In this document: piece by piece, positions 1-64,000 of the stretch
How positions within the stretch are numbered: the stretch's first letter is position 1
Layout: each line of letters starts with the position of its first letter
NCBI GenBank assembly: GCA_963580285.1
Contig: OY757019.1
Coordinates: forward strand, 61,462,587-61,526,586
Direction of reading: 5' to 3'
From: Lucinisca nassula
Taxonomy: Eukaryota; Mollusca; Bivalvia; Lucinida; Lucinidae
Length of the DNA: 64,000 nt
Translations under genes and position numbers: made by a program
The notes under the pieces: model-generated
What the model saw: the letters and a program-made list of their open reading frames with translations, nothing else
Databases searched by the model: none
Told to the model about the DNA's origin: nothing

Positions 1-94
1 TAGTTGTTTTTTCAGTTCAAACATGATCACAGCGTGTTCTGAAAATGAAAACAAATTATCTAATGAAAGTACATGTACAGCCTTCAAAATAATT

Positions 95-812
95 ATTATC
101 AGCACCCAATTTCGTAAAATCATTCTTCGATATAAACAGATTGGGTACAACATGGATATTATACGACAGACTGCATGCATGGTAGTTAACCAAAACACGG
201 TTGGCAACTTTGCTTCCCTCTTTAATTGCACGCCGGTGGGTCAGGCCTCAGATTCTATGACGGCTTATTGAGAATTAGAGAGATAATGTTGGTTGGTGCC
301 TGATGCTCTGTCTCTGGTCGGGCTTATCGGAGTCTAACTGTTGGTTTTCTTTTGCTCCAGAATTTCAGTGATTCTTGCTGTCGAGTCCTCACCGTTGTCT
401 CACCTCTGTGGTTATTTGATTTTGGTGTCACGGAGATGTTGCACTGATGAGTTAGGAGGCCTTCATGCGGACTGAACTAATTATTTGTCTAAATCGCGAC
501 GGAAGTAAGGGCGAGGACTGTGGCCACGTAAAATCGATTTAAGCCCCCCAGTGGAAATCTTCCACTGACCGTTCCAAGGCGGCTCTTCTGTGTTGTTGTT
601 TGTTACTTACTGTGTGTATCACTTGTGTCTTTTAATTTTGGATGGCCATATGGCCATTTTGTGGGAAAGTAACTGTCCTTATGGCCTTCCTTTGTTTAGG
701 TTTCCATTATGGTCTGGTCGCTTAATGTTTGTATTTCTTTCCCTTTGGTGTCTTTTATGGGTGGAGTAAGTTAATTGTATCAATACCTGATCTTTGTTTT
801 ACTTCTACTTTG
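95..812 (+). mobile_element. Penelope-like element, 3' end (copy a)
   Basis: This is the 3' end of a PLE retrotransposon. Positions 100-271 encode the last ~55 residues of the family protein (QFRKIILRYK, then RQTACMVVN and FNCTPVGQASDSM), ending in a stop at 269-271. A 3' untranslated tail of about 540 bp follows and ends near 812 in 'acttctactttgc'. The same tail recurs at least ten times in this window on both strands, so it is a reliable marker of the family. No GIY-YIG endonuclease domain is visible after the reverse-transcriptase part. The upstream RT domain is missing, so the copy is 5' truncated. Confidence 0.75.
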
Positions 813-900
813 CAATGTCGAAGTCACCTCTTACCAGCGCTGGAACGCAGAGCTACCGGCCGGAAACAATATGGGTTCTCCGGAATAAATGAGAGCCTGT

Positions 901-1319
901 CACAAATATGTTCAAACAATATATTTATTGACGAAATAATCCAATTATATGAGAGATGCGATGATACATGAATTGTTCTATACAATTACATGAAACGACG
1001 TGAATACAAGATGATAATCTAAAAGTCATGTTATGATGGACGGTATACATGTATGTTTACCTGGCAGCCATGACAGTTTCCAGGTATGTAAACAATACAA
1101 TGAAAGGAATAAAATATTCAAAAAATATGACTTACACATTCTATAATGAACCGATGTTGCACTCATTAATGAAAATGATATAAAGCAAAACATACCTGTA
1201 ACAAATATATTCAAACAATATATTTATTGACGAAATAATCCAATTATATGTGAGATGCGATGATAATGAATTGTTCAATACAATTACATGAAACGACGTG
1301 AATACAAGATGATAATCTA
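901..1319 (+). repeat. 120-bp direct repeat pair
   Basis: Positions 901-1021 and 1201-1319 are near-identical direct repeats (starting 'acaaatat.ttcaaacaat' and ending 'gataatcta'), separated by about 180 bp of AT-rich sequence. They could be the ends of a small non-autonomous element or a local duplication. No coding potential is seen. Confidence 0.8.
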
Positions 1320-1409
1320 CAGTACCTAAATCTACCGACTACGGGACTACAGATTACCACGACGGGACCACAGAGTGAATGACCACGGGACTACCCTAAG
1401 GAATATTCA

Positions 1410-1445
1410 CAGAGGCTTTATTAGCCGAAACTACGTAGTATGACC
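1410..1445 (+). ncRNA. 5'-truncated hammerhead relic, array A unit 1
   Basis: Only stem II, GAAA, stem III and part of the closing stem I strand are present. The CTGATGA core is replaced by 'cacagag' because the array begins here. It should be inactive alone. Confidence 0.7.
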
Positions 1446-1783
1446 TGTTTTCTCTCTTATGAATATTTTCATTGCTCTTAAAGGAACTCATTTTTGATTT
1501 TTATTTGCCTTCACTGCAGCTGGTGTTGTGCCGTGTGGCGGCCGTAAAACGTCTCCCCGTACATCAACCATAGTGCAGTTTATATTTTACTTTTGGTCCT
1601 TTGAGATCAGCGTGAATATTCTGAGAAATCAGAAATAAACTATTAGTTTAGACTCAAATTCTAGACAGGTTTTTAATTATTTGGACCTCATTTTAATTTA
1701 TATCGGTCTTTGAATCGACTGCCTATTCGAAATTCGCAAAATTGCAGTATGCTTCCTCTGGCTTTCGTTGCCGGATCATTACA

Positions 1784-1829
1784 GGGTCACTGATGAGGCT
1801 TTATTAGCCGAAACTACGTAGTATGACCC
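1784..1829 (+). ncRNA. Type I hammerhead ribozyme (A2)
   Basis: This is a self-cleaving RNA motif of 46 nt. In order: stem I 5' strand GGGTCA (1784-1789), conserved core CTGATGA (1790-1796), stem II GGCT/AGCC with loop TTATT (1797-1809), core GAAA (1810-1813), a very short stem III CTACGTAG (1814-1821, loop ACGT), TA closing the triplet GTA (1821-1823) with cleavage after 1823, then stem I 3' strand TGACCC (1824-1829). Stem I is six Watson-Crick pairs. All conserved core bases are present. The short stem III resembles newt satellite ribozymes, which act better as dimers; this would suit a tandem transcript. Confidence 0.92.
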
Positions 1830-2166
1830 ATCTTCTTTCTTATGAATATTTTTATTGCTCTTAAAGGAACTCATTTTTTATTTTTATTTGCCTTCACTGC
1901 AGCTGGTGTTGTACCGTGTGGCGGCCGTAAAACGTCTCCCCGTACATCAACCATAGTGCAGTTTATATTTTACTTTTAGCCCTTTGAGATCAGCGTGAAT
2001 ATTCTGAGAAATCAGAAATAAAGTATGAGTTTATACTCAAATTCTAGACAGGTTTTTAATTACTTGGACCTCATTTTGATTTATATCAGTCTTTGAATTG
2101 ACTGCCTATTCGAAATTCGCAAAATTGCAGTATGCTTCCTCTGGCTTTCGTTGCCGGATCATTACA

Positions 2167-2212
2167 GGGTCACTGATGAGGCTTTATTAGCCGAAACTAC
2201 GTAGTATGACCC
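2167..2212 (+). ncRNA. Type I hammerhead ribozyme (A3)
   Basis: Identical in core and stems to the motif at 1784-1829. Core CTGATGA is at 2173-2179 and the predicted cleavage is after 2206 (GTA). Confidence 0.92.
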
Positions 2213-2549
2213 ATCTTCTTTCTTATGAATATTTTAATTGCTCTTAAAGGAACTCATTTTTGATTTTTATTTGCCGTCACTGCAGCTGGTGTTGTGCCGT
2301 GTTGCGGCCGTAAAACGTCTCCCCGTACATCAACCATAGTGCAGTTTATATTTTACTTTTGGTCCTTTGAGATCAGCGTGAATATTCTGAGAAATCAGAA
2401 ATAAATTATTAGTTTAGACTCAAATTCTAGACAGGTTTTTAATTATTTGGACCTCATTTTGATTTATATCAGTCTTTGACTCGACTGCCTATTCGAAATT
2501 CGCAAAATTGCAGTATGCTTCCTCTGGCTTTCGTTGCCGGATCATTACA

Positions 2550-2595
2550 GGGTCACTGATGAGGCTTTATTAGCCGAAACCACGTAGTATGCCCC
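2550..2595 (+). ncRNA. Degenerate type I hammerhead (A4)
   Basis: The core CTGATGA and GAAA are intact. Stem III reads CCACGTAG, which loses one pair. The closing stem I strand is TGCCCC rather than TGACCC, which adds a mismatch. It is probably weakened or inactive. Confidence 0.8.
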
Positions 2596-2932
2596 ATCTT
2601 CTTTCTTATGAATATTTTCATTGCTCTAAAAGAAACTCATTTTTTATTTTTATTTGCCTTCACTGCAGCTGGTGTTGTGCCGTGTGGCGGCCGTAAAACG
2701 TCTCCCCGTACATCAACCATAGTGCAGTTTATATTTTACTTTTGGTCCTTTGAGATCAGCGTGAATATTCTGAGAAATCAGAAATAAATTATTAGTTAAG
2801 ACTCAAATTCTAGACAGGTTTTTAATTATTTGGACCTCATTTTGATTTATATCAGTCTTTGAATCGACTGCCTATTCGAAATTCGCAAAATTGCAGTATG
2901 CTTCCTCTGGCTTTCGTTGCCGGATCATTACA

Positions 2933-2978
2933 GGGTCACTGATGAGGCTTTATTAGCCGAAACTACGTAGTATGACCC
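2933..2978 (+). ncRNA. Type I hammerhead ribozyme (A5)
   Basis: All core and paired bases match the intact motif. Core CTGATGA is at 2939-2945, with predicted cleavage after 2972. Confidence 0.92.
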
Positions 2979-3315
2979 ATCTTCTTTCTTATGAATATTT
3001 TCATTGCTCTTAAAGGAACTCATTTTTGATTTTTATTTGCCTTCACTGCAGCTGGTGTTGTGCCGTGTGGCGGCCGTAAAACGTCTCCCCGTACATCAAC
3101 CATAGTGTTGTTTATATTTTACTTTTGGTCCTTTGAGATCAGCGTGAATATTCTGAGAAATCAGAAATAAATTATTAGTTTAGACTCAAATTCTAGACAG
3201 GTTTTTAATTATTTGGACCTCATTTTGATTTATATCAGTCTTTGACTCGACTGCCTATTCGAAATTCGCAAAATTGCAGTATGCTTCCTCTGGCTTTCGT
3301 TGCCGGATCATTACA

Positions 3316-3361
3316 GGATCACTGATGAGGCTTTATTAGCCGAAACTACGTAGTATGACCC
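3316..3361 (+). ncRNA. Type I hammerhead with stem I mismatch (A6)
   Basis: The core is intact, but stem I reads GGATCA against TGACCC, giving one A-C mismatch in a six-pair stem. From the predicted cleavage point (after 3355) the element runs 65 nt to its fixed 3' end at 3420. Confidence 0.85.
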
Positions 3362-3619
3362 ATCTTCTTTCTTATGAATATTTTCATTGCTCTTAAAGGA
3401 ACTCATTTTTGATTTTTATTCACATATAGAATAAGTCAATGACATGTTAGGGGAAAATAAGACAAGGCCAATGTAGCCTATGACACAGACACGGCGTATA
3501 GCATACATATGCGAAATACTTGCTCGGCTGTGCACCACTTTACAGTACACAACTTTGCTAAGGTCTTTGGTGGCTCCGCTTGATCGGACTTCAGACTATA
3601 TCTCGTATTGTGGTTTATT

Positions 3620-5799
3620 GCACGACCCGCAGAAAAAGCAACCGACTGAAGTCGGTTTTTTCTAAGAGTGCCCTAAAATCACTGTGTCATTCTGTCATTC
3701 TGTCATTCTGTCAGTCTGTCAGTCTGTCATTCTGTCTGTCCGTCCGTAACCCGTTTGTGAAAATTGGTGATAGTGACTTAACCGCTTGGAATATTTAAAC
3801 AATTTTTGGCATACTGATAGATATCAATGAGATCTAACCAATGAACTTACGAAATATTACATTCCATTTAGTATAGCCTCGCCGAGGCGAAAAATGTGAA
3901 AATTTTCGAACATTTTTGAACCGCTTCTCCTCGGAAACCGTTGGGCCGATTGAAGTCAAATTTCATATGGAGCCTCTTTGGGATGGGGGAAACCAAAATT
4001 TGCTCATGGGGTCAAGGTCACATGACCAAAATGGCCGCCAAGCCATATATGGTTTGTCTGTCTGTCCGTCCGTAACCCGTAAGTGAAAATTGGTGATAGT
4101 GACTTAACCGCTTGGAATATTTAAACAATTTTTTGCATACTGATAGATATCAATGAGATCTAACCAATGAACTTGCGAAATATTACATTCCATTTAGTAT
4201 AGCCTCGCCGAAGCGAAAAATGTGAAAATTTTCGAACTGCTTCTCCTCGGAAACCGTTGGGCCGATTGAAGTCCAATTTCATATGGAGCCTCTATGGGAT
4301 AGGGAAACCAAAATTTGCTCATGGGGTCCAGGTCACATGACCAAAATGGCCGCCAAGCCATATATGGTAAAAACCCTTCAAAAATAGTCTTCTCCAGAAC
4401 CACTGGGCAGATTTCCACGAAACTTGATAAATAGCATCTGGGATGTAGGCCTATCATAAATTGCTAAAATGGTGACCCTTGGTTGACCTTGACCTTCTTT
4501 GGGTCCGTCCGTAACCCGTTTGTGAAAATTGGTGATAGTGACTTAACCGCTTGGAATATTTAAACAATGTTTGGCATACTGATAGATATCAATGAGATCT
4601 AATTAATGAACTTACGAAATATTACATTCCATTTAGTATAGCCTCGCCGAGGCGAAAAATGTGAAAATTTTCGAACATTTTTGAACTGCTTCTCCTCGGA
4701 AACCGTTGGGCCGATTGAAGTCAAATTTCATATGGAGCCTCTATGGGATGGGGGAAACCAAAATTTGCTCATGGGGTCAAGGTCACATGACCAAAATGGC
4801 CGCCAAGCCATATATGGTTTGTCTGTCTGTCCGTCCGTAACCCGTTTGTGAAAATTGGTGATAGTGACTGAACCGCTTGGAATATTTAAACAATTTTTGG
4901 CATACTGATAGATATCAATGAGATCTAACCAATGAACTTGCGAAATATTACATTCCATTTAGTATAGCTTCGCCGAGGCGAAAAATGTGAAAATTTTCGA
5001 ACTGCTTCTCCTCGGGAAAAGTTGGGCCGATTGAAATCAAATTTCATATGGAGCCTCTATGGGATGGGGGAAACCAAAAATTGCTCATGGGGTCCAGAAC
5101 ACATGACCAAAATGGCCGCCAAGCCATATATGGTCTGTCTATCTGTCCGTCCGTAACCCGTTTGTGAAAATTGGTGATAGTGACTTAACCGCTTGGAATA
5201 TTTAAACAATTTTTGGCATACTGATAAATATCAATGAGATCTTATCAATGAACTTGCGAAATATTACATTCCATTTAGTACAGCCTCGCCGAGGCGAAAA
5301 ATGTGAACATTTTCGAACTGCTTCTCCTCGGAAATCGTTGGGCCGATTGAAGTCAAATTTCATATGGAGCCTCTACGGGATGGGGGAAACCAAAATTTCC
5401 TCATGGGGTCCAGGTCACATGACCAAAATCGCAGCCAAGCAATATTTGGTAAAAACCCTTCAAAAATAGTCTTCTCCAGAACCACTGTGCAGATTTCAAC
5501 AAAACTTGATAAATAGCATCTGGAACGTAGGCCCATCATAAATTGCTAAAATGGTGACCCTGGGATGACCTTGACCTTCTTTGTGCCTAGGTCAAACTTT
5601 GACACATATGCTTTTGTGTTGGATTTTATCCTGCAAACGATTCAGAATACAGTACTAAAGTCTAAGATATATTTTTGCTCCTTACGATAAGGCGCATTTA
5701 TTGGGGGAACCGTTTTATGTCCAGGTCACATGACCAAAATGGCCGCCATACCCATATATGCTAACACTCATAAAGCTAAAAGCATCCGGCGGGTCGTGC
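3620..5799. mobile_element. Non-autonomous element with short inverted ends and internal tandem units
   Basis: The ends are an 11-bp inverted repeat, 'gcacgacccgc' at 3620-3630 and 'gcgggtcgtgc' at 5789-5799. Each end has a small palindrome beside it (accgactgaagtcggtt at 3640-3656; cttcagctgaag at 5801-5812). Inside are five tandem units starting near 3741, 4067, 4506, 4832 and 5148 (spacings 326, 439, 326 and 316 bp). The second unit, and the long terminal unit, carry an extra ~113-bp block that ends in the 'gaccttgaccttcttt' type motif. Short tandem 'attctgtc' repeats lie at 3687-3745. Frames that appear coding here only translate the repeat. The architecture resembles bivalve tandem-repeat-bearing mobile elements; the family assignment is inference. 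Confidence 0.65.
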
Positions 5800-5819
5800 A
5801 CTTCAGCTGAAGCACTGGT

Positions 5820-6204
5820 TATTCTTACAGTTCGTCTTTCCAGGTATACATTGCTTATATACATTTATTTTGGATAGTCATTTGGTCATCGTGTGTGGGA
5901 GTAACTGTCCTTTTGGCTTGAATCGATTCCTGATCATTGACTTCACGTCTGCTTATATGACGGCCCATCCCTACATTAAAAGAGGCGTAACTCGATATTT
6001 CATGTACTGGGCTCCATCCTGTGCCATCTAACTGGTAGTTTTCTCCTGCTCTGACATCAGATAGTTGTTTAGTCCTCTATTTATGACTGTTCCAACAAAG
6101 TACTTTTACTCTGCATTTTGATACCTGTCTGGTGGGCTAGGAAGTCTTCATGCGGATCTGCTTGTAAACATGGTTATTTAGGACTGGAATTGAGGACCAG
6201 GGTT
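5820..6204 (+). mobile_element. Degenerate PLE tail debris
   Basis: Positions 5820-5952 match the PLE 3' tail (ttattttggatagtcatttg, then aactgtccttttggctt, then tcgattcctgatcattg) with an internal deletion. Positions 5953-6204 hold weaker matches, including 'aggaagtcttcatgcggatc' near 6139, which resembles the start of the tail. No reading frame survives. Confidence 0.55.
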
Positions 6205-6315
6205 AAAATATTAACATCATGTCTTACCGCCATCAAAAAGCATATGATAATATATTGCGACAAAGTCTGTCAAGGACCGGGAGTAGTCTGTTTTTGTCTT
6301 TTAAAATTCGAATGA

Positions 6316-6667
6316 GGCGGCCGTAAAACGTCTCCCCGTACATCAACCATAGTGTAATTTATATTTTACTTTTGGTCCTTTGAGATCAGCGTGAATATTC
6401 TGAGAAATCATAAATACATTTTTGGTTTAGACTCATATTCTAGACAGGTTTTTAATTTTTTGGACTGCAATTTGATTTATATCAGTCTTTGTATCGACTG
6501 CCTATTCGAAATTTGCAAAATTGCAGTATGTTTCCTCTGGCTTTCTTTGCCGGATCATTACAGGGTCACTGATGAGGCTTTATTAGCCGAAACTACGTAG
6601 TATGACCCATTTTCTTTCTTATGAATGTTTTCATTGCTCTTAAAGGATCTCATTTTTGATTTTTATT
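6316..6667 (+). repeat. Single satellite A monomer inserted in a PLE
   Basis: This is a 352-bp, 5'-truncated unit of the 383-bp repeat (it lacks about 30 bp before 'ggcggccgtaaaacg'). It ends at the same 3' base as the array at 3420 and sits between the two halves of PLE copy c. Confidence 0.85.
6563..6608 (+). ncRNA. Type I hammerhead ribozyme (A, solitary copy)
   Basis: It has GGGTCA, CTGATGA, GGCT-TTATT-AGCC, GAAA, CTACGTAG, TA and TGACCC, all intact. Predicted cleavage is after 6602. The element ends 65 nt downstream at 6667. Confidence 0.92.
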
Positions 6668-7992
6668 CAAACTATTACCCAGACGTTTTCATGCATTTAG
6701 TCCGTCAACGTTTTATTTTTATTTTTCCACGCTTTACACTACACTACCTTATAATCGTATAAAAACTTAATGCTTTCCTCTATCTTGCATGTGATGTAAG
6801 AAATTATTTATTATCATCTGAAGAGCATATATATGACACATTATGGTCATGTCAGAAAGTTCCTTTCTACTTGACAATATTTACTTAATATTTGTTGTCC
6901 GATGGGTACGAAATGCGCGTCCCGCGTGGCTGGTTTCTTCTTGCCCTGTTGTGGAAAAGACCTCATAATGTCATTTTCTGTTGAAAAACAATTTTAGTGA
7001 AGCTTTTAGCTGCATGTCCAGATATTTGGGTGATTTAATAAATATTGACACCTCAATAGTTTAATCAGTCAAATTTACCCAGTATAAAAGAAATTCTTCT
7101 GATACCGAGGCGCCGTTTATTTACGATAGATTTGTTTCATGCAAAATTTATGATAAATGCGATGATTTAGATTTTGAGACTGTAAATTTTCCTTTCTTGG
7201 ATGGGGATGTTCAGTGTTTGCCATCCTACGCTGTTTCATATATCGCAATTTATACGGTATGCTAGAGTGTCTAGTCTGAATCTGACTTCAGCACTCGTAA
7301 TAAATTTATTATTAACTGTTAAACTTCTTAATCAGGGTTATCGGTATCATAAACTTCGCCTTTTCTAAGTTTTATAGGCGTCATTTTGATTCGGTTTCAA
7401 AATTCAATGTTCGACTTATTTCTCTTCTGCATATCGTAACCTGAATTTTATGGTGACAAAAAATATAATTCCACAAAAAAACACAAAAAACATATTAATT
7501 ATGTTTGCAATGATTCCTATACCCTATTTCGTAAAACCATTCCTTCTTCGATAAAAAAATGGATTCAACACAAACTGCATGCAAGGTAGTAACGATAACT
7601 TTGCTAAGTCATTAATTACATGCCGGCGGGTCGGGCCTCAGACTCTTATGATGGCCACGTGCTGAAAAATTACTGAAGCTTTTTTAAGAAATGTCTGTTG
7701 GTGCCTGATACTGTGTTTCTGGTCGGGCCCACCGAAGTCTTACTGTCGGTTTTCTTTTGCTCCGGCATTTCAGTTATTTCCAGTTGTCGTGTCCTCATCG
7801 TTGCTTCATATCTGTATCATATCTGTTTTTGATGTTCTCGGAGATGTTGCACTGATGACTGCGGACTGCGGACTGCGGACTGAACAAATTGTTTGTCTGT
7901 ACCACGACAGAACCAAGGGCGAGGCTTCTGTTAACGTAAAATCGATTTCAGTCCCCACTAAAAAAAAAAAAAAACAAATTCTGACCGTTACA

Positions 7993-9462
7993 AAGTAGAA
8001 GTAAAACAAAGATCAGGAATTGATACAATTAACTTACTCCACCCATAAAAGACACCAAAGGGAAACAAATACAAACATTAAGCGACCAGACCATAATGGA
8101 AACCTAAACAAAGGAAGGCCATAAGGACAGTTACTTTCCCACAAAATGGCCATATGGCCATCCAAAACCAAAAGACACAAGTGATACACACAGTAAGTAA
8201 CAAACAACAACATAAATAAATCGCTACAGAAGAGCCGCCTTGGAACGGTCAGTGGAAGATTTCCACTGGGGGGGGGGGGGGCTTAAATCGATTTTACGTG
8301 GCCACAATCGTCGCCCTTACTTCCGTCGCGATTTAGACAAATAATTTGTTCAGTCCGCATGAAGGCCTCCTAACTCATCAGTGCAACATCTCCGTGAACA
8401 CAAAAATCAAAGAACCACAGAGGTGAGACAACGGTGAGGACTCGACAGCAAGAAACCACTGAAATGCTGGAGCAAAAGAAAACCAACAGTTAGACTCCGA
8501 TGAGCCCGACCAGAGACAGAGCATCAGGCACCAACCAACATTATCTCTCTAATTTTCAATAAGCCTTTACGTTGGAGCCGTCATAGAATCTGAGGTCTGA
8601 CCCACCGGCGTGCAATTAAAGAGGGAAGCAAAGTTGCCAACCGTGATTGGGTTAACTACCATGCATGCAGTCTGTCGTATAATATCCTTGTTGTACCCAA
8701 TCTTTTTATATCGAAGTATGATTTTACGAAATTGGGTGCTGAAGTCATTGCGGTTATATATTTTTCTGAATTTATATACTAAGTCACCATAAAATTCGAG
8801 TTCCGATAGACCTTGTTGCAGAAGAGATTTAAGTCAAATATTGAATTTTGAAATTAAATCAGAATGGCGTCTATAAAATTTTGAAAAGGCTTTGCGTAGT
8901 TTATGGTACCGATAACCCTGATTAAGGAGTTTAGCCCTCAATAATTTATTACGAGTGTTGAAGTCAGTAACATGACTACACACTCTAGCAAACCGAATTA
9001 ATTGCGAAATATAAACGCCATAGGATGGCGCACGAGGAACATCACCATCCAAAAAAGGAAAATTTACAATCTCAAAATCAAAGTCATCGCGTTTATCATA
9101 AATTTTGCACGAAACAAATCCATCTACAATAGATAGATGTAAATCCAAAAACGGGGCCTCGGTATCAGAAGAATTTGCTTTATTTAACTGAAGTTCTAGG
9201 GGGTAAATCTGACTGATCAAACCATCAAAATAGGTATTATCAATATTTAATAAATCATCTAAATATCTAGAAGTAGAGCTAAAAGCTTCAATAATTTCAG
9301 ATTGGTTATCAATGGAAAGCGACAAAATGAAGTCTCTTTCATAACAATACAAGAACAGATCAGCCACAAGAGGTGCGCAATTAGTACCCATCGGAATACC
9401 CACAATTTGTCTAAATAACTTAGTACCGAATCTAATATAAATATTGTCAAGTAGAAAGGTGA
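7993..9462 (-). mobile_element. Penelope-like element (copy b), 5' truncated
   Basis: This is the best preserved PLE copy in the window. On the minus strand it holds the RT palm (8834-9462), the C-terminal region (about 8580-8833), and the 3' tail (about 8580 down to 7993, with a run of 12 or more G at about 8269-8281). Its 5' side stops at about 9462, where a plus-strand PLE tail begins. Its 3' end abuts copy c tail-to-tail. Confidence 0.8.
8834..9462 (-). pseudogene. PLE reverse transcriptase, palm fragment
   Basis: The product would copy element RNA into DNA at the insertion site. Motifs seen in order: LLDNIYIRFGTKLFRQ, GIPMGTNCAPLVADLF (RT motif before the active site), YLDDLLNI (catalytic YxDD), APFLDLHLS, DDFDFEIVNFPFLDGDV, SYGVYISQLIRFARV and KAFSKFYRRHSDLISKFN. 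The frame is open for about 210 residues, then stops at KFNI with TGA where sister copies have GGA for Gly. Homologous sequence continues beyond the stop (SLLQQGLSE, RKIILRYK), so this is a nonsense mutation. The nominal start (residues MINHNRGT) comes from the adjoining tail of another copy and is not RT. I assign PLE from the motif set; no GIY-YIG domain is visible. Confidence 0.85.
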
Positions 9463-9718
9463 AGGCAGTTCCTCTGTTGTGGTTTATCATTTTGTAATAG
9501 TATGTACTGCTAATACCCTTTTATTTTGGATAGCCGTTTGGTCATTTCGTGAGACAGTAACTATCCTTTTAGCTTTCCGCCTGTGACGTTTTAATTACGA
9601 TAAAGTTGTTATATTTTGTTATTTCTTTCCTTTGCTGTTTGGATGGGAGGTACATATAATTGTATCGATTCCTGATCATTACATTCACTTCTATTCACCT
9701 CTAAGTTATCATGTTATG
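9463..9718 (+). mobile_element. PLE 3' tail, isolated
   Basis: A plus-strand tail fragment starts 'cagttcctctgttgtgg' (sister copies read ggcggttcttctgtcgcgg). It continues with 'ttattttggatagccgtttg' and 'tcgattcctgatcatt', and ends in the usual 'cacttctat'. It truncates copy b. Confidence 0.7.
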
Positions 9719-9771
9719 ATTTTGGTGGGTGCAGATGGTTGTGTTCTCTGATCTTGACTTCTGAGAACTGA

Positions 9772-9930
9772 GAAGCCTCCGTGGTTTAGTGAATAAGTTA
9801 CTTGCCTCATATACCAGGGTTTCAATTCCGGTTTTCTCCAAACTTTCGGATGAGTCTTTAAACCGGGATTTCGTCTCTGTTGGCTGTTTGTGGACGTTAA
9901 ACTTAAAACACTCACTCACTCCTGAGAACT
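9772..9930 (+). mobile_element. tRNA-derived SINE (family with 'actttcggatgagt')
   Basis: A box-like (tggtttagtgaataagtt) and B box-like (gggtttcaattccgg) polymerase III promoter sequences are followed by a body containing 'aactttcggatgagtctttaaaccgg'-type sequence and 'cactcactcact' at the 3' end. A second copy lies at 55968-56168. The B box is weakened. Confidence 0.6.
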
Positions 9931-10437
9931 GAATTCTAGATCAACTACATGTAGTTTTAATTCTGTGGTATCAATGAAAGCCAAGATTACTATCAACCCT
10001 AAGTGTCATAACGTTTCAAAACATGTCTGATTTCTTAAAATTTAAGCAAATGCAAAAGCTACGTGCATATTTACTAGATTCGATGGTATAGCTTGCTATT
10101 TTAATATTACATGAGTTTTAAATGATGAACCTATAAGAGCATATAAAGAAACAAAACGTACTGGATCACTCGGTGACGGCTAATGACGACTCAATTAACC
10201 GTAAGACTAAAACGAGAAGAGACACGTGCTAAATTTCAGTACAGCTGTATTTCATATCTAAAAATACCTCCAGATGCGGGACAACATCTGCCCGTGCACT
10301 GCCCGAATCAAACTGAAAACCAATGCAGCCAAGGCTCACTACATTACCAGGATTAGCTACATTCTGTTAACACTTGTCCACATCATAGTCACACAGCTTA
10401 CAACCACGCAACAAGCAGCTTTAGACTTTTCATAGGG
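9931..10437. other. Unassigned spacer
   Basis: I recognise no gene or repeat here. The frames are short and the sequence is AT-rich with no repeated motif shared with the rest of the window. Confidence 0.5.
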
Positions 10438-11104
10438 AAGACTCCCTCTATCTTGCCTGTAATGTAAGAAATGCTTTTTTTTCACTTCTGAAGAACATAA
10501 AAATTATACTTTATGGTCATGTCAGAAAGTATGTGAAACACTCACCTTTCTGCTTGACAATATTTACATAAGATTTGTTACTAAGTTATTTAGGCAAGTT
10601 GCGGGTATTCCGATGGGTACTAATTGTGCACTCCTTGTGGCTGATCGGATTTTGTTTTGTTATGAAAGAGACTTCATGATGGAATCATTGAAGCTTTTAG
10701 CCCGGCTTCTAGATATTTGGATGCTTAATTGAATATTGACAATACCTATTTCGATGGTTTGATAAGTCAAATGTTCAAGTCCCCCCCCCCCCCCAGTGGA
10801 ACTTCAATTAAATAAAGCAAATTCTTCTTATACGGAGGCCCCAATTTTGGATTTACATCTATCTATTGTAGATGGTTTGTTTCATGCAAAAATTATGTTA
10901 AACACGATCATTTTGATTTTGAGATTATACATTTTTCTTTTTTGGATGGCGATGTTCCTCGTGCGCCATCCTATGACGTTTATATCTCGCAATTATTTCG
11001 ATCTGCCAGAGTGTGTAGTCATGTATCTGACTTCAACACTCGTAATTAATTATTAACTGCTAAACTTCTTAAATAGGGTTATCGGTACCATAAACTTCGC
11101 AAAG

Positions 11105-11518
11105 TAGAAGTGGAGGCAATGATCAAGAATCGATACGATTTGCTCCCATCAGAGACACCAAAGGGAAAGAAACACAAACATGAAACAACAGACCCTAATG
11201 GAAACATCAATAAAGGATAGCCAAAAGGACAGTTACTTTCCACAAAATGGCCAATAGCCTATCCAAAATAAAATAATATAAGCGACACAAACACCAAAAG
11301 ACAAACCATAACAAAAATAAACTGCGACAGAAGAACCGCCTTGGAACGGTCAGCGGAAACGAATTCCACTGGGTGTCTTAAATCGATTGTACGTGGCTAC
11401 AATCCTCGCCCTTACTTCCGTCGCGATTAAGACAATAATTTGTTCAGTCCGCATGAAGGCCTCCTAACTCATCAGTGCAACATCTCCGTGAACACAAAAA
11501 TCAAACAACCACAGAGAT
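11105..11518 (-). mobile_element. 5'-truncated PLE tail with 6-bp target duplication
   Basis: This is a 414-bp minus-strand PLE 3' tail. It is flanked by 'gcaaag' at 11099-11104 and 11519-11524. Removing it and one copy of the repeat restores the RT sequence of copy d, which shows a true insertion. In its own orientation it begins just downstream of the coding end and runs to the usual 3' end 'cttcta'. This is the expected product of target-primed reverse transcription with 5' truncation. Confidence 0.85.
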
Positions 11519-11586
11519 GCAAAGTATTTCAAAATTTTATAGACGTCATTCTGATTTAATTTCAAAATTCAATATTGGATTAAGGC

Positions 11587-11898
11587 GTACCTATACCAAA
11601 TTTAGTGACACAGAGTCCTTTTTAATATTTTATCTTCATCAGTGTGTCTCAACCCAAAAGTTCTGAAACCGAAACGGATAGTAGACAAGACCCGGCAAAC
11701 ACAGCACATCCCACTCGGAGCACACACCGACCGGCGTAGCTCATGAGACATGTCAGCTGGATGCATCAGGCAAGAGACGCCTTCCCTAGGACTTTTAGGC
11801 GTCCCCCACCGAAGCAACATCAGCAAACATGGCCCACACTCCACGGACGTCCCGGGCATCAGGAAGGAGATGTCCAAAAGAGCGAAACTTGCAAAATT
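11587..11898. mobile_element. Unknown ~310-bp insertion in PLE copy d
   Basis: The insert lies between GGATTAA and TTTAAATC of the PLE, where sister copies read 'ggacttaaatc'. It is richer in GC than its surroundings. TTAA on both sides could be a piggyBac-type target duplication, but I see no matching terminal inverted repeats. A minus-strand frame of 91 residues (11602-11877) has no family I recognise. Confidence 0.4.
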
Positions 11899-12043
11899 TA
11901 AATCTCTTCTGCAACAAGGTCTATCGGAACACGAATTTTATTGTGACTTAGTACATAAATTCAGACAAATATTTAACCGCAATGACTTCAGCACCCAATT
12001 TCGTAAAATTGTTTTCGATATAAAAAGACTGGGTACAACATAA

Positions 12044-12310
12044 GACCGTTATACAAGGCGGTTCTTCTGTCGCGGTTTATTTTTGTAATGGTTTGTCTTT
12101 GACTGTTTGTATCGATTATATTATTTTGTTTTTGATAGCCAATGGGCCATTTGTGGGAAAGTAACTGTCCTTTTCGCTTTCCGCTATTGATGTTTCCATT
12201 ATGGTCTGTCGTTTCATGTCTGTGTTTCTGTCCCTTTGTTGTCTCCGTTGGGAGCTGTGGGTTAATTGTATCGATTCCTGATCATTGCCTTCACTTCTAG
12301 TTTGAAGTAT
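12044..12310 (+). mobile_element. PLE 3' tail of copy d
   Basis: Tail sequence from 'gaccgttatacaaggcgg' through 'tcgattcctgatcattgcc' to 'cttctagtttg'. It is fused directly to the truncated RT end. Confidence 0.75.
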
Positions 12311-13059
12311 AATTAAAGACTTTGTTGCATCGTTTAGATTAAGTAATGCATTTCAAAATGTTGCATGCAGACATAATGACAGCCTAAATAACACGGCAAC
12401 AGATTTCCTGTCCTCAGAGTTAAAACAAAAAACCTAGCGAGAATTATCGTGAGATTTCGCCAGTGGACATATTGGAAAATCTGCACGCAGTATGAATCAA
12501 AATACTAAAACTTGATTGAATCAATGACAATCAAAACGCTTTTTGCAACACAGCCACAAAAATCTTTCATGCCTGCAAGAAATCTAGCTTCATTTGGGCC
12601 GCGCAAAGCGAAAAGGGTCGACCACCATGTGAGTACAGCGAAAACTCAGATCAGCATGTATAGAGATGCAGACTGGTCAGAGTACTCGTTATACTCTATA
12701 CAAATCGCCATTGACCAGTTAGGGAACATTGATTTCTGACTAGGTTTGTGGTACTTCATAAAGCGTAGATGGTCAAAGAATATTTTTCGCTTGTCGCGCC
12801 TCATTTTATCAAAGTTCTGACGGACTAGAAGAGGAAAACGTAAATCTCGTAAAAGAGTTTTGAATTATTAACACCACTGGAATAGTAAGAAAAGCACAGA
12901 CAAGTTAAAACTATCAATTATAATAATCAAATGAAAATTCTTACAGGATTAAGTACTCTATATTCTAAAAAAACCACAGGATCACAGTATCTTTAATCAT
13001 TATCACGACATATTTGATTACATTTCCATGCTTATTCTAAAATTCAGTTTAATCCCCTA
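12311..13059. other. Unassigned AT-rich spacer
   Basis: I recognise no gene. The sequence near 12640-12735 ('actcagatcagcatgtatag') has the look of an old dispersed repeat, and a similar phrase occurs near 44545. This is not enough for a call. Confidence 0.4.
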
Positions 13060-13330
13060 ACGAAATTATGCCTATACAAATACATTGTAAATTTTACCAC
13101 CGAAAAATGAAAATTTTCAGATAAAAAAGTGTGATATTTTTCTTGTTTCTGCCCAAAATATAGATTTTGGGTACTCGTTAGAACCGCCTCGATGACGCGG
13201 TTCTAACGAGTACCAATAATCTATCTTTAAGAGCATGAATAAGAAAAATAAGGTTTACCCCTGTAAACCCCAGTTTTACTATATAAAAGTGGGGTTCTAG
13301 GGGGTCAAAATCATATAGGCGTGTTTTCGT
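13060..13330 (+). mobile_element. Palindromic MITE with hairpin core (copy 1)
   Basis: This 271-bp element has degenerate terminal inverted repeats ('acgaaattatgcctata' at 13060-13076; 'tataggcgtgttttcgt' at 13314-13330). At its centre is a hairpin at 13170-13214 whose arms include GTACTCGTTAGAACCGCCTC. It encodes no protein. Copy 2 (19673-19947) is the same element in the opposite orientation. Confidence 0.75.
13170..13214. repeat. Conserved hairpin core, MITE copy 1
   Basis: The inverted arms are GGTACTCGTTAGAACCGCC and its complement around a short loop. One arm base is altered (gatgacgcgg instead of gatgaggcgg). Confidence 0.85.
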
Positions 13331-14229
13331 GATGAAAATCCACATTATATTACAATAAATACGCAGAAATGTTCTGCTCAGTAGAATTACTTTGCAAAAT
13401 TTTATAAATAAATAAATAAATAAATATAGATTAAATATAAATAATATCCACAATGCGGGTAAATATAATTATGAAAAAATTAAAGAAATTTATATATATA
13501 TATAAAATAAACTTGCTACTACTACAATTACTAGTATTACATTTACTATTTACTTCTATTGCTACTACCATTACTAATTATGATAACAATAATAATGATA
13601 ATAGCGACACCGCCCTGTGGCTGCCGCGTCGGTGGCGTCAAATGGTATCGCGTATGGAGTTATGGGATTGTGTATACTATAACCCTTAAAAAACTTTCAT
13701 CCTCGGGCTGAAAAAAAATCGAATAATTAAAAATCGGGGAATAACACGGAGTTTACCAATTGAAACGTACACCAATGAAACCGAAGTCTTTCTCCCTAGT
13801 GATAATTGCAAGCGGTAACCAGTATGATTTTGGAACAAGCTCATTTGCATATAATAGTCGCAAGCGGTATCCAGTATGATTTTGGAACAAGCTCATTTGC
13901 ATATAATAGTCGAATGACCATGGCGTCCATTTTTTTTCAAGCTGTCAGACGCGTAAAATTACAAATACCTCAGTTATTAGAACATTTCGGGAAAAGAAAA
14001 CCCCATTGCAGTCTTTTCACATTTAGTTCAAACTTCAAATGTATACATAACTGCATATTTAATTAGCACACGGACTGAAACCGAAAGTACAAAATACAAA
14101 CTTAAGAATAGCAAATCTGCTTCAGCATAATCTTTTTGACATCGCACCCTATACATCACACAGCACATTGGTTAATCAAGTACTGCAATTACGGTAGGGG
14201 TTTTTAACCTGCACAAGTCCGTGGTTAAA
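13331..14229. other. AT-rich spacer with a 52-bp tandem duplication
   Basis: A 52-bp unit starting 'gcaagcggtaaccagtatg' at 13808 is repeated directly at 13860, ending 13911. A short (aaat)n tract lies near 13405-13425. I see no coding sequence or other repeat. Confidence 0.7.
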
Positions 14230-14378
14230 TGACTTTATTAAATGTTCTACAAAAAGGGTAATCCCCTGGCAGCAAGTACATCAACACAAAACTGAAAACA
14301 AAGGAGTGTTCAAGTTTTCTGGGCGAGACTAGCTAGTTTGGGCCAATTAGACCTCAGCAGTGACCCTCGATTTTTTTT
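14230..14378 (-). repeat. Solitary satellite B relic with decayed hammerhead
   Basis: On the minus strand this reads GGGTCA, CTGCTGA (core A to C), GGTC-TAATT-GGCC, CAAA (core G to C), CTAGCTAG, TC, then TCGCCC, followed by the satellite B downstream sequence (cagaaaac, later ggggattaccc). Two core changes should abolish cleavage. It lies about 250 bp 3' of a PLE RT remnant of another family on the same strand. Confidence 0.75.
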
Positions 14379-14619
14379 AATTCAGTAGTGGAATAAGTGG
14401 TTTAGGTACCAAAGCGTTAATCCAAAATCATTAATACATAGACAAATGGCAAATATCAATGTTCAGATCAACAGACATGGAGTCCATAAGAGTGTAATCA
14501 GGCGTCCGCGGATAGTAAGCAATACTTGGTAAGCAAGCTTCGCCCACCATGCCTATCGACTTGAACGAAGAAAAGAAGTAAATGCCGAGAAGGGTATGTC
14601 CGAGATTTTGGAAGTCTTC

Positions 14620-15163
14620 CTATGGCTTTCCATTGGCAAACACATCAGAAATAATTCTGGAAATGGCCACATTGTACGCATCAACAAGATCATGGTGTCT
14701 CCCATAGAACTTCTTTAGTGTTGATACCAGTTTGTTTTTTATACCCCTGGCATAACAACCTGGTAGTGAGCACCTTCCCACGTTCCATAAAGTCCTGATA
14801 CTTGGAACAGGCTCTAGCATAGCGGATTAACTGTGAATCGTAAACTCCATATGCTGATCCCAAAGGACTAGAAAAAAAATACCCACACTTTGATGAATGA
14901 CGGTGAGACATTTTACGGCCACAGTTAAGCCGGATAAGAGTTAGTAAACCTCTATGGCATACCATTTCGATATCGGCCAAAACCATAAAAAACTGTTTGA
15001 TTGCAAGTTCAAGCGGAATATTTGAATACAATGATACGACATCAAATGGTACTAGCAGAGTATTTGCAGGTACCTTCGTGTGTAAATTGTTTAGAGAAAG
15101 ACGGGAGTATCTCTGAGATAACTTTTTATACGTTTTTGTCGCCTTATTAAAATACAATACCAA
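14620..15163 (-). pseudogene. PLE reverse transcriptase, second family, internally deleted
   Basis: The N-terminal fingers part (NTLLVPFDVVSLYSNIPLEL) is joined through unrelated residues to the C-terminal part (SAYGVYDSQLIRYARACSKYQDF, then TRLLCQGY). A second frame continues with STLKKFYGRHHDLVDAYNVA and ends at 14620. The whole palm with the PMGTN and YxDD motifs is missing. The sequence is clearly homologous to the main PLE family (GVYISQLIRFARV, KAFSKFYRRHSDLI) but well diverged. It cannot make an active enzyme. Confidence 0.75.
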
Positions 15164-15547
15164 GTAAACTGTTTAGCCTGTGTGTTTGACATGCTGGACC
15201 TGCTGCAATAGGTCGGATTTTACGTCGGTAACATTTTGAATGTGAATGGAATCTGCATTATTCTGAGTACATGCTTCTTTAAAGGTTATTTATCACTGTA
15301 TAGAAATCATTCAGAACTAAACAGACATTGCTTCAGGTAAGTGAAATCTGGAAACCGGATCAATTAATCTTTATTTGTTTCTGAGATATTGCAATTTGAA
15401 GTTTGAAATATTTCCAACTGAGAGAACATCTTCAAACTCCCTCATTAATATTCATGAAGATATTATATGACTTCATAAATGACTTTAAATTCTTTGAACA
15501 TTTTAACAATCAATATATTTGTTGCGTTTTAAAATCATAAGAAATTA
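15164..15547. other. Unassigned spacer
   Basis: I see no recognisable gene or repeat in this AT-rich stretch. Confidence 0.5.
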
Positions 15548-15938
15548 AGCCTTCATGCGGACTAAACACAATTAGTGTATACCGCGACAGAGGTAAGGGC
15601 GACGATTATGGCCATGTAAAATCGATTTAAGCCCCCCCCCCCACCCCCCCACCCCCAGTGGAATTCTTTCCACTGACCGTGCCAAGGCGGCTCTTCTGTG
15701 GCAGTTTATTTATGTTGTTGTTTGTTACTTACTGTGTGTATCACTTGTGTCTTTTTATTTTGGATGGCCATTTGGCCATTTTGTGGGAAAGTAACTGTCC
15801 TTATGGCCTTCCTTTGTTTAGGTTTCCATTATGGTCTGGTCGATTCATGTTTGTGTTTCTTTCCCTTTGGTGTCTCTGGTGGGTGGAGTAAGTTAATTGT
15901 ATCGATTCCTGATCTTTGTTTTACTTCTACTTAGCAAC
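15548..15938 (+). mobile_element. PLE 3' tail, 5'-truncated insertion
   Basis: The tail begins at 'taagccttcatgcgg' and ends at 'acttctactta'. C-rich runs interrupted by single A lie at about 15632-15655, at the site where the family has a variable homopolymer. Frames in this region translate the tail only. Confidence 0.8.
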
Positions 15939-17040
15939 CTGAAAATGACCTTCGGCAAAACTCAAAAACAATTTCTTCTTATTTCAAATATTAGGTCAAT
16001 AAATTAAAATTCAATCAATATAAGAAATATTTTGAATTTCAGCTTACATGCTTGTTTTCAGATCAAATAACATACAATGGTAGGTTATGTGTTAAGAAAA
16101 CATTCAAAAAGCATTTCTATTGACTTAACTGGAGAATTTATAAAAGAACCTTTTGTTTCAAACAGTTTAATATTTCATTTGAAACATAAATAAACGTTTT
16201 AATTCAGAGATGAAATTTCACATTTATATCCAAAGTTAGATTCACAGCCATTAGTGAGCGTAAGAAAAATATATAATAAAGTTATAGTAATTGAAAATAT
16301 GTCATTTTATCAAGTTAAGTCAAAAAGTTAAAATCCACTATGATATCAAATTATTTCATTGATGGTCTGAAGAAACCAAAATTCAAGGGAGGTGACCCTA
16401 AGGGGAAGACAAGTACGTATCAGATATAAGTGGACACAACTTTGAAACGAATGGGATTTTTTTCATGCAGTTTTCAGTAAAATGATACTTTTTATGTGTG
16501 CTTTCATTATACATGTACTTTATACTAGAAATATGTACACTTTCGTGATAAATGACCTTTAATGCTTCTACTTTTATGCAATACTTTGGAGCAGGAATTA
16601 GTCTCATCAGCCATCTTAGAACACTTCTCGCATATGATAACGATTGGTCATCGTTAGTAATGACAGACGAACTATTATACTTTTACGCACCTCAAAACTC
16701 TTAAATATTAATAGTGTTTGTCAATGAAACAAAATGTCAAATAATCTGTTTCCTTTTCTGATAGACAATGTTTACGCTTTGTATAATAATTTGCATCTCT
16801 AATTTGCATATATTAATTTGCATAATATATGATATTTTCTTTTTAAAGTGGGTTTTACTAGCATGTTCGTTTCTACGACTTACTAACATGATGGGACTGG
16901 TACAATTGAAACAAGCTAGAGCCTGCACCGTGTTTGTCAATGTATTATTCTTGGCCACTACCCATATATGGGTTTACCAAATCAGAGCTGCCAAACACTT
17001 TCCGGTACTTACGGGCTCATTATTTTAATTCGCTCTGTTT
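15939..17040. other. Unassigned AT-rich spacer
   Basis: No gene or repeat family is recognised. Short runs such as 'aatttgcat' recur near 16800-16830. Confidence 0.5.
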
Positions 17041-17044
17041 ATAA

Positions 17045-17640
17045 GCTCACCTGGAGCTTATAGTATAGCCACGGCCCGTCGCTCTACCGTCGTCCGCCCG
17101 TTGTCTGGCGTCAGTTGTCCGTCCACAATTTTCGACGCTCTTCTCTGAGACCGCTGGGTCAGTCACAGTCAAAATTCATACAAAGCATCAGCGGGACGCG
17201 GGAACGATAGTTTGTTCCCGGGGTCTGGGTCACATGACCAAGATGGCCGTAATGCCAACAGAACCAAAACCCTTCAAAATCTTTTTCTAAAGAACCTGTA
17301 GGCCATGTGTGAAACACTGGTGATTCTAGTTTGTTCAAATGATGACCCCTGAATGACCTTGACCTAATTATGGCAAAGGTCAGATCAAGTCGAATAGGTT
17401 TTTAAATTGGGAAAAATACAAAACCGTGTATTGATTTAGCTAAATGAGCAAACGAAACTACATGAGTATTTGAGGTCCTTGACTTTGGTCAAAGGTCATT
17501 CACATATGAATATTAAACTTTGTATTTTCTCAAAAAAAACCATTGTGTTGTTTGCAACACAATTTCAAACGAAAGCTTTCAGGAACAAGAATACTTGACC
17601 AATATGACAGTCATGCCAATATATGATAAAAAACGTAATA
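17045..17640. repeat. Dispersed 'GACC' repeat, degenerate
   Basis: It contains 'gggtcacatgaccaagatgg', 'gaatgaccttgacct' and 'ccttcaaaatc', the same phrases as the tandem units at 3.7-5.6 kb. It is a single diverged stretch. Confidence 0.6.
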
Positions 17641-18255
17641 ACCAATGGGTCGATTGCTTTGAAACTTTAAACTTAAATGAAAGTTAGGGTGAGGTTTGGA
17701 ACCAGGTAACGTATATTTAATAAACCCACCAGTATTTTTACTGATCGGTGATTTTGCTGTAGTTCCTTCTTGTTTAATATTTGTTATGTTGTTGATTCTG
17801 ATTTTTTCCCCTATTCTGATGTTGTTCAATTTTAGTTACGGTTGCATTATCTAATTCACCACCTGTTTGGGAAAGAGCCACTGGCTCGGTTCACCGGCTG
17901 TCTTTTTTATCTACGGTCGTAACTCCATGTTTCGACTTTTTTCCTTTGTGATATTGTGGGAGGATTTGAGACATGATTGTATCTGTTCCTGATCGTTTTT
18001 TCTCTTCAATTACAATGTACCATTGCGGTCTCTGGGCCCATCTAATAACTCTGGCATAACCATGACCCAGTTTACGTCAAGGTAAATTTTGGTTCAATAT
18101 GCTTTTGTATGGAAAAAAAGTGGAAAATATTGCTCTCTGTAAACATGAAGTTTGTATTTGCCATCAATTAAATAAGTAAATGAAGCTTCATGAGTATCAA
18201 AGGTAAAGTTCGCACCTTGGCCTTGGACTACCAAAATTATAACTTAATACTTACA
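17641..18255. other. Unassigned stretch with weak repeat traces
   Basis: Apart from a faint PLE-tail-like phrase ('gtatctgttcctgatcg' near 17979) I see nothing that supports a call. Confidence 0.4.
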
Positions 18256-18480
18256 GACCTCCGTGGCCTAGTGGATAATAGCGCTGACTCGTACCCATTA
18301 TGTCTCTCATCGCTGTGGATTCGAGCCTGGCTCGGGTCACATGTGAGACGCTAAGTTCTCCAACGGAAGGTCAGGTGGTTTTCTCCGGGTAGCCCGGTTT
18401 TCACGCACGACTGATTAACAATTGGCTCGATATGAGTGAAAAATCTTGAAAGGGCCGTAAAACCAAACCCCAAAAATACT
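18256..18480 (+). mobile_element. tRNA-derived SINE
   Basis: A box-like 'tggcctagtggataata' and B box-like 'tggattcgagcctgg' occur at normal tRNA spacing. A body with 'ggtggttttctccgggt' follows and ends near 'gggccgtaaaaccaaacccc'. The tRNA cloverleaf does not close, so this is a SINE and not a gene. Confidence 0.7.
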
Positions 18481-18910
18481 TAATACTTATTAAGGCCGCA
18501 AGTTGAAGTCAAATTTTATATGAAGCTTTTATTGGGTGAAAGAAGTGAAATTTCTTCACTTTGTCCGCCATGCCCATGGCCAAGATTGCCGCTATGAAGA
18601 TATTATATGGCAAATATCTTAACTATACTTTTATTCTCTGGAATCAGTGGACCAATCAGTGCAAGAATGTAGCGTAAGGGAGTCCATCTCATGATAATTT
18701 GCTCAAATGATGACTCTGGGTTGACCTTGACTCATTTTTGGCCATGGCCAAATTTGGTCACTTGTGCTTTTGCATGGGAAAAAGTGGAAACTGTTAGTTT
18801 TCGAAAACTGTTATTGCCTGTGAACTTAAATGGAATAAAACAATCAACTAAACCAGTAAATGGAACTGTATGAGCACCAAAAGTCTAAGTTACTCATTGA
18901 CCTAGGACAC
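18481..18910. repeat. Dispersed 'GACC' repeat, degenerate
   Basis: It contains 'gaagtcaaattttatatgaag' type sequence, 'ccatgcccatggccaagat' and 'gggttgaccttgac', matching the dispersed family at 17.1 kb and 34-37 kb. Confidence 0.55.
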
Positions 18911-19672
18911 GGGTTACTCACGTATAAAAATAAACTCTTGAAAAAAGAAAGCAAATCGGTCCAAAAGCCCTTTTTAAGAATTAAAAGTACTAGATGTTAC
19001 CCCTCCTAGCTTTGGATGCCCCCACGTGTTCCAACAATCTGTTTTAACAACAACAAAAAGTGAAAATAATGAATACCTTTTATACTCACTTATTTTCTAT
19101 AAATGCGAGGACCTCGTAGTGGGTATTACGAATTAGGGTACTTACTACACGAACTTTTTGACGTTCAGGTATCGTCGTGGGTCGTGGAATAGCAAGAAAA
19201 TAATCTAACGCCGCCCTATTATTTTTATTATTATTATTAGTAGTAGTAGTAGTATCACCGTCATCACAGTTGGGGTTAAAGCTGTTTATATGTTAAAAGA
19301 GTATCATCACTTCTCTCCGTACAAAGCGGGTTTGGCCAGGGTGTCCAATTCTTGGTCTTGTTATGATGATCAAAAATCTCTTGCTCTACAAGGTGATGCT
19401 TTGTTACAAATTATGCAGCTACGATATCACTGACATGATCTTAATAACTATAGGCCTGTATGAATGAAATCAGATGTTTCGAGTTTCAAAAAATGTCCTA
19501 AGCGAATGCATGAAATCAGTGCGCAGATTGTGGAGACTGATACAAACGTCAAAATTTGAAATGTGAGAAACTGCCTGTTTTGTTACTGTAAAATCAAGAC
19601 TCAGTATATATTGCCATCCATGCGCTTGGATAAAACAGTCTAGATTAAGTTATTTTTTTTTATCTTTTTCAT
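18911..19672. other. Unassigned stretch with a short microsatellite
   Basis: A (TTA)n/(GTA)n tract lies at about 19219-19257. A plus-strand frame near 19295-19430 reads for about 45 residues (containing HHFSPYKAGLARVSNSW) and looks somewhat protein-like, but I cannot name a family. Confidence 0.4.
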
Positions 19673-19947
19673 CACGAAACACGCCTATATAATTTGACCC
19701 CCCGCCCTTGAACCCCACTTTTATATAGTAAAACTGGGGTTTGCAGGGGTAAACCTTATTTTTCTCATTTCTGCTCTAAAATATAAATTGTGGGTACTCG
19801 TTAGAACCGCCTCGATGAGGCGGTTCTAACGATTGCCCGCAATCTATATTTTGAGCAGAAATAAGGCAGATATCACAATTTTCATCTTAAAATCTTAGTT
19901 TTGTTGGCGAAAAAATTATACTGTGTTAGTATAGGCGTGTTTTCGTA
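19673..19947 (-). mobile_element. Palindromic MITE with hairpin core (copy 2)
   Basis: This 275-bp element has terminal inverted repeats 'cacgaaacacgcctata' and 'tataggcgtgttttcgt', and a central hairpin at 19799-19831 with arms CGTTAGAACCGCCTC and GAGGCGGTTCTAACG. It is reversed relative to copy 1. It encodes no protein. Confidence 0.85.
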
Positions 19948-20079
19948 CTGTTGTCGCGTTTCTGGGGAAACTTTTTTATTTTTGATTTTCGAACACCATG
20001 TCCAGCGAAAATGTTGTAGAGGAGAAACTCACAAGCTTTTGAAATCTTGAATATGAAATCAGAAACGAAAAGGTTGAGT

Positions 20080-20720
20080 GACTTTCATCGGGGTCTTAGT
20101 GTTGTTTTTCTTTTGCTCCAGCATTTCAGTTATTTCTTGCTGTCGAGTGCCCACCGTTGTGTTGTTTCTGTTGTTGTTTAATATTTACCCACACCTCCCA
20201 TCAGAGACAACAAAGGGAAAAAATACAACATTATGTAAACATACCTGTACAAATACAGTGTAAACTTAACCGCCGAAAAAAGAAAAAAAATACGAAAATT
20301 TAGAGATGAACAATTGTAATATTTTTTTTATTCGAGGCAATACACACATTCAAAGACAAACTATGACCAAAATAAACGGCGACAGAAGAACCGCCTTGGA
20401 ATGGTCACATACTGATGAGATAGGAAGCCTCCGTGAGATTGAACAAATTATTTGTCTGAATCGTTCCAAGTCGGTTCTTCTGTCATTGAGTATTTTCGTT
20501 ATAGTTCGTCTTTGAATGTGTGTATCGCTTTTTTTTTTTTTTTTGCCTCGGATAGCCAACTGGCCATTTTGTTGGAAAGTAACTGTCCTTCTTGCTTTCC
20601 GCTATTGATGTTTACAATAGGGTCTAGTTATTTAATGTTTGTTTTCTTTCCCTTTGGTGTCTCTGATTGGAGGCGTGGGTTCAGTTTATCGATTCCTGAT
20701 CATTGCGTTCACTTCTAGTT
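20080..20720 (+). mobile_element. Rearranged PLE tails forming an inverted repeat
   Basis: Plus-strand tail pieces (about 20085-20165 and 20459-20720) surround a minus-strand tail piece (about 20190-20408). Positions 20345-20408 and 20459-20525 are therefore inverted copies separated by about 50 bp. A T run lies at 20529-20544. Frames here are tail sequence only. Confidence 0.65.
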
Positions 20721-20739
20721 TGCATCACGTGAACAAGTC

Positions 20740-20985
20740 CGTGAAATGAACAGCCCCTTACACCCCACTTTATATAGAGAAAACTGGGGTTTACGGGGGT
20801 AAAGGATATTTTTCTTATTTCTGCGCCAAGACATAGGTTGTGGCTACTCGTTAGAACCGCCTCAATGAGGCGGTTCTAACGAGTACCCACAACCTATGTT
20901 TGCAGTATAAATAAGAAAATTATCTCAGATTTTCGTCAGAAAAGTAGCCATTTTTGAGATGTGAAAAATGCACTATGCTGCACGG
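20740..20985 (+). mobile_element. Palindromic MITE with hairpin core (copy 3)
   Basis: It carries 'accccacttta', 'aaactggggtttacggggg' and a long hairpin at 20832-20898 with about 32-nt arms (one mismatch) closed by a 3-nt AAT loop. Its outer ends differ from copies 1 and 2, so it is a related subfamily (with copy 4). Confidence 0.75.
20832..20898. repeat. Near-perfect 32-bp hairpin, MITE copy 3
   Basis: The arms run from CATAGGTTGTGG through CTCGTTAGAACCGCCTC and back as GAGGCGGTTCTAACGAG to CCACAACCTATG. There is one mismatch. Confidence 0.9.
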
Positions 20986-21019
20986 GTGAGTTATCATAAT
21001 GGGTTCTTTTGATAATAGC

Positions 21020-21540
21020 TTCTCTTCTATAAGCTTGAGTGGTTCCCTTACAGAATGTCCATAACCACCTAAAATCTAACAACTCTTGAACTGATTCCCT
21101 TACTGCAAACAACAGAAGAGGAATAATTCGCCCCAGTTTTTCTGAGTGTCAAAGATTTAAGAACGAATCAAAGTCAGAGTCTGGTAAAAAGTCAGAGTCT
21201 GGTCAAGAGCACCTTGGCCCTGGGGTGGCAAGCGGAAGACTTGTATTGTTGAATATCATGCTAGACTGAATCCGACTGAACAGATCTGGACACGTCAACA
21301 AATGTAAAGAAATAAATTAAAGCCTTTAAAATAGCCCTTGCATTAACATATTCCAATGGAATTGCTTCTGGAAACCTAGTGGATGTACACATAATTGTTA
21401 ACAAGTATTGATTTCCAGATTTCGTTTTGGGTAAAATGTCCCACACAGTCGATCAATACGCTGTTGAAAGTCTCCTCATAAGCAGGTATAGGATGAAGGG
21501 GAGAGAAAGGGATTTTCATAAATAAGTTTTCTTAAATAAG
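21020..21540 (-). pseudogene. Ty3/gypsy-type integrase, broken fragment
   Basis: The retrotransposon integrase would join element DNA into the genome. On the minus strand, positions 21261-21446 read LPKTKSGNQYLLTIM, then STRFPEAIPLEY, the typical integrase core around its first catalytic Asp, followed by RSVQSDS of the second Asp region. Upstream, the shifted frame gives YEETFNSVLIDC. Downstream, other frames give QQYKSSACHP and VRESVQELL. The order matches the family, but at least three frameshifts and one stop break it. No LTR, protease or RT is visible nearby, so it is an isolated fossil. Confidence 0.75.
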
Positions 21541-21932
21541 TCCTGAATAGTTAGATCCTTAGGGAGCAAAGAATTTACCAAATAAACGAAAATAGCAAAC
21601 TCGTTTGTTTTTTTTTTTGTTTTTTTTTTTTGTTTTTTGTTTTTTTCAGTCTGTTCATGACCAGCACTGAAATGTGCAACACCGAACACGCCCTCTTGCG
21701 CCGGCTTAAGCAGAACTCAAAATGATTCTAAATGAACTCGATGATCACAAAGGCCGCCACACGGCACAATGCCAGCCGCAGTGAAGATAAATAAGTTCTG
21801 AATAGTTAGATCTTTTGGAAGCATATTGGCCTTGGACCAGATCAATTTTCATAGTGATAAGAAAAAGCAAGAGAGATTAATTTTTCATTAGTTAGTTTTT
21901 AATACACTTTTCAACATCAGAATTCATTCAGT
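21541..21932. other. Spacer with T-rich tract
   Basis: T-rich tracts lie at about 21606-21646. A stretch near 21745-21790 ('ggccgccacacggcac', 'gccgcagtgaag') resembles the opposite strand of the satellite A 'gccgtgtggcggcc' region. I make no firm call. Confidence 0.4.
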
Positions 21933-22295
21933 CAAGGGACTGAACAAATTATTTGTCTAAATCGCGACGGAAGAAACGGCGAGGATTGTGGCCACGTAAA
22001 ATCGATTTACGCTCCCCAGCGGAATTCGTTTCCGCTGACCGTTCCAAGGCGGTTCTTCTGTCGCGGTTTATTATTGTTATAGTTTGTCGTTTGGTGTTTG
22101 TGTCGCTTATATATATTATTTTATTTTGGATAGCCTATTGGCCATTTTGTGGGAAAGTAACTGTCCTTTTGGCTTTCCGCTATTGATGTTTCCAATAGGT
22201 CTGTTTTTTCATGTTTGTGTTTCTTTCCCTTTGTTGTCTCTGACGGGAGCTGGGGGTTGATTGTATCGATTCCTGATTATTGCCTCAACTTCTAT
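21933..22295 (+). mobile_element. PLE 3' tail, 5'-truncated insertion
   Basis: The tail starts at 'ggactgaacaaattatttg' and ends at 'cttctatt'. It keeps all usual landmarks (ccgttccaaggcggttc, tttggatagcctattggcc, tcgattcctgattattgcc). Confidence 0.8.
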
Positions 22296-22696
22296 TATTT
22301 TTATTTTTATAATACTGAAACATCCATAATTTGTTATAAATACAACAAGCTGTTAGATCTATCATTTTTAATTTCAATAAACATGTTTCAGATCTTGATA
22401 TTGATACTAACACTCCTGATACCCGAGATTGTAAACAAAACTCAATGTATTGATATCCGTCTGCTGGTCATATAATTACTGGCAATCTAAAACTTATTCC
22501 TGATTCTAGGATACGAAATATAATTTCTAAATGAACGAAATATCGATTTCCTTCAAGAATTGATTTCAATAAGTGAAGAGAAGAAATCGCAGCTGCAGTG
22601 AATGCATTTGGTAATCGCATTTCTTTCTACCTTCAAAATCCAACATATTACCTGCTAAACCGCAGGCGTACTTACGACACCTTATGAGACTTCCTT

Positions 22697-22742
22697 ACCT
22701 CAATGATGAGACCTAATTGGCAGAAACTAGCTAGTCTGGCCC
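22697..22742 (+). ncRNA. Degenerate hammerhead (B1)
   Basis: It reads ATGATGA in place of CTGATGA, and stem II is GACC/GGCA. GAAA, CTAGCTAG, TC and TGGCCC are intact. Probably inactive. Confidence 0.7.
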
Positions 22743-22815
22743 AGTCATAGTGTAGTTTATATTTTCCTGTCCTTTGGGATCATTGATTCCATTGTGGGAT
22801 TTTGAAAATATTTTA

Positions 22816-22861
22816 GGGTCACTGACGAGGCCTACTTGGCCGAAACTAGCTATTCTTGCCC
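22816..22861 (+). ncRNA. Degenerate hammerhead (B2)
   Basis: GGGTCA, CTGACGA (one core change), GGCC-TACTT-GGCC and GAAA are followed by an altered stem III (CTAGCTAT). Probably inactive. Confidence 0.75.
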
Positions 22862-23067
22862 AGAAAACATGTACACTTCATATTTTCCAGTTCTGTGGTG
22901 TATTCCTTGCTTCCAAAGGATAACCCCTTCTAGTACATATTTTACAGCTGGAGTCTGGGAATGTGTGGCGGCCGCAAATAGTCTCCCTGCCCTACATCAT
23001 AGTGTAGTTAATATTTTCTTGTCCGTTGGGATCATTGATTCCATTGTTGAAATTTTAAAATATTTGA

Positions 23068-23113
23068 GGGTCACTGATAAAGCTTAATTGGCCGAGACTA
23101 GCTAGTCTGTTCC
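23068..23113 (+). ncRNA. Degenerate hammerhead (B3)
   Basis: The core reads CTGATAA and GAGA, so both conserved core strands are changed. Probably inactive. Confidence 0.7.
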
Positions 23114-23327
23114 AGAAAACATGTACACTTCATATTTTCCACTTATTTGGTATATTCCTTGCTTCGAAAGGATAACCCCTTCTCGAACATATTTAACGTC
23201 ACTACAGCTGGTGTCTGGGAATGTGTGGCGACCGTAAAAATTCTCCCTGCCCTACATCATATTGTAGTTTATATTTTCTTGTCCTTTGGGATCATTGATT
23301 CCATTGTTGAAGTTTGAAAATATTTGA

Positions 23328-23373
23328 GGGTCACTGATGAGGCCTAATTGGCCGAAACTAGCTACTTTGGCCC
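23328..23373 (+). ncRNA. Hammerhead motif with altered cleavage triplet (B4)
   Basis: GGGTCA, CTGATGA, GGCC-TAATT-GGCC, GAAA and TGGCCC are intact. Stem III and the triplet read CTAGCTAC-TT instead of CTAGCTAG-TC. This gives triplet CTT and loses the first stem III pair. Activity is doubtful. Confidence 0.8.
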
Positions 23374-23587
23374 AGAAAACATGTACACTTCATATTTTCC
23401 AGTTCTGTGGTGTCTTCCTTGCTTCCAAAGGATAACTCCTTCTAGAACATATTTAACGTCACTACAGCTGGTGTCTGGGAATGTTTGGCGGCCTTAAAAA
23501 GTCTCCCTGCCCTATATCATAGTGTAGTATATATTTTATTGTTCTTTGGGATCATTGATTCCATTTTGGAATTTTGAAAATATTTGA

Positions 23588-23633
23588 GGGTCACTGATGA
23601 GGCCTAATTGGCCGAAACTAGCTACTTTGGCCC
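23588..23633 (+). ncRNA. Hammerhead motif with altered cleavage triplet (B5)
   Basis: Same as B4, including the CTT triplet, which suggests that these two units arose by local duplication. Confidence 0.8.
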
Positions 23634-23847
23634 AGAAAACATGTACACCTCATATTTTCCAGTTCTGTGGTATCTTCCTTGCTTCCAAAGGATAACTCAT
23701 TCTAGAACATATTTAACGTCACTATAGCTGGTGTCTGGGAATGTGTGGCGGCCTTAAAAAGTCTCCTTGCCCTATATCATAGTGTAGTTTATATTTTATT
23801 GTCCTTTGGGATCATTGATTCCATTGTGGAATTTTGAAAATATTTGA

Positions 23848-24276
23848 GGGTCACTGATGAGTAAAGTAGAAGTAAAACAAAGATCAGGAATTGATACAAT
23901 TAACTTACTCCACCCACAAAAGACACCAAAGGGAAAGAAATACAAACATTAAGCGACCAGACCATAATGGAAACCTTAACAAAGGAAGGCCATAAGGACA
24001 GTTACTTTCCCACAAAATGGCCATATGGCCATCCAAAACCAAAAGACACAAGTGATACACACAGTAAGTAACAAACAACAACATAAATAAATCGCCACAG
24101 AAGAGCCGCCTTGGAACGGTCAGTGGAAGATTTCCACTGGGGGGCTTAAATCGATTTTACGTGGCCACAATCCTCGCCCTTACTTCCGTCGCGATTTAGA
24201 CAAATAATTTGTTCAGTCCGCATGAAGGCCTCCTAACTGATGAGGCCTAATTGGTCGAAATTAGCTAGTCTGGCCC
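23848..24276 (+). ncRNA. Hammerhead B6, disrupted by insertion
   Basis: GGGTCA and CTGATGA (23848-23860) are separated from the second half by the PLE tail. The second half has a duplicate CTGATGA (24237-24243), GGCC-TAATT-GGTC, GAAA, TTAGCTAG, TC and TGGCCC, ending at 24276. The right half keeps a GTC triplet but lacks its 5' stem I strand. Confidence 0.85.
23862..24235 (-). mobile_element. PLE 3' tail inserted in a ribozyme core, 9-bp target duplication
   Basis: This 374-bp minus-strand PLE tail is flanked by 'actgatgag' at 23853-23861 and 24236-24244. The duplicated target is the hammerhead core itself. In its own orientation it runs from 'ttaggaggccttcatgcgg' to 'tttacttctacttta'. Excision in silico would restore satellite B unit 6. 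Confidence 0.9.
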
Positions 24277-24752
24277 AGAAAACCTGTACACTTCATATTT
24301 TCCAGTTATGTGGTGTATACCTTGCTTCCAAAGGATAACCCGTCTAGTACAACGTCGCTGTTTGACGGCTCCACCTTGTTAACCCCCTTCAGCAAGAGCG
24401 TTGTGGTACTACGGCCTATGAACTACCGTCTTTGTCTATAGAAAGGGCTGTAGTTGATAACCATAGCTGTCATTCAGCCGACAAGTTTGCAGTATGTGTT
24501 ACAAAAGGCCAAGAGGTTAGTTTGTTTACTCAAACTTCATAAAAGACCCTAGAAAGCTTGGTTTATTGCACTTTCAAGCTCTATAAAAAGCTCTATTGAG
24601 GTTTTAAATGAACTGAAATCCAGACGTTTTCATTCTTCAAGTCTGCCTACTTATGATTTTTCCATGGTTTACCATACACGTCCTCATAATCTTATAAAAA
24701 AAAAACAACGACTTAACTGAATGGACAGTTCAACGAGTAGATTCCCTCGATC

Positions 24753-25500
24753 TTGCATATAATGAAAGTAATGTTGTTGTTTTTTTTCACTTCTGAAGAG
24801 CATACAGATTATATATTAAGGTCATGTCAGAAGGTGTGTGAAGCTCTCACCTTTCTACTTGACACTATTTACGTAAGATTTAGTACTAAGTTATTTAGAC
24901 AAATTGTGGATATGCCGATGGGTACGAATTGCGTATCCCCTTGTAACTGATTTTTTTGTTGTTGTTGTTGTTGTTTTGTTGTTTTTTTTTTATTGAAAGA
25001 GGATAACTGTTCTACAGAACATATTCATGGTGTCAATTTCTATTGAAAACCAAATTGATATCATTGAAGCCTTTAGCTCCACTTCTAGAAATCTAGAAGG
25101 TTTATTTAACATTGCCGATAACTATTTCGATGGTTTTATCAATTATCAGTCAAATCTACCAACCCGAACATAAGTTAAATAAAGCAAAATCTTGTGTACT
25201 GAGACCCCGTTTTTTGGATTTACATCTATCTATTGTTTCCCGCAACATTTATGATAAGCACGATGATTTTGATTTTGAGATTGCAAATTTTCCTTTCCTT
25301 GATGGTGATGTTGCTCGAGCGGCATCCTATGGCGTGTATATATCGCAATTAATCTGATTTGTCATCTGACTTTAACACTCGTAATATATTGCTAACTGCT
25401 TAACTTCTCAATCAGGGTGATATGTATCAGAAACTACGCAAAGCCTTTTCTAAGTTATATAGGTGTCATTCTGACTAAGTTTCAAAATTGCATGTTGGAC
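24753..25500 (+). pseudogene. PLE reverse transcriptase of copy k
   Basis: Fragments in changing frames read CQKVCEALTFLLDTIYVRF and TKLFRQIVDMPMGTNC (24753-24950), then ISQIYQPEHKLNKAKS and DDFDFEIANFPFLDGDV, AASYGVYISQLI (25112-25357). The Gly of GIPMGT is changed to Asp. A T/G-rich tract near 24951-24992 replaces part of the palm. No active enzyme is possible. Confidence 0.8.
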
Positions 25501-26819
25501 TTAAACCCCACTGCAATAATATCTATCAGAACCCGAATGTTATGGTGTCTTAGTATATAAAGTCAGAAAAATATATACTTACAATGATTTCAGTTCCCTA
25601 TTTCTTTAAACCATTCTTCGATATAAAAGGAGTTGGTACAACATAAATGTTATACGATAGACTACATGCATGTTAGTTAACCCAATCACGGTTGATAACT
25701 TTGTTTCCCTTTTAATTACACCACGGTGGTGCAGGCCTCAGATTCTATGACGGTTCCAGCTTAAAGGATTACTTGGAATTGAAATCTATTTTTTTTTTTT
25801 TTTTTTTTTTTTTTTTGCAATCTTGGTTGGTACCTGATGCTCTGTCTCTGGTCGGGCCCATCAGCGTTTAAATGCTGATTTTCTTTTGCTCCAGTATTTC
25901 AGTTATTTCTTTGTGTCGAGTGCTCACTTTTGTTTCATCTCTGTGGTTGTTTGATGTTCGTGTTCTAGGAGATGATGCATTGATGAAAAATCATCCCCGA
26001 TTCTAGGATACGAAATATAATTTCTAAAGGGTCAATATCGACTTCCTTCTAAAAGTGATTCCAATAAATGTAGAGATGAAATCGCTGCTGCCTTAAATGT
26101 ATTTTGTAATCGATGGTGAAAACGAGAGTGTGTTGAGCATAAAGCTCTCAAAGAATGAGAATAGAATTCTGAAATCAGTCAATGATCCCAAAGGAGTTTG
26201 ATGTGACCCCAACAGACATGGCCGCCAACAATGTGGTCGTTGTTTGACGGTTCCACTATGTTAAAACTCTTCAGCAAGAGCTTGGTGGTACTAAGGCCTA
26301 TGAACTGCAGCCTTTGGCTGTAGAGAGGGCTGTATTGGATGACCACATTTGTCATTCAGCCACCAAGTTTGTTGTCTGTGTTACAGAAGTCCAGGGCTAG
26401 CTTCCTACGTTAATTTGTTACCTAAGCTTCATCAAAGACCATACAAAGCGGAATATTGCAAATTCAACACCACTGAACTTTTCAATTTATTAACTCTATG
26501 TTTTACAGCCACCAAAAACATGTGATTAAATAGTGCGACAAAGTCTTTGAAAGATCAGGGAGAAATCTGTTTTGGTCTATAAAAATCTAATGACGTTTTA
26601 AATAAATTGAAAACCAGATGGTTTCGTGCTTCACGTCTGTCTACTTACGTTTTTTTATGATTATTCAAGCCTTTACACTATACTTCCTCAAAATCTTATA
26701 AAAGAAAAAACTTAATGATTTAATTGAATGGACATTTCATAGGTAAGATTCCCTCTATCTTGCAAGTAATGTAAGAAATGTTTTTTTTTTTTTTTTGTTT
26801 TTTTTTTAATTCTGAAGAG

Positions 26820-27068
26820 CATAAAAATTATTCTTTATGTTCTTGTCAGAAAGTGTGTGAAGCTCTCACCTTTCTACTTGATAATATTTACATTAAATTT
26901 GGTACTAAGCTATTTAGTCACATTGTGGGTACGAATTGTGCACCCCTTGTGGCCGATCTGTTCTTGTTTTCGTATGAAAGAGACTTCATGATGTCTCTTT
27001 CCATTGGAAACCAATTTGAAATTATTGAAGCCTTCAGCTCGACTTCTAGATATTTGGATGATTATTAA
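26820..27068 (+). pseudogene. PLE reverse transcriptase palm of copy l
   Basis: It reads VCEALTFLLDNIYIKFGTKLF, then HIVGTNCAPLVADLFLF, and ends with FSSTSRYLDD followed by Tyr and a stop. A 12-bp in-frame deletion removes the GIPM part of the conserved motif. The catalytic YLDD is kept but the frame ends straight after it. Confidence 0.8.
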
Positions 27069-27315
27069 ATATTGATTATACCTAGTTCGATGGTTTGATC
27101 AGTCAAATTTACCCCCAAAGAACTTCAGTTAAATATAGCAAATTCTTCTGATACCGAGGCGCCGTTTTTTTATTTACACCTATCTATTGTAGATGGGTTT
27201 GTTTCCTGCAAAATGTATAGTTAGTACGTAAGGAAGTAAGTAAAGACTTTATTTAACAAGGGTGACAACATTTAGGATATAATGAAGCTAATCTTCCATG
27301 AGGCCCTCTAAACAA

Positions 27316-27758
27316 TGACATTCTTTCTTATGAATGTTTTCATTGCTCTTAAAGGAACTCATTTTTGATTTTTATTTGCCTTCACTGCAGCTGCTGTTGT
27401 GCCGTGTGGCGGCCGTAAAACGTCTCCCCGTACATCAACCATAGTGCAGTTTATATTTTACTTTTGGTCCTTTGAGATCAGCGTGAATATTCTGAGAAAT
27501 CAGAAATAAATTACTGGTTTAAACTCATATTCTAGACAGGTTTTTTATTATTTGGACCCCATTTTGATTTATATCAGTCTTTGTATCGACTGCCTATTCG
27601 AAAATCGCAAAATTGCAGTATGTTTCCTCTGGTTTTCTTTGCCGGATCATTACAGGGTCACTGATGAGGCTTTATTAGACGAAACTACGTAGTATGACCC
27701 ATCTTCTTTCTTATGAATGTTTTCATTGCTCTTAAAGGAGCTCATTTTTGATTTTTAT
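27316..27758 (+). repeat. Satellite A insertion, one monomer plus 64 nt
   Basis: Its left end 'tgacattctttcttatg' corresponds to the first bases after the predicted ribozyme cleavage point. It runs through a full monomer and ends at the fixed 3' terminus 'ctcatttttgatttttatt'. Confidence 0.85.
27655..27700 (+). ncRNA. Type I hammerhead with stem II mismatch (A, solitary)
   Basis: GGGTCA, CTGATGA, GAAA, CTACGTAG, TA and TGACCC are intact. Stem II reads GGCT/AGAC, with one mismatch. It may keep partial activity. Predicted cleavage is after 27694. Confidence 0.88.
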
Positions 27759-28855
27759 TATGTAACAAAACAACAACAACAACAAAAATAAAAACAAACA
27801 AAAACGAAACAAGTAAATATACAAGAACATATTGTAGCAAAACATGCAATGTGATAACAGTATGATTATGTGCTTACAGTTAGACTATGAGATGTTGGCG
27901 TTTATGATAAACGCGATGAATTTGATTTTGAGATTGTAAACTTTCCTTTCTTGGTTGGTGATGTTCCTCTTGCGGCATCCTATGGCGTTTATATTTCGCA
28001 ATTGATTCGATTTGCCAGATTATCTAGTCTTGTAACTGACTTCAACACTCGTAATAAATTGTTTACTGCTGCACTTCTTAATCAGGGTTATAGGTATCAT
28101 AACCTACGCATTTTATAGACGTCATTCCGATTTAATTTCAAAATTCAATGTTGGACATAATCTCTTCTGCAGCAAGGCTTTCGGAACCCGAATTTTATGA
28201 TGACTTTGTATATAAATTCAGAAAAAAAAACTATATACTTGCAATAACCTAGCACCCGATTTCGTTAAATCATTCTTCGATATTAAACTTGGGTACAACA
28301 TAAATGTTATACGACAGACTGCATGCATAGTAGTTTACCCAATCAAGTTTGTCATCCCTCTCTTCCTATGACGGTTCCAGCGTAAAGGCTTACTGAGAAT
28401 GAGAGAAAATTTAATTTTATGTATGGTAGGTGTGTCTCATGCTCTGTCTCTGGTTGGACCCATCGGAGTCTAATTGTTGGTTTACATTTGCTCCAGCATT
28501 TCAGTGGTTTCTTGCCGTCGAATTCTCAATATTGTTTCATCTCTGTGGTTGTTTGATTTTTGTGTTCTCGGAGATGTTGCACTTGTGAGTAAGAAGGCCT
28601 TCCTGTGGACTGAACAAATTATTTGTCTAAATCGCGATGGGAGTAAGCGCGAGGACTGCGATTGCGTAAAACAGATTTAAGCCCCCAACCCTCCGCACAC
28701 ACACACACACACCACCACCCCCACCACCACCACCACACACACACACACACATTGTAATGTCTAGTTATTTAATGTTTGTGTTTTTTTCCTCTTGTGTCTC
28801 TGATGGGAGGTGTGGGTTCATTGTATCGATTCATGATCATTGCCTTCACTTCTTT

Positions 28856-30689
28856 TCTGGTAACAAAACGTTTAAAATAAATATCAAACCTTGTGTGTTC
28901 AAATGTAGTTATATCACATAAATTTTCAAAAATATTTTTTTCCTTAAAATGTTCAAAATGGATTTATCCCGCAAATGTCCAAAACTGATTTTATCCACGA
29001 CGAGCCCCTAATAATTACGTCAGACTTCAGTGGGTTAAATGATATCTGACGAATAAAAGAATTTGCTCATGTAACAGAACTATGAATCACTATATACAGA
29101 GTTATACTGAAAGTAATTTAATCAAAACAAAATCAATCGATACATAAAACTTTATAAGAATACAAATATATGTAACAACTCACTAAACTTATTTTCTAGT
29201 TTTTTATGAAGCTGTTGTGCCATTTGAATAGCCCTGTACTAACAATTCAGTTCCCACAAATAAAAAAATCCAGTTCTCCACTTTTGCACCTGTAAGAAAC
29301 TGTTGATTTTCAATGGTCAGCTTCTATTGTTCAACAACTATTGCTTAAGTTTATTACTACTAACAGCTGCTCATACTCTTGTCAACTGCTGATCCTGATC
29401 ATTGTCAACGCTTTATATAGGCCTCCTGACAAAGGAAATGCCTTTCTAGATTACATGATAACAGGAACACAGTCATAATGCTGCCGATTTCCAATCTAGA
29501 AAGAAGAAGATGACCGATTACACTCTGAATATAGGTGGTTAATAATAGAAATTCCTTTACCACTAGAGGGTCGAGACACTTATTTTCATGAAAGCAATTG
29601 GTCCCTTTATTTAAACCAGATAAATCTATGTAGACATTTGAAAAACATTGTGTTGAAAGTTTTATGCAATTTAGTCATGATTTTTGTTTACCCATCTTGT
29701 CACTTGAAAATAGAATTCAATAAAGTAATAAGTGACTATTTTCATCTAGAAAATTCTCCAGGTTTCAAGACTTAAGTAAAATCTTCTGAAATTCATTGTC
29801 TGCGCATGACATATTCTTCGAACATTGACCTGTCTCGTATGACGCATCACTATCCTGCACATGATAGATATTACTACGTGATCCGTGAAAAGTAACACCC
29901 AAATTGCAAGAGACCATCTTGTGTTCTGTCTGAAAGTTTACCCACGATGCATGTCTTACAAGTTTAAACCGAAAAGAATCAGGATTTGCCTTGATTTATC
30001 ACATGATCATACATAATTTCTGAATATGAAAAACTGGTATTTTCTTGGGAAACACATTAAATGGTACATATCAAAAATCCCCGTATACGACAGGCCAGCG
30101 CAGAGTACTACCTGATGACGACATTGTCTAGCATTATTTTGAAAACAAAGGGAATGGTAAAAATCCACAATTTTTTAAAATTTTGGAAAAAGGTATCTAT
30201 GACACCCTATTGTTCAGTCCATGTCTCAAGAACTATAAGAGCTTCATTAATGATACACTTGTTACAAACTTGCATCTAATGATGGCAACTTTAAATCAAG
30301 CATTCATATTTGATCTTGACCTATATTACATGTTTCGCTGATTTTGTGATTCATTGTGCCACCCTAGCTTTAACCAAATGATCAAAATAGAAGTGAAGGC
30401 AATGATCAAGTCCAATTCTCAAGGACTTCCTACACACATGGGATGACAACTTTAATGTGCAAGCATCAAATGTTGACCTTAACCTATATTCCATTGTGCA
30501 CTATCTTTGTGATGATTTCGCTCCAACAGGCGCAACATAGCCTTCGGTGGAATTTGCTCTATATAATGTATGCATTTGTGTTTGGATATAACATGATTGT
30601 ATAATTTACATGGTTTCTAGATCCAAACTATAGCGTTAGAAAAATGTTGTAGTGTAAATTTGTTGCTATTGGTGAGCTCGCATTTCATA
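28856..30689. other. Long unassigned AT-rich stretch
   Basis: This is the longest part without a recognised repeat. Frames are short. A faint PLE-tail phrase ('aaaatagaagtgaaggcaat' near 30384) sits at its right side. I see no splice-linked coding exons that I can support. Confidence 0.5.
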
Positions 30690-30802
30690 ACAAAATAGAG
30701 GTAAAGGTAGTGATCAGGACTTAATACAATTACCTCAGACCTCCCATCCAAGACACCAAAGAGAAAGAAATACAAACATAAAACAACTAAACCAAGAACA
30801 GT
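30690..30802 (-). mobile_element. PLE 3' tail fragment
   Basis: A minus-strand tail end: 'aaaatagaggtaaaggtag', 'gacaccaaagagaaagaaat', 'acaaacataaaacaac'. Confidence 0.65.
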
Positions 30803-30989
30803 ACGGCCAATTAATCTATCACAGTTTATGTATTAATATAGGGCCGCACTGCTGCTCTTGCATAGGAACGCCGTGGATGCACAGATCCGTCAGGGTCGGG
30901 GGATATGTCTCCTCAATGACTTTAATGGTGCCGTGAGATTTAAGATGGGCATGACGGGTGCTTGTTCATGGTCGTGTATTCGCTGGAGG

Positions 30990-31095
30990 TCGATTTGTTT
31001 GTTTGTTTGAATCTGGTTTAACGTCCCAGTCAACACTATTTAGATCATTTTGGAGACGTTGCTTCCAATTTTGCGGGATTTTTACCCGACGATGA
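30990..31095 (+). repeat. Dispersed repeat R4, 5' fragment
   Basis: It contains 'tggtttaacgtcccagtcaa', 'cattttggagacgttgctt' and 'tttacccgac', the head of a roughly 330-bp dispersed family also at 51.4-52.3, 54.3, 57.2, 60.6 and 61.6 kb. Confidence 0.7.
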
Positions 31096-31099
31096 AATG

Positions 31100-32330
31100 A
31101 AATGACTATTGGCCCGATGTGGCATGATATGACGGCGTGTCATGCGCAAGCACCAGAACTCTGGATGCCATACTTTTTGAGATATCTCCCCTTCTAATAA
31201 AATAGAATGACAACTTTGTGATGGCCATAACTCCAATACCCTTTGAGATATATTGATGGTACTTGGCACAGTTGTTCACAAGGCTGAGACGGCGTGTCAT
31301 GCACATGAACCACAGCTCTGATTGCCATGTTTTTTTAGTTATCTCCCCTTCCAATAAAATAGAGTGACTACCTTGTGACCGTGTATACATAACTCCAATA
31401 CCCTTTAAGATATATTGATGGTACCTGGCACAGTTGTTTACAAGGCAGAGACGGTGTGCCATGCACAAGAACCACAACTCTGGTTTTTTAGTTATCTCCC
31501 CTTCCAATAAAATAGAATCACTACCTTATGATGGCCACATCTCCAACACTCTTTGAGATATATTGATGGTACTTGGTACAGTTGTACATGGGTTTACGCA
31601 GGTGTGTCACGTGCAAGAACCACGACTCTTGGTGCCCTAGTTTTTTAATTATCTCCCCTGACAATATAACTTTGTGATGGCCATAACTCCAATACCCTTT
31701 GATGGTATTGATGATATTGATGGTACTTGGCACAGTTGTATACAAGGTTGAGACGGCACTTGATGCCTTATAACCACAACTCTGGGTGATATGGTATTTG
31801 CGTTATCTCCCCTTCCAATATAACTGTACGACCACCTTGTGATCACCGTACCTCCAATACCCTTTCAGACATATTGGTGGCACTTGATGCACGTGCACAT
31901 GAGGTAAAGCAGATGTGCCATGCTCAAGAATTACAACTCTGGGTGCTCTGGTGTTTTAGTTATCTTCCCTGACAATATATCCTTGTGATGGTTATAACTC
32001 CAACACCCTTTGAGATATATTGAAGGAACTTGACTCAGGTGTATACAAGGTACAGAAGGGATGTCATGTGTAAGAACCACAACTGTTGGTGTTGTGGTAT
32101 TTGAGTTATCTACCCTTCCAATATAACTGTATGACCAGCTTGTGAATACCCTTTGAAACTTATTTTAATGGTAAATCGTACAGAAATACATGAGCTTAAG
32201 CAGGCATGTCATGCGCAAGAACCACAATTCTGAGTGCCCTGGTTTTTTAGTTATCTCCCCTGACAGTATAATCTTGTAATGGCCATAACTCCAAAACTTT
32301 GGTGATATATATCTGGTTTAATTCTGGTAC
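31100..32330. repeat. Satellite C: ~155-bp tandem array
   Basis: The motif 'gttatctcccctt' recurs at about 31184, 31341, 31494, 31651, 31804, 31972, 32108 and 32253, so the period is 136-168 bp, usually 153-157. Units share 'tgatggccataactccaata', 'cctttgagatatattgatgg' and 'aagaaccacaactctg'. Minus-strand frames up to 133 residues are translations of this repeat. Confidence 0.88.
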
Positions 32331-33960
32331 ACTTTCTGTTGGTGAACAATCTTCTGAAGGCCATATTGGCTTTTGGTCGGGGGATTTGCGATCTCTTCCG
32401 GTGGCTATTTTGGGGTTTGGATATGGTTTGATGGTATGGATGGTTAGCACGGCTGGCATGTCATGTTGTGTCATAAGATGATAAGGGACCTAGTGTGGCT
32501 TGGCGAAATGAGTGTGTAGTCCCGTTTCGTGTGGACATGCAGTTTGGCGTATGATTTGGCCCGATGTGGCATGATATGACCTAGCGCGGGTGGCTTGGGT
32601 AGGGCTTGGGTACAGCATGGGTTGTTTGTCTGATTTGGGTGGGCATTGCTGCGGAACGGAGTTAGGAATTGGATGTGTTCCATGTTTGGAGGTATTGTGT
32701 CGCATGAGGCGTAGCATGACGGTGTGTGAAGTGCTGTTTGTGGCGGATGATGGAGGGTGTTGTTGAGAACGTGTTGTAATTAAGTTGAGGTTTGTGCATA
32801 TTTTAATTACATTGAGATAATGTTTAAACAATTTGAGCCACGTCATAGTGGCTGAGATATCAGTTACAAGCAACAGTGTTCTGATCGGTCTGCGTATATA
32901 TGCAGTCTGTTCATACCCTTTACTGTTTCAGTGCCACACACAATTTTCAAGAGATTTATGTTTGAGGGTCACAGGCCCCTACGACATATTTATTCGTGAC
33001 GTGGCTCATTTTTACTTATGCTTTAGACATGCGGATGGACCTATGCGACACTTTATGACAAGGAGAGCAGGAGTAGGCAGTGCAATATCTCACTACTATT
33101 TGAAATGCTCTAAGATTATGAAGGGTAGATGCGGGTGGTAAAGAGATAGATCATACTGCGCGGAAGCACACGCTTATCTGGATCTTCACTACTCGCGCCA
33201 TCTTTTTACGACTTTTATCTTACGACAGACGTAACGTCGCAATTAATCAAAAGCGTCTGATTTTAATTTGCGTTACTCTAAATACAACAAATAATGCCGT
33301 CTACGTCACATTAACGTACAATTATAAACATCATTGTTTGCTTGAAAATTCAAATATGGATGAAACCGGAATGGTAAAAATGGCGTTATATCGCGACGTT
33401 ACTAAGTAACGGATAAGACGTGTACAGAACACACAAACAGAAACAAAATGAAACGTCATGGTGTGAAAATGGCACCTGTTTGGGGTTAAAAAGCTTAATG
33501 TAATGCTGAAATGTTGTTATTGTGAAACTTGAAAAACGGAAAAAATGCGTTTAGAGAACATAGGTCTAAATGAAAACTGACGGGCAGTTGTCTCGGTGAT
33601 GGGTCTCTTATTTGTTGGTCATAAACTGTCCGTCGGTTTCGAAGTTTGTCATCTATCTATCCAATGTAGAATTCTTTGCAGCCAGTACAGACTATATAAC
33701 ATACAATACGTTTTTGAAAGTGCAGTTAATGTTTTCTTTAACGTGAAATATTTTGTGAAGATCCTTCTATAATGCAATTACGAGCGCATCGTGGCTCATT
33801 GCAGTTAGTAACAGATGGGGTGTATTTGTTTCATTGAATTGAGATTCTATTAACATACATTTTATATTTGGAAGTTCTTGCTTGCACTTCATGACCTTGG
33901 TGTTGCTTATTATTCAATTAATAGTTTTATTAGAGTTTAAAATTTCCAGTTTATTTTTCA
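32331..33960. other. Unassigned stretch
   Basis: A G/T-rich part (about 32380-32770) gives low-complexity frames on the minus strand, up to 127 residues, with no recognisable domain. The rest is AT-rich with no repeat I recognise. Confidence 0.45.
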
Positions 33961-35017
33961 GAATGCCAAACATTTCTTTATTGTTTGGATCATCCAGAGA
34001 AGAAGATTTTTGAAGGCTTTGTACCTAAAATGGGCATAGTAGCAATGTGTGCCAGTAACCAAACTGATAGTAATGAATTTTAATTGCTTTGCTCCTAAAA
34101 GCTCCCTTATGAAATTTTGTTACATACGGATCAGTGGTTTCTGAGAAAATTAAGTTTCAATTTTCATATTCTGAATAACCTTTGGCAAAAGTCTAAGAAA
34201 TGACCTGCATCCTGAATACTCATACAGTTACAATTACTCATTTAGCTTACTGCATCCTCCCATTTTCAGATCACAGACTGCGATAACTTATAAAAAATAC
34301 TTAGTTTTTTTTTGCTTTTCCAATACAGAGGTCTATGTGAGCAAATTTGACCGTGACGTAAAATAGGTCGAAATCGGGCCAAAAGTTCTGGAGAAAGGAT
34401 TTTTAAAAGGGTTTTTACCATATATGGGCATGGTTGCCATATTGGTCGTGACCAAATGATAATATTCAATCTCTGAAAGCTTCTTATGAAAATTTGATTA
34501 CATACGGCCAAGTGGCTTCTGACAAAATCAATTAAAAATTTCCATATCTAAATGACCTTGAGTCAAGGTCGAAGCAATGACCTTGACCTTCAATACTCAT
34601 ATACTTTTATTTACTCATTTTGGTAATTGCATGTACTAATTTTCTGATCACAGGCTGCAATAACTTTCGAAAAATACTTAGTTGTGGCTTTTTCCAAAAT
34701 TAAAACCTAACTGAATAAATTTGACCTTGGCTTAAAATTGGTCTTGGTCATCTGAGGGTCATCTTTTGAATAAACTACGATGGACTCTAGTCTCCAATGC
34801 TACAATGCGACATACCTAGTTTCATGACAATCGGCCCTCTGGTTCCGGAGAAGAAGATTTTTAAAGGGTTTTTACCTTATATGGGCATGGCGGCTAACTT
34901 GAACATGTGACTAAACTCAAGTTAATCAATTTTCATTTCCTTGATCCTAAAAGCTTTCGTATGCAATTTGGTAAAAAAAATGGCCCAGTGTTTTCTGTGG
35001 AAAACAAGTTTCAGTTT
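33961..35017. repeat. Dispersed 'GACC' repeat, two to three degenerate units
   Basis: The phrase 'gagaa.aagatttttaaagg' followed by 'tttttacc.tatatgggcatgg' occurs at about 34000, 34392 and 34855. 'gaccttgacctt' and 'tactcatttt' blocks also repeat. It is an old tandem arrangement of about 390-460 bp. Confidence 0.6.
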
Positions 35018-35700
35018 TAATGCAAGAAATTCCTTTTCACTTCTGAAGAGAATAAAAAATTATACCTTTTGGTCATATCAGAAAGTGTGTGACGCTCTCA
35101 AGTTTCTATTTGACACTATTTACATAAGATTTGGTACTAAGTTATTTAGACAAGTTGTGGGTATTCCGATAGGTACTAATTGCGCACCACTTGTGGCTGA
35201 TCTGTTTTTGATTTGTCATGAGAGAGACTTCATGATGTCCCTTTCTGCCGAAAACCAGTCTGAAAGCATTGAAGCTTTTAGCTCCACTTCTAGATATTTG
35301 GATGATTTATTAAATATTATACCTATTTCGATGGTTTGATCAGTCAAATTTACCCCCCCCCCCCCACCCCCACTCAGAACGTCAGATAAATAAAGCAAAT
35401 TCTTCTGATACCGATGCCCCGTTTTTGGATTTATATCTATCTATTGTAGCTGGGTTTGTTTCTTGCAAATTTTATGATAAGCGCGATGATTTTGATTTTG
35501 AGATTGTACATTTTCCTTTTTTGGATGGTGATGTTCGCCGTGCGCAATCCTATTGCGTTATTATTTTGCAATTAATTCGATTTGCCAGAGTGTGTAGTCA
35601 TGTAAGTGACTTCAACGCTCGTAATAAATTGTTAACGGCTAAACTTCTTAATCAGGGTTATCGGTACCATAAACTATGCAAAGCCTTTTCAAAATTTTAA
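35018..35700 (+). pseudogene. PLE reverse transcriptase of copy m, two frames
   Basis: The first frame (to 35339) reads KVCDALKFLFDTIYIRF, TKLFRQVVGIPIGTNCAPL, ADLFLICHERDF and SSTSRYLDDLLNI, so the catalytic YLDD is present and PMGT is PIGT. A short deletion after LLNI and a C run shift the frame. The second frame (35425-35700) reads DLYLSIVAGFVSCKF, DDFDFEIVHFPFLDGDV and RNKLLTAKLLNQGYRYHKL. The full domain is thus present in two pieces. Confidence 0.82.
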
Positions 35701-36116
35701 AAAGGTCATTCTGATTTAATTTCAAAATTCAATTTAAGTCCTCACTGTTGTTTCATCTCTGTGGCTGTTTTATTTTTTGTGTTCACGGAGATGTTGCACT
35801 GATGAGTTAGGAGGCCTTAATGCGGACTGAACAAATTATTTGTCTAAATCGCGATGAAAGTAAGGGCGAGGATTGTGGCCACGTAAAATCGAATTCGTTT
35901 CGGCTGACCGTTCCAAGGCGGTTCTTCTGTCGCGGTTTGTTCATGTTGTGGTTTGTCTTTGGGTGTTTGTGTCGCTTGTGTTATTGCCTATTGGACATTT
36001 TTTGGAAAGTGACTGTCCTTTTGGCTTTCCTCTGTTGATATTTCCATTAGGATCTGTTGTTCCGTGCTTGTGTTTCTTTCCCTTTGATGTCTCTGATGGG
36101 AGCTGTGGGTTAATTG
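35018..36116 (+). mobile_element. Penelope-like element (copy m), 5' truncated
   Basis: It contains the RT palm, then a deletion that joins the end of the RT ('ttcaaaattcaat') directly to the post-coding region ('ttaagtcctcactgttg'), then the 3' tail, ending at about 36116 where an AAGTAAG element starts. A C-rich run at about 35353-35372 disrupts the RT at the same place as the C run in copy d. Confidence 0.8.
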
Positions 36117-36335
36117 TAAGTAAGTAAGGAAGTACTTTATTAACCGAGGGTTACCCAATTGGTTTATCCAATCTTCCTTGGGGCCCTCAACAACATCACA
36201 TACCACACAGATATATGCATATCATACAAATATACAAATGGCAATAATCAGAATGTAAAGCAATGTTAAAAGAGATGATGACTTAGCCACAAAAACAACG
36301 ACGAACTAAAAAAAAAAATAATATCATTTCCGCCA
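36117..36335 (+). mobile_element. AAGTAAG-type interspersed element
   Basis: It starts 'aagtaagtaaggaagtac' and carries 'tttattaaccgagggttacc' and 'aatcttccttggggccctc'. It shares this head with the insertion at 27222 and ends in an A-rich tract near 36310-36320. The class is unclear; it may be a SINE or part of a larger element. Confidence 0.55.
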
Positions 36336-36489
36336 TAAACACCGTTAGAACCGACTCAGTAGTTTTAATTTTCATATCTGAATGACCTTAGTCAGAGAAT
36401 GACCATCACCTTTAATACTCAAGTTGTTTCATCCAATCAACTAGGTAACTGCATCTGCCAATTTTCAGATTACAGGCAACAATAGCCTC

Positions 36490-36765
36490 CATCACATGAA
36501 CCAGTCCGTGAAATAAACACCCTCGTACACCCCACAATGTACAGTGAAAACTGGGGTTTACGGGGGTAAACATTATGTTTCTTATTTTTACTCCAAGACA
36601 TAGGCTGTGGGTACTCGTTAGAACCGCCTCAATGAGGCGGTTCTAACGAGCACCCACAACCTCTGTTTGCAGTATAAATAAGGAAAATATCACGGATTTT
36701 CACCAGAAAAAGTAGCCATTTTGGAGATGTTAAAATGCACTATGCCGCACGGGTGTGTTATCGTA
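36490..36765 (+). mobile_element. Palindromic MITE with hairpin core (copy 4)
   Basis: It is close to copy 3 in sequence (gaaaactggggtttacggg, tgcactatgc.gcacgggtg) and has a hairpin at 36601-36662 with arms CTCGTTAGAACCGCCTC and GAGGCGGTTCTAACGAG. No protein. Confidence 0.8.
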
Positions 36766-36784
36766 ATGCGGAAAAATACACGGT

Positions 36785-37150
36785 TTTTACTTTTTCCCAT
36801 ACAAATGTCTATGTGACCAAAGATCTTGCCATAAAATAGGTTAAGGCCATCCAGGGGTCACCATTTGAAGAAATTATAATGGTCCCAAGTTTCCAATGTT
36901 ACAAACGAAGTTTCATGAAAACCTGCCTGTTGGTTCCGGAGAAGAATATTTCTGATTTGTTTTACCTTATATGGCCATGGGTGCCATATTGGTCATGTGA
37001 CCTAACCAATATAAATAAATTTTCATTTTCTTGTTTCTATACGCTTTAATATAAAAATTTGGTCACAAATGGTCCAGAATTCCAGTGGAAAATAAAATTT
37101 AGTCTTCATATCTGAAAGGCCATAGGCCATAGTGAATATTCATGTAGTTT
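36785..37150. repeat. Dispersed 'GACC' repeat, degenerate
   Basis: 'gttccggagaagaatattt', 'accttatatggccatgggtg' and 'ccatattggtcatgtgacc' match the units at 34.0-35.0 kb. Confidence 0.6.
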
Positions 37151-37499
37151 CACGCGTTGGGTATATCAATATACTTTACAAATAGATATGTCAATTTTAT
37201 ATCAACGGGGGAAACCAATTACCAACTACTTTACATCCGATTGGCAATGCAGAATTTTCAATTCAAAAGACTTCCAACAAACATAACAACTACATTCGAC
37301 TCCCGCTATCTTAAACTCCAAGGGACTGGAATATTTGGCTTGAGATAACAGGAGTTTGAGATAAAAGGAGTTGAAATCGAAGTAACAAATAGCAAAACTT
37401 AGTTTCACTTTAGCAACTGTTTAAGATATCAGTTATATTTTAGATCACGAGAGTCTTCTGTAGTTTAAAACAAAAAGAATGCTAAAAAGCTACAATATA

Positions 37500-39041
37500 C
37501 TGAACAAAAAAGAAAGAAACTTTACACTTTTTCGTTGAAAAAATGCCCTTCGTAAAACAGACAAATTTCTTCAAAATATATGAATATATAAAGGCCGCCT
37601 ATCTTTCAAGACAACCTTACGACAAGTCGAAATAGACCAGGCGTAAATGTAAAGCACTGGTAAAACATACTACTGCTTTTTCTCGTTTGGTAGGTATACA
37701 TAGCAATATTCTAAACATGTAAACTCATTATTCGGTAGTATATTGTGTCACTGTATGGAAAACTAACCACAATTGTTGCAGTGGAATATTCAGAAAATTC
37801 CACATCTACGACAAAATGAGGGCGATATGTCGGCTTGTTAGCCGCAGGTACTGCCGTAACTCGCGCTGCGAGGTTGTTTGAGTGCTCTAGGGCTACTATC
37901 CATAATCTTTGGCGACGTTATAATCAGACTGGTGACACTGTAGACGCACCCAGGTCACGGCGACCAAGATAACAACGCCGAGACAGGATAAAATGATAAC
38001 GTTAACTCATCTGCGCAATCGGCTCCAGCCTGCAACCGTAACTGCTAGACGATTCCATGTTTCAGGACAAACATTAGGAATCGTCTTCGAAGTAACCGAC
38101 GTAAGATCCGATCGAGACGTCCGTGTAAGGGACCAATTCTTCGTAGACGTTATCGAGATGCCCGGCTGCAATGGTCTCGACGCTATTTAAGATGGCGTCG
38201 CGTGGACTGGAACAATGTTATATTCAGCGATGAATCGCGATTCAATTTATCTCATGCGGATGGACAAGTTCGTGTGAAAGATACGGGGATTGTTGTGTAA
38301 TTCAGGGAGACGATTTCGGTGGAGGATCTGTAATGGTGTGGGGAGGCATCTGCGGTGGTCGGAATACCCGTCTGTTGGTCCTCGACGGCAACTTAAACGC
38401 ACGACGCTAAATTAATGAAGTGCTCGTTCCTGAAGTCATTCCAGTACTGCGTCAAAATGGTCCAAATTTAATCTTCAAACAAGACAATGCAAGGCCCCAC
38501 GTAGCTCGTGTCGTCACTAAATTTATCAAAATAACGTGGGCTGTTTACCATGGTCTGCAATTTCACCCGATATGTCCCCCATTGAACTTTTGTGGGATAA
38601 ATTGTCACGCGGAATTCACAATGGACACCAACAGATTAACACACTGTTGCTCAGCGTAGACAAGCTTTGGTTAGGGAATGGAACAGTTTGCCAAATGCTC
38701 TCGTTCAGCGCTATGTGAATTCCATGCGACGGCGGATACAAGCATGCATTCAAGCGAATGGAGGGTTTACTCGGTATTAACATTTTGGAAGAGCAGACAG
38801 CAGAAATACTGAGTTGAACGTTAAAATTCTCATAAAGCGTTATATGTAATTAGTGATTTTGACCCCTCAGTCATTAATTGTGTCACTTGTCAAACACAAC
38901 ACATTTGGTCTGATTTTCGTTTACACATGTCTTTCGGGAATTGAATCTTGATTAATTTGATATAAAATTTATTTTCTTTAGATAAATAATGTCAGAGATA
39001 TGACGTAACAAAGTAAGTGTAAAGTTTCTTTTTTTGTTCAG
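37500..39041 (+). mobile_element. Tc1/mariner-type DNA transposon, 1542 bp
   Basis: It is bounded by TA at 37498-37499 and 39042-39043. The terminal inverted repeats start 'ctgaacaaaaaag' and share 'gaaactttacact' (the left end has a few extra bases), about 28 bp long. It contains a broken transposase gene on the plus strand. The size and TA target are normal for Tc1 elements. Confidence 0.9.
37816..38782 (+). pseudogene. Tc1-type transposase, heavily frameshifted
   Basis: The enzyme would cut out and reinsert the element at TA sites. Traces in order: a start near 37816, an N-terminal DNA-binding part broken by stops, SDESRF-like codons near 38228 (first Asp), 'ggtgtggggaggcatctgcg' (VWGGI) near 38335, QDNARPHVARVV at 38480-38515 (second Asp) and, in another frame, PWSAISPDMSPIELLWDKL at 38536-38610 (Glu). 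The Asp-to-Glu spacing fits DD34E once a small deletion is allowed. At least four frame breaks make it inactive. Confidence 0.85.
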
Positions 39042-39253
39042 TATATATATGCACAGATGACATATAAAACTTCACCAAACAATTAATTGTATCTACGTAG
39101 TTCGAATGGACTCCTCCGAATCGGCGGTCATCAGAACAAATTCAGAGAGGCCCAAAATAGGGTAAATCTATATTCCAACTAAGCAGCACAAACTTCTTCA
39201 ACGACTTATGAAAAAAGGGTAAAACACCCACCACACATACATACACACACACA

Positions 39254-39298
<45 letters not shown>

Positions 39299-39636
39299 AC
39301 TGAGAGAGAGAGAGAGAGAGAGATTAACTTTTTGCATTACACGTTGGTCGATTCAGGACATTTCAGCGACTGCATTTATTTCGCTGACAAGCCTAGCACA
39401 ATCAAATGTATACCCTTCAAGTTTGAAAACCCACTTAAATATACATAATAGGGGCGTTCATAATTTTTATAGTATTCAAAAGAGTTATTTGGGACTACTT
39501 TTTGCATTACTGAATACAACCTAATCACCACCAACAGATACCGTCAGAAAATATTGCCCCATATTCGAAACCGTTTCAAACGTTCCTCATAAAATGAAAC
39601 AACCGATCGAAATCAATATCATATCTTGAATGTTTT
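39042..39636. repeat. Spacer with (CA)n and (GA)n microsatellites
   Basis: A (CA)n tract at about 39231-39300 is followed by (GA)n at about 39301-39323. The remainder is unassigned. Confidence 0.8.
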
Positions 39637-40073
39637 GGGAGCTTACCACTAAATATTTTCCATAGGCGACAATAGTAACCTTTTACATGCTCCCACAAAA
39701 ACTACACATACAAAACTTTTCAAACCTTACTTATTTATAGAGCCATCCTAGCTCAACAAGTTGATGAGAAAAAATCCACATGTTGCCCGTCTCCTTTTCA
39801 AGTTATGGTCCGCCATGTTTGTTTATATGCAGATTCGCAGTGAATACAAGCCGGCTTTTTAACGGAGAGGTGACAATATAAAATCTTTGAGCTTGCAGAT
39901 ATAATTATAAAACACACATCATTTTATTTCCTTATAACTATCCTTTTCTCACATTGAAATGAAACATGGGATATTTATCCAATGGAAGCCTGTCTGGTAT
40001 TTAGACTGCAACTAAAAGCTCTGTCCCAAAGTGATAAAACCCAGTACCTTCAGTATTTAGTGAAAAGCTACCT
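39637..40073 (+). repeat. 440-bp direct repeat, left copy
   Basis: It runs from 'gggagcttaccactaaatat' to 'gtgaaaagctacct' and is repeated at 40998-41446 with only a few substitutions and one 12-13 bp indel. The high identity implies a recent event. See the right copy. Confidence 0.9.
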
Positions 40074-40997
40074 ATACCAAACCCTTATTGTCTTTATGAT
40101 AAATCAAAAGCATTGTCAAATAGAAATTTGGATCATATCTAATAATTTAAGCATGTATAATAAATGTTCAGTGACAAAGAATCTTTGAAGTTTGCGAAAA
40201 AGTTATCGCTTTCAGATTCTACAATGAAAGCCGAACAAATAATATTTTGTAGAAAAAGCGCAAAGTTTACCTCTTTCTGGAATGGAACCCACACACCGGC
40301 TGGCATCAGTGGTTCTTCTCCTATGTCTTTAGAACACTTCAATCCTAAAATGCACTAAAGTATGCCTTAATAGCATACCAACTGGTATTTATGGCTGATT
40401 TCACACCTATACCCCCTATTTTATGTAAAAATGGCATTTTGAGGATATTTTGATGATAAAACTTTGACAAAAATGATTATAAATGCCTTAATACCACGAG
40501 AAATAGTTGATATATATCTGTTCAGATCCTTTAACATGAATCTGATCAATTAGAACCAATAATAGATAAGAAAACTCATCGCGATATTGCAGCAGAGACA
40601 ATTTTGAAGTTTTGCTTCGGCTAGAGACCAAGGCCAAAAACCATGTAACCTTACTGTTATATTCCAGATGGAGTAGATTCTTTCTCTTGTGTACCTGGTT
40701 ATACACTTACTGTAAGACTTTTTTCCAAAACAAACCCAATGACAATTGATTAACATGGCTTTAAAGTAACCCCCCCCCCCAAATGCACAGATCAGAAGCA
40801 AAAACTGATCAAATACACCCAGTGAGACCTAAATTACCACTAACCTTACACTTTTTTACAGTTTCTATGGCAAACCACTTGCCAGGAGTATCCATTTTAT
40901 GATACAAAATTGGATAGAACCTACCAATGTGTGAAAATATGATGCAATGACTGAAAACTGGAGTGTGGGGCTGATTTTCCTACTTTTGGGATATATC
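40074..40997. other. Sequence between the two direct repeats
   Basis: These 924 bp contain a C run (about 40770-40779) and no recognisable protein domain. I see no tRNA-like primer-binding site after the left repeat and no clear polypurine tract before the right one, so an LTR element is not proved. Confidence 0.5.
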
Positions 40998-41446
40998 GGG
41001 AGCTTACCACTAAATATTTTCCATAGGCGACAATAGTAACCTTTTACATGCTCCCACAAAAACTACACATACAAAACTTTTCAAACCTTACTTATTTATA
41101 GAGCCATCCAAGCTCAACAAGTTGATGAGAAAAAATCCACATGTTGCCCGTCTCCTTTTCAAGTTATGGTCCGCCATGTTTGTTTACATGCAGATTCGCT
41201 ATGAATAAAAGCCGGCTTTTTAACGGAGAGGTGACAATATAAAATCAGCCACAATTTCTTTGAGCTTGCAGATATAATTATAAAACACACATCATTTTAT
41301 TTCCTTATAACTATCCTTTTCTCACATTGAAATGAAACATGGGATATTTATCCAGTGGAAGCCTGTCTGGTGTTTAGACTGTAACTAAAAGCTCTGTCCA
41401 AAAGTGATAAAACCCGGTACCTTCAGTATTTAGTGAAAAGCTACCT
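40998..41446 (+). repeat. 440-bp direct repeat, right copy
   Basis: It matches 39637-40073 and has an additional 'agccacaatttct'-type block near 41247. It could be an LTR of a small non-autonomous retroelement or a segmental duplication. Confidence 0.9.
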
Positions 41447-42149
41447 TTTGTAAATCCTTTAGCCAATAAGTTTACCGTGGCATAGATTCTCTGTGGCATT
41501 CTCCGTAAAACGCGAATGAAAACAACGTAGACTAATACGCCAGTCAGTGTCTTTTACAGTTCAGTACAATTAGCCCATGGGACTGCTTATTTTGTGTCGG
41601 AAATCCCAAAACTGGCAACTGACAAACAGTACAGGCCCAGACAATATACCTTAGAACGCGGAGACTCATTAGGGCACACACTGCATGTTTGCAAATGGTT
41701 CAGCCATTTCTCAGATAAATTTTGAAGAAGCCACAACCAGACATCCCTAAATTTTGTAATGGACTCGTTCCATACTGTTATAGGGTTGGTGATTCCATTC
41801 AGTACAAAATGAGTTAATAGTACGCAGTGTGGATCGGTTATGTAATCCTTTGTGTCATTAACTCATATACATGTAAGACAGTTGGAATCTCCCAGTTAAT
41901 AAGTCTGGAGTGGTCCATATCGAACTGTATAGGGGAGTCAGGTTGGTATTGATAGCAGTAAATTTTGCAGAAATGTTTGTACTTTCAGCACACAGTTTAG
42001 CAACAGATGAGATACCACGTGCTGCGGCATCTGATCTGGGTCTGCAATGTTTGCAAAAGCCACCACAAAAGGCTGCTAGTCATGTGAGTTTATGGGGTGT
42101 TTATATCAATAACGAGGAATAAAGTCATTTTGTTTCCAGAAAGTAGCGC
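41447..42149. other. Unassigned stretch
   Basis: No repeat family or gene is recognised. A 70-residue frame at 41910-42122 has no visible domain. Confidence 0.45.
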
Positions 42150-42455
42150 CGTAGGCATGTGAACGGCCCAGCTCAGTCGAATGCGCGACTGGCGATCAGG
42201 AGGGCGCGAATATGATACCTGCCGGGGTCGGCAGCATTCTTTCCTGGAGATTGATCCTGAAATCTTTTCCACGGTGTTTATCTACCTTTCTCTTATTCAA
42301 GAAGGGCACTTGTCAGTTTCTGGTGAAAGATGTGCACTGTAGTCGTTTATCGCTTACGTATAAGCCTTGCAGGAAAAGTAGGCTAGGTAAACTGACCAGC
42401 TCAAAAATGGCCTAAAAAGTGTTGGCTTGGTCGTTAAACTCCAATATAAATTTAT
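42150..42455 (+). mobile_element. SINE2, tRNA-related, full copy
   Basis: A tRNA-like head ('gcccagctcagtcgaatgcg', 'atgatacctgccggggtcgg') is followed by 'gagattgatcctgaaatctt', 'aagaagggcacttgtcagt', 'cttacgtataagcc' and 'gttaaactccaatataaa'. It shares the whole length with 50929-51330 and partly with 52916-53450. Confidence 0.75.
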
Positions 42456-42649
42456 TCAGCTTAAATACTTGCTAGTAACAATTAAGAAAAAAAAAATTCC
42501 GAAAATTGAAAATTATTCAAAGAAACAAGAACAACAGTGAAACACATTTCGGTGAATAAACAGTCCTTTTACACTAGGTGCAGTAAATGCCTTCTGTAAA
42601 ATTTTATGCTCTGGAAAAATGAAATTCACCAAAAGAATTAAACATTTTC

Positions 42650-42720
42650 TGGACCAGATTAGCTAGTTTCGCCGAAGTAGGCCTCATAAGTCACCTTCCA
42701 ATATATTCAAGCCGCATTTG
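42650..42720 (-). repeat. Solitary satellite B relic with decayed hammerhead
   Basis: On the minus strand it reads CTTATGA (one core change), GAGGCCTACTTCGGC, GAAA, CTAGCTA, ATC and TGGTCCAG. Order and spacing match satellite B. Stem I is weakened. Probably inactive. Confidence 0.65.
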
Positions 42721-42965
42721 AACAATTAAAGAGCTCGCCCATATTTTTCATGAATAACATTTGCAGGATTCCGAAGAAATGTTATTGCAATGAAATAAAC
42801 ATGCATGATCTTCATTCTTGCCTTTCCTACGGCAAGTTGTGATGAAAATGCCCCCCCCCCCCCGCAACTCTATATCACCGCTTCAGATGCGACCGTTAAA
42901 CTAAAAGGGCATGGCGGCTGGTTCAAAACGTTAAAACGATAACGTCTCTGCTGCAATACTTAGAA

Positions 42966-43205
42966 ATGCTATGTTCACTGGGACGTTATATCACTCTTAC
43001 GTGTAACGTAAACAACGCAAAGTCCATTTTTGATATCCAAGGATCAAAACCCATGATCCAACAGAATTTCAACATGGGTATTGCTGCTTTAACACGACTT
43101 CTGACCCAGAATAACTTCAAACAGCTATGTTCATTGGATTTTGTTCAAAAATATATTCTTCGTGGGCCTGATTTTAAATACCTTCCCGACGTCAAATTTG
43201 CCTAA
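42966..43205 (+). CDS. Unrecognised 79-residue frame
   Basis: This frame is not part of any repeat seen in the window and has mixed residue composition, for example IDIQ-like and LTRLLTQNNF stretches. No domain, signal peptide or membrane segment is evident. I see no promoter or splice context. It may be chance. Confidence 0.15.
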   Translation: MLCSLGRYITLTCNVNNAKSIFDIQGSKPMIQQNFNMGIAALTRLLTQNNFKQLCSLDFVQKYILRGPDFKYLPDVKFA

Positions 43206-43504
43206 CCCTATCCATTGATCACAAGCTATCGCCCTATCAGCACTCTTAGTGTTTTGATATTTTCTTAGAGCCTAGCCATGTTAGTGTATGTTATCGCAAA
43301 GCAAGTTTGTAGCGCCCCAAAAGGGTGATAAAAAGAAAACACATACAAACATAGACAGCTTTAACAGGGGAATACCTTTGTTTAAAGTATTGAATGAATA
43401 TCTTGCTTTAATAACTTGCATATCTGGAGAGTATGTAATAACCTGTAAATCTGGCGTGTAGGCCTAGGTAATGTTATGTGCGCTTGCGAGTAATAACGAT
43501 AGGT

Positions 43505-43521
43505 AATTAGATAGATAGATG

Positions 43522-43608
<87 letters not shown>

Positions 43609-43609
43609 G
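43505..43609. repeat. (GATA)n microsatellite
   Basis: About 26 tetranucleotide units, with only minor interruptions at the left side. The minus-strand frame of repeated Tyr-Leu-Ser-Ile is an artefact of this tract. Confidence 0.97.
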
Positions 43610-43617
43610 TTACATGT

Positions 43618-43746
43618 TTACAAAGTAGAAGTAAAACAAAGATCAGGAAAGGATACAATTAACTTACTCCACCCATCAAAGACACCAAAGGGAAAGAAAC
43701 ACAAACATGAAGCGACCAGACGATAATGGAAACCTAAACAAAGCAT
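43618..43746 (-). mobile_element. PLE 3' tail end fragment
   Basis: A minus-strand tail end from 'acaaagtagaagtaaaacaa' to 'aacctaaacaaag', directly next to the (GATA)n tract. Confidence 0.8.
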
Positions 43747-44032
43747 GTTCGTGATCTTAATGACCCAAACAGTGTTGATAGTTATAACATGGTGCACTTT
43801 TATAGGCATGTTGCATAAATGACTGAGTTATATTGATTGGTACTAGGATTTTCATATGACCCATACACTGTTGAATGGTTCGTAAACATATTTAGGGTCA
43901 TAATAATTTGAGCTCTGAAACAATGTAAGCTTTTACAATTAGATTCTGAAACATTTTAACTTTCAACAGACTGAAACATCCATTATCATTAAATTTACAA
44001 ATTCTCCTAAATTATATTTCCGCAGGGAAAGT
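43747..44032. other. Unassigned spacer
   Basis: No supported feature. Confidence 0.4.
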
Positions 44033-44220
44033 AACAAATAGTCTATGAATTAAAAATCACTCTTTTTCATAACAAATAGTCTATGAATTAAAAATCACTC
44101 TTTTTCTATAACAAATAGTCTATGAATTAAAAATTACTCTTTTTCATACCAAATGGTCTATGAATTAAAACTCACTCTTTTTCATATCAAATAGTCTATG
44201 AATTAAAACTCACTCTTTTA
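44033..44220. repeat. 38-39 bp tandem repeat, five copies
   Basis: The unit 'caaatagtctatgaattaaa' plus 'aatcactctttttcat' starts at 44035, 44073, 44112, 44150 and 44188. The copies diverge only slightly. Confidence 0.95.
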
Positions 44221-44395
44221 AATTTACACATTGTACTAAAACCACGTTGCCCATGGATTGTTTCTGCTGGAGTCCATTCAAATTTAATACTGTAAGTGTG
44301 AAACTACACGATTACGCTTAAACGCCACTCTTTGTTGCCTTGCTTTTGGAGTATTCTAGAAGTTCCTCCATTTTCTGAGCTTCCACTGTTAATGT

Positions 44396-44397
44396 AC

Positions 44398-44433
<36 letters not shown>
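44396..44433. repeat. (AAT)n microsatellite
   Basis: About 12 trinucleotide units. Confidence 0.95.
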
Positions 44434-44434
<1 letters not shown>

Positions 44435-45654
44435 CAGCCTGGCGAGCTTTATGAAGACATTAAGAAGACATGATGACCCATTGTACATATCGCGATTAAC
44501 ATTTAACTGAAATTCCTACAAATTATTTGTGCGTACACTCAAGACTCAGATCAGCCTGCACATGAGCGCAGCCTGATCAGAGTTTTCTGCGAACGCCTGA
44601 ACCAAGTCTGGATTTCTGGCTATACCAGCCATGGCTCCATTGAATCAATAGAAACGGAACATAGGTAATGATCGGTGACGTGCATACACAAAACTACTTG
44701 TGATTGGTCTATATTCTTGGACGTTATGACGCAAATAGGTACAAGCTTCGATCACGTATGCCGAAAGGTTTGACAGCTAACCAGCTGTTGACAGCTAACC
44801 AGCTGTTTTCCTATTTTATTTAATTTTATTTTATTTTATTTTTTGCAATGCTTAATAAGGTATAAAATCTGTGTCAGTGATTCTCTTTTGCCAGTCAATA
44901 GTTTGCGTTCTATTTGTATTAAAATTTATGCATCACTGATAAGATCTGGTGTGTCAATTATGAAACATTACACTAATAGATGTCTTTGTAGAATATGGAA
45001 ATGTTAACGATAATATCAAATGAATGCGCACTGGCCCGACTGCTCTCCGTTTTAAGCTCATTTGAGCCGAAGGATTTTGGTGAGCTACAAGTATGGCAAG
45101 ATTACGGCGTCCGTCGTGCGTCCGTCCGCACTTTCAACGAAGTACATCTCTAACGCCAGAAGGCCAATATTGATCAAACTCCATAGACAATAGACATAGA
45201 TATAGAAGATTTAATCCTGACGAATATAGCAACATAAGCCCAGTAGGGCTTGTATTTCGACATTTCATGTGAAGCATATCAGGTGGTGGTGGCCAGGGGG
45301 TGGGGCGGAAGGAGCCGGACAGATCGGCTTGTAAATTTGGTATGGAAAATGTTCTTTCGCTTGATGTTATATTTACATGAAACTGAGCATAGCGATTGGC
45401 TGTTAGCAAGTGAATATCAAATGAAAGATTCTTTCATTTGATGTTATGTTGTTTGCAAGCAGCGCAACAGCCGCTCTAAATCAAATGCAATATTCTTTCA
45501 TTTGATGTTACGTTTGCAGGCAACTCAACATCAAATGAAAAAAATATTTCATTTCATAACGTCATTTCATTTCATGATTTCATGATGCTGTGACACTCGC
45601 TCTGTGTTTCATATTATGTTGTAACACTCGCTCTGTGTGTGTGTTGGGGGGGAT
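44434..45654. other. Mostly unassigned; repeated 'atcaaatgaaa' palindromes
   Basis: Positions 45090-45180 resemble the dispersed bivalve-type repeat at 17.05 kb (cgtccgtc, cgtccgtccgcac). At 45414-45560 the motif 'atcaaatgaaa' and its complement recur five or more times as small palindromes. 'tgtgacactcgctctgtgt' is duplicated near 45588 and 45620. Confidence 0.5.
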
Positions 45655-46700
45655 AGAAGACAAAGGTATCGTCACAGAAACATCAAACCTCCCACAAATG
45701 TTCCAATGGGATGAGGGTGAACCTTATTGATTTCCAAGGTCAAGGGTCAAAAGTGAAGGTCATAATGGACGTGATATTAAAAGCCCAATGAACTGGATAA
45801 AAGACAAAGCTGTGATCAAAGAAGCATCTGCCTTTCACAAAATGTTTCCCATAGAGAGAGGGTTATCCACACTGACATTCAAGGTCAGGGGTCAAAGGTT
45901 AATGTCACAAAGAACTGAAATTAAAAACATTGTGAACAGGATGGATGACAAAGCTATCACCATAGCAACATCAAACCTTTCATAAATGTTTCCCATGGAG
46001 AGAGGATAAAACCGGTTGATTTTCAAGGTCAGAAGACAAAGGGCAAGGTTACAATGGTCTTAATATTAAAAACCTAAACTTGTGAACAGGCTAGACAAAG
46101 TTATCATCATAGAAGAATCAAACCTTCACAAATGTTTATCTTCCATGGAGACCTATTAATTTTTAATTTCATCTGTCAAAGGTAAAGGTCACAATAGACT
46201 TAAATATTAAAAACCTCTTGAACAGGACAGAAGACAAAGCTATCATCATAGAAGCATCCAAACTTTCACAAATGTATCCAATGGAGAGAGGATAAACCCT
46301 GTTGATTTTCAATTTCAAGGGTCAAAGGTCAACCTCATAATGGACTTAAAATTAAAAACCTTATGAACAGGATAGAAGACAAAAGCACCAAACCTTCCAT
46401 AAAAAGTTCATATGGAAAGATGATGAAATCTATTGATGTTAAATATCAAGGGTTAAAGTTCAAGGTCACAAGGGATTTAATATTAAAAACCAAAACTCTG
46501 TGAACAGAAAAGAAGACAAAACGATTGTCTTAAAATCATCAAACCTTCCACAAGTGTTCCCCGTGGAGAGAGGATGACCCCTATTGATGTTCAAGGTCAA
46601 GGTCACAATAAACTGAACATAATAACCATTGTGAACAGGATAGAAGACAGAGTGATTATCATAGAAACATAAAAAGTCATCTTTAAACCCCAATGCGTCT
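45655..46700. repeat. Satellite D: ~143-bp tandem array
   Basis: 'agacaaagctatcatcatag' and variants recur at about 45659, 45804, 45947, 46092, 46231, 46378, 46514 and 46646. Units also share 'catcaaaccttccacaaatg', 'ggagagaggat' and 'ttaatattaaaaacc'. The units are diverged, so the array is old. Confidence 0.85.
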
Positions 46701-47492
46701 AACATATTCAGATAGGATTTAGATATTGAGGAGTTGTATGCAGTTGCGGGAGGATGCTACGCTTGCGTTGCCTTGTTGTTGAGGTTCTACCTGTACTGAC
46801 TGTTGTGCATTTAACGAGGGCATTTGCCCTGCAGCAGGTCTATAAGTACTGAGGCGCCTTGCCAGCCAAATTTTCGTCAGATATTTCAAACCGTTTTATG
46901 ATGCTTCGGGACATTTGTTTCGTATTTCTCTGTATGGGCTTATTTTGTGTGTGGCCATTTTGGCCGCCTCAATGGGACCTTCTTATAGGTATCTGTGTCA
47001 TGATTTTTAATAGGGACTGTCGGGGGTCGTCCTTTGGTTGTCGCCATATACTGCTTGGTGATGATTGGAGATCGGGTTTTCATAATTCACCGTATGGGGC
47101 TGTTTTGTGGGCGTTCATTAGAGCCGCCTCGTTGAAGCGGTTCTAATGGTGTCCATGTCAAGGTTCTTGTGGCGATTGTTGGGGTTTTGCTTGGTTGTCA
47201 CCGGTGAACCATTGCCCCAAATAATCAGTCCACTTTAATTCACTTTTTCATGAAGAATGTAGTTCGTTTTTACAGGTTTGCCGTTACCATTCATTGTGAT
47301 TGCGTTCTAATGCACATAAATGATTGTCATTGTCATATCAGCTTAAAAAATGAAATTCGGTTCACAAATAAAGATTTTTCGCCAAAGTTAATTTTGAAAA
47401 GGGCTTTAGCATTGATTTCTTATTTTGTTCATCACGGAAAACATGGACTACTAACTGGTCATGCACAAGCAGAACATGTCTTTCTCAAAAGT
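46701..47492. other. Stretch with a degenerate hairpin related to the MITE core
   Basis: At 47113-47150 'gttcattagagccgcctcgt' and 'gaagcggttctaatgg' form an imperfect hairpin like the MITE core at 13.2, 19.8, 20.9 and 36.6 kb. No gene is recognised. Positions 47487-47492 (aaaagt) are the left target duplication of the adjacent foldback element. Confidence 0.55.
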
Positions 47493-47523
47493 TATGGGGC
47501 GCCGTTTTACTATTTAATATTTA

Positions 47524-47870
47524 TAGATATCCATAAATCGAATTATGGATATCCATAATTCGATTTATGGATATCCATAAATCAGCCGAATAATGGATAT
47601 CCATAAATCGAATTATAGATATCCATAAATCGAATTGTGGATATCCAAAATTTGATTAATGGATATCATTAATTCAGATCGATATATGGATATCCATATT
47701 TCGATTTATGAATATCTATAATTCGAATTATGGATATCCATTATTCCTCTGATTTATGGATATCCATAATTCGAATTATGGATATCCATAATTCGATTTA
47801 TGGATATCCATAATTCAGATCGATTTATGGATATCCATAATTCGAATTATGGATATCCATAAATCACCAC
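47524..47870. repeat. Palindromic GATATC array, left
   Basis: Units of about 20-24 bp such as 'ttatggatatccataattcg' repeat with few interruptions ('cagccgaataatgg', 'attaattcagatcgat'). The units are themselves palindromes. Confidence 0.92.
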
Positions 47871-47944
47871 TTAAGCTTTTGGTTTAATGGTTTCTCCCTA
47901 AGACACGTGATTGTTTTCAAGTTGCCATGTGTGCAGTTAAATAC

Positions 47945-48582
47945 AGGGTGGTAATCAGGAGAACTAGCTCGAAAATGAGTCAATGGAAATTTGTTCTCTC
48001 GACACATCCGGGAATTCCCGAGCTAGCTCCATCGCCAAGAAACTTGTAAACAAAGGTTCGTCTCGAAGGGTTTTATCACCATTTTTTCTTTGTAAGCTAT
48101 TTATAAAAAAAATCCGGCAATGCAGTGCCACATAGATTTAACTTTGTACCCCGCTAGAATTTGCCATGGAAATTTGCAACGCTAGGGTATGAATGAAAGG
48201 AAACTTTTTTATCACGGACCTTGAAAATTGTCGATTTATGTCAACACGGAGATTTTGGCCAATGATTTTTCATTTTCCGTCAAAAGGACACCCCCAGAAG
48301 CAACATCCCTAGTGAAATGAAACATGGAAAGTTTGAAATAAGCAAACAATGTTGGCCGTGATTATGTTACTTGCGACTTATGACGAAATTACTGCCCGAG
48401 CTAGTCTTCTCGACAAGGGGCTAGTTCACTCGACATGGAGATAGGGCCCTAAAGCAACGAAGATAAAACATTCATCAGATGACTGGGACCTGTCTCGATG
48501 TCTTTCTATGGTTCCACCCAGTTGACCCAACTGGTTTCTTTACCTCTGGCTAATGGGGTAACAAGATACTCTGCCCCCATTT
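47945..48582. repeat. Foldback inner arm, left
   Basis: It is the inverted partner of 50079-50726. Landmarks: gggtggtaatcagg, gacacatccggga, gccggcaatgcagtg-like sequence, and ctctggctaatggggtaac. Identity is high but with scattered changes. Confidence 0.9.
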
Positions 48583-48599
48583 TATGTATTTTACCCCCG

Positions 48600-49135
48600 G
48601 TTCCACCCAGGGGTATGACCCTGGGACACTTGTATCATGATCTGAAAGGTCTTGGGCTGATTAAGTGTCATGCAAAATTTCAACTTTGTAGCACAATAGA
48701 AACGGAAGTTTTGGGCTCCAAGTGAAACGCGGACGTAAACTTTGACTTTTGTGAGAATCTGGTTTGGACTCTGGGGCAATGGTGTCTGACACCGGGCCCG
48801 CCCAGGAGCTTGGCCCTGGGACAATGGTATAATGAACTGAAAGGTCTCGGTCTGAGTAAGTGTCATAGCAAATACAACATTGTAGCATAACATAAGTGGA
48901 AGTTATGGACTCCAAGAGAAATGCAGACGTAAACTCAGACTTTTGTGAGAATCTGGTTTGGACTCTGGGGCTATGGTGTCTGACACCGGGCCCGCCCAGG
49001 GGCTTGGCCCTGGGACAATTGTATCGTGAACTGAAAAGTCTCGGTCTGGGTAAGTGTCATTGCAAATTTCAACATTGTAGCATAACATAAGTGGAAGTTA
49101 TGGGCTCCAAGAGAAAAACAGACGTAAACTTCGAA
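48600..49135. repeat. 195-bp tandem repeat, about 2.7 units
   Basis: 'ctgggaca' followed by 'tgaactgaaaggtctcgg' starts at 48621, 48816 and 49010. Units share 'tgacaccgggcccgccc' and 'catagcaaat'. Frames on both strands are repeat translations. Confidence 0.92.
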
Positions 49136-49237
49136 ATTTGTTAGACTCTGTTTATGAATGTGACTTTCCATTGCAGAACTTGGACATTCAGATATGACAC
49201 TAGAGAGGCTCGAACCACAGCGGCCGGATACCTAATC

Positions 49238-49431
49238 GAAATAGATTCGTGTTGTTACATGATTAGTTGCTTTATAGATCACTGTCTGTCGGTCAGTCAT
49301 AAGTACATAGATCACTCGCGCTACGCGCCCGTGATCACTCGCGCTACGCGCTCGTGATCTATTCACTTTAACGACTGACTTCTAGCCTGTGATCTATTAA
49401 GCAACTACTCACTACCAGCACGAAACTATTT
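49238..49431. repeat. Palindromic insertion-like element
   Basis: The arms 49238-49315 and 49365-49431 are inverted (gttgctttatagatcac against gtgatctattaagcaac; attcgtg against cacgaaa). The centre has a direct repeat 'gatcactcgcgctacgcg'. It resembles a small MITE. Confidence 0.75.
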
Positions 49432-49439
49432 TTTATCTT

Positions 49440-49670
49440 TCAACAATTTAGTCGAAATCTGTGTTGAGCCTTTATGGCTAGGAGAAACGATAGTTTGTTC
49501 GCGGCATCTGGGACACATGACCAAGACGGCTACCACGCCCATATATGGTAAAACCATTAAAAATCTTCTCTAGACCCAGTAGGCTGATTTTCAAGAAACT
49601 TGGGTATGTAGAACCTAGGACTGCAGCTCAACATAATTTGTTTAAATGATGACTTTAGGTTTATCACAAA
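49440..49670. repeat. Dispersed 'GACC' repeat, one unit
   Basis: It holds 'gggacacatgaccaagacgg', 'cccatatatggtaaaacc' and 'ttttcaagaaacttgggta', as in the units at 4.3 and 17.2 kb. Confidence 0.6.
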
Positions 49671-49819
49671 TAATCAGATCATCTGCGGGAAAAATATGTG
49701 ATTATTGAGTAAAACAAAAATCATCAAAAAGATTACCGGTAGGAATGAAATACTTCATTTATTTAGTCAAGCCTTCACACAACACTGGCATTTGTGTGCA
49801 TATATATTTTCTTTCTTTT

Positions 49820-50006
49820 TCCATCCATCCTTCCTTCCATCCATCCATTCATCCACCCACCGACCCATCCATCCGTCCGTCTGTCCGTCCGTACGTGCGT
49901 CCGTTCGTTCACCCGTCCTCCAATGGACCCATCCATCCAAATACCCATTTACTTATCCCTCTCTGTAGTGTACCCATCCATCCATCCATCATTCCATCCA
50001 TTGATC
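49820..50006. repeat. (CCAT)n / (CCGT)n microsatellite
   Basis: This is an interrupted tetranucleotide tract. Proline- and serine-rich frames in all three plus-strand phases come from it. Confidence 0.93.
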
Positions 50007-50078
50007 CGTTCTAAATGGAGAGGAGCGAAACAACTAGGGGTGCAAAATTGGGGCGAAACGACTGGGTGGGGGACGTCT

Positions 50079-50726
50079 TGGGGGCATAGTATCTCGTTAC
50101 CCAACTAGCCAGAGGTAAGGAAATCAGTTGGATAAACTGGGTGGGACCATAGAAAGACATCGAATCAGGCCTCAGTCATCTGATGAATGTTTCATTTTCG
50201 TTTTTTTTAGGGTTATATCTCCATGTTGAGTGAACTAACTCCTTGTCGAGAAGACTAGCTTGGACAGTAATTTCGTCATAAGTCGCAAGTAACGTTATCA
50301 CGGCCAAAATTGTTTGCTTATTGCAAACTTTCCATGTGTCATTTCACTAGGGATGGTGTTTCTGGGGATGTGAGGGGCGTACTTTTGACGGAAAATGAAA
50401 AATTGTCGGCCAAAATCTCCGTGTTTACATAAACTGACATTCTTTTAGGTCCGTGATAAAAAATTTCCATTCATTCATACTCCAGCGTTGCAAATTATCA
50501 TGGCAAATTCTAGCGGGGTACAAAGTTTAATCATTTCTATGTGGCACTGCATTGCCGGATTTTTTTATAAATAGCTTACAAAGACAAAAATGGTGATAAA
50601 ACTCTTCGAGACCTACCTTTGTTTACATGTTTCCTGGTGATGAAGCTAGCTCGAGAGTTCCCGGATGTGTCGAGGGAACAAATTTCCATTGATTTATTTT
50701 CGAGCTAGTTCCCCTGATTACCACCC
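50079..50726. repeat. Foldback inner arm, right
   Basis: Inverted partner of 47945-48582. It ends at 'gattaccaccc'. Confidence 0.9.
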
Positions 50727-50928
50727 GTGTAAATATCGGAACCAGCCGTAAGATATGGAAATTCCGGCCAACGGATCCGGACCCTCTGGAATCACCTCTA
50801 CGAGGACTGCGCACCTAAGGACACTGAAAGTCGAACGTAAGATTATAATGATCCAAACAGGCAATCCGTGCATGCTTTCTGGAGAAAAAAAACATGGTCG
50901 TTAAATAGTATTCACATATATCTAATAA

Positions 50929-51330
50929 TAGCCGGCCTCGGTAGCTCGGTCGGTTGCACGTCTGACTGGTGATTCCTGCCGGGGTCGGCAACATTCATTC
51001 GTGGAGATGGATCATGAAATCTTTTCTACGGTCATTCTATCCCTTCCGCTGATTCAAGAAGGGCAGTTGTCAGTTTCTGACGAAAGAATGTGCACTGTAC
51101 TGGTTTAACGCTTACGTATAAGCCTGCCCAGGTCTACGGTCATTCTATCCCTTCCGCTGATTCAAGAAGGACAGTTGTCAGTTTCTGACGAAAGAATGTG
51201 CACTGTACTGGTTTAACGCTTACGTATAAGCCTGCCCAGGAAAAGTGTGGATAGGTAAACTGACCGGCTCAAAAATGACCTCAATAGTGTTGACTGGGCC
51301 GTTAAACTCCAATACAAACAATATCCATAT
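50929..51330 (+). mobile_element. SINE2 copy with internal 108-bp duplication
   Basis: The tRNA-like head ('cggtagctcggtcggttgc') is followed by the body. The block from 'ctacggtcattctatccctt' to 'cctgcccagg' occurs twice (about 51026-51133 and 51134-51240). The tail is 'gttaaactccaatacaaac'. Confidence 0.8.
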
Positions 51331-51429
51331 AATGCCCTACTTGAGGTGTATGGAGTACCAGGCAGACTCAGATATATCTCCTGGCCACCGCCCATTGGGG
51401 CTTGGAGAAATAGATTTGGCTGCGTGAGC

Positions 51430-52255
51430 TTTGTTTGTTTGAGTGGTTTTAGGTTTAACGTCCCTGTCAACACTGTAAAGGTCATTTTGGAGACGTTGCT
51501 TCCAATTTTGTGGGACCTTTACCCGCCATTGAGATGAAATGACTTCTCAAGCCCTGCCGCCAAATGAAACCAATAGGATTTATAAGCATGGACGGGCCGA
51601 CTCGCACCGCTTTGCCTGGGCAGGCTTAGATCCTCTAAACGGTTTACCACTACTAGTGCGCGGGTCGGTTTCAGCTCTGCGTGGAAGCATCATGCAGCCC
51701 ATCTATTTCTTCAAGCCCCGATGGGCGGCGGCGTTGCTGCATGAGCTGAGAGTACTGGTAAACCGTTTAGAAGGTCTCAGCCTGTCTAAACAAAGGGGTT
51801 TGTTTGTTTGTTTGATTTGAGGTTTAACGTCCCCGTCAACACTGTAAAGGTCATTTTGGAGACGTTGCTTCCAATTTTGTGGGACTTTTACCCGACATTG
51901 AGATGAAATGACATCTCAAGCCCTGTCGCCCAATAAAACCAATAGGGTTTATTAGCATGGACGGTCCGCCTCGCACCGCGGTTCCTGGACAGGCTGAGAT
52001 CCTCTAAGCGGTTTACCAGTACTAGTGTGCAGGCCGGATTCAGCTCTGCGTGGAAGCATGATGCAGCCCATATATTTCTTCAAGCCCCTATGGGCGGGGA
52101 CCGTTAAACAAAGGGGTGTGATTCAATGGGCGACAGGGATTGAGATGTCATTTCATCTCAATGAAGGCTTAAAGCCCCACATAATTGGAAGCAACGTCTC
52201 CAAAATGACCTTAATAGTATTGAAGGGGACGTTAACCCTCAAATCAAACAAATCA
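51430..52255. repeat. Cluster of three R4 dispersed repeats
   Basis: R4 is a ~330-bp family: 'ttgtttgtttga', 'ggtttaacgtcc', 'cattttggagacgttgctt', 'cattgagatgaaatgac', then 'gcatggacgg', 'tcagctctgcgtggaagcat' and 'atttcttcaagcccc'. Here there are two plus copies (about 51430-51745, 51803-52103) and one minus partial copy (about 52104-52255). They sit within the right half of the foldback element. Confidence 0.8.
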
Positions 52256-52436
52256 TACCTCTCCCACACCATAGGCCACAACTAAGCCTACCCCACATTA
52301 CCTCCACCTCCATCCCGGTTTTTATTACACACCTAAATCGGGAACCTGACGGGAAAAGTCGAGTTTTTTTGTGTGTTTTTTTTTTTTTTTTTTTGTAAAG
52401 GGAGCAGTCATTATTCGTTAGGTTTATTTTCAAAGG

Positions 52437-52745
52437 AGAATTATGGATATCCATAATTCGATTTATGGATATCCATAAATCAGCCGAATAATGGATATCC
52501 ATAATTCGATTTAAAGATATCAATAAATCGAATAATGGATATCCATTATTCGATTTATGGATATCATTAATTCAGATCGATTTATGGATATCCATAATTC
52601 GAATTATGGATACCCATAATTCGAATTATGGATATCCATAAATAATTATGGATATCCATAAATAATAATGGATATCCATAAATCGAATTATGGATATCCA
52701 TAAATCGAATTATGGATATCCATAAATAATTTAGGATATCTATAA
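52437..52745. repeat. Palindromic GATATC array, right
   Basis: The same unit type as 47524-47870. The marker phrases 'cagccgaataatgg' and 'attaattcagatcgat' occur in the same order and orientation as in the left array, not inverted. A T run at about 52378-52394 precedes it. Confidence 0.9.
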
Positions 52746-52915
52746 ATACGGATTAAATAGTAAAACGGCGCCCCATAAAAAGTAACACTGCGTGTTTCCA
52801 ATTACAATCTGTTGTCATTAACATAATACACGTGTGAAGTGCATACTTTCATGTCTCTTCTCCAAATATAGATCGCAGTTTTTCATCAAAATGCTTCAAT
52901 GAGGCGGTTGTAATG

Positions 52916-53450
52916 AGAACTATCGGTAGCTCAGTCGGATGCGCGTCTGACGGGTGATCAGGAGTACGCCGACTCGATACCTGCCACGGTCGGCAACATT
53001 CTTTCGCGGAGATTGATCATAAAATCTTTTCTGCCGCCATTCTCTCCCTTCCGCTAATTTGGCGGAACTGTGTGTGTGTGTGTGTGTGTGTTTGTGTGTG
53101 AATTCTGGTTTAACGTCGCTTTCAACAATTTTTCAGTGATATCACGACGGTGTCTGGTTGCGTCAGGGAGTTCAATGCTCACTTTTATAGTGCTGCCTCA
53201 CTGGAGTATCATGTCCCAGACACATTACATGATATTACACCAAGTCACATTATCCTGACACTGGGTCGACCAGTCCTAGCTCTACCCCGTAAACCTGAGT
53301 GCCAAGCGAGGAGCAGCTAGTACCATTTTAACGACTTTGGAATGTCGCGACCCGGGATCGAACCCGTGACCTCCCGTTCCCGGGAGCGGACACTCTACCA
53401 ACTGAGCTATCGGGGCCGGTACTTTGGCGGAACAGAATGTGCTCTGTTCT
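52916..53450 (+). mobile_element. SINE2 copy, interrupted by another SINE
   Basis: The head 'cggtagctcagtcggatgcg', 'cgatacctgccacggtcgg' and body 'gattgatcataaaatctttt' run to 'ttggcggaac' (53068). The copy continues after the inserted SINE with 'agaatgtgctctgtt' (53434 on). Confidence 0.75.
53069..53422 (-). mobile_element. tRNA-derived SINE with (CA)n tail and 11-bp target duplication
   Basis: On the minus strand the head (53422 downward) has A box 'tagctcagttggtagagtg' and a perfect B box 'ggttcgatcc'. A ~230-bp conserved body and a (CA)n tail follow (shown as TG repeats at 53069-53100). 'tttggcggaac' flanks it at 53058-53068 and 53423-53433. The acceptor stem does not pair, so it is not a functional tRNA gene. 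Confidence 0.88.
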
Positions 53451-53972
53451 TAACGACGTCACGTATGCTAATGGCGGAATATTATAATTTTTTTTTGTTA
53501 AACAATCGTGAATGAAATGCGTTTTAAATGTCATATGTTGAATATAGAATCTTGCATTCGTGCTCATGTATTATTGAATTTATTAAACTCGTTGAGAAAA
53601 AAATGATACAATAATCGACAAACCATCGCACTTATTCCTTTTCCTCAACTCTTTTAGTAAATTCAATAAGTGCATGATCCTCCATGTACAAAACGTCTCT
53701 ATCATATACCGTCCACGTTACAATGTATTTATAGAGGATCTTACATGAGTGGTCATGCATTATTGAAATTAACTAAACGAGTTGAGGAAAAGGGATAAAA
53801 TGCGAGGCTTTGTCGAGCATTTTATCCCTTTTCCTGAACGAGTTTAATAAATTCAATAATGCATGAGCACGAATGCAAGATTCTATTTATCATATGGCAT
53901 TTAAAACGCCTTTTATTCACGATTGTTTACAAAAATATCAATATTCCGCCACTAGTAAATGCGACGTCGTTA
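53451..53972. mobile_element. Nested foldback element, 522 bp
   Basis: The outer arms are inverted: 53451-53605 (taacgacgtc, ggcggaatatt, caatcgtgaat, cattcgtgctcatg) and about 53822-53972. Inside, 'ccttttcctcaactc' and 'gagttgaggaaaaggg', with 'gcatgatc' and 'ggtcatgc', form a second inverted pair. It encodes no protein. Confidence 0.75.
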
Positions 53973-54304
53973 AGGACGTCGTACATGTAAAGTTACGGAA
54001 CGTAACTAGCTGATTTGCATATTTAATCCACTAGTGGATAATCGAAAATATTACATGGCGTTATAACACCCTCAGACGCGACGTCATATGATAAAGTAGA
54101 TAACGTCATGCCATAAGAATCATATGACCACAAGTGTAATATCACATGGTTACTCGCGCGTAACATCATGACAACATCCGAGACAATCCTGTTTTCTAAT
54201 GAAATACTTCTGGCCTTCCTCGCCAATAAAATCCCATTTTAAAAGTTACATGATAAAAAAGAATCTTACACTCGTGTTCATTTCATATGAAAATTATGTT
54301 TTCC
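53973..54304. other. Unassigned spacer
   Basis: Nothing supported. Confidence 0.4.
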
Positions 54305-54490
54305 TTGTTTGAATTGAGGTTTAACGTCCCCCGTCAATACAATTTAGGTCTTTCTGGAGACGCTGCTACTTTTACCCGGCATTGAGATGAAATGACATCC
54401 CAAGCCATGTCGCCCAATGAAATCAAAAGGCCTATATGCATTGGACGGTCTGACTCGCACAATTTAGCCTGGTCAGGCTTGTGAAATTTA
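54305..54490 (+). repeat. R4 dispersed repeat, partial
   Basis: 'ggtttaacgtcccccgtcaa', 'ggagacgctgct' and 'gcattgagatgaaatgacat' lead into 'ggacggtctgactcgcac'. Confidence 0.7.
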
Positions 54491-54579
54491 TGAAACCCAT
54501 ATACATCTCATTTGAAATGACCACCAATGTAAGTTCTCATATTTACTATATAGGGCAGTAATATATAAAGAATATTTAC

Positions 54580-54722
54580 TTTTTTTTTGGTGGATACCAA
54601 ACCTTTTTCATCTTGTGTGTTGAATACATCCAAATTTTCACGGGTGCGAAGCACGCGTGGAAATTCAGATTTTTTTTTCAAAGCACGAGATAAATACTTT
54701 TGATATCCGCCGAAAAAAAAAA
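54580..54722. mobile_element. Small palindromic MITE-like element
   Basis: The arms 54580-54625 (tttttggtggataccaaa, then catcttgtg) and 54677-54722 (cacgagataa, then ttgatatccgccgaaaaa) are inverted. The centre 'attttcacgggtgcg/cgcgtggaaatt' is also inverted. Confidence 0.65.
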
Positions 54723-55624
54723 TAAATTTTCATTTTATTTTATCACGAATTAGGTCACTTACGGTAATTGATCAATCGTATCGTAAGTCACAATTTTGAT
54801 CGGCGATGAAGTCACAGCTGTCAGTTTCAAAACATAAACAGATCGCCATTTTAAATGCAACATTTTTACAGTTCAAAGAGTGCTTTTCAAGGTATTTTTC
54901 AGAATTATTCTATCGATACATACGGCTTTTGGCGAGAAAATGTAGTCCGGGCTGCTACCGTGAAAATAAATAGGTCATGTTATTTTTCACAGTTTGAAAA
55001 TATCATATTTTCACTGTAAATATCATTTGTATTTGTTTCAGATATGCATTGATTTCACTGCTAGGTGAATAAATACATAGATTTTTACAAACCAACTTTA
55101 ATCAGGATAATATGCGCTAAATAAAGAAAATGCCCGACGCGCGAAACTTATTAAAGTTGCGCACCATATCGATGGCCCTTTGTTTATTTATAGTAATTGG
55201 ATTCAATAACAATTCCAATGTGTCTTTAATTTCCTGTATTGGATGTCGTAAAAGTTACGTTTTACGACAATATTGTGATTTTTCATTGTCATTCCCCCAC
55301 TGAATTTCGATTGAACAACATGACTTTGATTTCTACTTTTCTGTTTAACTGGAATTTATATGACTGAAAGCTCAACTCCTGTCACATAAATCTGATTTAT
55401 TTTTGAGATATCAACCCAACAGTGGTTGTGCACGTGTGTAATTGAAATACTGAAATAAAACATTTTTGTGGCTAAAATCCATGATGACATTTCCGGTGAT
55501 ATTTTACAGTAACAAGACGTATCCCGAGGGCACATATTAAAACATGGAATGTATTGGTAACGCTGGGCCACTACTTCAAAAGAAAGAATCAGCACCGTGC
55601 TGGAGCACCGTGTCTGAGCAACTA
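54723..55624. other. Unassigned AT-rich stretch
   Basis: No gene or shared repeat is recognised. Confidence 0.45.
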
Positions 55625-55705
55625 TTGACAATACCTACTACGATGGTTTGATCAGTCATATTTACCCTTCAGAACTTCAATAAATAAATAACTAAATAAA
55701 GCAGA
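55625..55705 (+). mobile_element. PLE RT fragment
   Basis: 'gacaatacctactacgatgg' and 'cagaacttcaataaataaat' match the RT region just after the YLDD motif. It is very short. Confidence 0.65.
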
Positions 55706-55967
55706 CATAAGCCTACGCCAGGCGTACGCCCGTCGTAAAATTGTCGCAGAATTTAAAGCGGTGTGCATTTTTGAGGCGTGTCGCAAAGAGAGTAGTAAAC
55801 TGTACCTTATAGGGATTATTTTGCGTTATTTGGTGTAAAAAATGGGCAGAATAGTACACTATTTACAAAATAACGTCAAAGGAGAGAACGGGTATTTAGA
55901 GACAGAACCAATCCTTTGGATATTTATGAGCGCTATTCATCGATGAGCTCCGCCCTGACTTGGCAGA

Positions 55968-56118
55968 TGCCTCTGTGGTGTAATTGTCATGCTACTCGCC
56001 TACTACCTGTGGTCGTGGATTCGATCCCGGGCTTCTCCAGACTTTCGGATGAGTATTTAAACCGAGGTTCTGTCTCCGGATGACCTCAACTCTCAACTCT
56101 GTTGCGCGGCTTGCAAAC

Positions 56119-56168
<50 letters not shown>
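55968..56168 (+). mobile_element. tRNA-derived SINE with (CA)n tail
   Basis: A strong B box 'tggattcgatcccggg' is followed by 'ccagactttcggatgagtat' and 'ttaaaccgaggttctgtctc', as in the copy at 9772. A long (CA)n tract closes it (about 56117-56168). Confidence 0.75.
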
Positions 56169-56169
<1 letters not shown>

Positions 56170-56407
56170 CCTAGGCGGCGACAGAGCGCGAATTTAGTAG
56201 AAATTCAAAACCATTTGCAGGCTCAGGCTCTCAAAGGTCTTTAGCATCGTTGTGTGCAATATCCAAGTACAGATGCCCAAATAAATACAGTATTATCCAA
56301 ACAAGGTTTCCGAATGTAATCTAAAATAGATGGCAGTTTGTATTGCCTCACAGTTTTGTTCTTTGTTCTCAAACTGGACATGGAAACATTGCTGAATTTC
56401 ATTATTT

Positions 56408-56678
56408 TATAGTAATCGCAGATAAGATTGACTAGGCGGAGCTAGTCAGGGGTTGTCAATATATCTCAAATTCGCCGAGTCAACCAGAAGATTCGGTAGA
56501 GTGCCTTTCGCATGCTTTCTGCAAGCGGACCAAATGGCCATATACGCCACAGATGTGTATGTGTTGCAGTTGAATTCACACAATCGGGTGACTTGGTTTA
56601 CCTTTTTGTTAATAAAGAATTCCAAAGGCAGGTACAAACGATGGTTCCGCCTAGTCAATCTTACCTGCGACTACTATA
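56408..56678. mobile_element. MITE with ~30-bp terminal inverted repeats
   Basis: The left end 'tatagtaatcgcagataag' plus 'attgactaggcgga' matches the right end 'tccgcctagtcaatctt' plus 'acctgcgactactata' in inverted orientation, with few mismatches. It is 271 bp long with TA-rich ends. A frame of 70-112 residues inside is probably by chance. Confidence 0.75.
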
Positions 56679-56779
56679 CCTGTAAAAGGACTTTAATTTT
56701 CTTCATTTGTTTTTCAGACAGACAGTGTTCCCAGAACATGCACAGAACATGTGACATCAATTTCATTCATACAACGCTA

Positions 56780-57110
56780 GAAGCGCGATAGCTCACTTGC
56801 CTCTGATAGTAGAGATCTCCGGTTCGATCCCCGGCAGCGGCGATAGAAATGTCGGTGTCCGAACACGCTCCATTGGACTCATTTGCAGAGATGAATGTCA
56901 TAAAGTGCACCGTCCTTCGGATCGGGATGTTAACTGGAGGCCCTCTGTGCAGGGAGAACCATCCCTTGTGCAGGTTAAAGAACCATACCGTAATTACATG
57001 ATTACTGTGTAGGCTTTCATCCTGCAAAACCTGGAGTGCATGTAATGTACACCTGCGAGAAATGGTCAAATGTGACCGATCGCAGTATCAGTAGAAAGAA
57101 AGGAAAGAAA
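56780..57110 (+). mobile_element. tRNA-derived SINE (third family)
   Basis: A box-like 'gcgatagctcacttgcctct' and a perfect B box 'ggttcgatccccgg' are followed by a ~250-bp body and a 3' end of 'agaaagaaaggaaagaaaga' repeats, which could be a simple-repeat SINE tail. Confidence 0.7.
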
Positions 57111-57247
57111 GAAGCGTGTGTATCTTGTGTACAAAGCAGAAAAAAATCATTTCGCACATGATATATATGTTACATCGTGCTGCTGTGGCTATCCAGTCGC
57201 AACAAAGCTGCATGCAATCCAATTTCAAGACCGTCGTTTTTATTTCA

Positions 57248-57500
57248 ATTGTTTGAATTGATGTTTAATTTCCCCGTTAACACTATTTAGGTCATTTTGG
57301 AGACATTGCTTCCAATTTGTGGGACTTTACCCGACATTGAGATGAAATGACCTCGCAAGCCCTGCCGCTCAATGAAACCAATGCGGGTTATGTGCATGGG
57401 CAGGTTTACGCATGTAAGCGGTCTAGCAGTACCCGTGCTATCAGTTTCAGATATTGCAGCCCAATCAATTTCTTCAAGCCCTTCTGGGCGGGAACAGTCG
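57248..57500 (+). repeat. R4 dispersed repeat, diverged
   Basis: 'cattttggagacattgcttc', 'cattgagatgaaatgacct' and 'atttcttcaagccct' in the usual order, with an internal deletion. Confidence 0.7.
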
Positions 57501-57589
57501 TACGCTGGACTTAGTTACGCCTACTTTCGTAGCCTAGGCCGGCACAGACTAGACCTCCTTTATGCATTCGGCCCTATAACTTCAACTGA

Positions 57590-58450
57590 ATGAGGCAAAT
57601 TCTTCTGATACCGAAGCCCGGTTTTTAAATTTACATTTATGTTTTATATGGGATTGTTTCAAGCACAAATAAGATAAACGGGATAATTTTGATTATCAGT
57701 TTGTACATTTCATTCTCTAAGATAGAGATGTTCCTCTTGTCGTACCCTACGGTTTTTATATATTGCAATTAATTCGGTTCGCCAAAGTGGCTAGTCATGT
57801 AACTGACTTCAACACTGGTAATAAATTATTAACTGCTAAACTTCATAATCGGGGTTATTGGTGTCATAATCTAAGTTTTGCAGACGTCATTTCTATTTAG
57901 TTTCAATATTCATTGTTGGACTTAAATCTCTTCGGCAACAATCCATACCGGAACGGTTACCTTAAATTAATTGTGACTTAGTCTATAGATTCAGCACAAA
58001 TATATGCTGACAATTATATCCAATTTCGTAAAATCATTCTTCGATACAGAAATGTTAAACGATAGACTGCATACATGGTAGTTAACCCAATTACGGTTGA
58101 TAACGTTTTTTCCCACTTCAGTTGAGCCTCAGACGCTATGGCAGCTCCGGCCTAAAGACTTACTTTTGTAATGTCGGTTGGTGTCTGATGCTCTGTCTCT
58201 TGTCGGGCCCACCTCAGTCAAACTGTGGGTTTTCTTTTGCTTCAGAATTTCAATTGTTTCATCTCCGTATGCGTTTGATTGTATGTTTGCGGACTGAACA
58301 AACTAAACTATTTGTCTAAACCACGACAACACCAAAAAGGTGAGGATTGTGGCCAGGTAAACTCAATTTAAGCCCCAATTCCCCCCCCCCCCAGCCCCAA
58401 CTGAAAACTTTTGTACTTTTCTATTGTTATAGTTTGTCTTTGCATGTATG
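57590..58450 (+). mobile_element. Penelope-like element (copy n), decayed 3' half
   Basis: RT remnants from 'caactgaatgaggcaaattc' through the FDF..FVHF and LIRF.KVASHVTDF regions (57595-57900), C-terminal remnants (57920-58150), and the tail to about 58450, with a C run at about 58381-58392. There are many stops; it is old. Confidence 0.75.
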
Positions 58451-58479
58451 ATTCAATTGGTAAAATTACAATGGAACAC

Positions 58480-58530
58480 AAAACAAGAAATATGTCTACT
58501 ATATCGTTTAAACGACATATTTCTTGTTTT
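58480..58530. repeat. 17-bp perfect inverted repeat
   Basis: 'aaaacaagaaatatgtc' (58480-58496) and 'gacatatttcttgtttt' (58514-58530) form a perfect hairpin with a 17-nt loop. It lies between the PLE fossil and the Tc1 element. Confidence 0.9.
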
Positions 58531-58697
58531 CTTGCCACTCTAATTTTATTGTTTTAATTTCTGTTCTGCTAGATACTGGAACAGAAATGTCCCTTCCCGG
58601 GTTCCGTACACGTCGGTCTTGATTGGGTTTGATTGAAGGAAAAGTCAGCCCTTGACATACGTTTGAAAGGGCGGAGGCATCGGCATATATATATATA

Positions 58698-60258
58698 CTA
58701 CTCAAAGTTTGATAGGGATCAATTTTTATATACCAAATTTTGCACTAAAAATTTAAAATTTCTTGACAGAATTTGTACACGGTATAATGATAAATATCTT
58801 AAGCAGAAAGTCATGTGCAGTTCAGTACTCATAAAAGTGCACACTTCTCACACTTCGCAAATGAATCCATGCACCCCCAAAACCTTGCGTAGCACTGCTT
58901 TCCAACAGACCAATCAAACTTGTCAGTGTTCCTTTACCAAGCGTAAAAAGGACTTCATTTTATTGGTGAAACACTAAAATGCCTAGGGGACAATTAAGAA
59001 ACTGTCGCAGCCACGAAGAAATGAATCGTGACGTCGGAATGTTGGAATCTGACGTCTCTCAACGTCGTGTTGCTGGGATTCAGAATGTGTCTCAGAGCGT
59101 GGTTTCCCGAATGTGGAGTCGGCATCTTACCCACGGGAATCCTTCACACAGACACGGCGGGGTCGAGAAAGGGCTACAACTCAACGTCAGAGCCGTTTCT
59201 TGGTGATTCAGTCTCGACGTCAACGGTTCCTGAATGCTACGCGTTTGCATAACGAACTTAGGAACGGAACTGGAGTACGAATTGCTACACAAACTGTCAG
59301 AAACGGGCTCCACGAGTTCGGACTTAATGTCATGAGGCCTGCTGTACGTGTTCCATTGACGAGACAGCACGTGCTAGACCGGTTGGACTTTGCCAGAATT
59401 CACGTCAATTGGACGGTTCGTGACTTGACGCCAGTACTGTTTACTGAGGAGACTTCACTTATAAACGTCAATTAGTGTGGCGAATGTCTAAAGAGCGATT
59501 TGATGACTTGAATGTTGCAGAGCATGATCGCCATGGAAAGGGGTCAGTCATGGTTTGGGCTGGGATAAGCGAGAAAGGTAAAACTGACTTGTACGTCGTT
59601 GAAAAAGGAACGTTAATGGCAATGAGGTACTGTAATGATATTCTAGATGAGTTTGTGAGACCAAATGCAGATGCTATCGGCCTGGACTTTATTCTGATGG
59701 ACGATAATGCCCGTCACAACCGTGCCAACGTCACTGATTCCTATCTGGAACGTGAGACAATCGTACATGTGGACTGGCCTGCTCGGTCAACGGACGTAAA
59801 TCCGATTGAGCATGCGCAGGATATGCTACAGCGTGATGTTTCAGCCCGAGCTGTGCATCCGAGTACTTTACAGGAGCTCAAAGATGCACTGGTTGCTGAA
59901 TGAAAGCCGATTCCCAAAAAACCGGATACAGGCTCGGATTACGAGCATGCGCATGCGATGTCGTACTGTAATTGATGTCCTTGGACGTCATACACGATAT
60001 CAGTCACGTTTGACTAAACAAATTTGGAAATTTGTGAAAAATCAGTTGTCCAAATCCCTTCGTGTTACGGCAAATTTTGGGGGTGCCAAGACGGTTGCTG
60101 TTGTAACGCTTGAATGCAGTACCAGTTGACAAAATTAATCACTAGATTTTGTGAAGGATACGTTTCCTATCAATATGTATCAAATTTGGATTCAGCTGAT
60201 TAATTCATCCAAAAATTATTTTGAATTAAAAAAGTGATCCCTATCAAACTTTGAGTAG
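58698..60258 (+). mobile_element. Tc1/mariner-type DNA transposon, 1561 bp
   Basis: TA flanks lie at 58696-58697 and 60259-60260. The terminal inverted repeats 'ctactcaaagtttgataggg' extend for 24 perfect bp. It contains one transposase gene on the plus strand with few breaks. This element is younger than the one at 37.5 kb. Confidence 0.93.
58979..60000 (+). pseudogene. Tc1-type transposase (DD34E), three frames
   Basis: It starts at ATG 58979 (MPRGQLRNCRSHEEMNR). The N-terminal helix-turn-helix part includes VAGIQNVSQSVVSRMWSRH. A frameshift near 59140 moves into a frame reading RRGRERATTQRQSRFLV and the linker to 59475. A stop and frame change near 59475 lead into the main catalytic frame (59475-59903), with VWRMSKERF, GKGSVMVWAGIS, LMDDNARHNRA (second Asp) and STDVNPIEHAQD (Glu). 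There are exactly 34 residues between Asp and Glu. The first catalytic site reads FTEET where Tc1 enzymes have TDES, so the Asp is replaced by Glu. The last part (IQARITSMRMRCRTVIDVLGRH) is in another frame. Not active as it stands. Confidence 0.9.
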
Positions 60259-60554
60259 TATATCTATAAGACAATTTTCTAGTGCGTTCTGGGAATCGGC
60301 ATACTGTGAAACAAGAAACTCGACGTAACCTATTGTAATGCATTTTATATCCTTTTTGTAACGTATGAGGGCAGCCAATAGTTCTGCACCGACGATGAAC
60401 AGGTAGGGTGAGAGAAAATAAAGGTACATGTAAGTGGGGATAAAAAAGATGGATATCGGAGATTGGAGAAAACGAATGTGTGCCAAAACGATGAAGAGGT
60501 ACAAAGAAATTCCCCCTTCCCCTTACCTGCTTCAAGAGCAATGAGAAATTTCCT

Positions 60555-60735
60555 AATGCATGCGACCCCTGCCCATTAAGGCTTGAAGAAATCAATTGGC
60601 TGCATGATGCTTCCACGCAGAGCTGAAACCAACCGCACACGAGTACTGGTAAACCGCTTAGAGGATCTAAGCCTGCCCAGGTAAAGCGGTGCGAGCCGGA
60701 CCATCCATGCTTATAAACCCTATTGGTTTGTTGAC
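60555..60735 (-). repeat. R4 dispersed repeat, 3' part
   Basis: On the plus strand: 'cccattaaggcttgaagaaat', 'gcatgatgcttccacgcaga' and 'catccatgcttataaaccc', the reverse complement of the R4 3' half. Confidence 0.75.
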
Positions 60736-60744
60736 TTAGGCATT

Positions 60745-61165
60745 ATGACATAGGAAATGCCTTTTAGCAAAATATCTCAAGAACAACTTGCGCTAGGCCC
60801 TAAAATATTTGCAGGCTGTTTGGGCCAAGATGAAGATGACCTGATTACATTTTGTCATGTTGGACATTGGAAAAGCTTGTAAGCAAAATGTCTCACTAAC
60901 CACATGGGCTAAGCTCTTGAAATTTTGTAGGCTGTTTGAGACCAATGTGAAGATGATCTGAAAACAATTTTGGTATATCTTTATGAAGATTGTACCAAAT
61001 TATGACTCTTTGCTCATTTTGCCATAGGAAAAGCGTGTAAGCAAAATATCCCAAGGACCGGTTGAGCGAGGCCCTTGAATTTTGAAGGCTGTTTGGGATA
61101 AATGTGACGATGACCGTATTAAATTTTGGTATGCTTTACAAAACAATTGACCAATTAATGCTCCT
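60745..61165. repeat. Three degenerate tandem units
   Basis: 'gcaaaatatctca' and variants occur at about 60766, 60883 and 61039, with 'ggctgtttggg.caa.atga' following each. Spacing is 117 and 156 bp. Confidence 0.65.
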
Positions 61166-61554
61166 GTAAGTTATTTGTATTCTTGGCGGCGAACATGGGA
61201 TCAAATTCTCCGTCTGAGAGCGATATTTGCAAGTTCATTAGCAAATATGACATTAGCAAGTTCATAAAATAAACACCCTTTTAAACCTCACTTAGACAGA
61301 GAAAACTGGGGTTTATGGGGTGTACACTAAGTTTTTGCCGTCTCCTTGAACATCCCCAACCTATGTTTATAATATAAACAAGAGTGCTAAGATGGCCCTG
61401 TATCGCTCACCTGATCAATACTGTACGAATGAAATGGTAGGTAATATAGTAAGGTGCAGTGGAGGGCTTGACCAATTTTGATTGACAGTGACCCAATGAA
61501 TATTTCTGGGAAATTTTATCAAAATCAATCTAGCTGTTTCTGATTAGGATATTT
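61166..61554. repeat. Truncated MITE relative and spacer
   Basis: Positions 61255-61385 match MITE copies 3 and 4 (agagaaaactggggttta, aacctatgttt, ataaacaag) but the hairpin core is deleted. The rest is unassigned. Confidence 0.6.
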
Positions 61555-61860
61555 ACGACCCCCGCCCATTGGGGCTTGAAGATATGAGGGGCTGCATGAT
61601 GCTTCCACGCAGAGCTGAAACTGACCGCACACGAGACCTGGAAAACGGCTAAGATGATATAAGCCTGCCAAGGCAAAGCGGCTTGAGTCGGACCGTCCAT
61701 GCTTATAAACCCTATTGGTTTCCTTGGGCGACAGGGCTTGAGATGTCATTTCATCTCAATGTCGCTTAAAAGCCCCACACAATTGGAAGCAACGTCTGCA
61801 AAATGACCTATACCGTGTTGACTGGGACGTTAAATCTCATATCAAACAAACAGACAAAGA
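61555..61860 (-). repeat. R4 dispersed repeat, near full length
   Basis: Reverse complement of R4: 'cccattggggcttgaagata', 'gcttccacgcagagctgaaa', 'tgagatgtcatttcatctca', and the end 'gacgttaaatctcatatcaa'. Confidence 0.82.
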
Positions 61861-62205
61861 CTAGGTTATTAAAGGCTTTGGGCATTTTAGCTCTGGTGGC
61901 TATCATGTTCCTTTGAGCAAACTCGATCAATAAGCCATAACAAGGTTTTTCTAAAATTAGCTACAGTGACCTTGACCTTCACCACAGAACCCTTAATGCT
62001 GATCATGCTTGAGAATATTATGTTATGCATAAGAATTTATTTTTCTGATTCCCACTTTCACCCTACTGGGTGACCTTATAATGCTATTAATGTCTTGTTT
62101 ATTCTTCTTAAAGAAGTTTCTGGAAAAATGAGTCAAAGATTAATTTCTTTTTGTAAACAATTTGTTTACAAGGAAAAGTACTTTGGAATCTTCCAGAAAG
62201 TTCGG
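61861..62205. other. Spacer with one satellite E-like unit
   Basis: 'gctacagtgaccttgacctt' near 61960 resembles the units at 62.7-63.3 kb. Otherwise unassigned. Confidence 0.45.
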
Positions 62206-62430
62206 GGTTGCGTTGTTGTTTGTTACTTATCACTTGTGTCTTTTTATTTTGGATGGCCATATGGCCGTTTTGTGGGAAAGTAAATGTCCTTATGGCATTC
62301 CGTTGTTTAGGTTTCCATTATGGTCTGGTCGCTTAGTGTTTGTGTTTCTTTCCCTTTGGTGTCTTTGATGGGTGGAGTAAGTTAGTTGTATCGATTCCTG
62401 ATCTTTGTTTTACTTCTATTGTGCAATAGT
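62206..62430 (+). mobile_element. PLE 3' tail, 5'-truncated insertion
   Basis: The tail starts near 'gttgttgtttgttactta' and ends at 'tttacttctatt'. It carries the full 'tggatggccatatggcc' and 'tcgattcctgatctttg' landmarks. Confidence 0.82.
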
Positions 62431-62734
62431 TTTAGAAAATTACCTAATCGTATTCCACAGCCCTCTGGAACGTTCTAGAGAAATCTTAAGGTCTATAAAA
62501 GAGCTTGGTTTTTCTCTTTGAGTCAGACTTTGGAGTTTGAAGTGTTTGGGTTTATAAGAAAAGTTATTTCTGAATTCTGTGTTCGATTGTTTAAGGATAT
62601 TATTTTTCATTTCGGGCTGTGAATTCTGTAGGATCAAGGAAAATAGATTCATTCAAGGATTTGTCATAAAAGAGCTAAGTACACTTAATTTTCTTATTTC
62701 TACAGGTTTAAATTAAATATTTCCATAAGGCTTG
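62431..62734. other. Unassigned stretch
   Basis: I see no repeat match. A 70-residue minus-strand frame (62440-62652; contains SFIDLKISLERSRGLWNTIR) has an end that resembles a PLE N-terminal region, but the evidence is too thin for a call. Confidence 0.35.
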
Positions 62735-63320
62735 CTTGCTTTTTCTTTCTGCTACGTCTGGCTCATAACAATGATCATACCGTATCACGTAACATTTGTG
62801 TGAAGTTACATCAAAATCCATTGATAAATCTAGGTTCTAGCTAGAGCCATCAAAAAGTTTTTCTAAAAATAGTCACAGTGACCTTGACTCAAGCTGAGGA
62901 CCCTGAAAGTCGAACTTGCTTCATATATTATCATACCCAACAGTGTGTGAAGCTACATGTACATTAAAATCCATCGATAAATGTAGGTGCCATGTCATTT
63001 TTTTTTCTAAAAATAGCCACAGTGACCTTGTCCTTGAGCACAGGATCCTGAAATTCAAACTTGCTTGAGATATTATCATACGCAACATTTGTGAAAATTT
63101 ACATAACATCCTTTGATAATTGTAGGCGCTAGAGTGATGACACAGTTTTTCTAAAATAGCCACTGCACCTGGGACCCGAAAAGTCTAAGTTACTGGGAGA
63201 TATTATCATACATTTGTGTGAAGTTACATTAGATTCCATCAATAAAGGTAAGGGCTACAGTGAAGACAAAGCTTTTCTAAAAATAGCCCCAAAGAACATT
63301 GACTTTGAGCGAAACACCCT
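62735..63320. repeat. Satellite E: ~140-bp tandem array
   Basis: 'ctaaaaatagccacagtgac' and variants occur at about 62863, 63007, 63145 and 63276. Units share 'attatcatacgcaacatttg', 'gaagttacatcaaaatcca' and 'gataaatgtaggtgc'. Confidence 0.85.
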
Positions 63321-63344
63321 AAAAGTCTGATTTGCTTGAAAATA

Positions 63345-64000
63345 AAAGACCTGGGCCTTGTGGTTTCAGAGAAGAAGATTTTTAAGGGTTTTCCATATAT
63401 AAGTCTATGTAAAACCGTGGGCCCCGAGGCGGGGGCAACCTTTGACCCCAGGGCCATAATTTGAACATTCATATACTAATAGAGGTCCACTAGATAAAAC
63501 TTCATATTAAATATCAAAGACCCGGGTCTTCTGGTTTAAGACAAAAAGATTTTTAAAAGTACTCCCTTATAAGTCAAATTAAAACCAGTGATCCCCGGGG
63601 CGGGACCATTTTTGAACACAGGGCTACAATTTGAACAATCTTGGTAGAGGTACACTAGATATAGCTGCATACCAAACTTCAAAGACCTAGGCCTTGTGGT
63701 TTCAAACGAGACGGTTTTAAAAGGGTTTCCCTATATAAGTTTATACAAAAACCAGTGGACCCCGGCACAGGGCGAGTTTTGGGCCCAGAGCAATAATGTG
63801 AACAATCATAGTAGAGGTCCACCAGATTAAGCTTAATACCAAATATCAAAGACTTCTGGTTTAAGACAAGAAGATTTTTAAAGGATGTCCCAGTATAAGT
63901 TCATGTAAAACCGGTGGGCCCCGGGCGGGGGTATTTTTGGTCCCAGGGCTATAATTTGCACAGTCTTGAAGAGGTCCGCTAGATGAAGCTTCATACCAAA
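63345..64000. repeat. Satellite F: ~165-bp tandem array, runs off the window
   Basis: 'agaagatttttaaagg' and variants occur at about 63373, 63543, 63708 and 63868. Units share 'aaaaccagtggaccccgg', 'gggctataatttgaacaat' and 'agaggtccactagat'. The right end lies beyond the window. Confidence 0.88.

Follow-up and report, generated by a model that had tools for sequence, protein, structure and literature searches.

The window analysed, a stretch of 64,000 nucleotides from the bivalve Lucinisca nassula (contig OY757019.1), contains near its left end a 383-bp unit repeated in tandem at positions 1412–3420 of the forward strand (5.2 copies, 96%; Tandem Repeats Finder), which bears out the period reported in the first-pass annotation of this DNA. 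That annotation had placed the array at 1411–3420; the end is exact, whereas the start is off by one base and lies at G1412. Units are numbered here from the T of TGACCC (position 1), the base immediately 3′ of the predicted cut (TA^TGACCC). On this scale the insertion begins at unit position 355, in the core of the hammerhead belonging to its truncated first copy, and ends at unit position 65.

Hammerhead motifs were located with a descriptor consisting of CTGANGA, stem II, GAA, A–stem III–U–H and a stem I with 4 bp or more. It matched the window four times, at 1784–1829, 2167–2212, 2933–2978 and 6563–6608, against a mean of 0.07 and a maximum of 1 in 100 dinucleotide shuffles of the window. 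All four matches read GGGTCA-CTGATGA-GGCTTTATTAGCC-GAAA-CTACGTAG-TA-TGACCC and contain every core base and three stems, in agreement with the earlier description of a complete type I hammerhead, and the three that lie within the array, all on the forward strand, confirm the number of intact array copies given there. The first of them has its predicted cut after A1823. In two further array copies, also on the forward strand, a stem I pair is broken: stems III and I are altered at 2550–2595 (CCACGTAG, TGCCCC), and stem I has a mismatch at 3316–3361 (GGATCA). The array tail (3356–3420, forward strand) comprises unit positions 1–65 and closes with the fixed 3′ end ...GATTTTTATT. The hammerhead numbering followed here is the one that we assume to apply.

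Stem III consists of three pairs (A–U, C–G and U–A) and a palindromic ACGU loop. The catalytic fold of a single hammerhead is predicted to be marginally weaker than the optimal fold (−11.7 versus −12.5 kcal/mol), and the predicted co-fold of two 46-nt hammerheads takes precisely the double-hammerhead form (−39.3 versus 2 × −12.5 kcal/mol). Dimeric action, which the first-pass annotation had suggested, is possible on these predictions. The short stem III with its palindromic tetraloop is like that of the newt and axolotl hammerhead repeats as described (PMC7229834), a comparison made by description and not by unit sequence; the three stem III pairs found here are nearer to the invertebrate form, and most invertebrate retrozyme hammerheads, whose stem III is similar, are reported in the same source to cleave efficiently as single motifs. 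A fold is a prediction rather than an activity; self-cleavage, ligation and 383-nt circles are putative.

A covariance search with Rfam models had been proposed earlier, with the lack of a hit named as grounds for refutation. In the window this search gave 0 matches at the gathering score, which on those terms formally refutes the observation. Under relaxed settings (E up to 1), the type III model Hammerhead_3 matched each of the five array copies whose hammerhead region is complete at 21–24 bits, compared to a gathering score of 48.5, and most of these alignments pair the upstream flank instead of the type I stems. Three further loci containing 383-family copies yielded one weak hammerhead match only. 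Because the models also score these other loci poorly, the missing match in the window is given little weight; the Rfam models are poor for this hammerhead form.

Two additional 383-family insertions, both on the forward strand, lie in the window; they were overlooked by the earlier reader, as was a 260-bp-unit array at 22745–23861. The first is a permuted monomer of 355 bp at 6313–6667 (unit positions 94–383 followed by 1–65) with the intact hammerhead at 6563–6608. The second measures 439 bp (27321–27759; positions 10–383 followed by 1–65), and its hammerhead has one stem II change. Across the genome (2.93 Gb, 696 contigs), exact matches to the intact 40-nt hammerhead number 16,301 (8059 + 8242; reversed control, 0), and those to the 31-nt tail, unit positions 35–65, number 8375 + 8161. 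Copies of the 383 family are spread over many contigs (40 of 1487 candidates scored). Insertion lengths range from 61 to 2009 bp with a median of 439 bp (n = 71), and 41 of the 71 exceed one unit; the longest among 73 is the 2009-bp insertion, arrays cut by a locus edge being left out. Overlapping-locus duplicates, edge-cut pieces (including L085) and matches below 88% identity or 60 bp were excluded from the insertion counts, and long arrays may be under-counted because edge-cut pieces were left out. Hammerhead divergence is 1.0% versus 3.6% at unit positions 172–343, in a sample that was mostly picked for an exact hammerhead and is hence biased, so that we claim no conservation of the hammerhead from it.

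These properties support the assignment of the 383-bp element to an already known group, the non-LTR retrozymes of animals, as a non-autonomous member. Such elements are described as tandem repeats of 150–450 bp with type I hammerheads, low GC content and no LTR (PMC7229834), and the units in Mytilus galloprovincialis measure ~350–390 bp (Cervera and de la Pena 2020, PMC7229834). The present element likewise combines a type I hammerhead with short tandem units in thousands of copies; its GC content of 37.1% (window, 38.4%) is below the retrozyme criterion of 45–50%, no direct repeat was found between the left and right sides of the array within 1.2 kb, and two units in tandem contain no open stretch longer than 50 amino acids. 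With plant LTR retrozymes it would share the hammerhead and a circle-based spread, but those elements have type III hammerheads, LTRs and units of ~700 bp (PMC7229834), in contrast to the type I motif and lack of flanking repeats seen here. The earlier label, a satellite hammerhead and candidate retrozyme, is therefore supported in its second part, whereas "satellite" fits less well, as the sampled copies are short and dispersed and have one common end. What is of interest beyond the known animal non-LTR retrozymes is the anatomy of the insertions, together with a related family, C, described below.

The 3′ end of the insertions is nearly constant. It falls at unit positions 62–72 in 56 of 62 insertions sampled regardless of their end (collected by exact hammerhead, by overall similarity to the window unit, from the window itself or from the same loci), and in 66 of 73 once 11 insertions are added that were found by a tail pattern, which selects for reaching position 65. 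All three window insertions end at position 65, with starts at 355, 94 and 10. The seven exceptions among the 73 end at positions 29, 55 (twice), 75, 78, 85 and 356. T follows position 65 in 45 of 71 insertions, the same base as in the template, and the start of copying may therefore vary over positions 65–69 or use short matches. The two insertions that end at position 55, L005 and L047, lie on different contigs and have an identical 14-nt 3′ flank.

The opposite end is scattered. Among 71 insertion starts, 16 lie in the hammerhead (8.9 expected, p 0.018), a modest enrichment; 19 in the hairpin described below (12.8 expected, p 0.063), which is not significant; 26 at positions 141–343 (37.6 expected); and 10 at positions 9–71 (11.7 expected). 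This distribution is only a hint, since the rows selected by hammerhead constrain the possible starts. None of the 71 starts lies at position 1, after the flanks of three BLAST splits had been read: the apparent position-1 starts of L016, L033 and L056 are such splits, and reading by eye gives ~377, 376 and 373. The 18 insertions in C1 12.0–14.52 Mb form a set that is complete for exact tails; 16 of them cross the cut site and two stop short of it, L082 at position 8 and L084 at position 7. Thirteen of the 18 were read, and the other five were judged from an exact hammerhead match that stands at the distance expected. A linear monomer as template would yield 65-bp insertions only. Target duplications, which in animal non-LTR retrozymes exceed 4 bp where they occur, are weak: at least 5 nt are duplicated in 9 of 71 insertions, against a null of 3.7%, and by a looser test 5 of 56 lie above the null's 95% point. 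The weak duplications, the seven deviating ends and the modest enrichment of stops count against the model favoured below.

The model that we favour, with a probability of roughly three in four, is that a non-autonomous retrozyme is reverse-transcribed from a primed, fixed start within the unit, the enzyme following a single small circle of RNA. Each hammerhead, acting alone or in a dimer, would cut the transcript, and the resulting 383-nt pieces would join into circles. A borrowed reverse transcriptase would dock on a hairpin at unit positions ~72–140, and copying would begin just 5′ of this hairpin at TATT(T), positions 65–69, primed by target DNA; a target-primed start at this site is proposed because the insertion end is fixed. 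The enzyme would then pass the healed cut site and continue for anything from part of a turn to more than five turns before falling off, a variable number of turns being invoked because the other insertion end varies. A tandem array would record successive passes of the enzyme over a single circle. The pattern bears on how animal retrozymes return into DNA, a step of their proposed life cycle. RNA circles of such elements are known in other animals, and a circular RNA template has been proposed for the tandem cDNA of metazoan non-LTR retrozymes (PMC7229834). Whereas the copying step is proposed there, the fixed start and the adjoining shared hairpin are visible here, the likeness to Mytilus being one of description. 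Together with the agreement of units within arrays, these two features make the proposed copying round a circle countable in a genome.

That agreement is pronounced. Pairs of units from the same array, compared at 23 informative sites, disagree in 64 of 1794 cases, against a mean of 392 and a minimum of 331 in 1000 permutations, and three arrays (L023, L052 and L033) are near-uniform, with 0, 0 and 1 within-array differences. Of 249 non-majority variants at positions with at least three copies, 56 are present in all units of their array, 176 in one and 17 in an intermediate number; nine of these 17 occur in all units but one, and four are at position 56. Mixed control pseudo-arrays, assembled from units of different arrays, gave 14 variants in all units, 5687 in one and 591 between (6292 in total). 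The variants present in all units are the telling class. For the window array the corresponding numbers are 6, 27 and 2. We read the within-array agreement as the probable mark of a single small circle copied several times over.

A template of a different kind, a linear multimer that is transcribed from an array of the same retrozyme already in the genome and stays uncut, would also allow insertions to cross the cut site. If that array were young and uniform, its uncut linear transcript could hardly be told from a circle by the traces left; the predicted catalytic fold of the single hammerhead, marginally weaker than the optimal one, is in keeping with such a transcript. We nevertheless regard a linear template as unlikely. 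Units agree in young arrays though genomic units differ, as the permutations above indicate, and this agreement counts against a linear multimer because an old multimer would pass on the differences between its units. In addition, the retrozyme RNA of mussels is reported to be mostly circular (PMC7229834).

The tandem arrangement itself could have arisen in the manner of a satellite, if slippage or unequal crossing-over enlarged a short insertion into an array, with the hammerhead a passenger of that step. The intermediate variants bear on this explanation. They make up 17 of 193 within-array variants (8.8%), compared to 591 of 6278 (9.4%) in the mixed controls, whereas simulated unit duplication placed 25% of variants in the intermediate class when spread over the whole age of the array, 8.9% when restricted to its first half and 1.3% when restricted to its first tenth; the simulation is crude in that partial units were counted whole and position 56 was given five cases, compared to four in the data. 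The scarcity of intermediate variants was considered as proof that arrays originate in one step and was rejected, since simulated early growth gives an equal share. Because duplication in the first half matches the observed value, the intermediate class cannot separate the models. Some growth soon after an insertion is accordingly possible, but array growth as an explanation of its own is very improbable on other grounds: short insertions, some of less than one unit, are dispersed with one end fixed and the other variable, arrays of several units are nearly uniform, and the genome holds 16,301 exact hammerheads.

In the favoured model of copying round a circle, the fixed start adjoins a structured module. 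One copy of it in the window occupies 3038–3115 on the forward strand (unit ~66–143), just 3′ of the putative reverse transcription start, and is predicted to form a hairpin 6 nt after TATTT. The arrangement of TATTT, 6 nt and a hairpin ACTRCA...TGYAG is common to the copies compared from the 383, 260 and C families, where the pattern used to collect modules permitted 3–7 nt before the anchor. In most copies the hairpin is closed by ACTGCA/TGCAG, and the copy at 3038–3115 has GTGTTG on its 3′ side. Among 54 distinct modules (48 of the 383, four of the 260 and two of the C family), one closing pair, G–C in 383 and C, differs at both bases in 260 (A–U); the next closing pair is C–G, but U–G in C, and neither C copy retains the outermost A–U pair. 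Covariation of a single pair across families is suggestive only. The hairpin is likely to be a docking site for the reverse transcriptase, by analogy with the Anolis Penelope-like element PAc, which has an internal start of reverse transcription near a stem-loop and a constant tail end; PAc differs in being a coding element, and its hammerhead is dispensable for insertion in vitro (PMC11167929). No account of a fixed start was found in the titles and abstract openings listed from open-licence papers. The pattern indicates the exact RNA to offer to candidate reverse transcriptases.

The window also contains several decayed reverse-transcriptase-like copies with the Y-x-D-D motif typical of reverse transcriptases, among them those at 8834–9520 (reverse strand) and 34926–35736 (forward strand). 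We presume these pieces to be Penelope-like. They gave no match to Pfam or NCBIfam; none of their homologues is named among the best 120 of 8000 scored, and one of five scanned homologues has a sub-cutoff match to RVT_1. The presence of such fragments nearby, one of which sits within an old 260-type unit, could mean that the 383-bp array is the terminal repeat of a Penelope-like element and not independent, which we consider extremely improbable. The copy in the 260-type unit is a nested insertion: a 260-like copy at 14242–14920 (reverse strand) is split by a 5′-truncated insertion designated PLE-B. A coding partner carrying a 260-type hammerhead had been considered here (15172–14200, reverse strand) and was rejected, as the other copies examined have no hammerhead: the core pattern is missing from L066–L072, and L073–L076 have no retrozyme match. 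The dimer of the 383-bp unit, moreover, has no reverse-transcriptase reading frame, its longest open stretch being that given above. L066 and L072 have short retrozyme matches only, on the opposite strand, and L066, L068 and L072 have the common end ...CCTAAACTACTT, as read by eye. No sequence link was found between the retrozyme and any helper element, and according to a 2020 review no motif in the known retrozymes pointed to the helper (PMC7761336).

The related 260-bp hammerhead family is represented by the array at 22745–23861 (forward strand; 4.3 copies, Tandem Repeats Finder), in which the descriptor found no intact hammerhead. The 260 array is interrupted by a fragment of another repeat (23863–24238, reverse strand; "pltr" query, 94%), and its remainder at 24236–24351 (forward strand) ends at unit position 82 of that family. 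Among five 260-like copies with a visible end, four stop at the matching place (82, 83, 86 and 87), the exception being L007, which ends at 62. The interrupting fragment has CTGATGAG on both sides, a sequence that equals the hammerhead core and is perhaps a target duplication; a related repeat at window position 448 is likewise preceded by CTGATGAG.

Family C shares the tail, the start and the hairpin. Copies were seen at 2511–2935 of L058, 1620–1887 of L047, 709–1104 of L011 and, in the window, at 21640–21850 (reverse strand), where the tail, start and hairpin start are the same, the hammerhead core is missing and the module is partly missing. The unit measures 276 bp (L058) and matches the 383-bp unit at ~82% over positions ~26–171, and on the scale of the 260-like copies two tails of family C stop at 88. 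Neither the relaxed descriptor nor a search for the bare core found a hammerhead core in the four pieces, the L058 locus as a whole giving 3 matches in these searches. In place of the hammerhead lies a domain of ~103 nt, conserved in six pieces from four sources, three of which span it whole, with a predicted fold of an 8-bp closing stem and inner hairpins. Rfam found no ribozyme in three family C loci, and it missed the 383 hammerheads there too, so this result has little weight. It is conceivable, though we think it improbable, that the three families constitute one modular kind of RNA-circle retroelement with a shared tail, start and docking hairpin and an exchangeable self-cutting module, in which the ~103-nt domain would belong to another or new ribozyme class. 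Another self-cutting RNA could be sought in family C. Scoring of 40 of 2046 candidate places genome-wide revealed three tandems of this family, spaced 278, 278 and 270 bp. Other repeats in the window include a tandem array with a 316-bp period (three copies, 4503–5450) and Tc1-like transposase pieces at 59053–59903 (Pfam HTH_Tnp_Tc3_2 and DDE_3).
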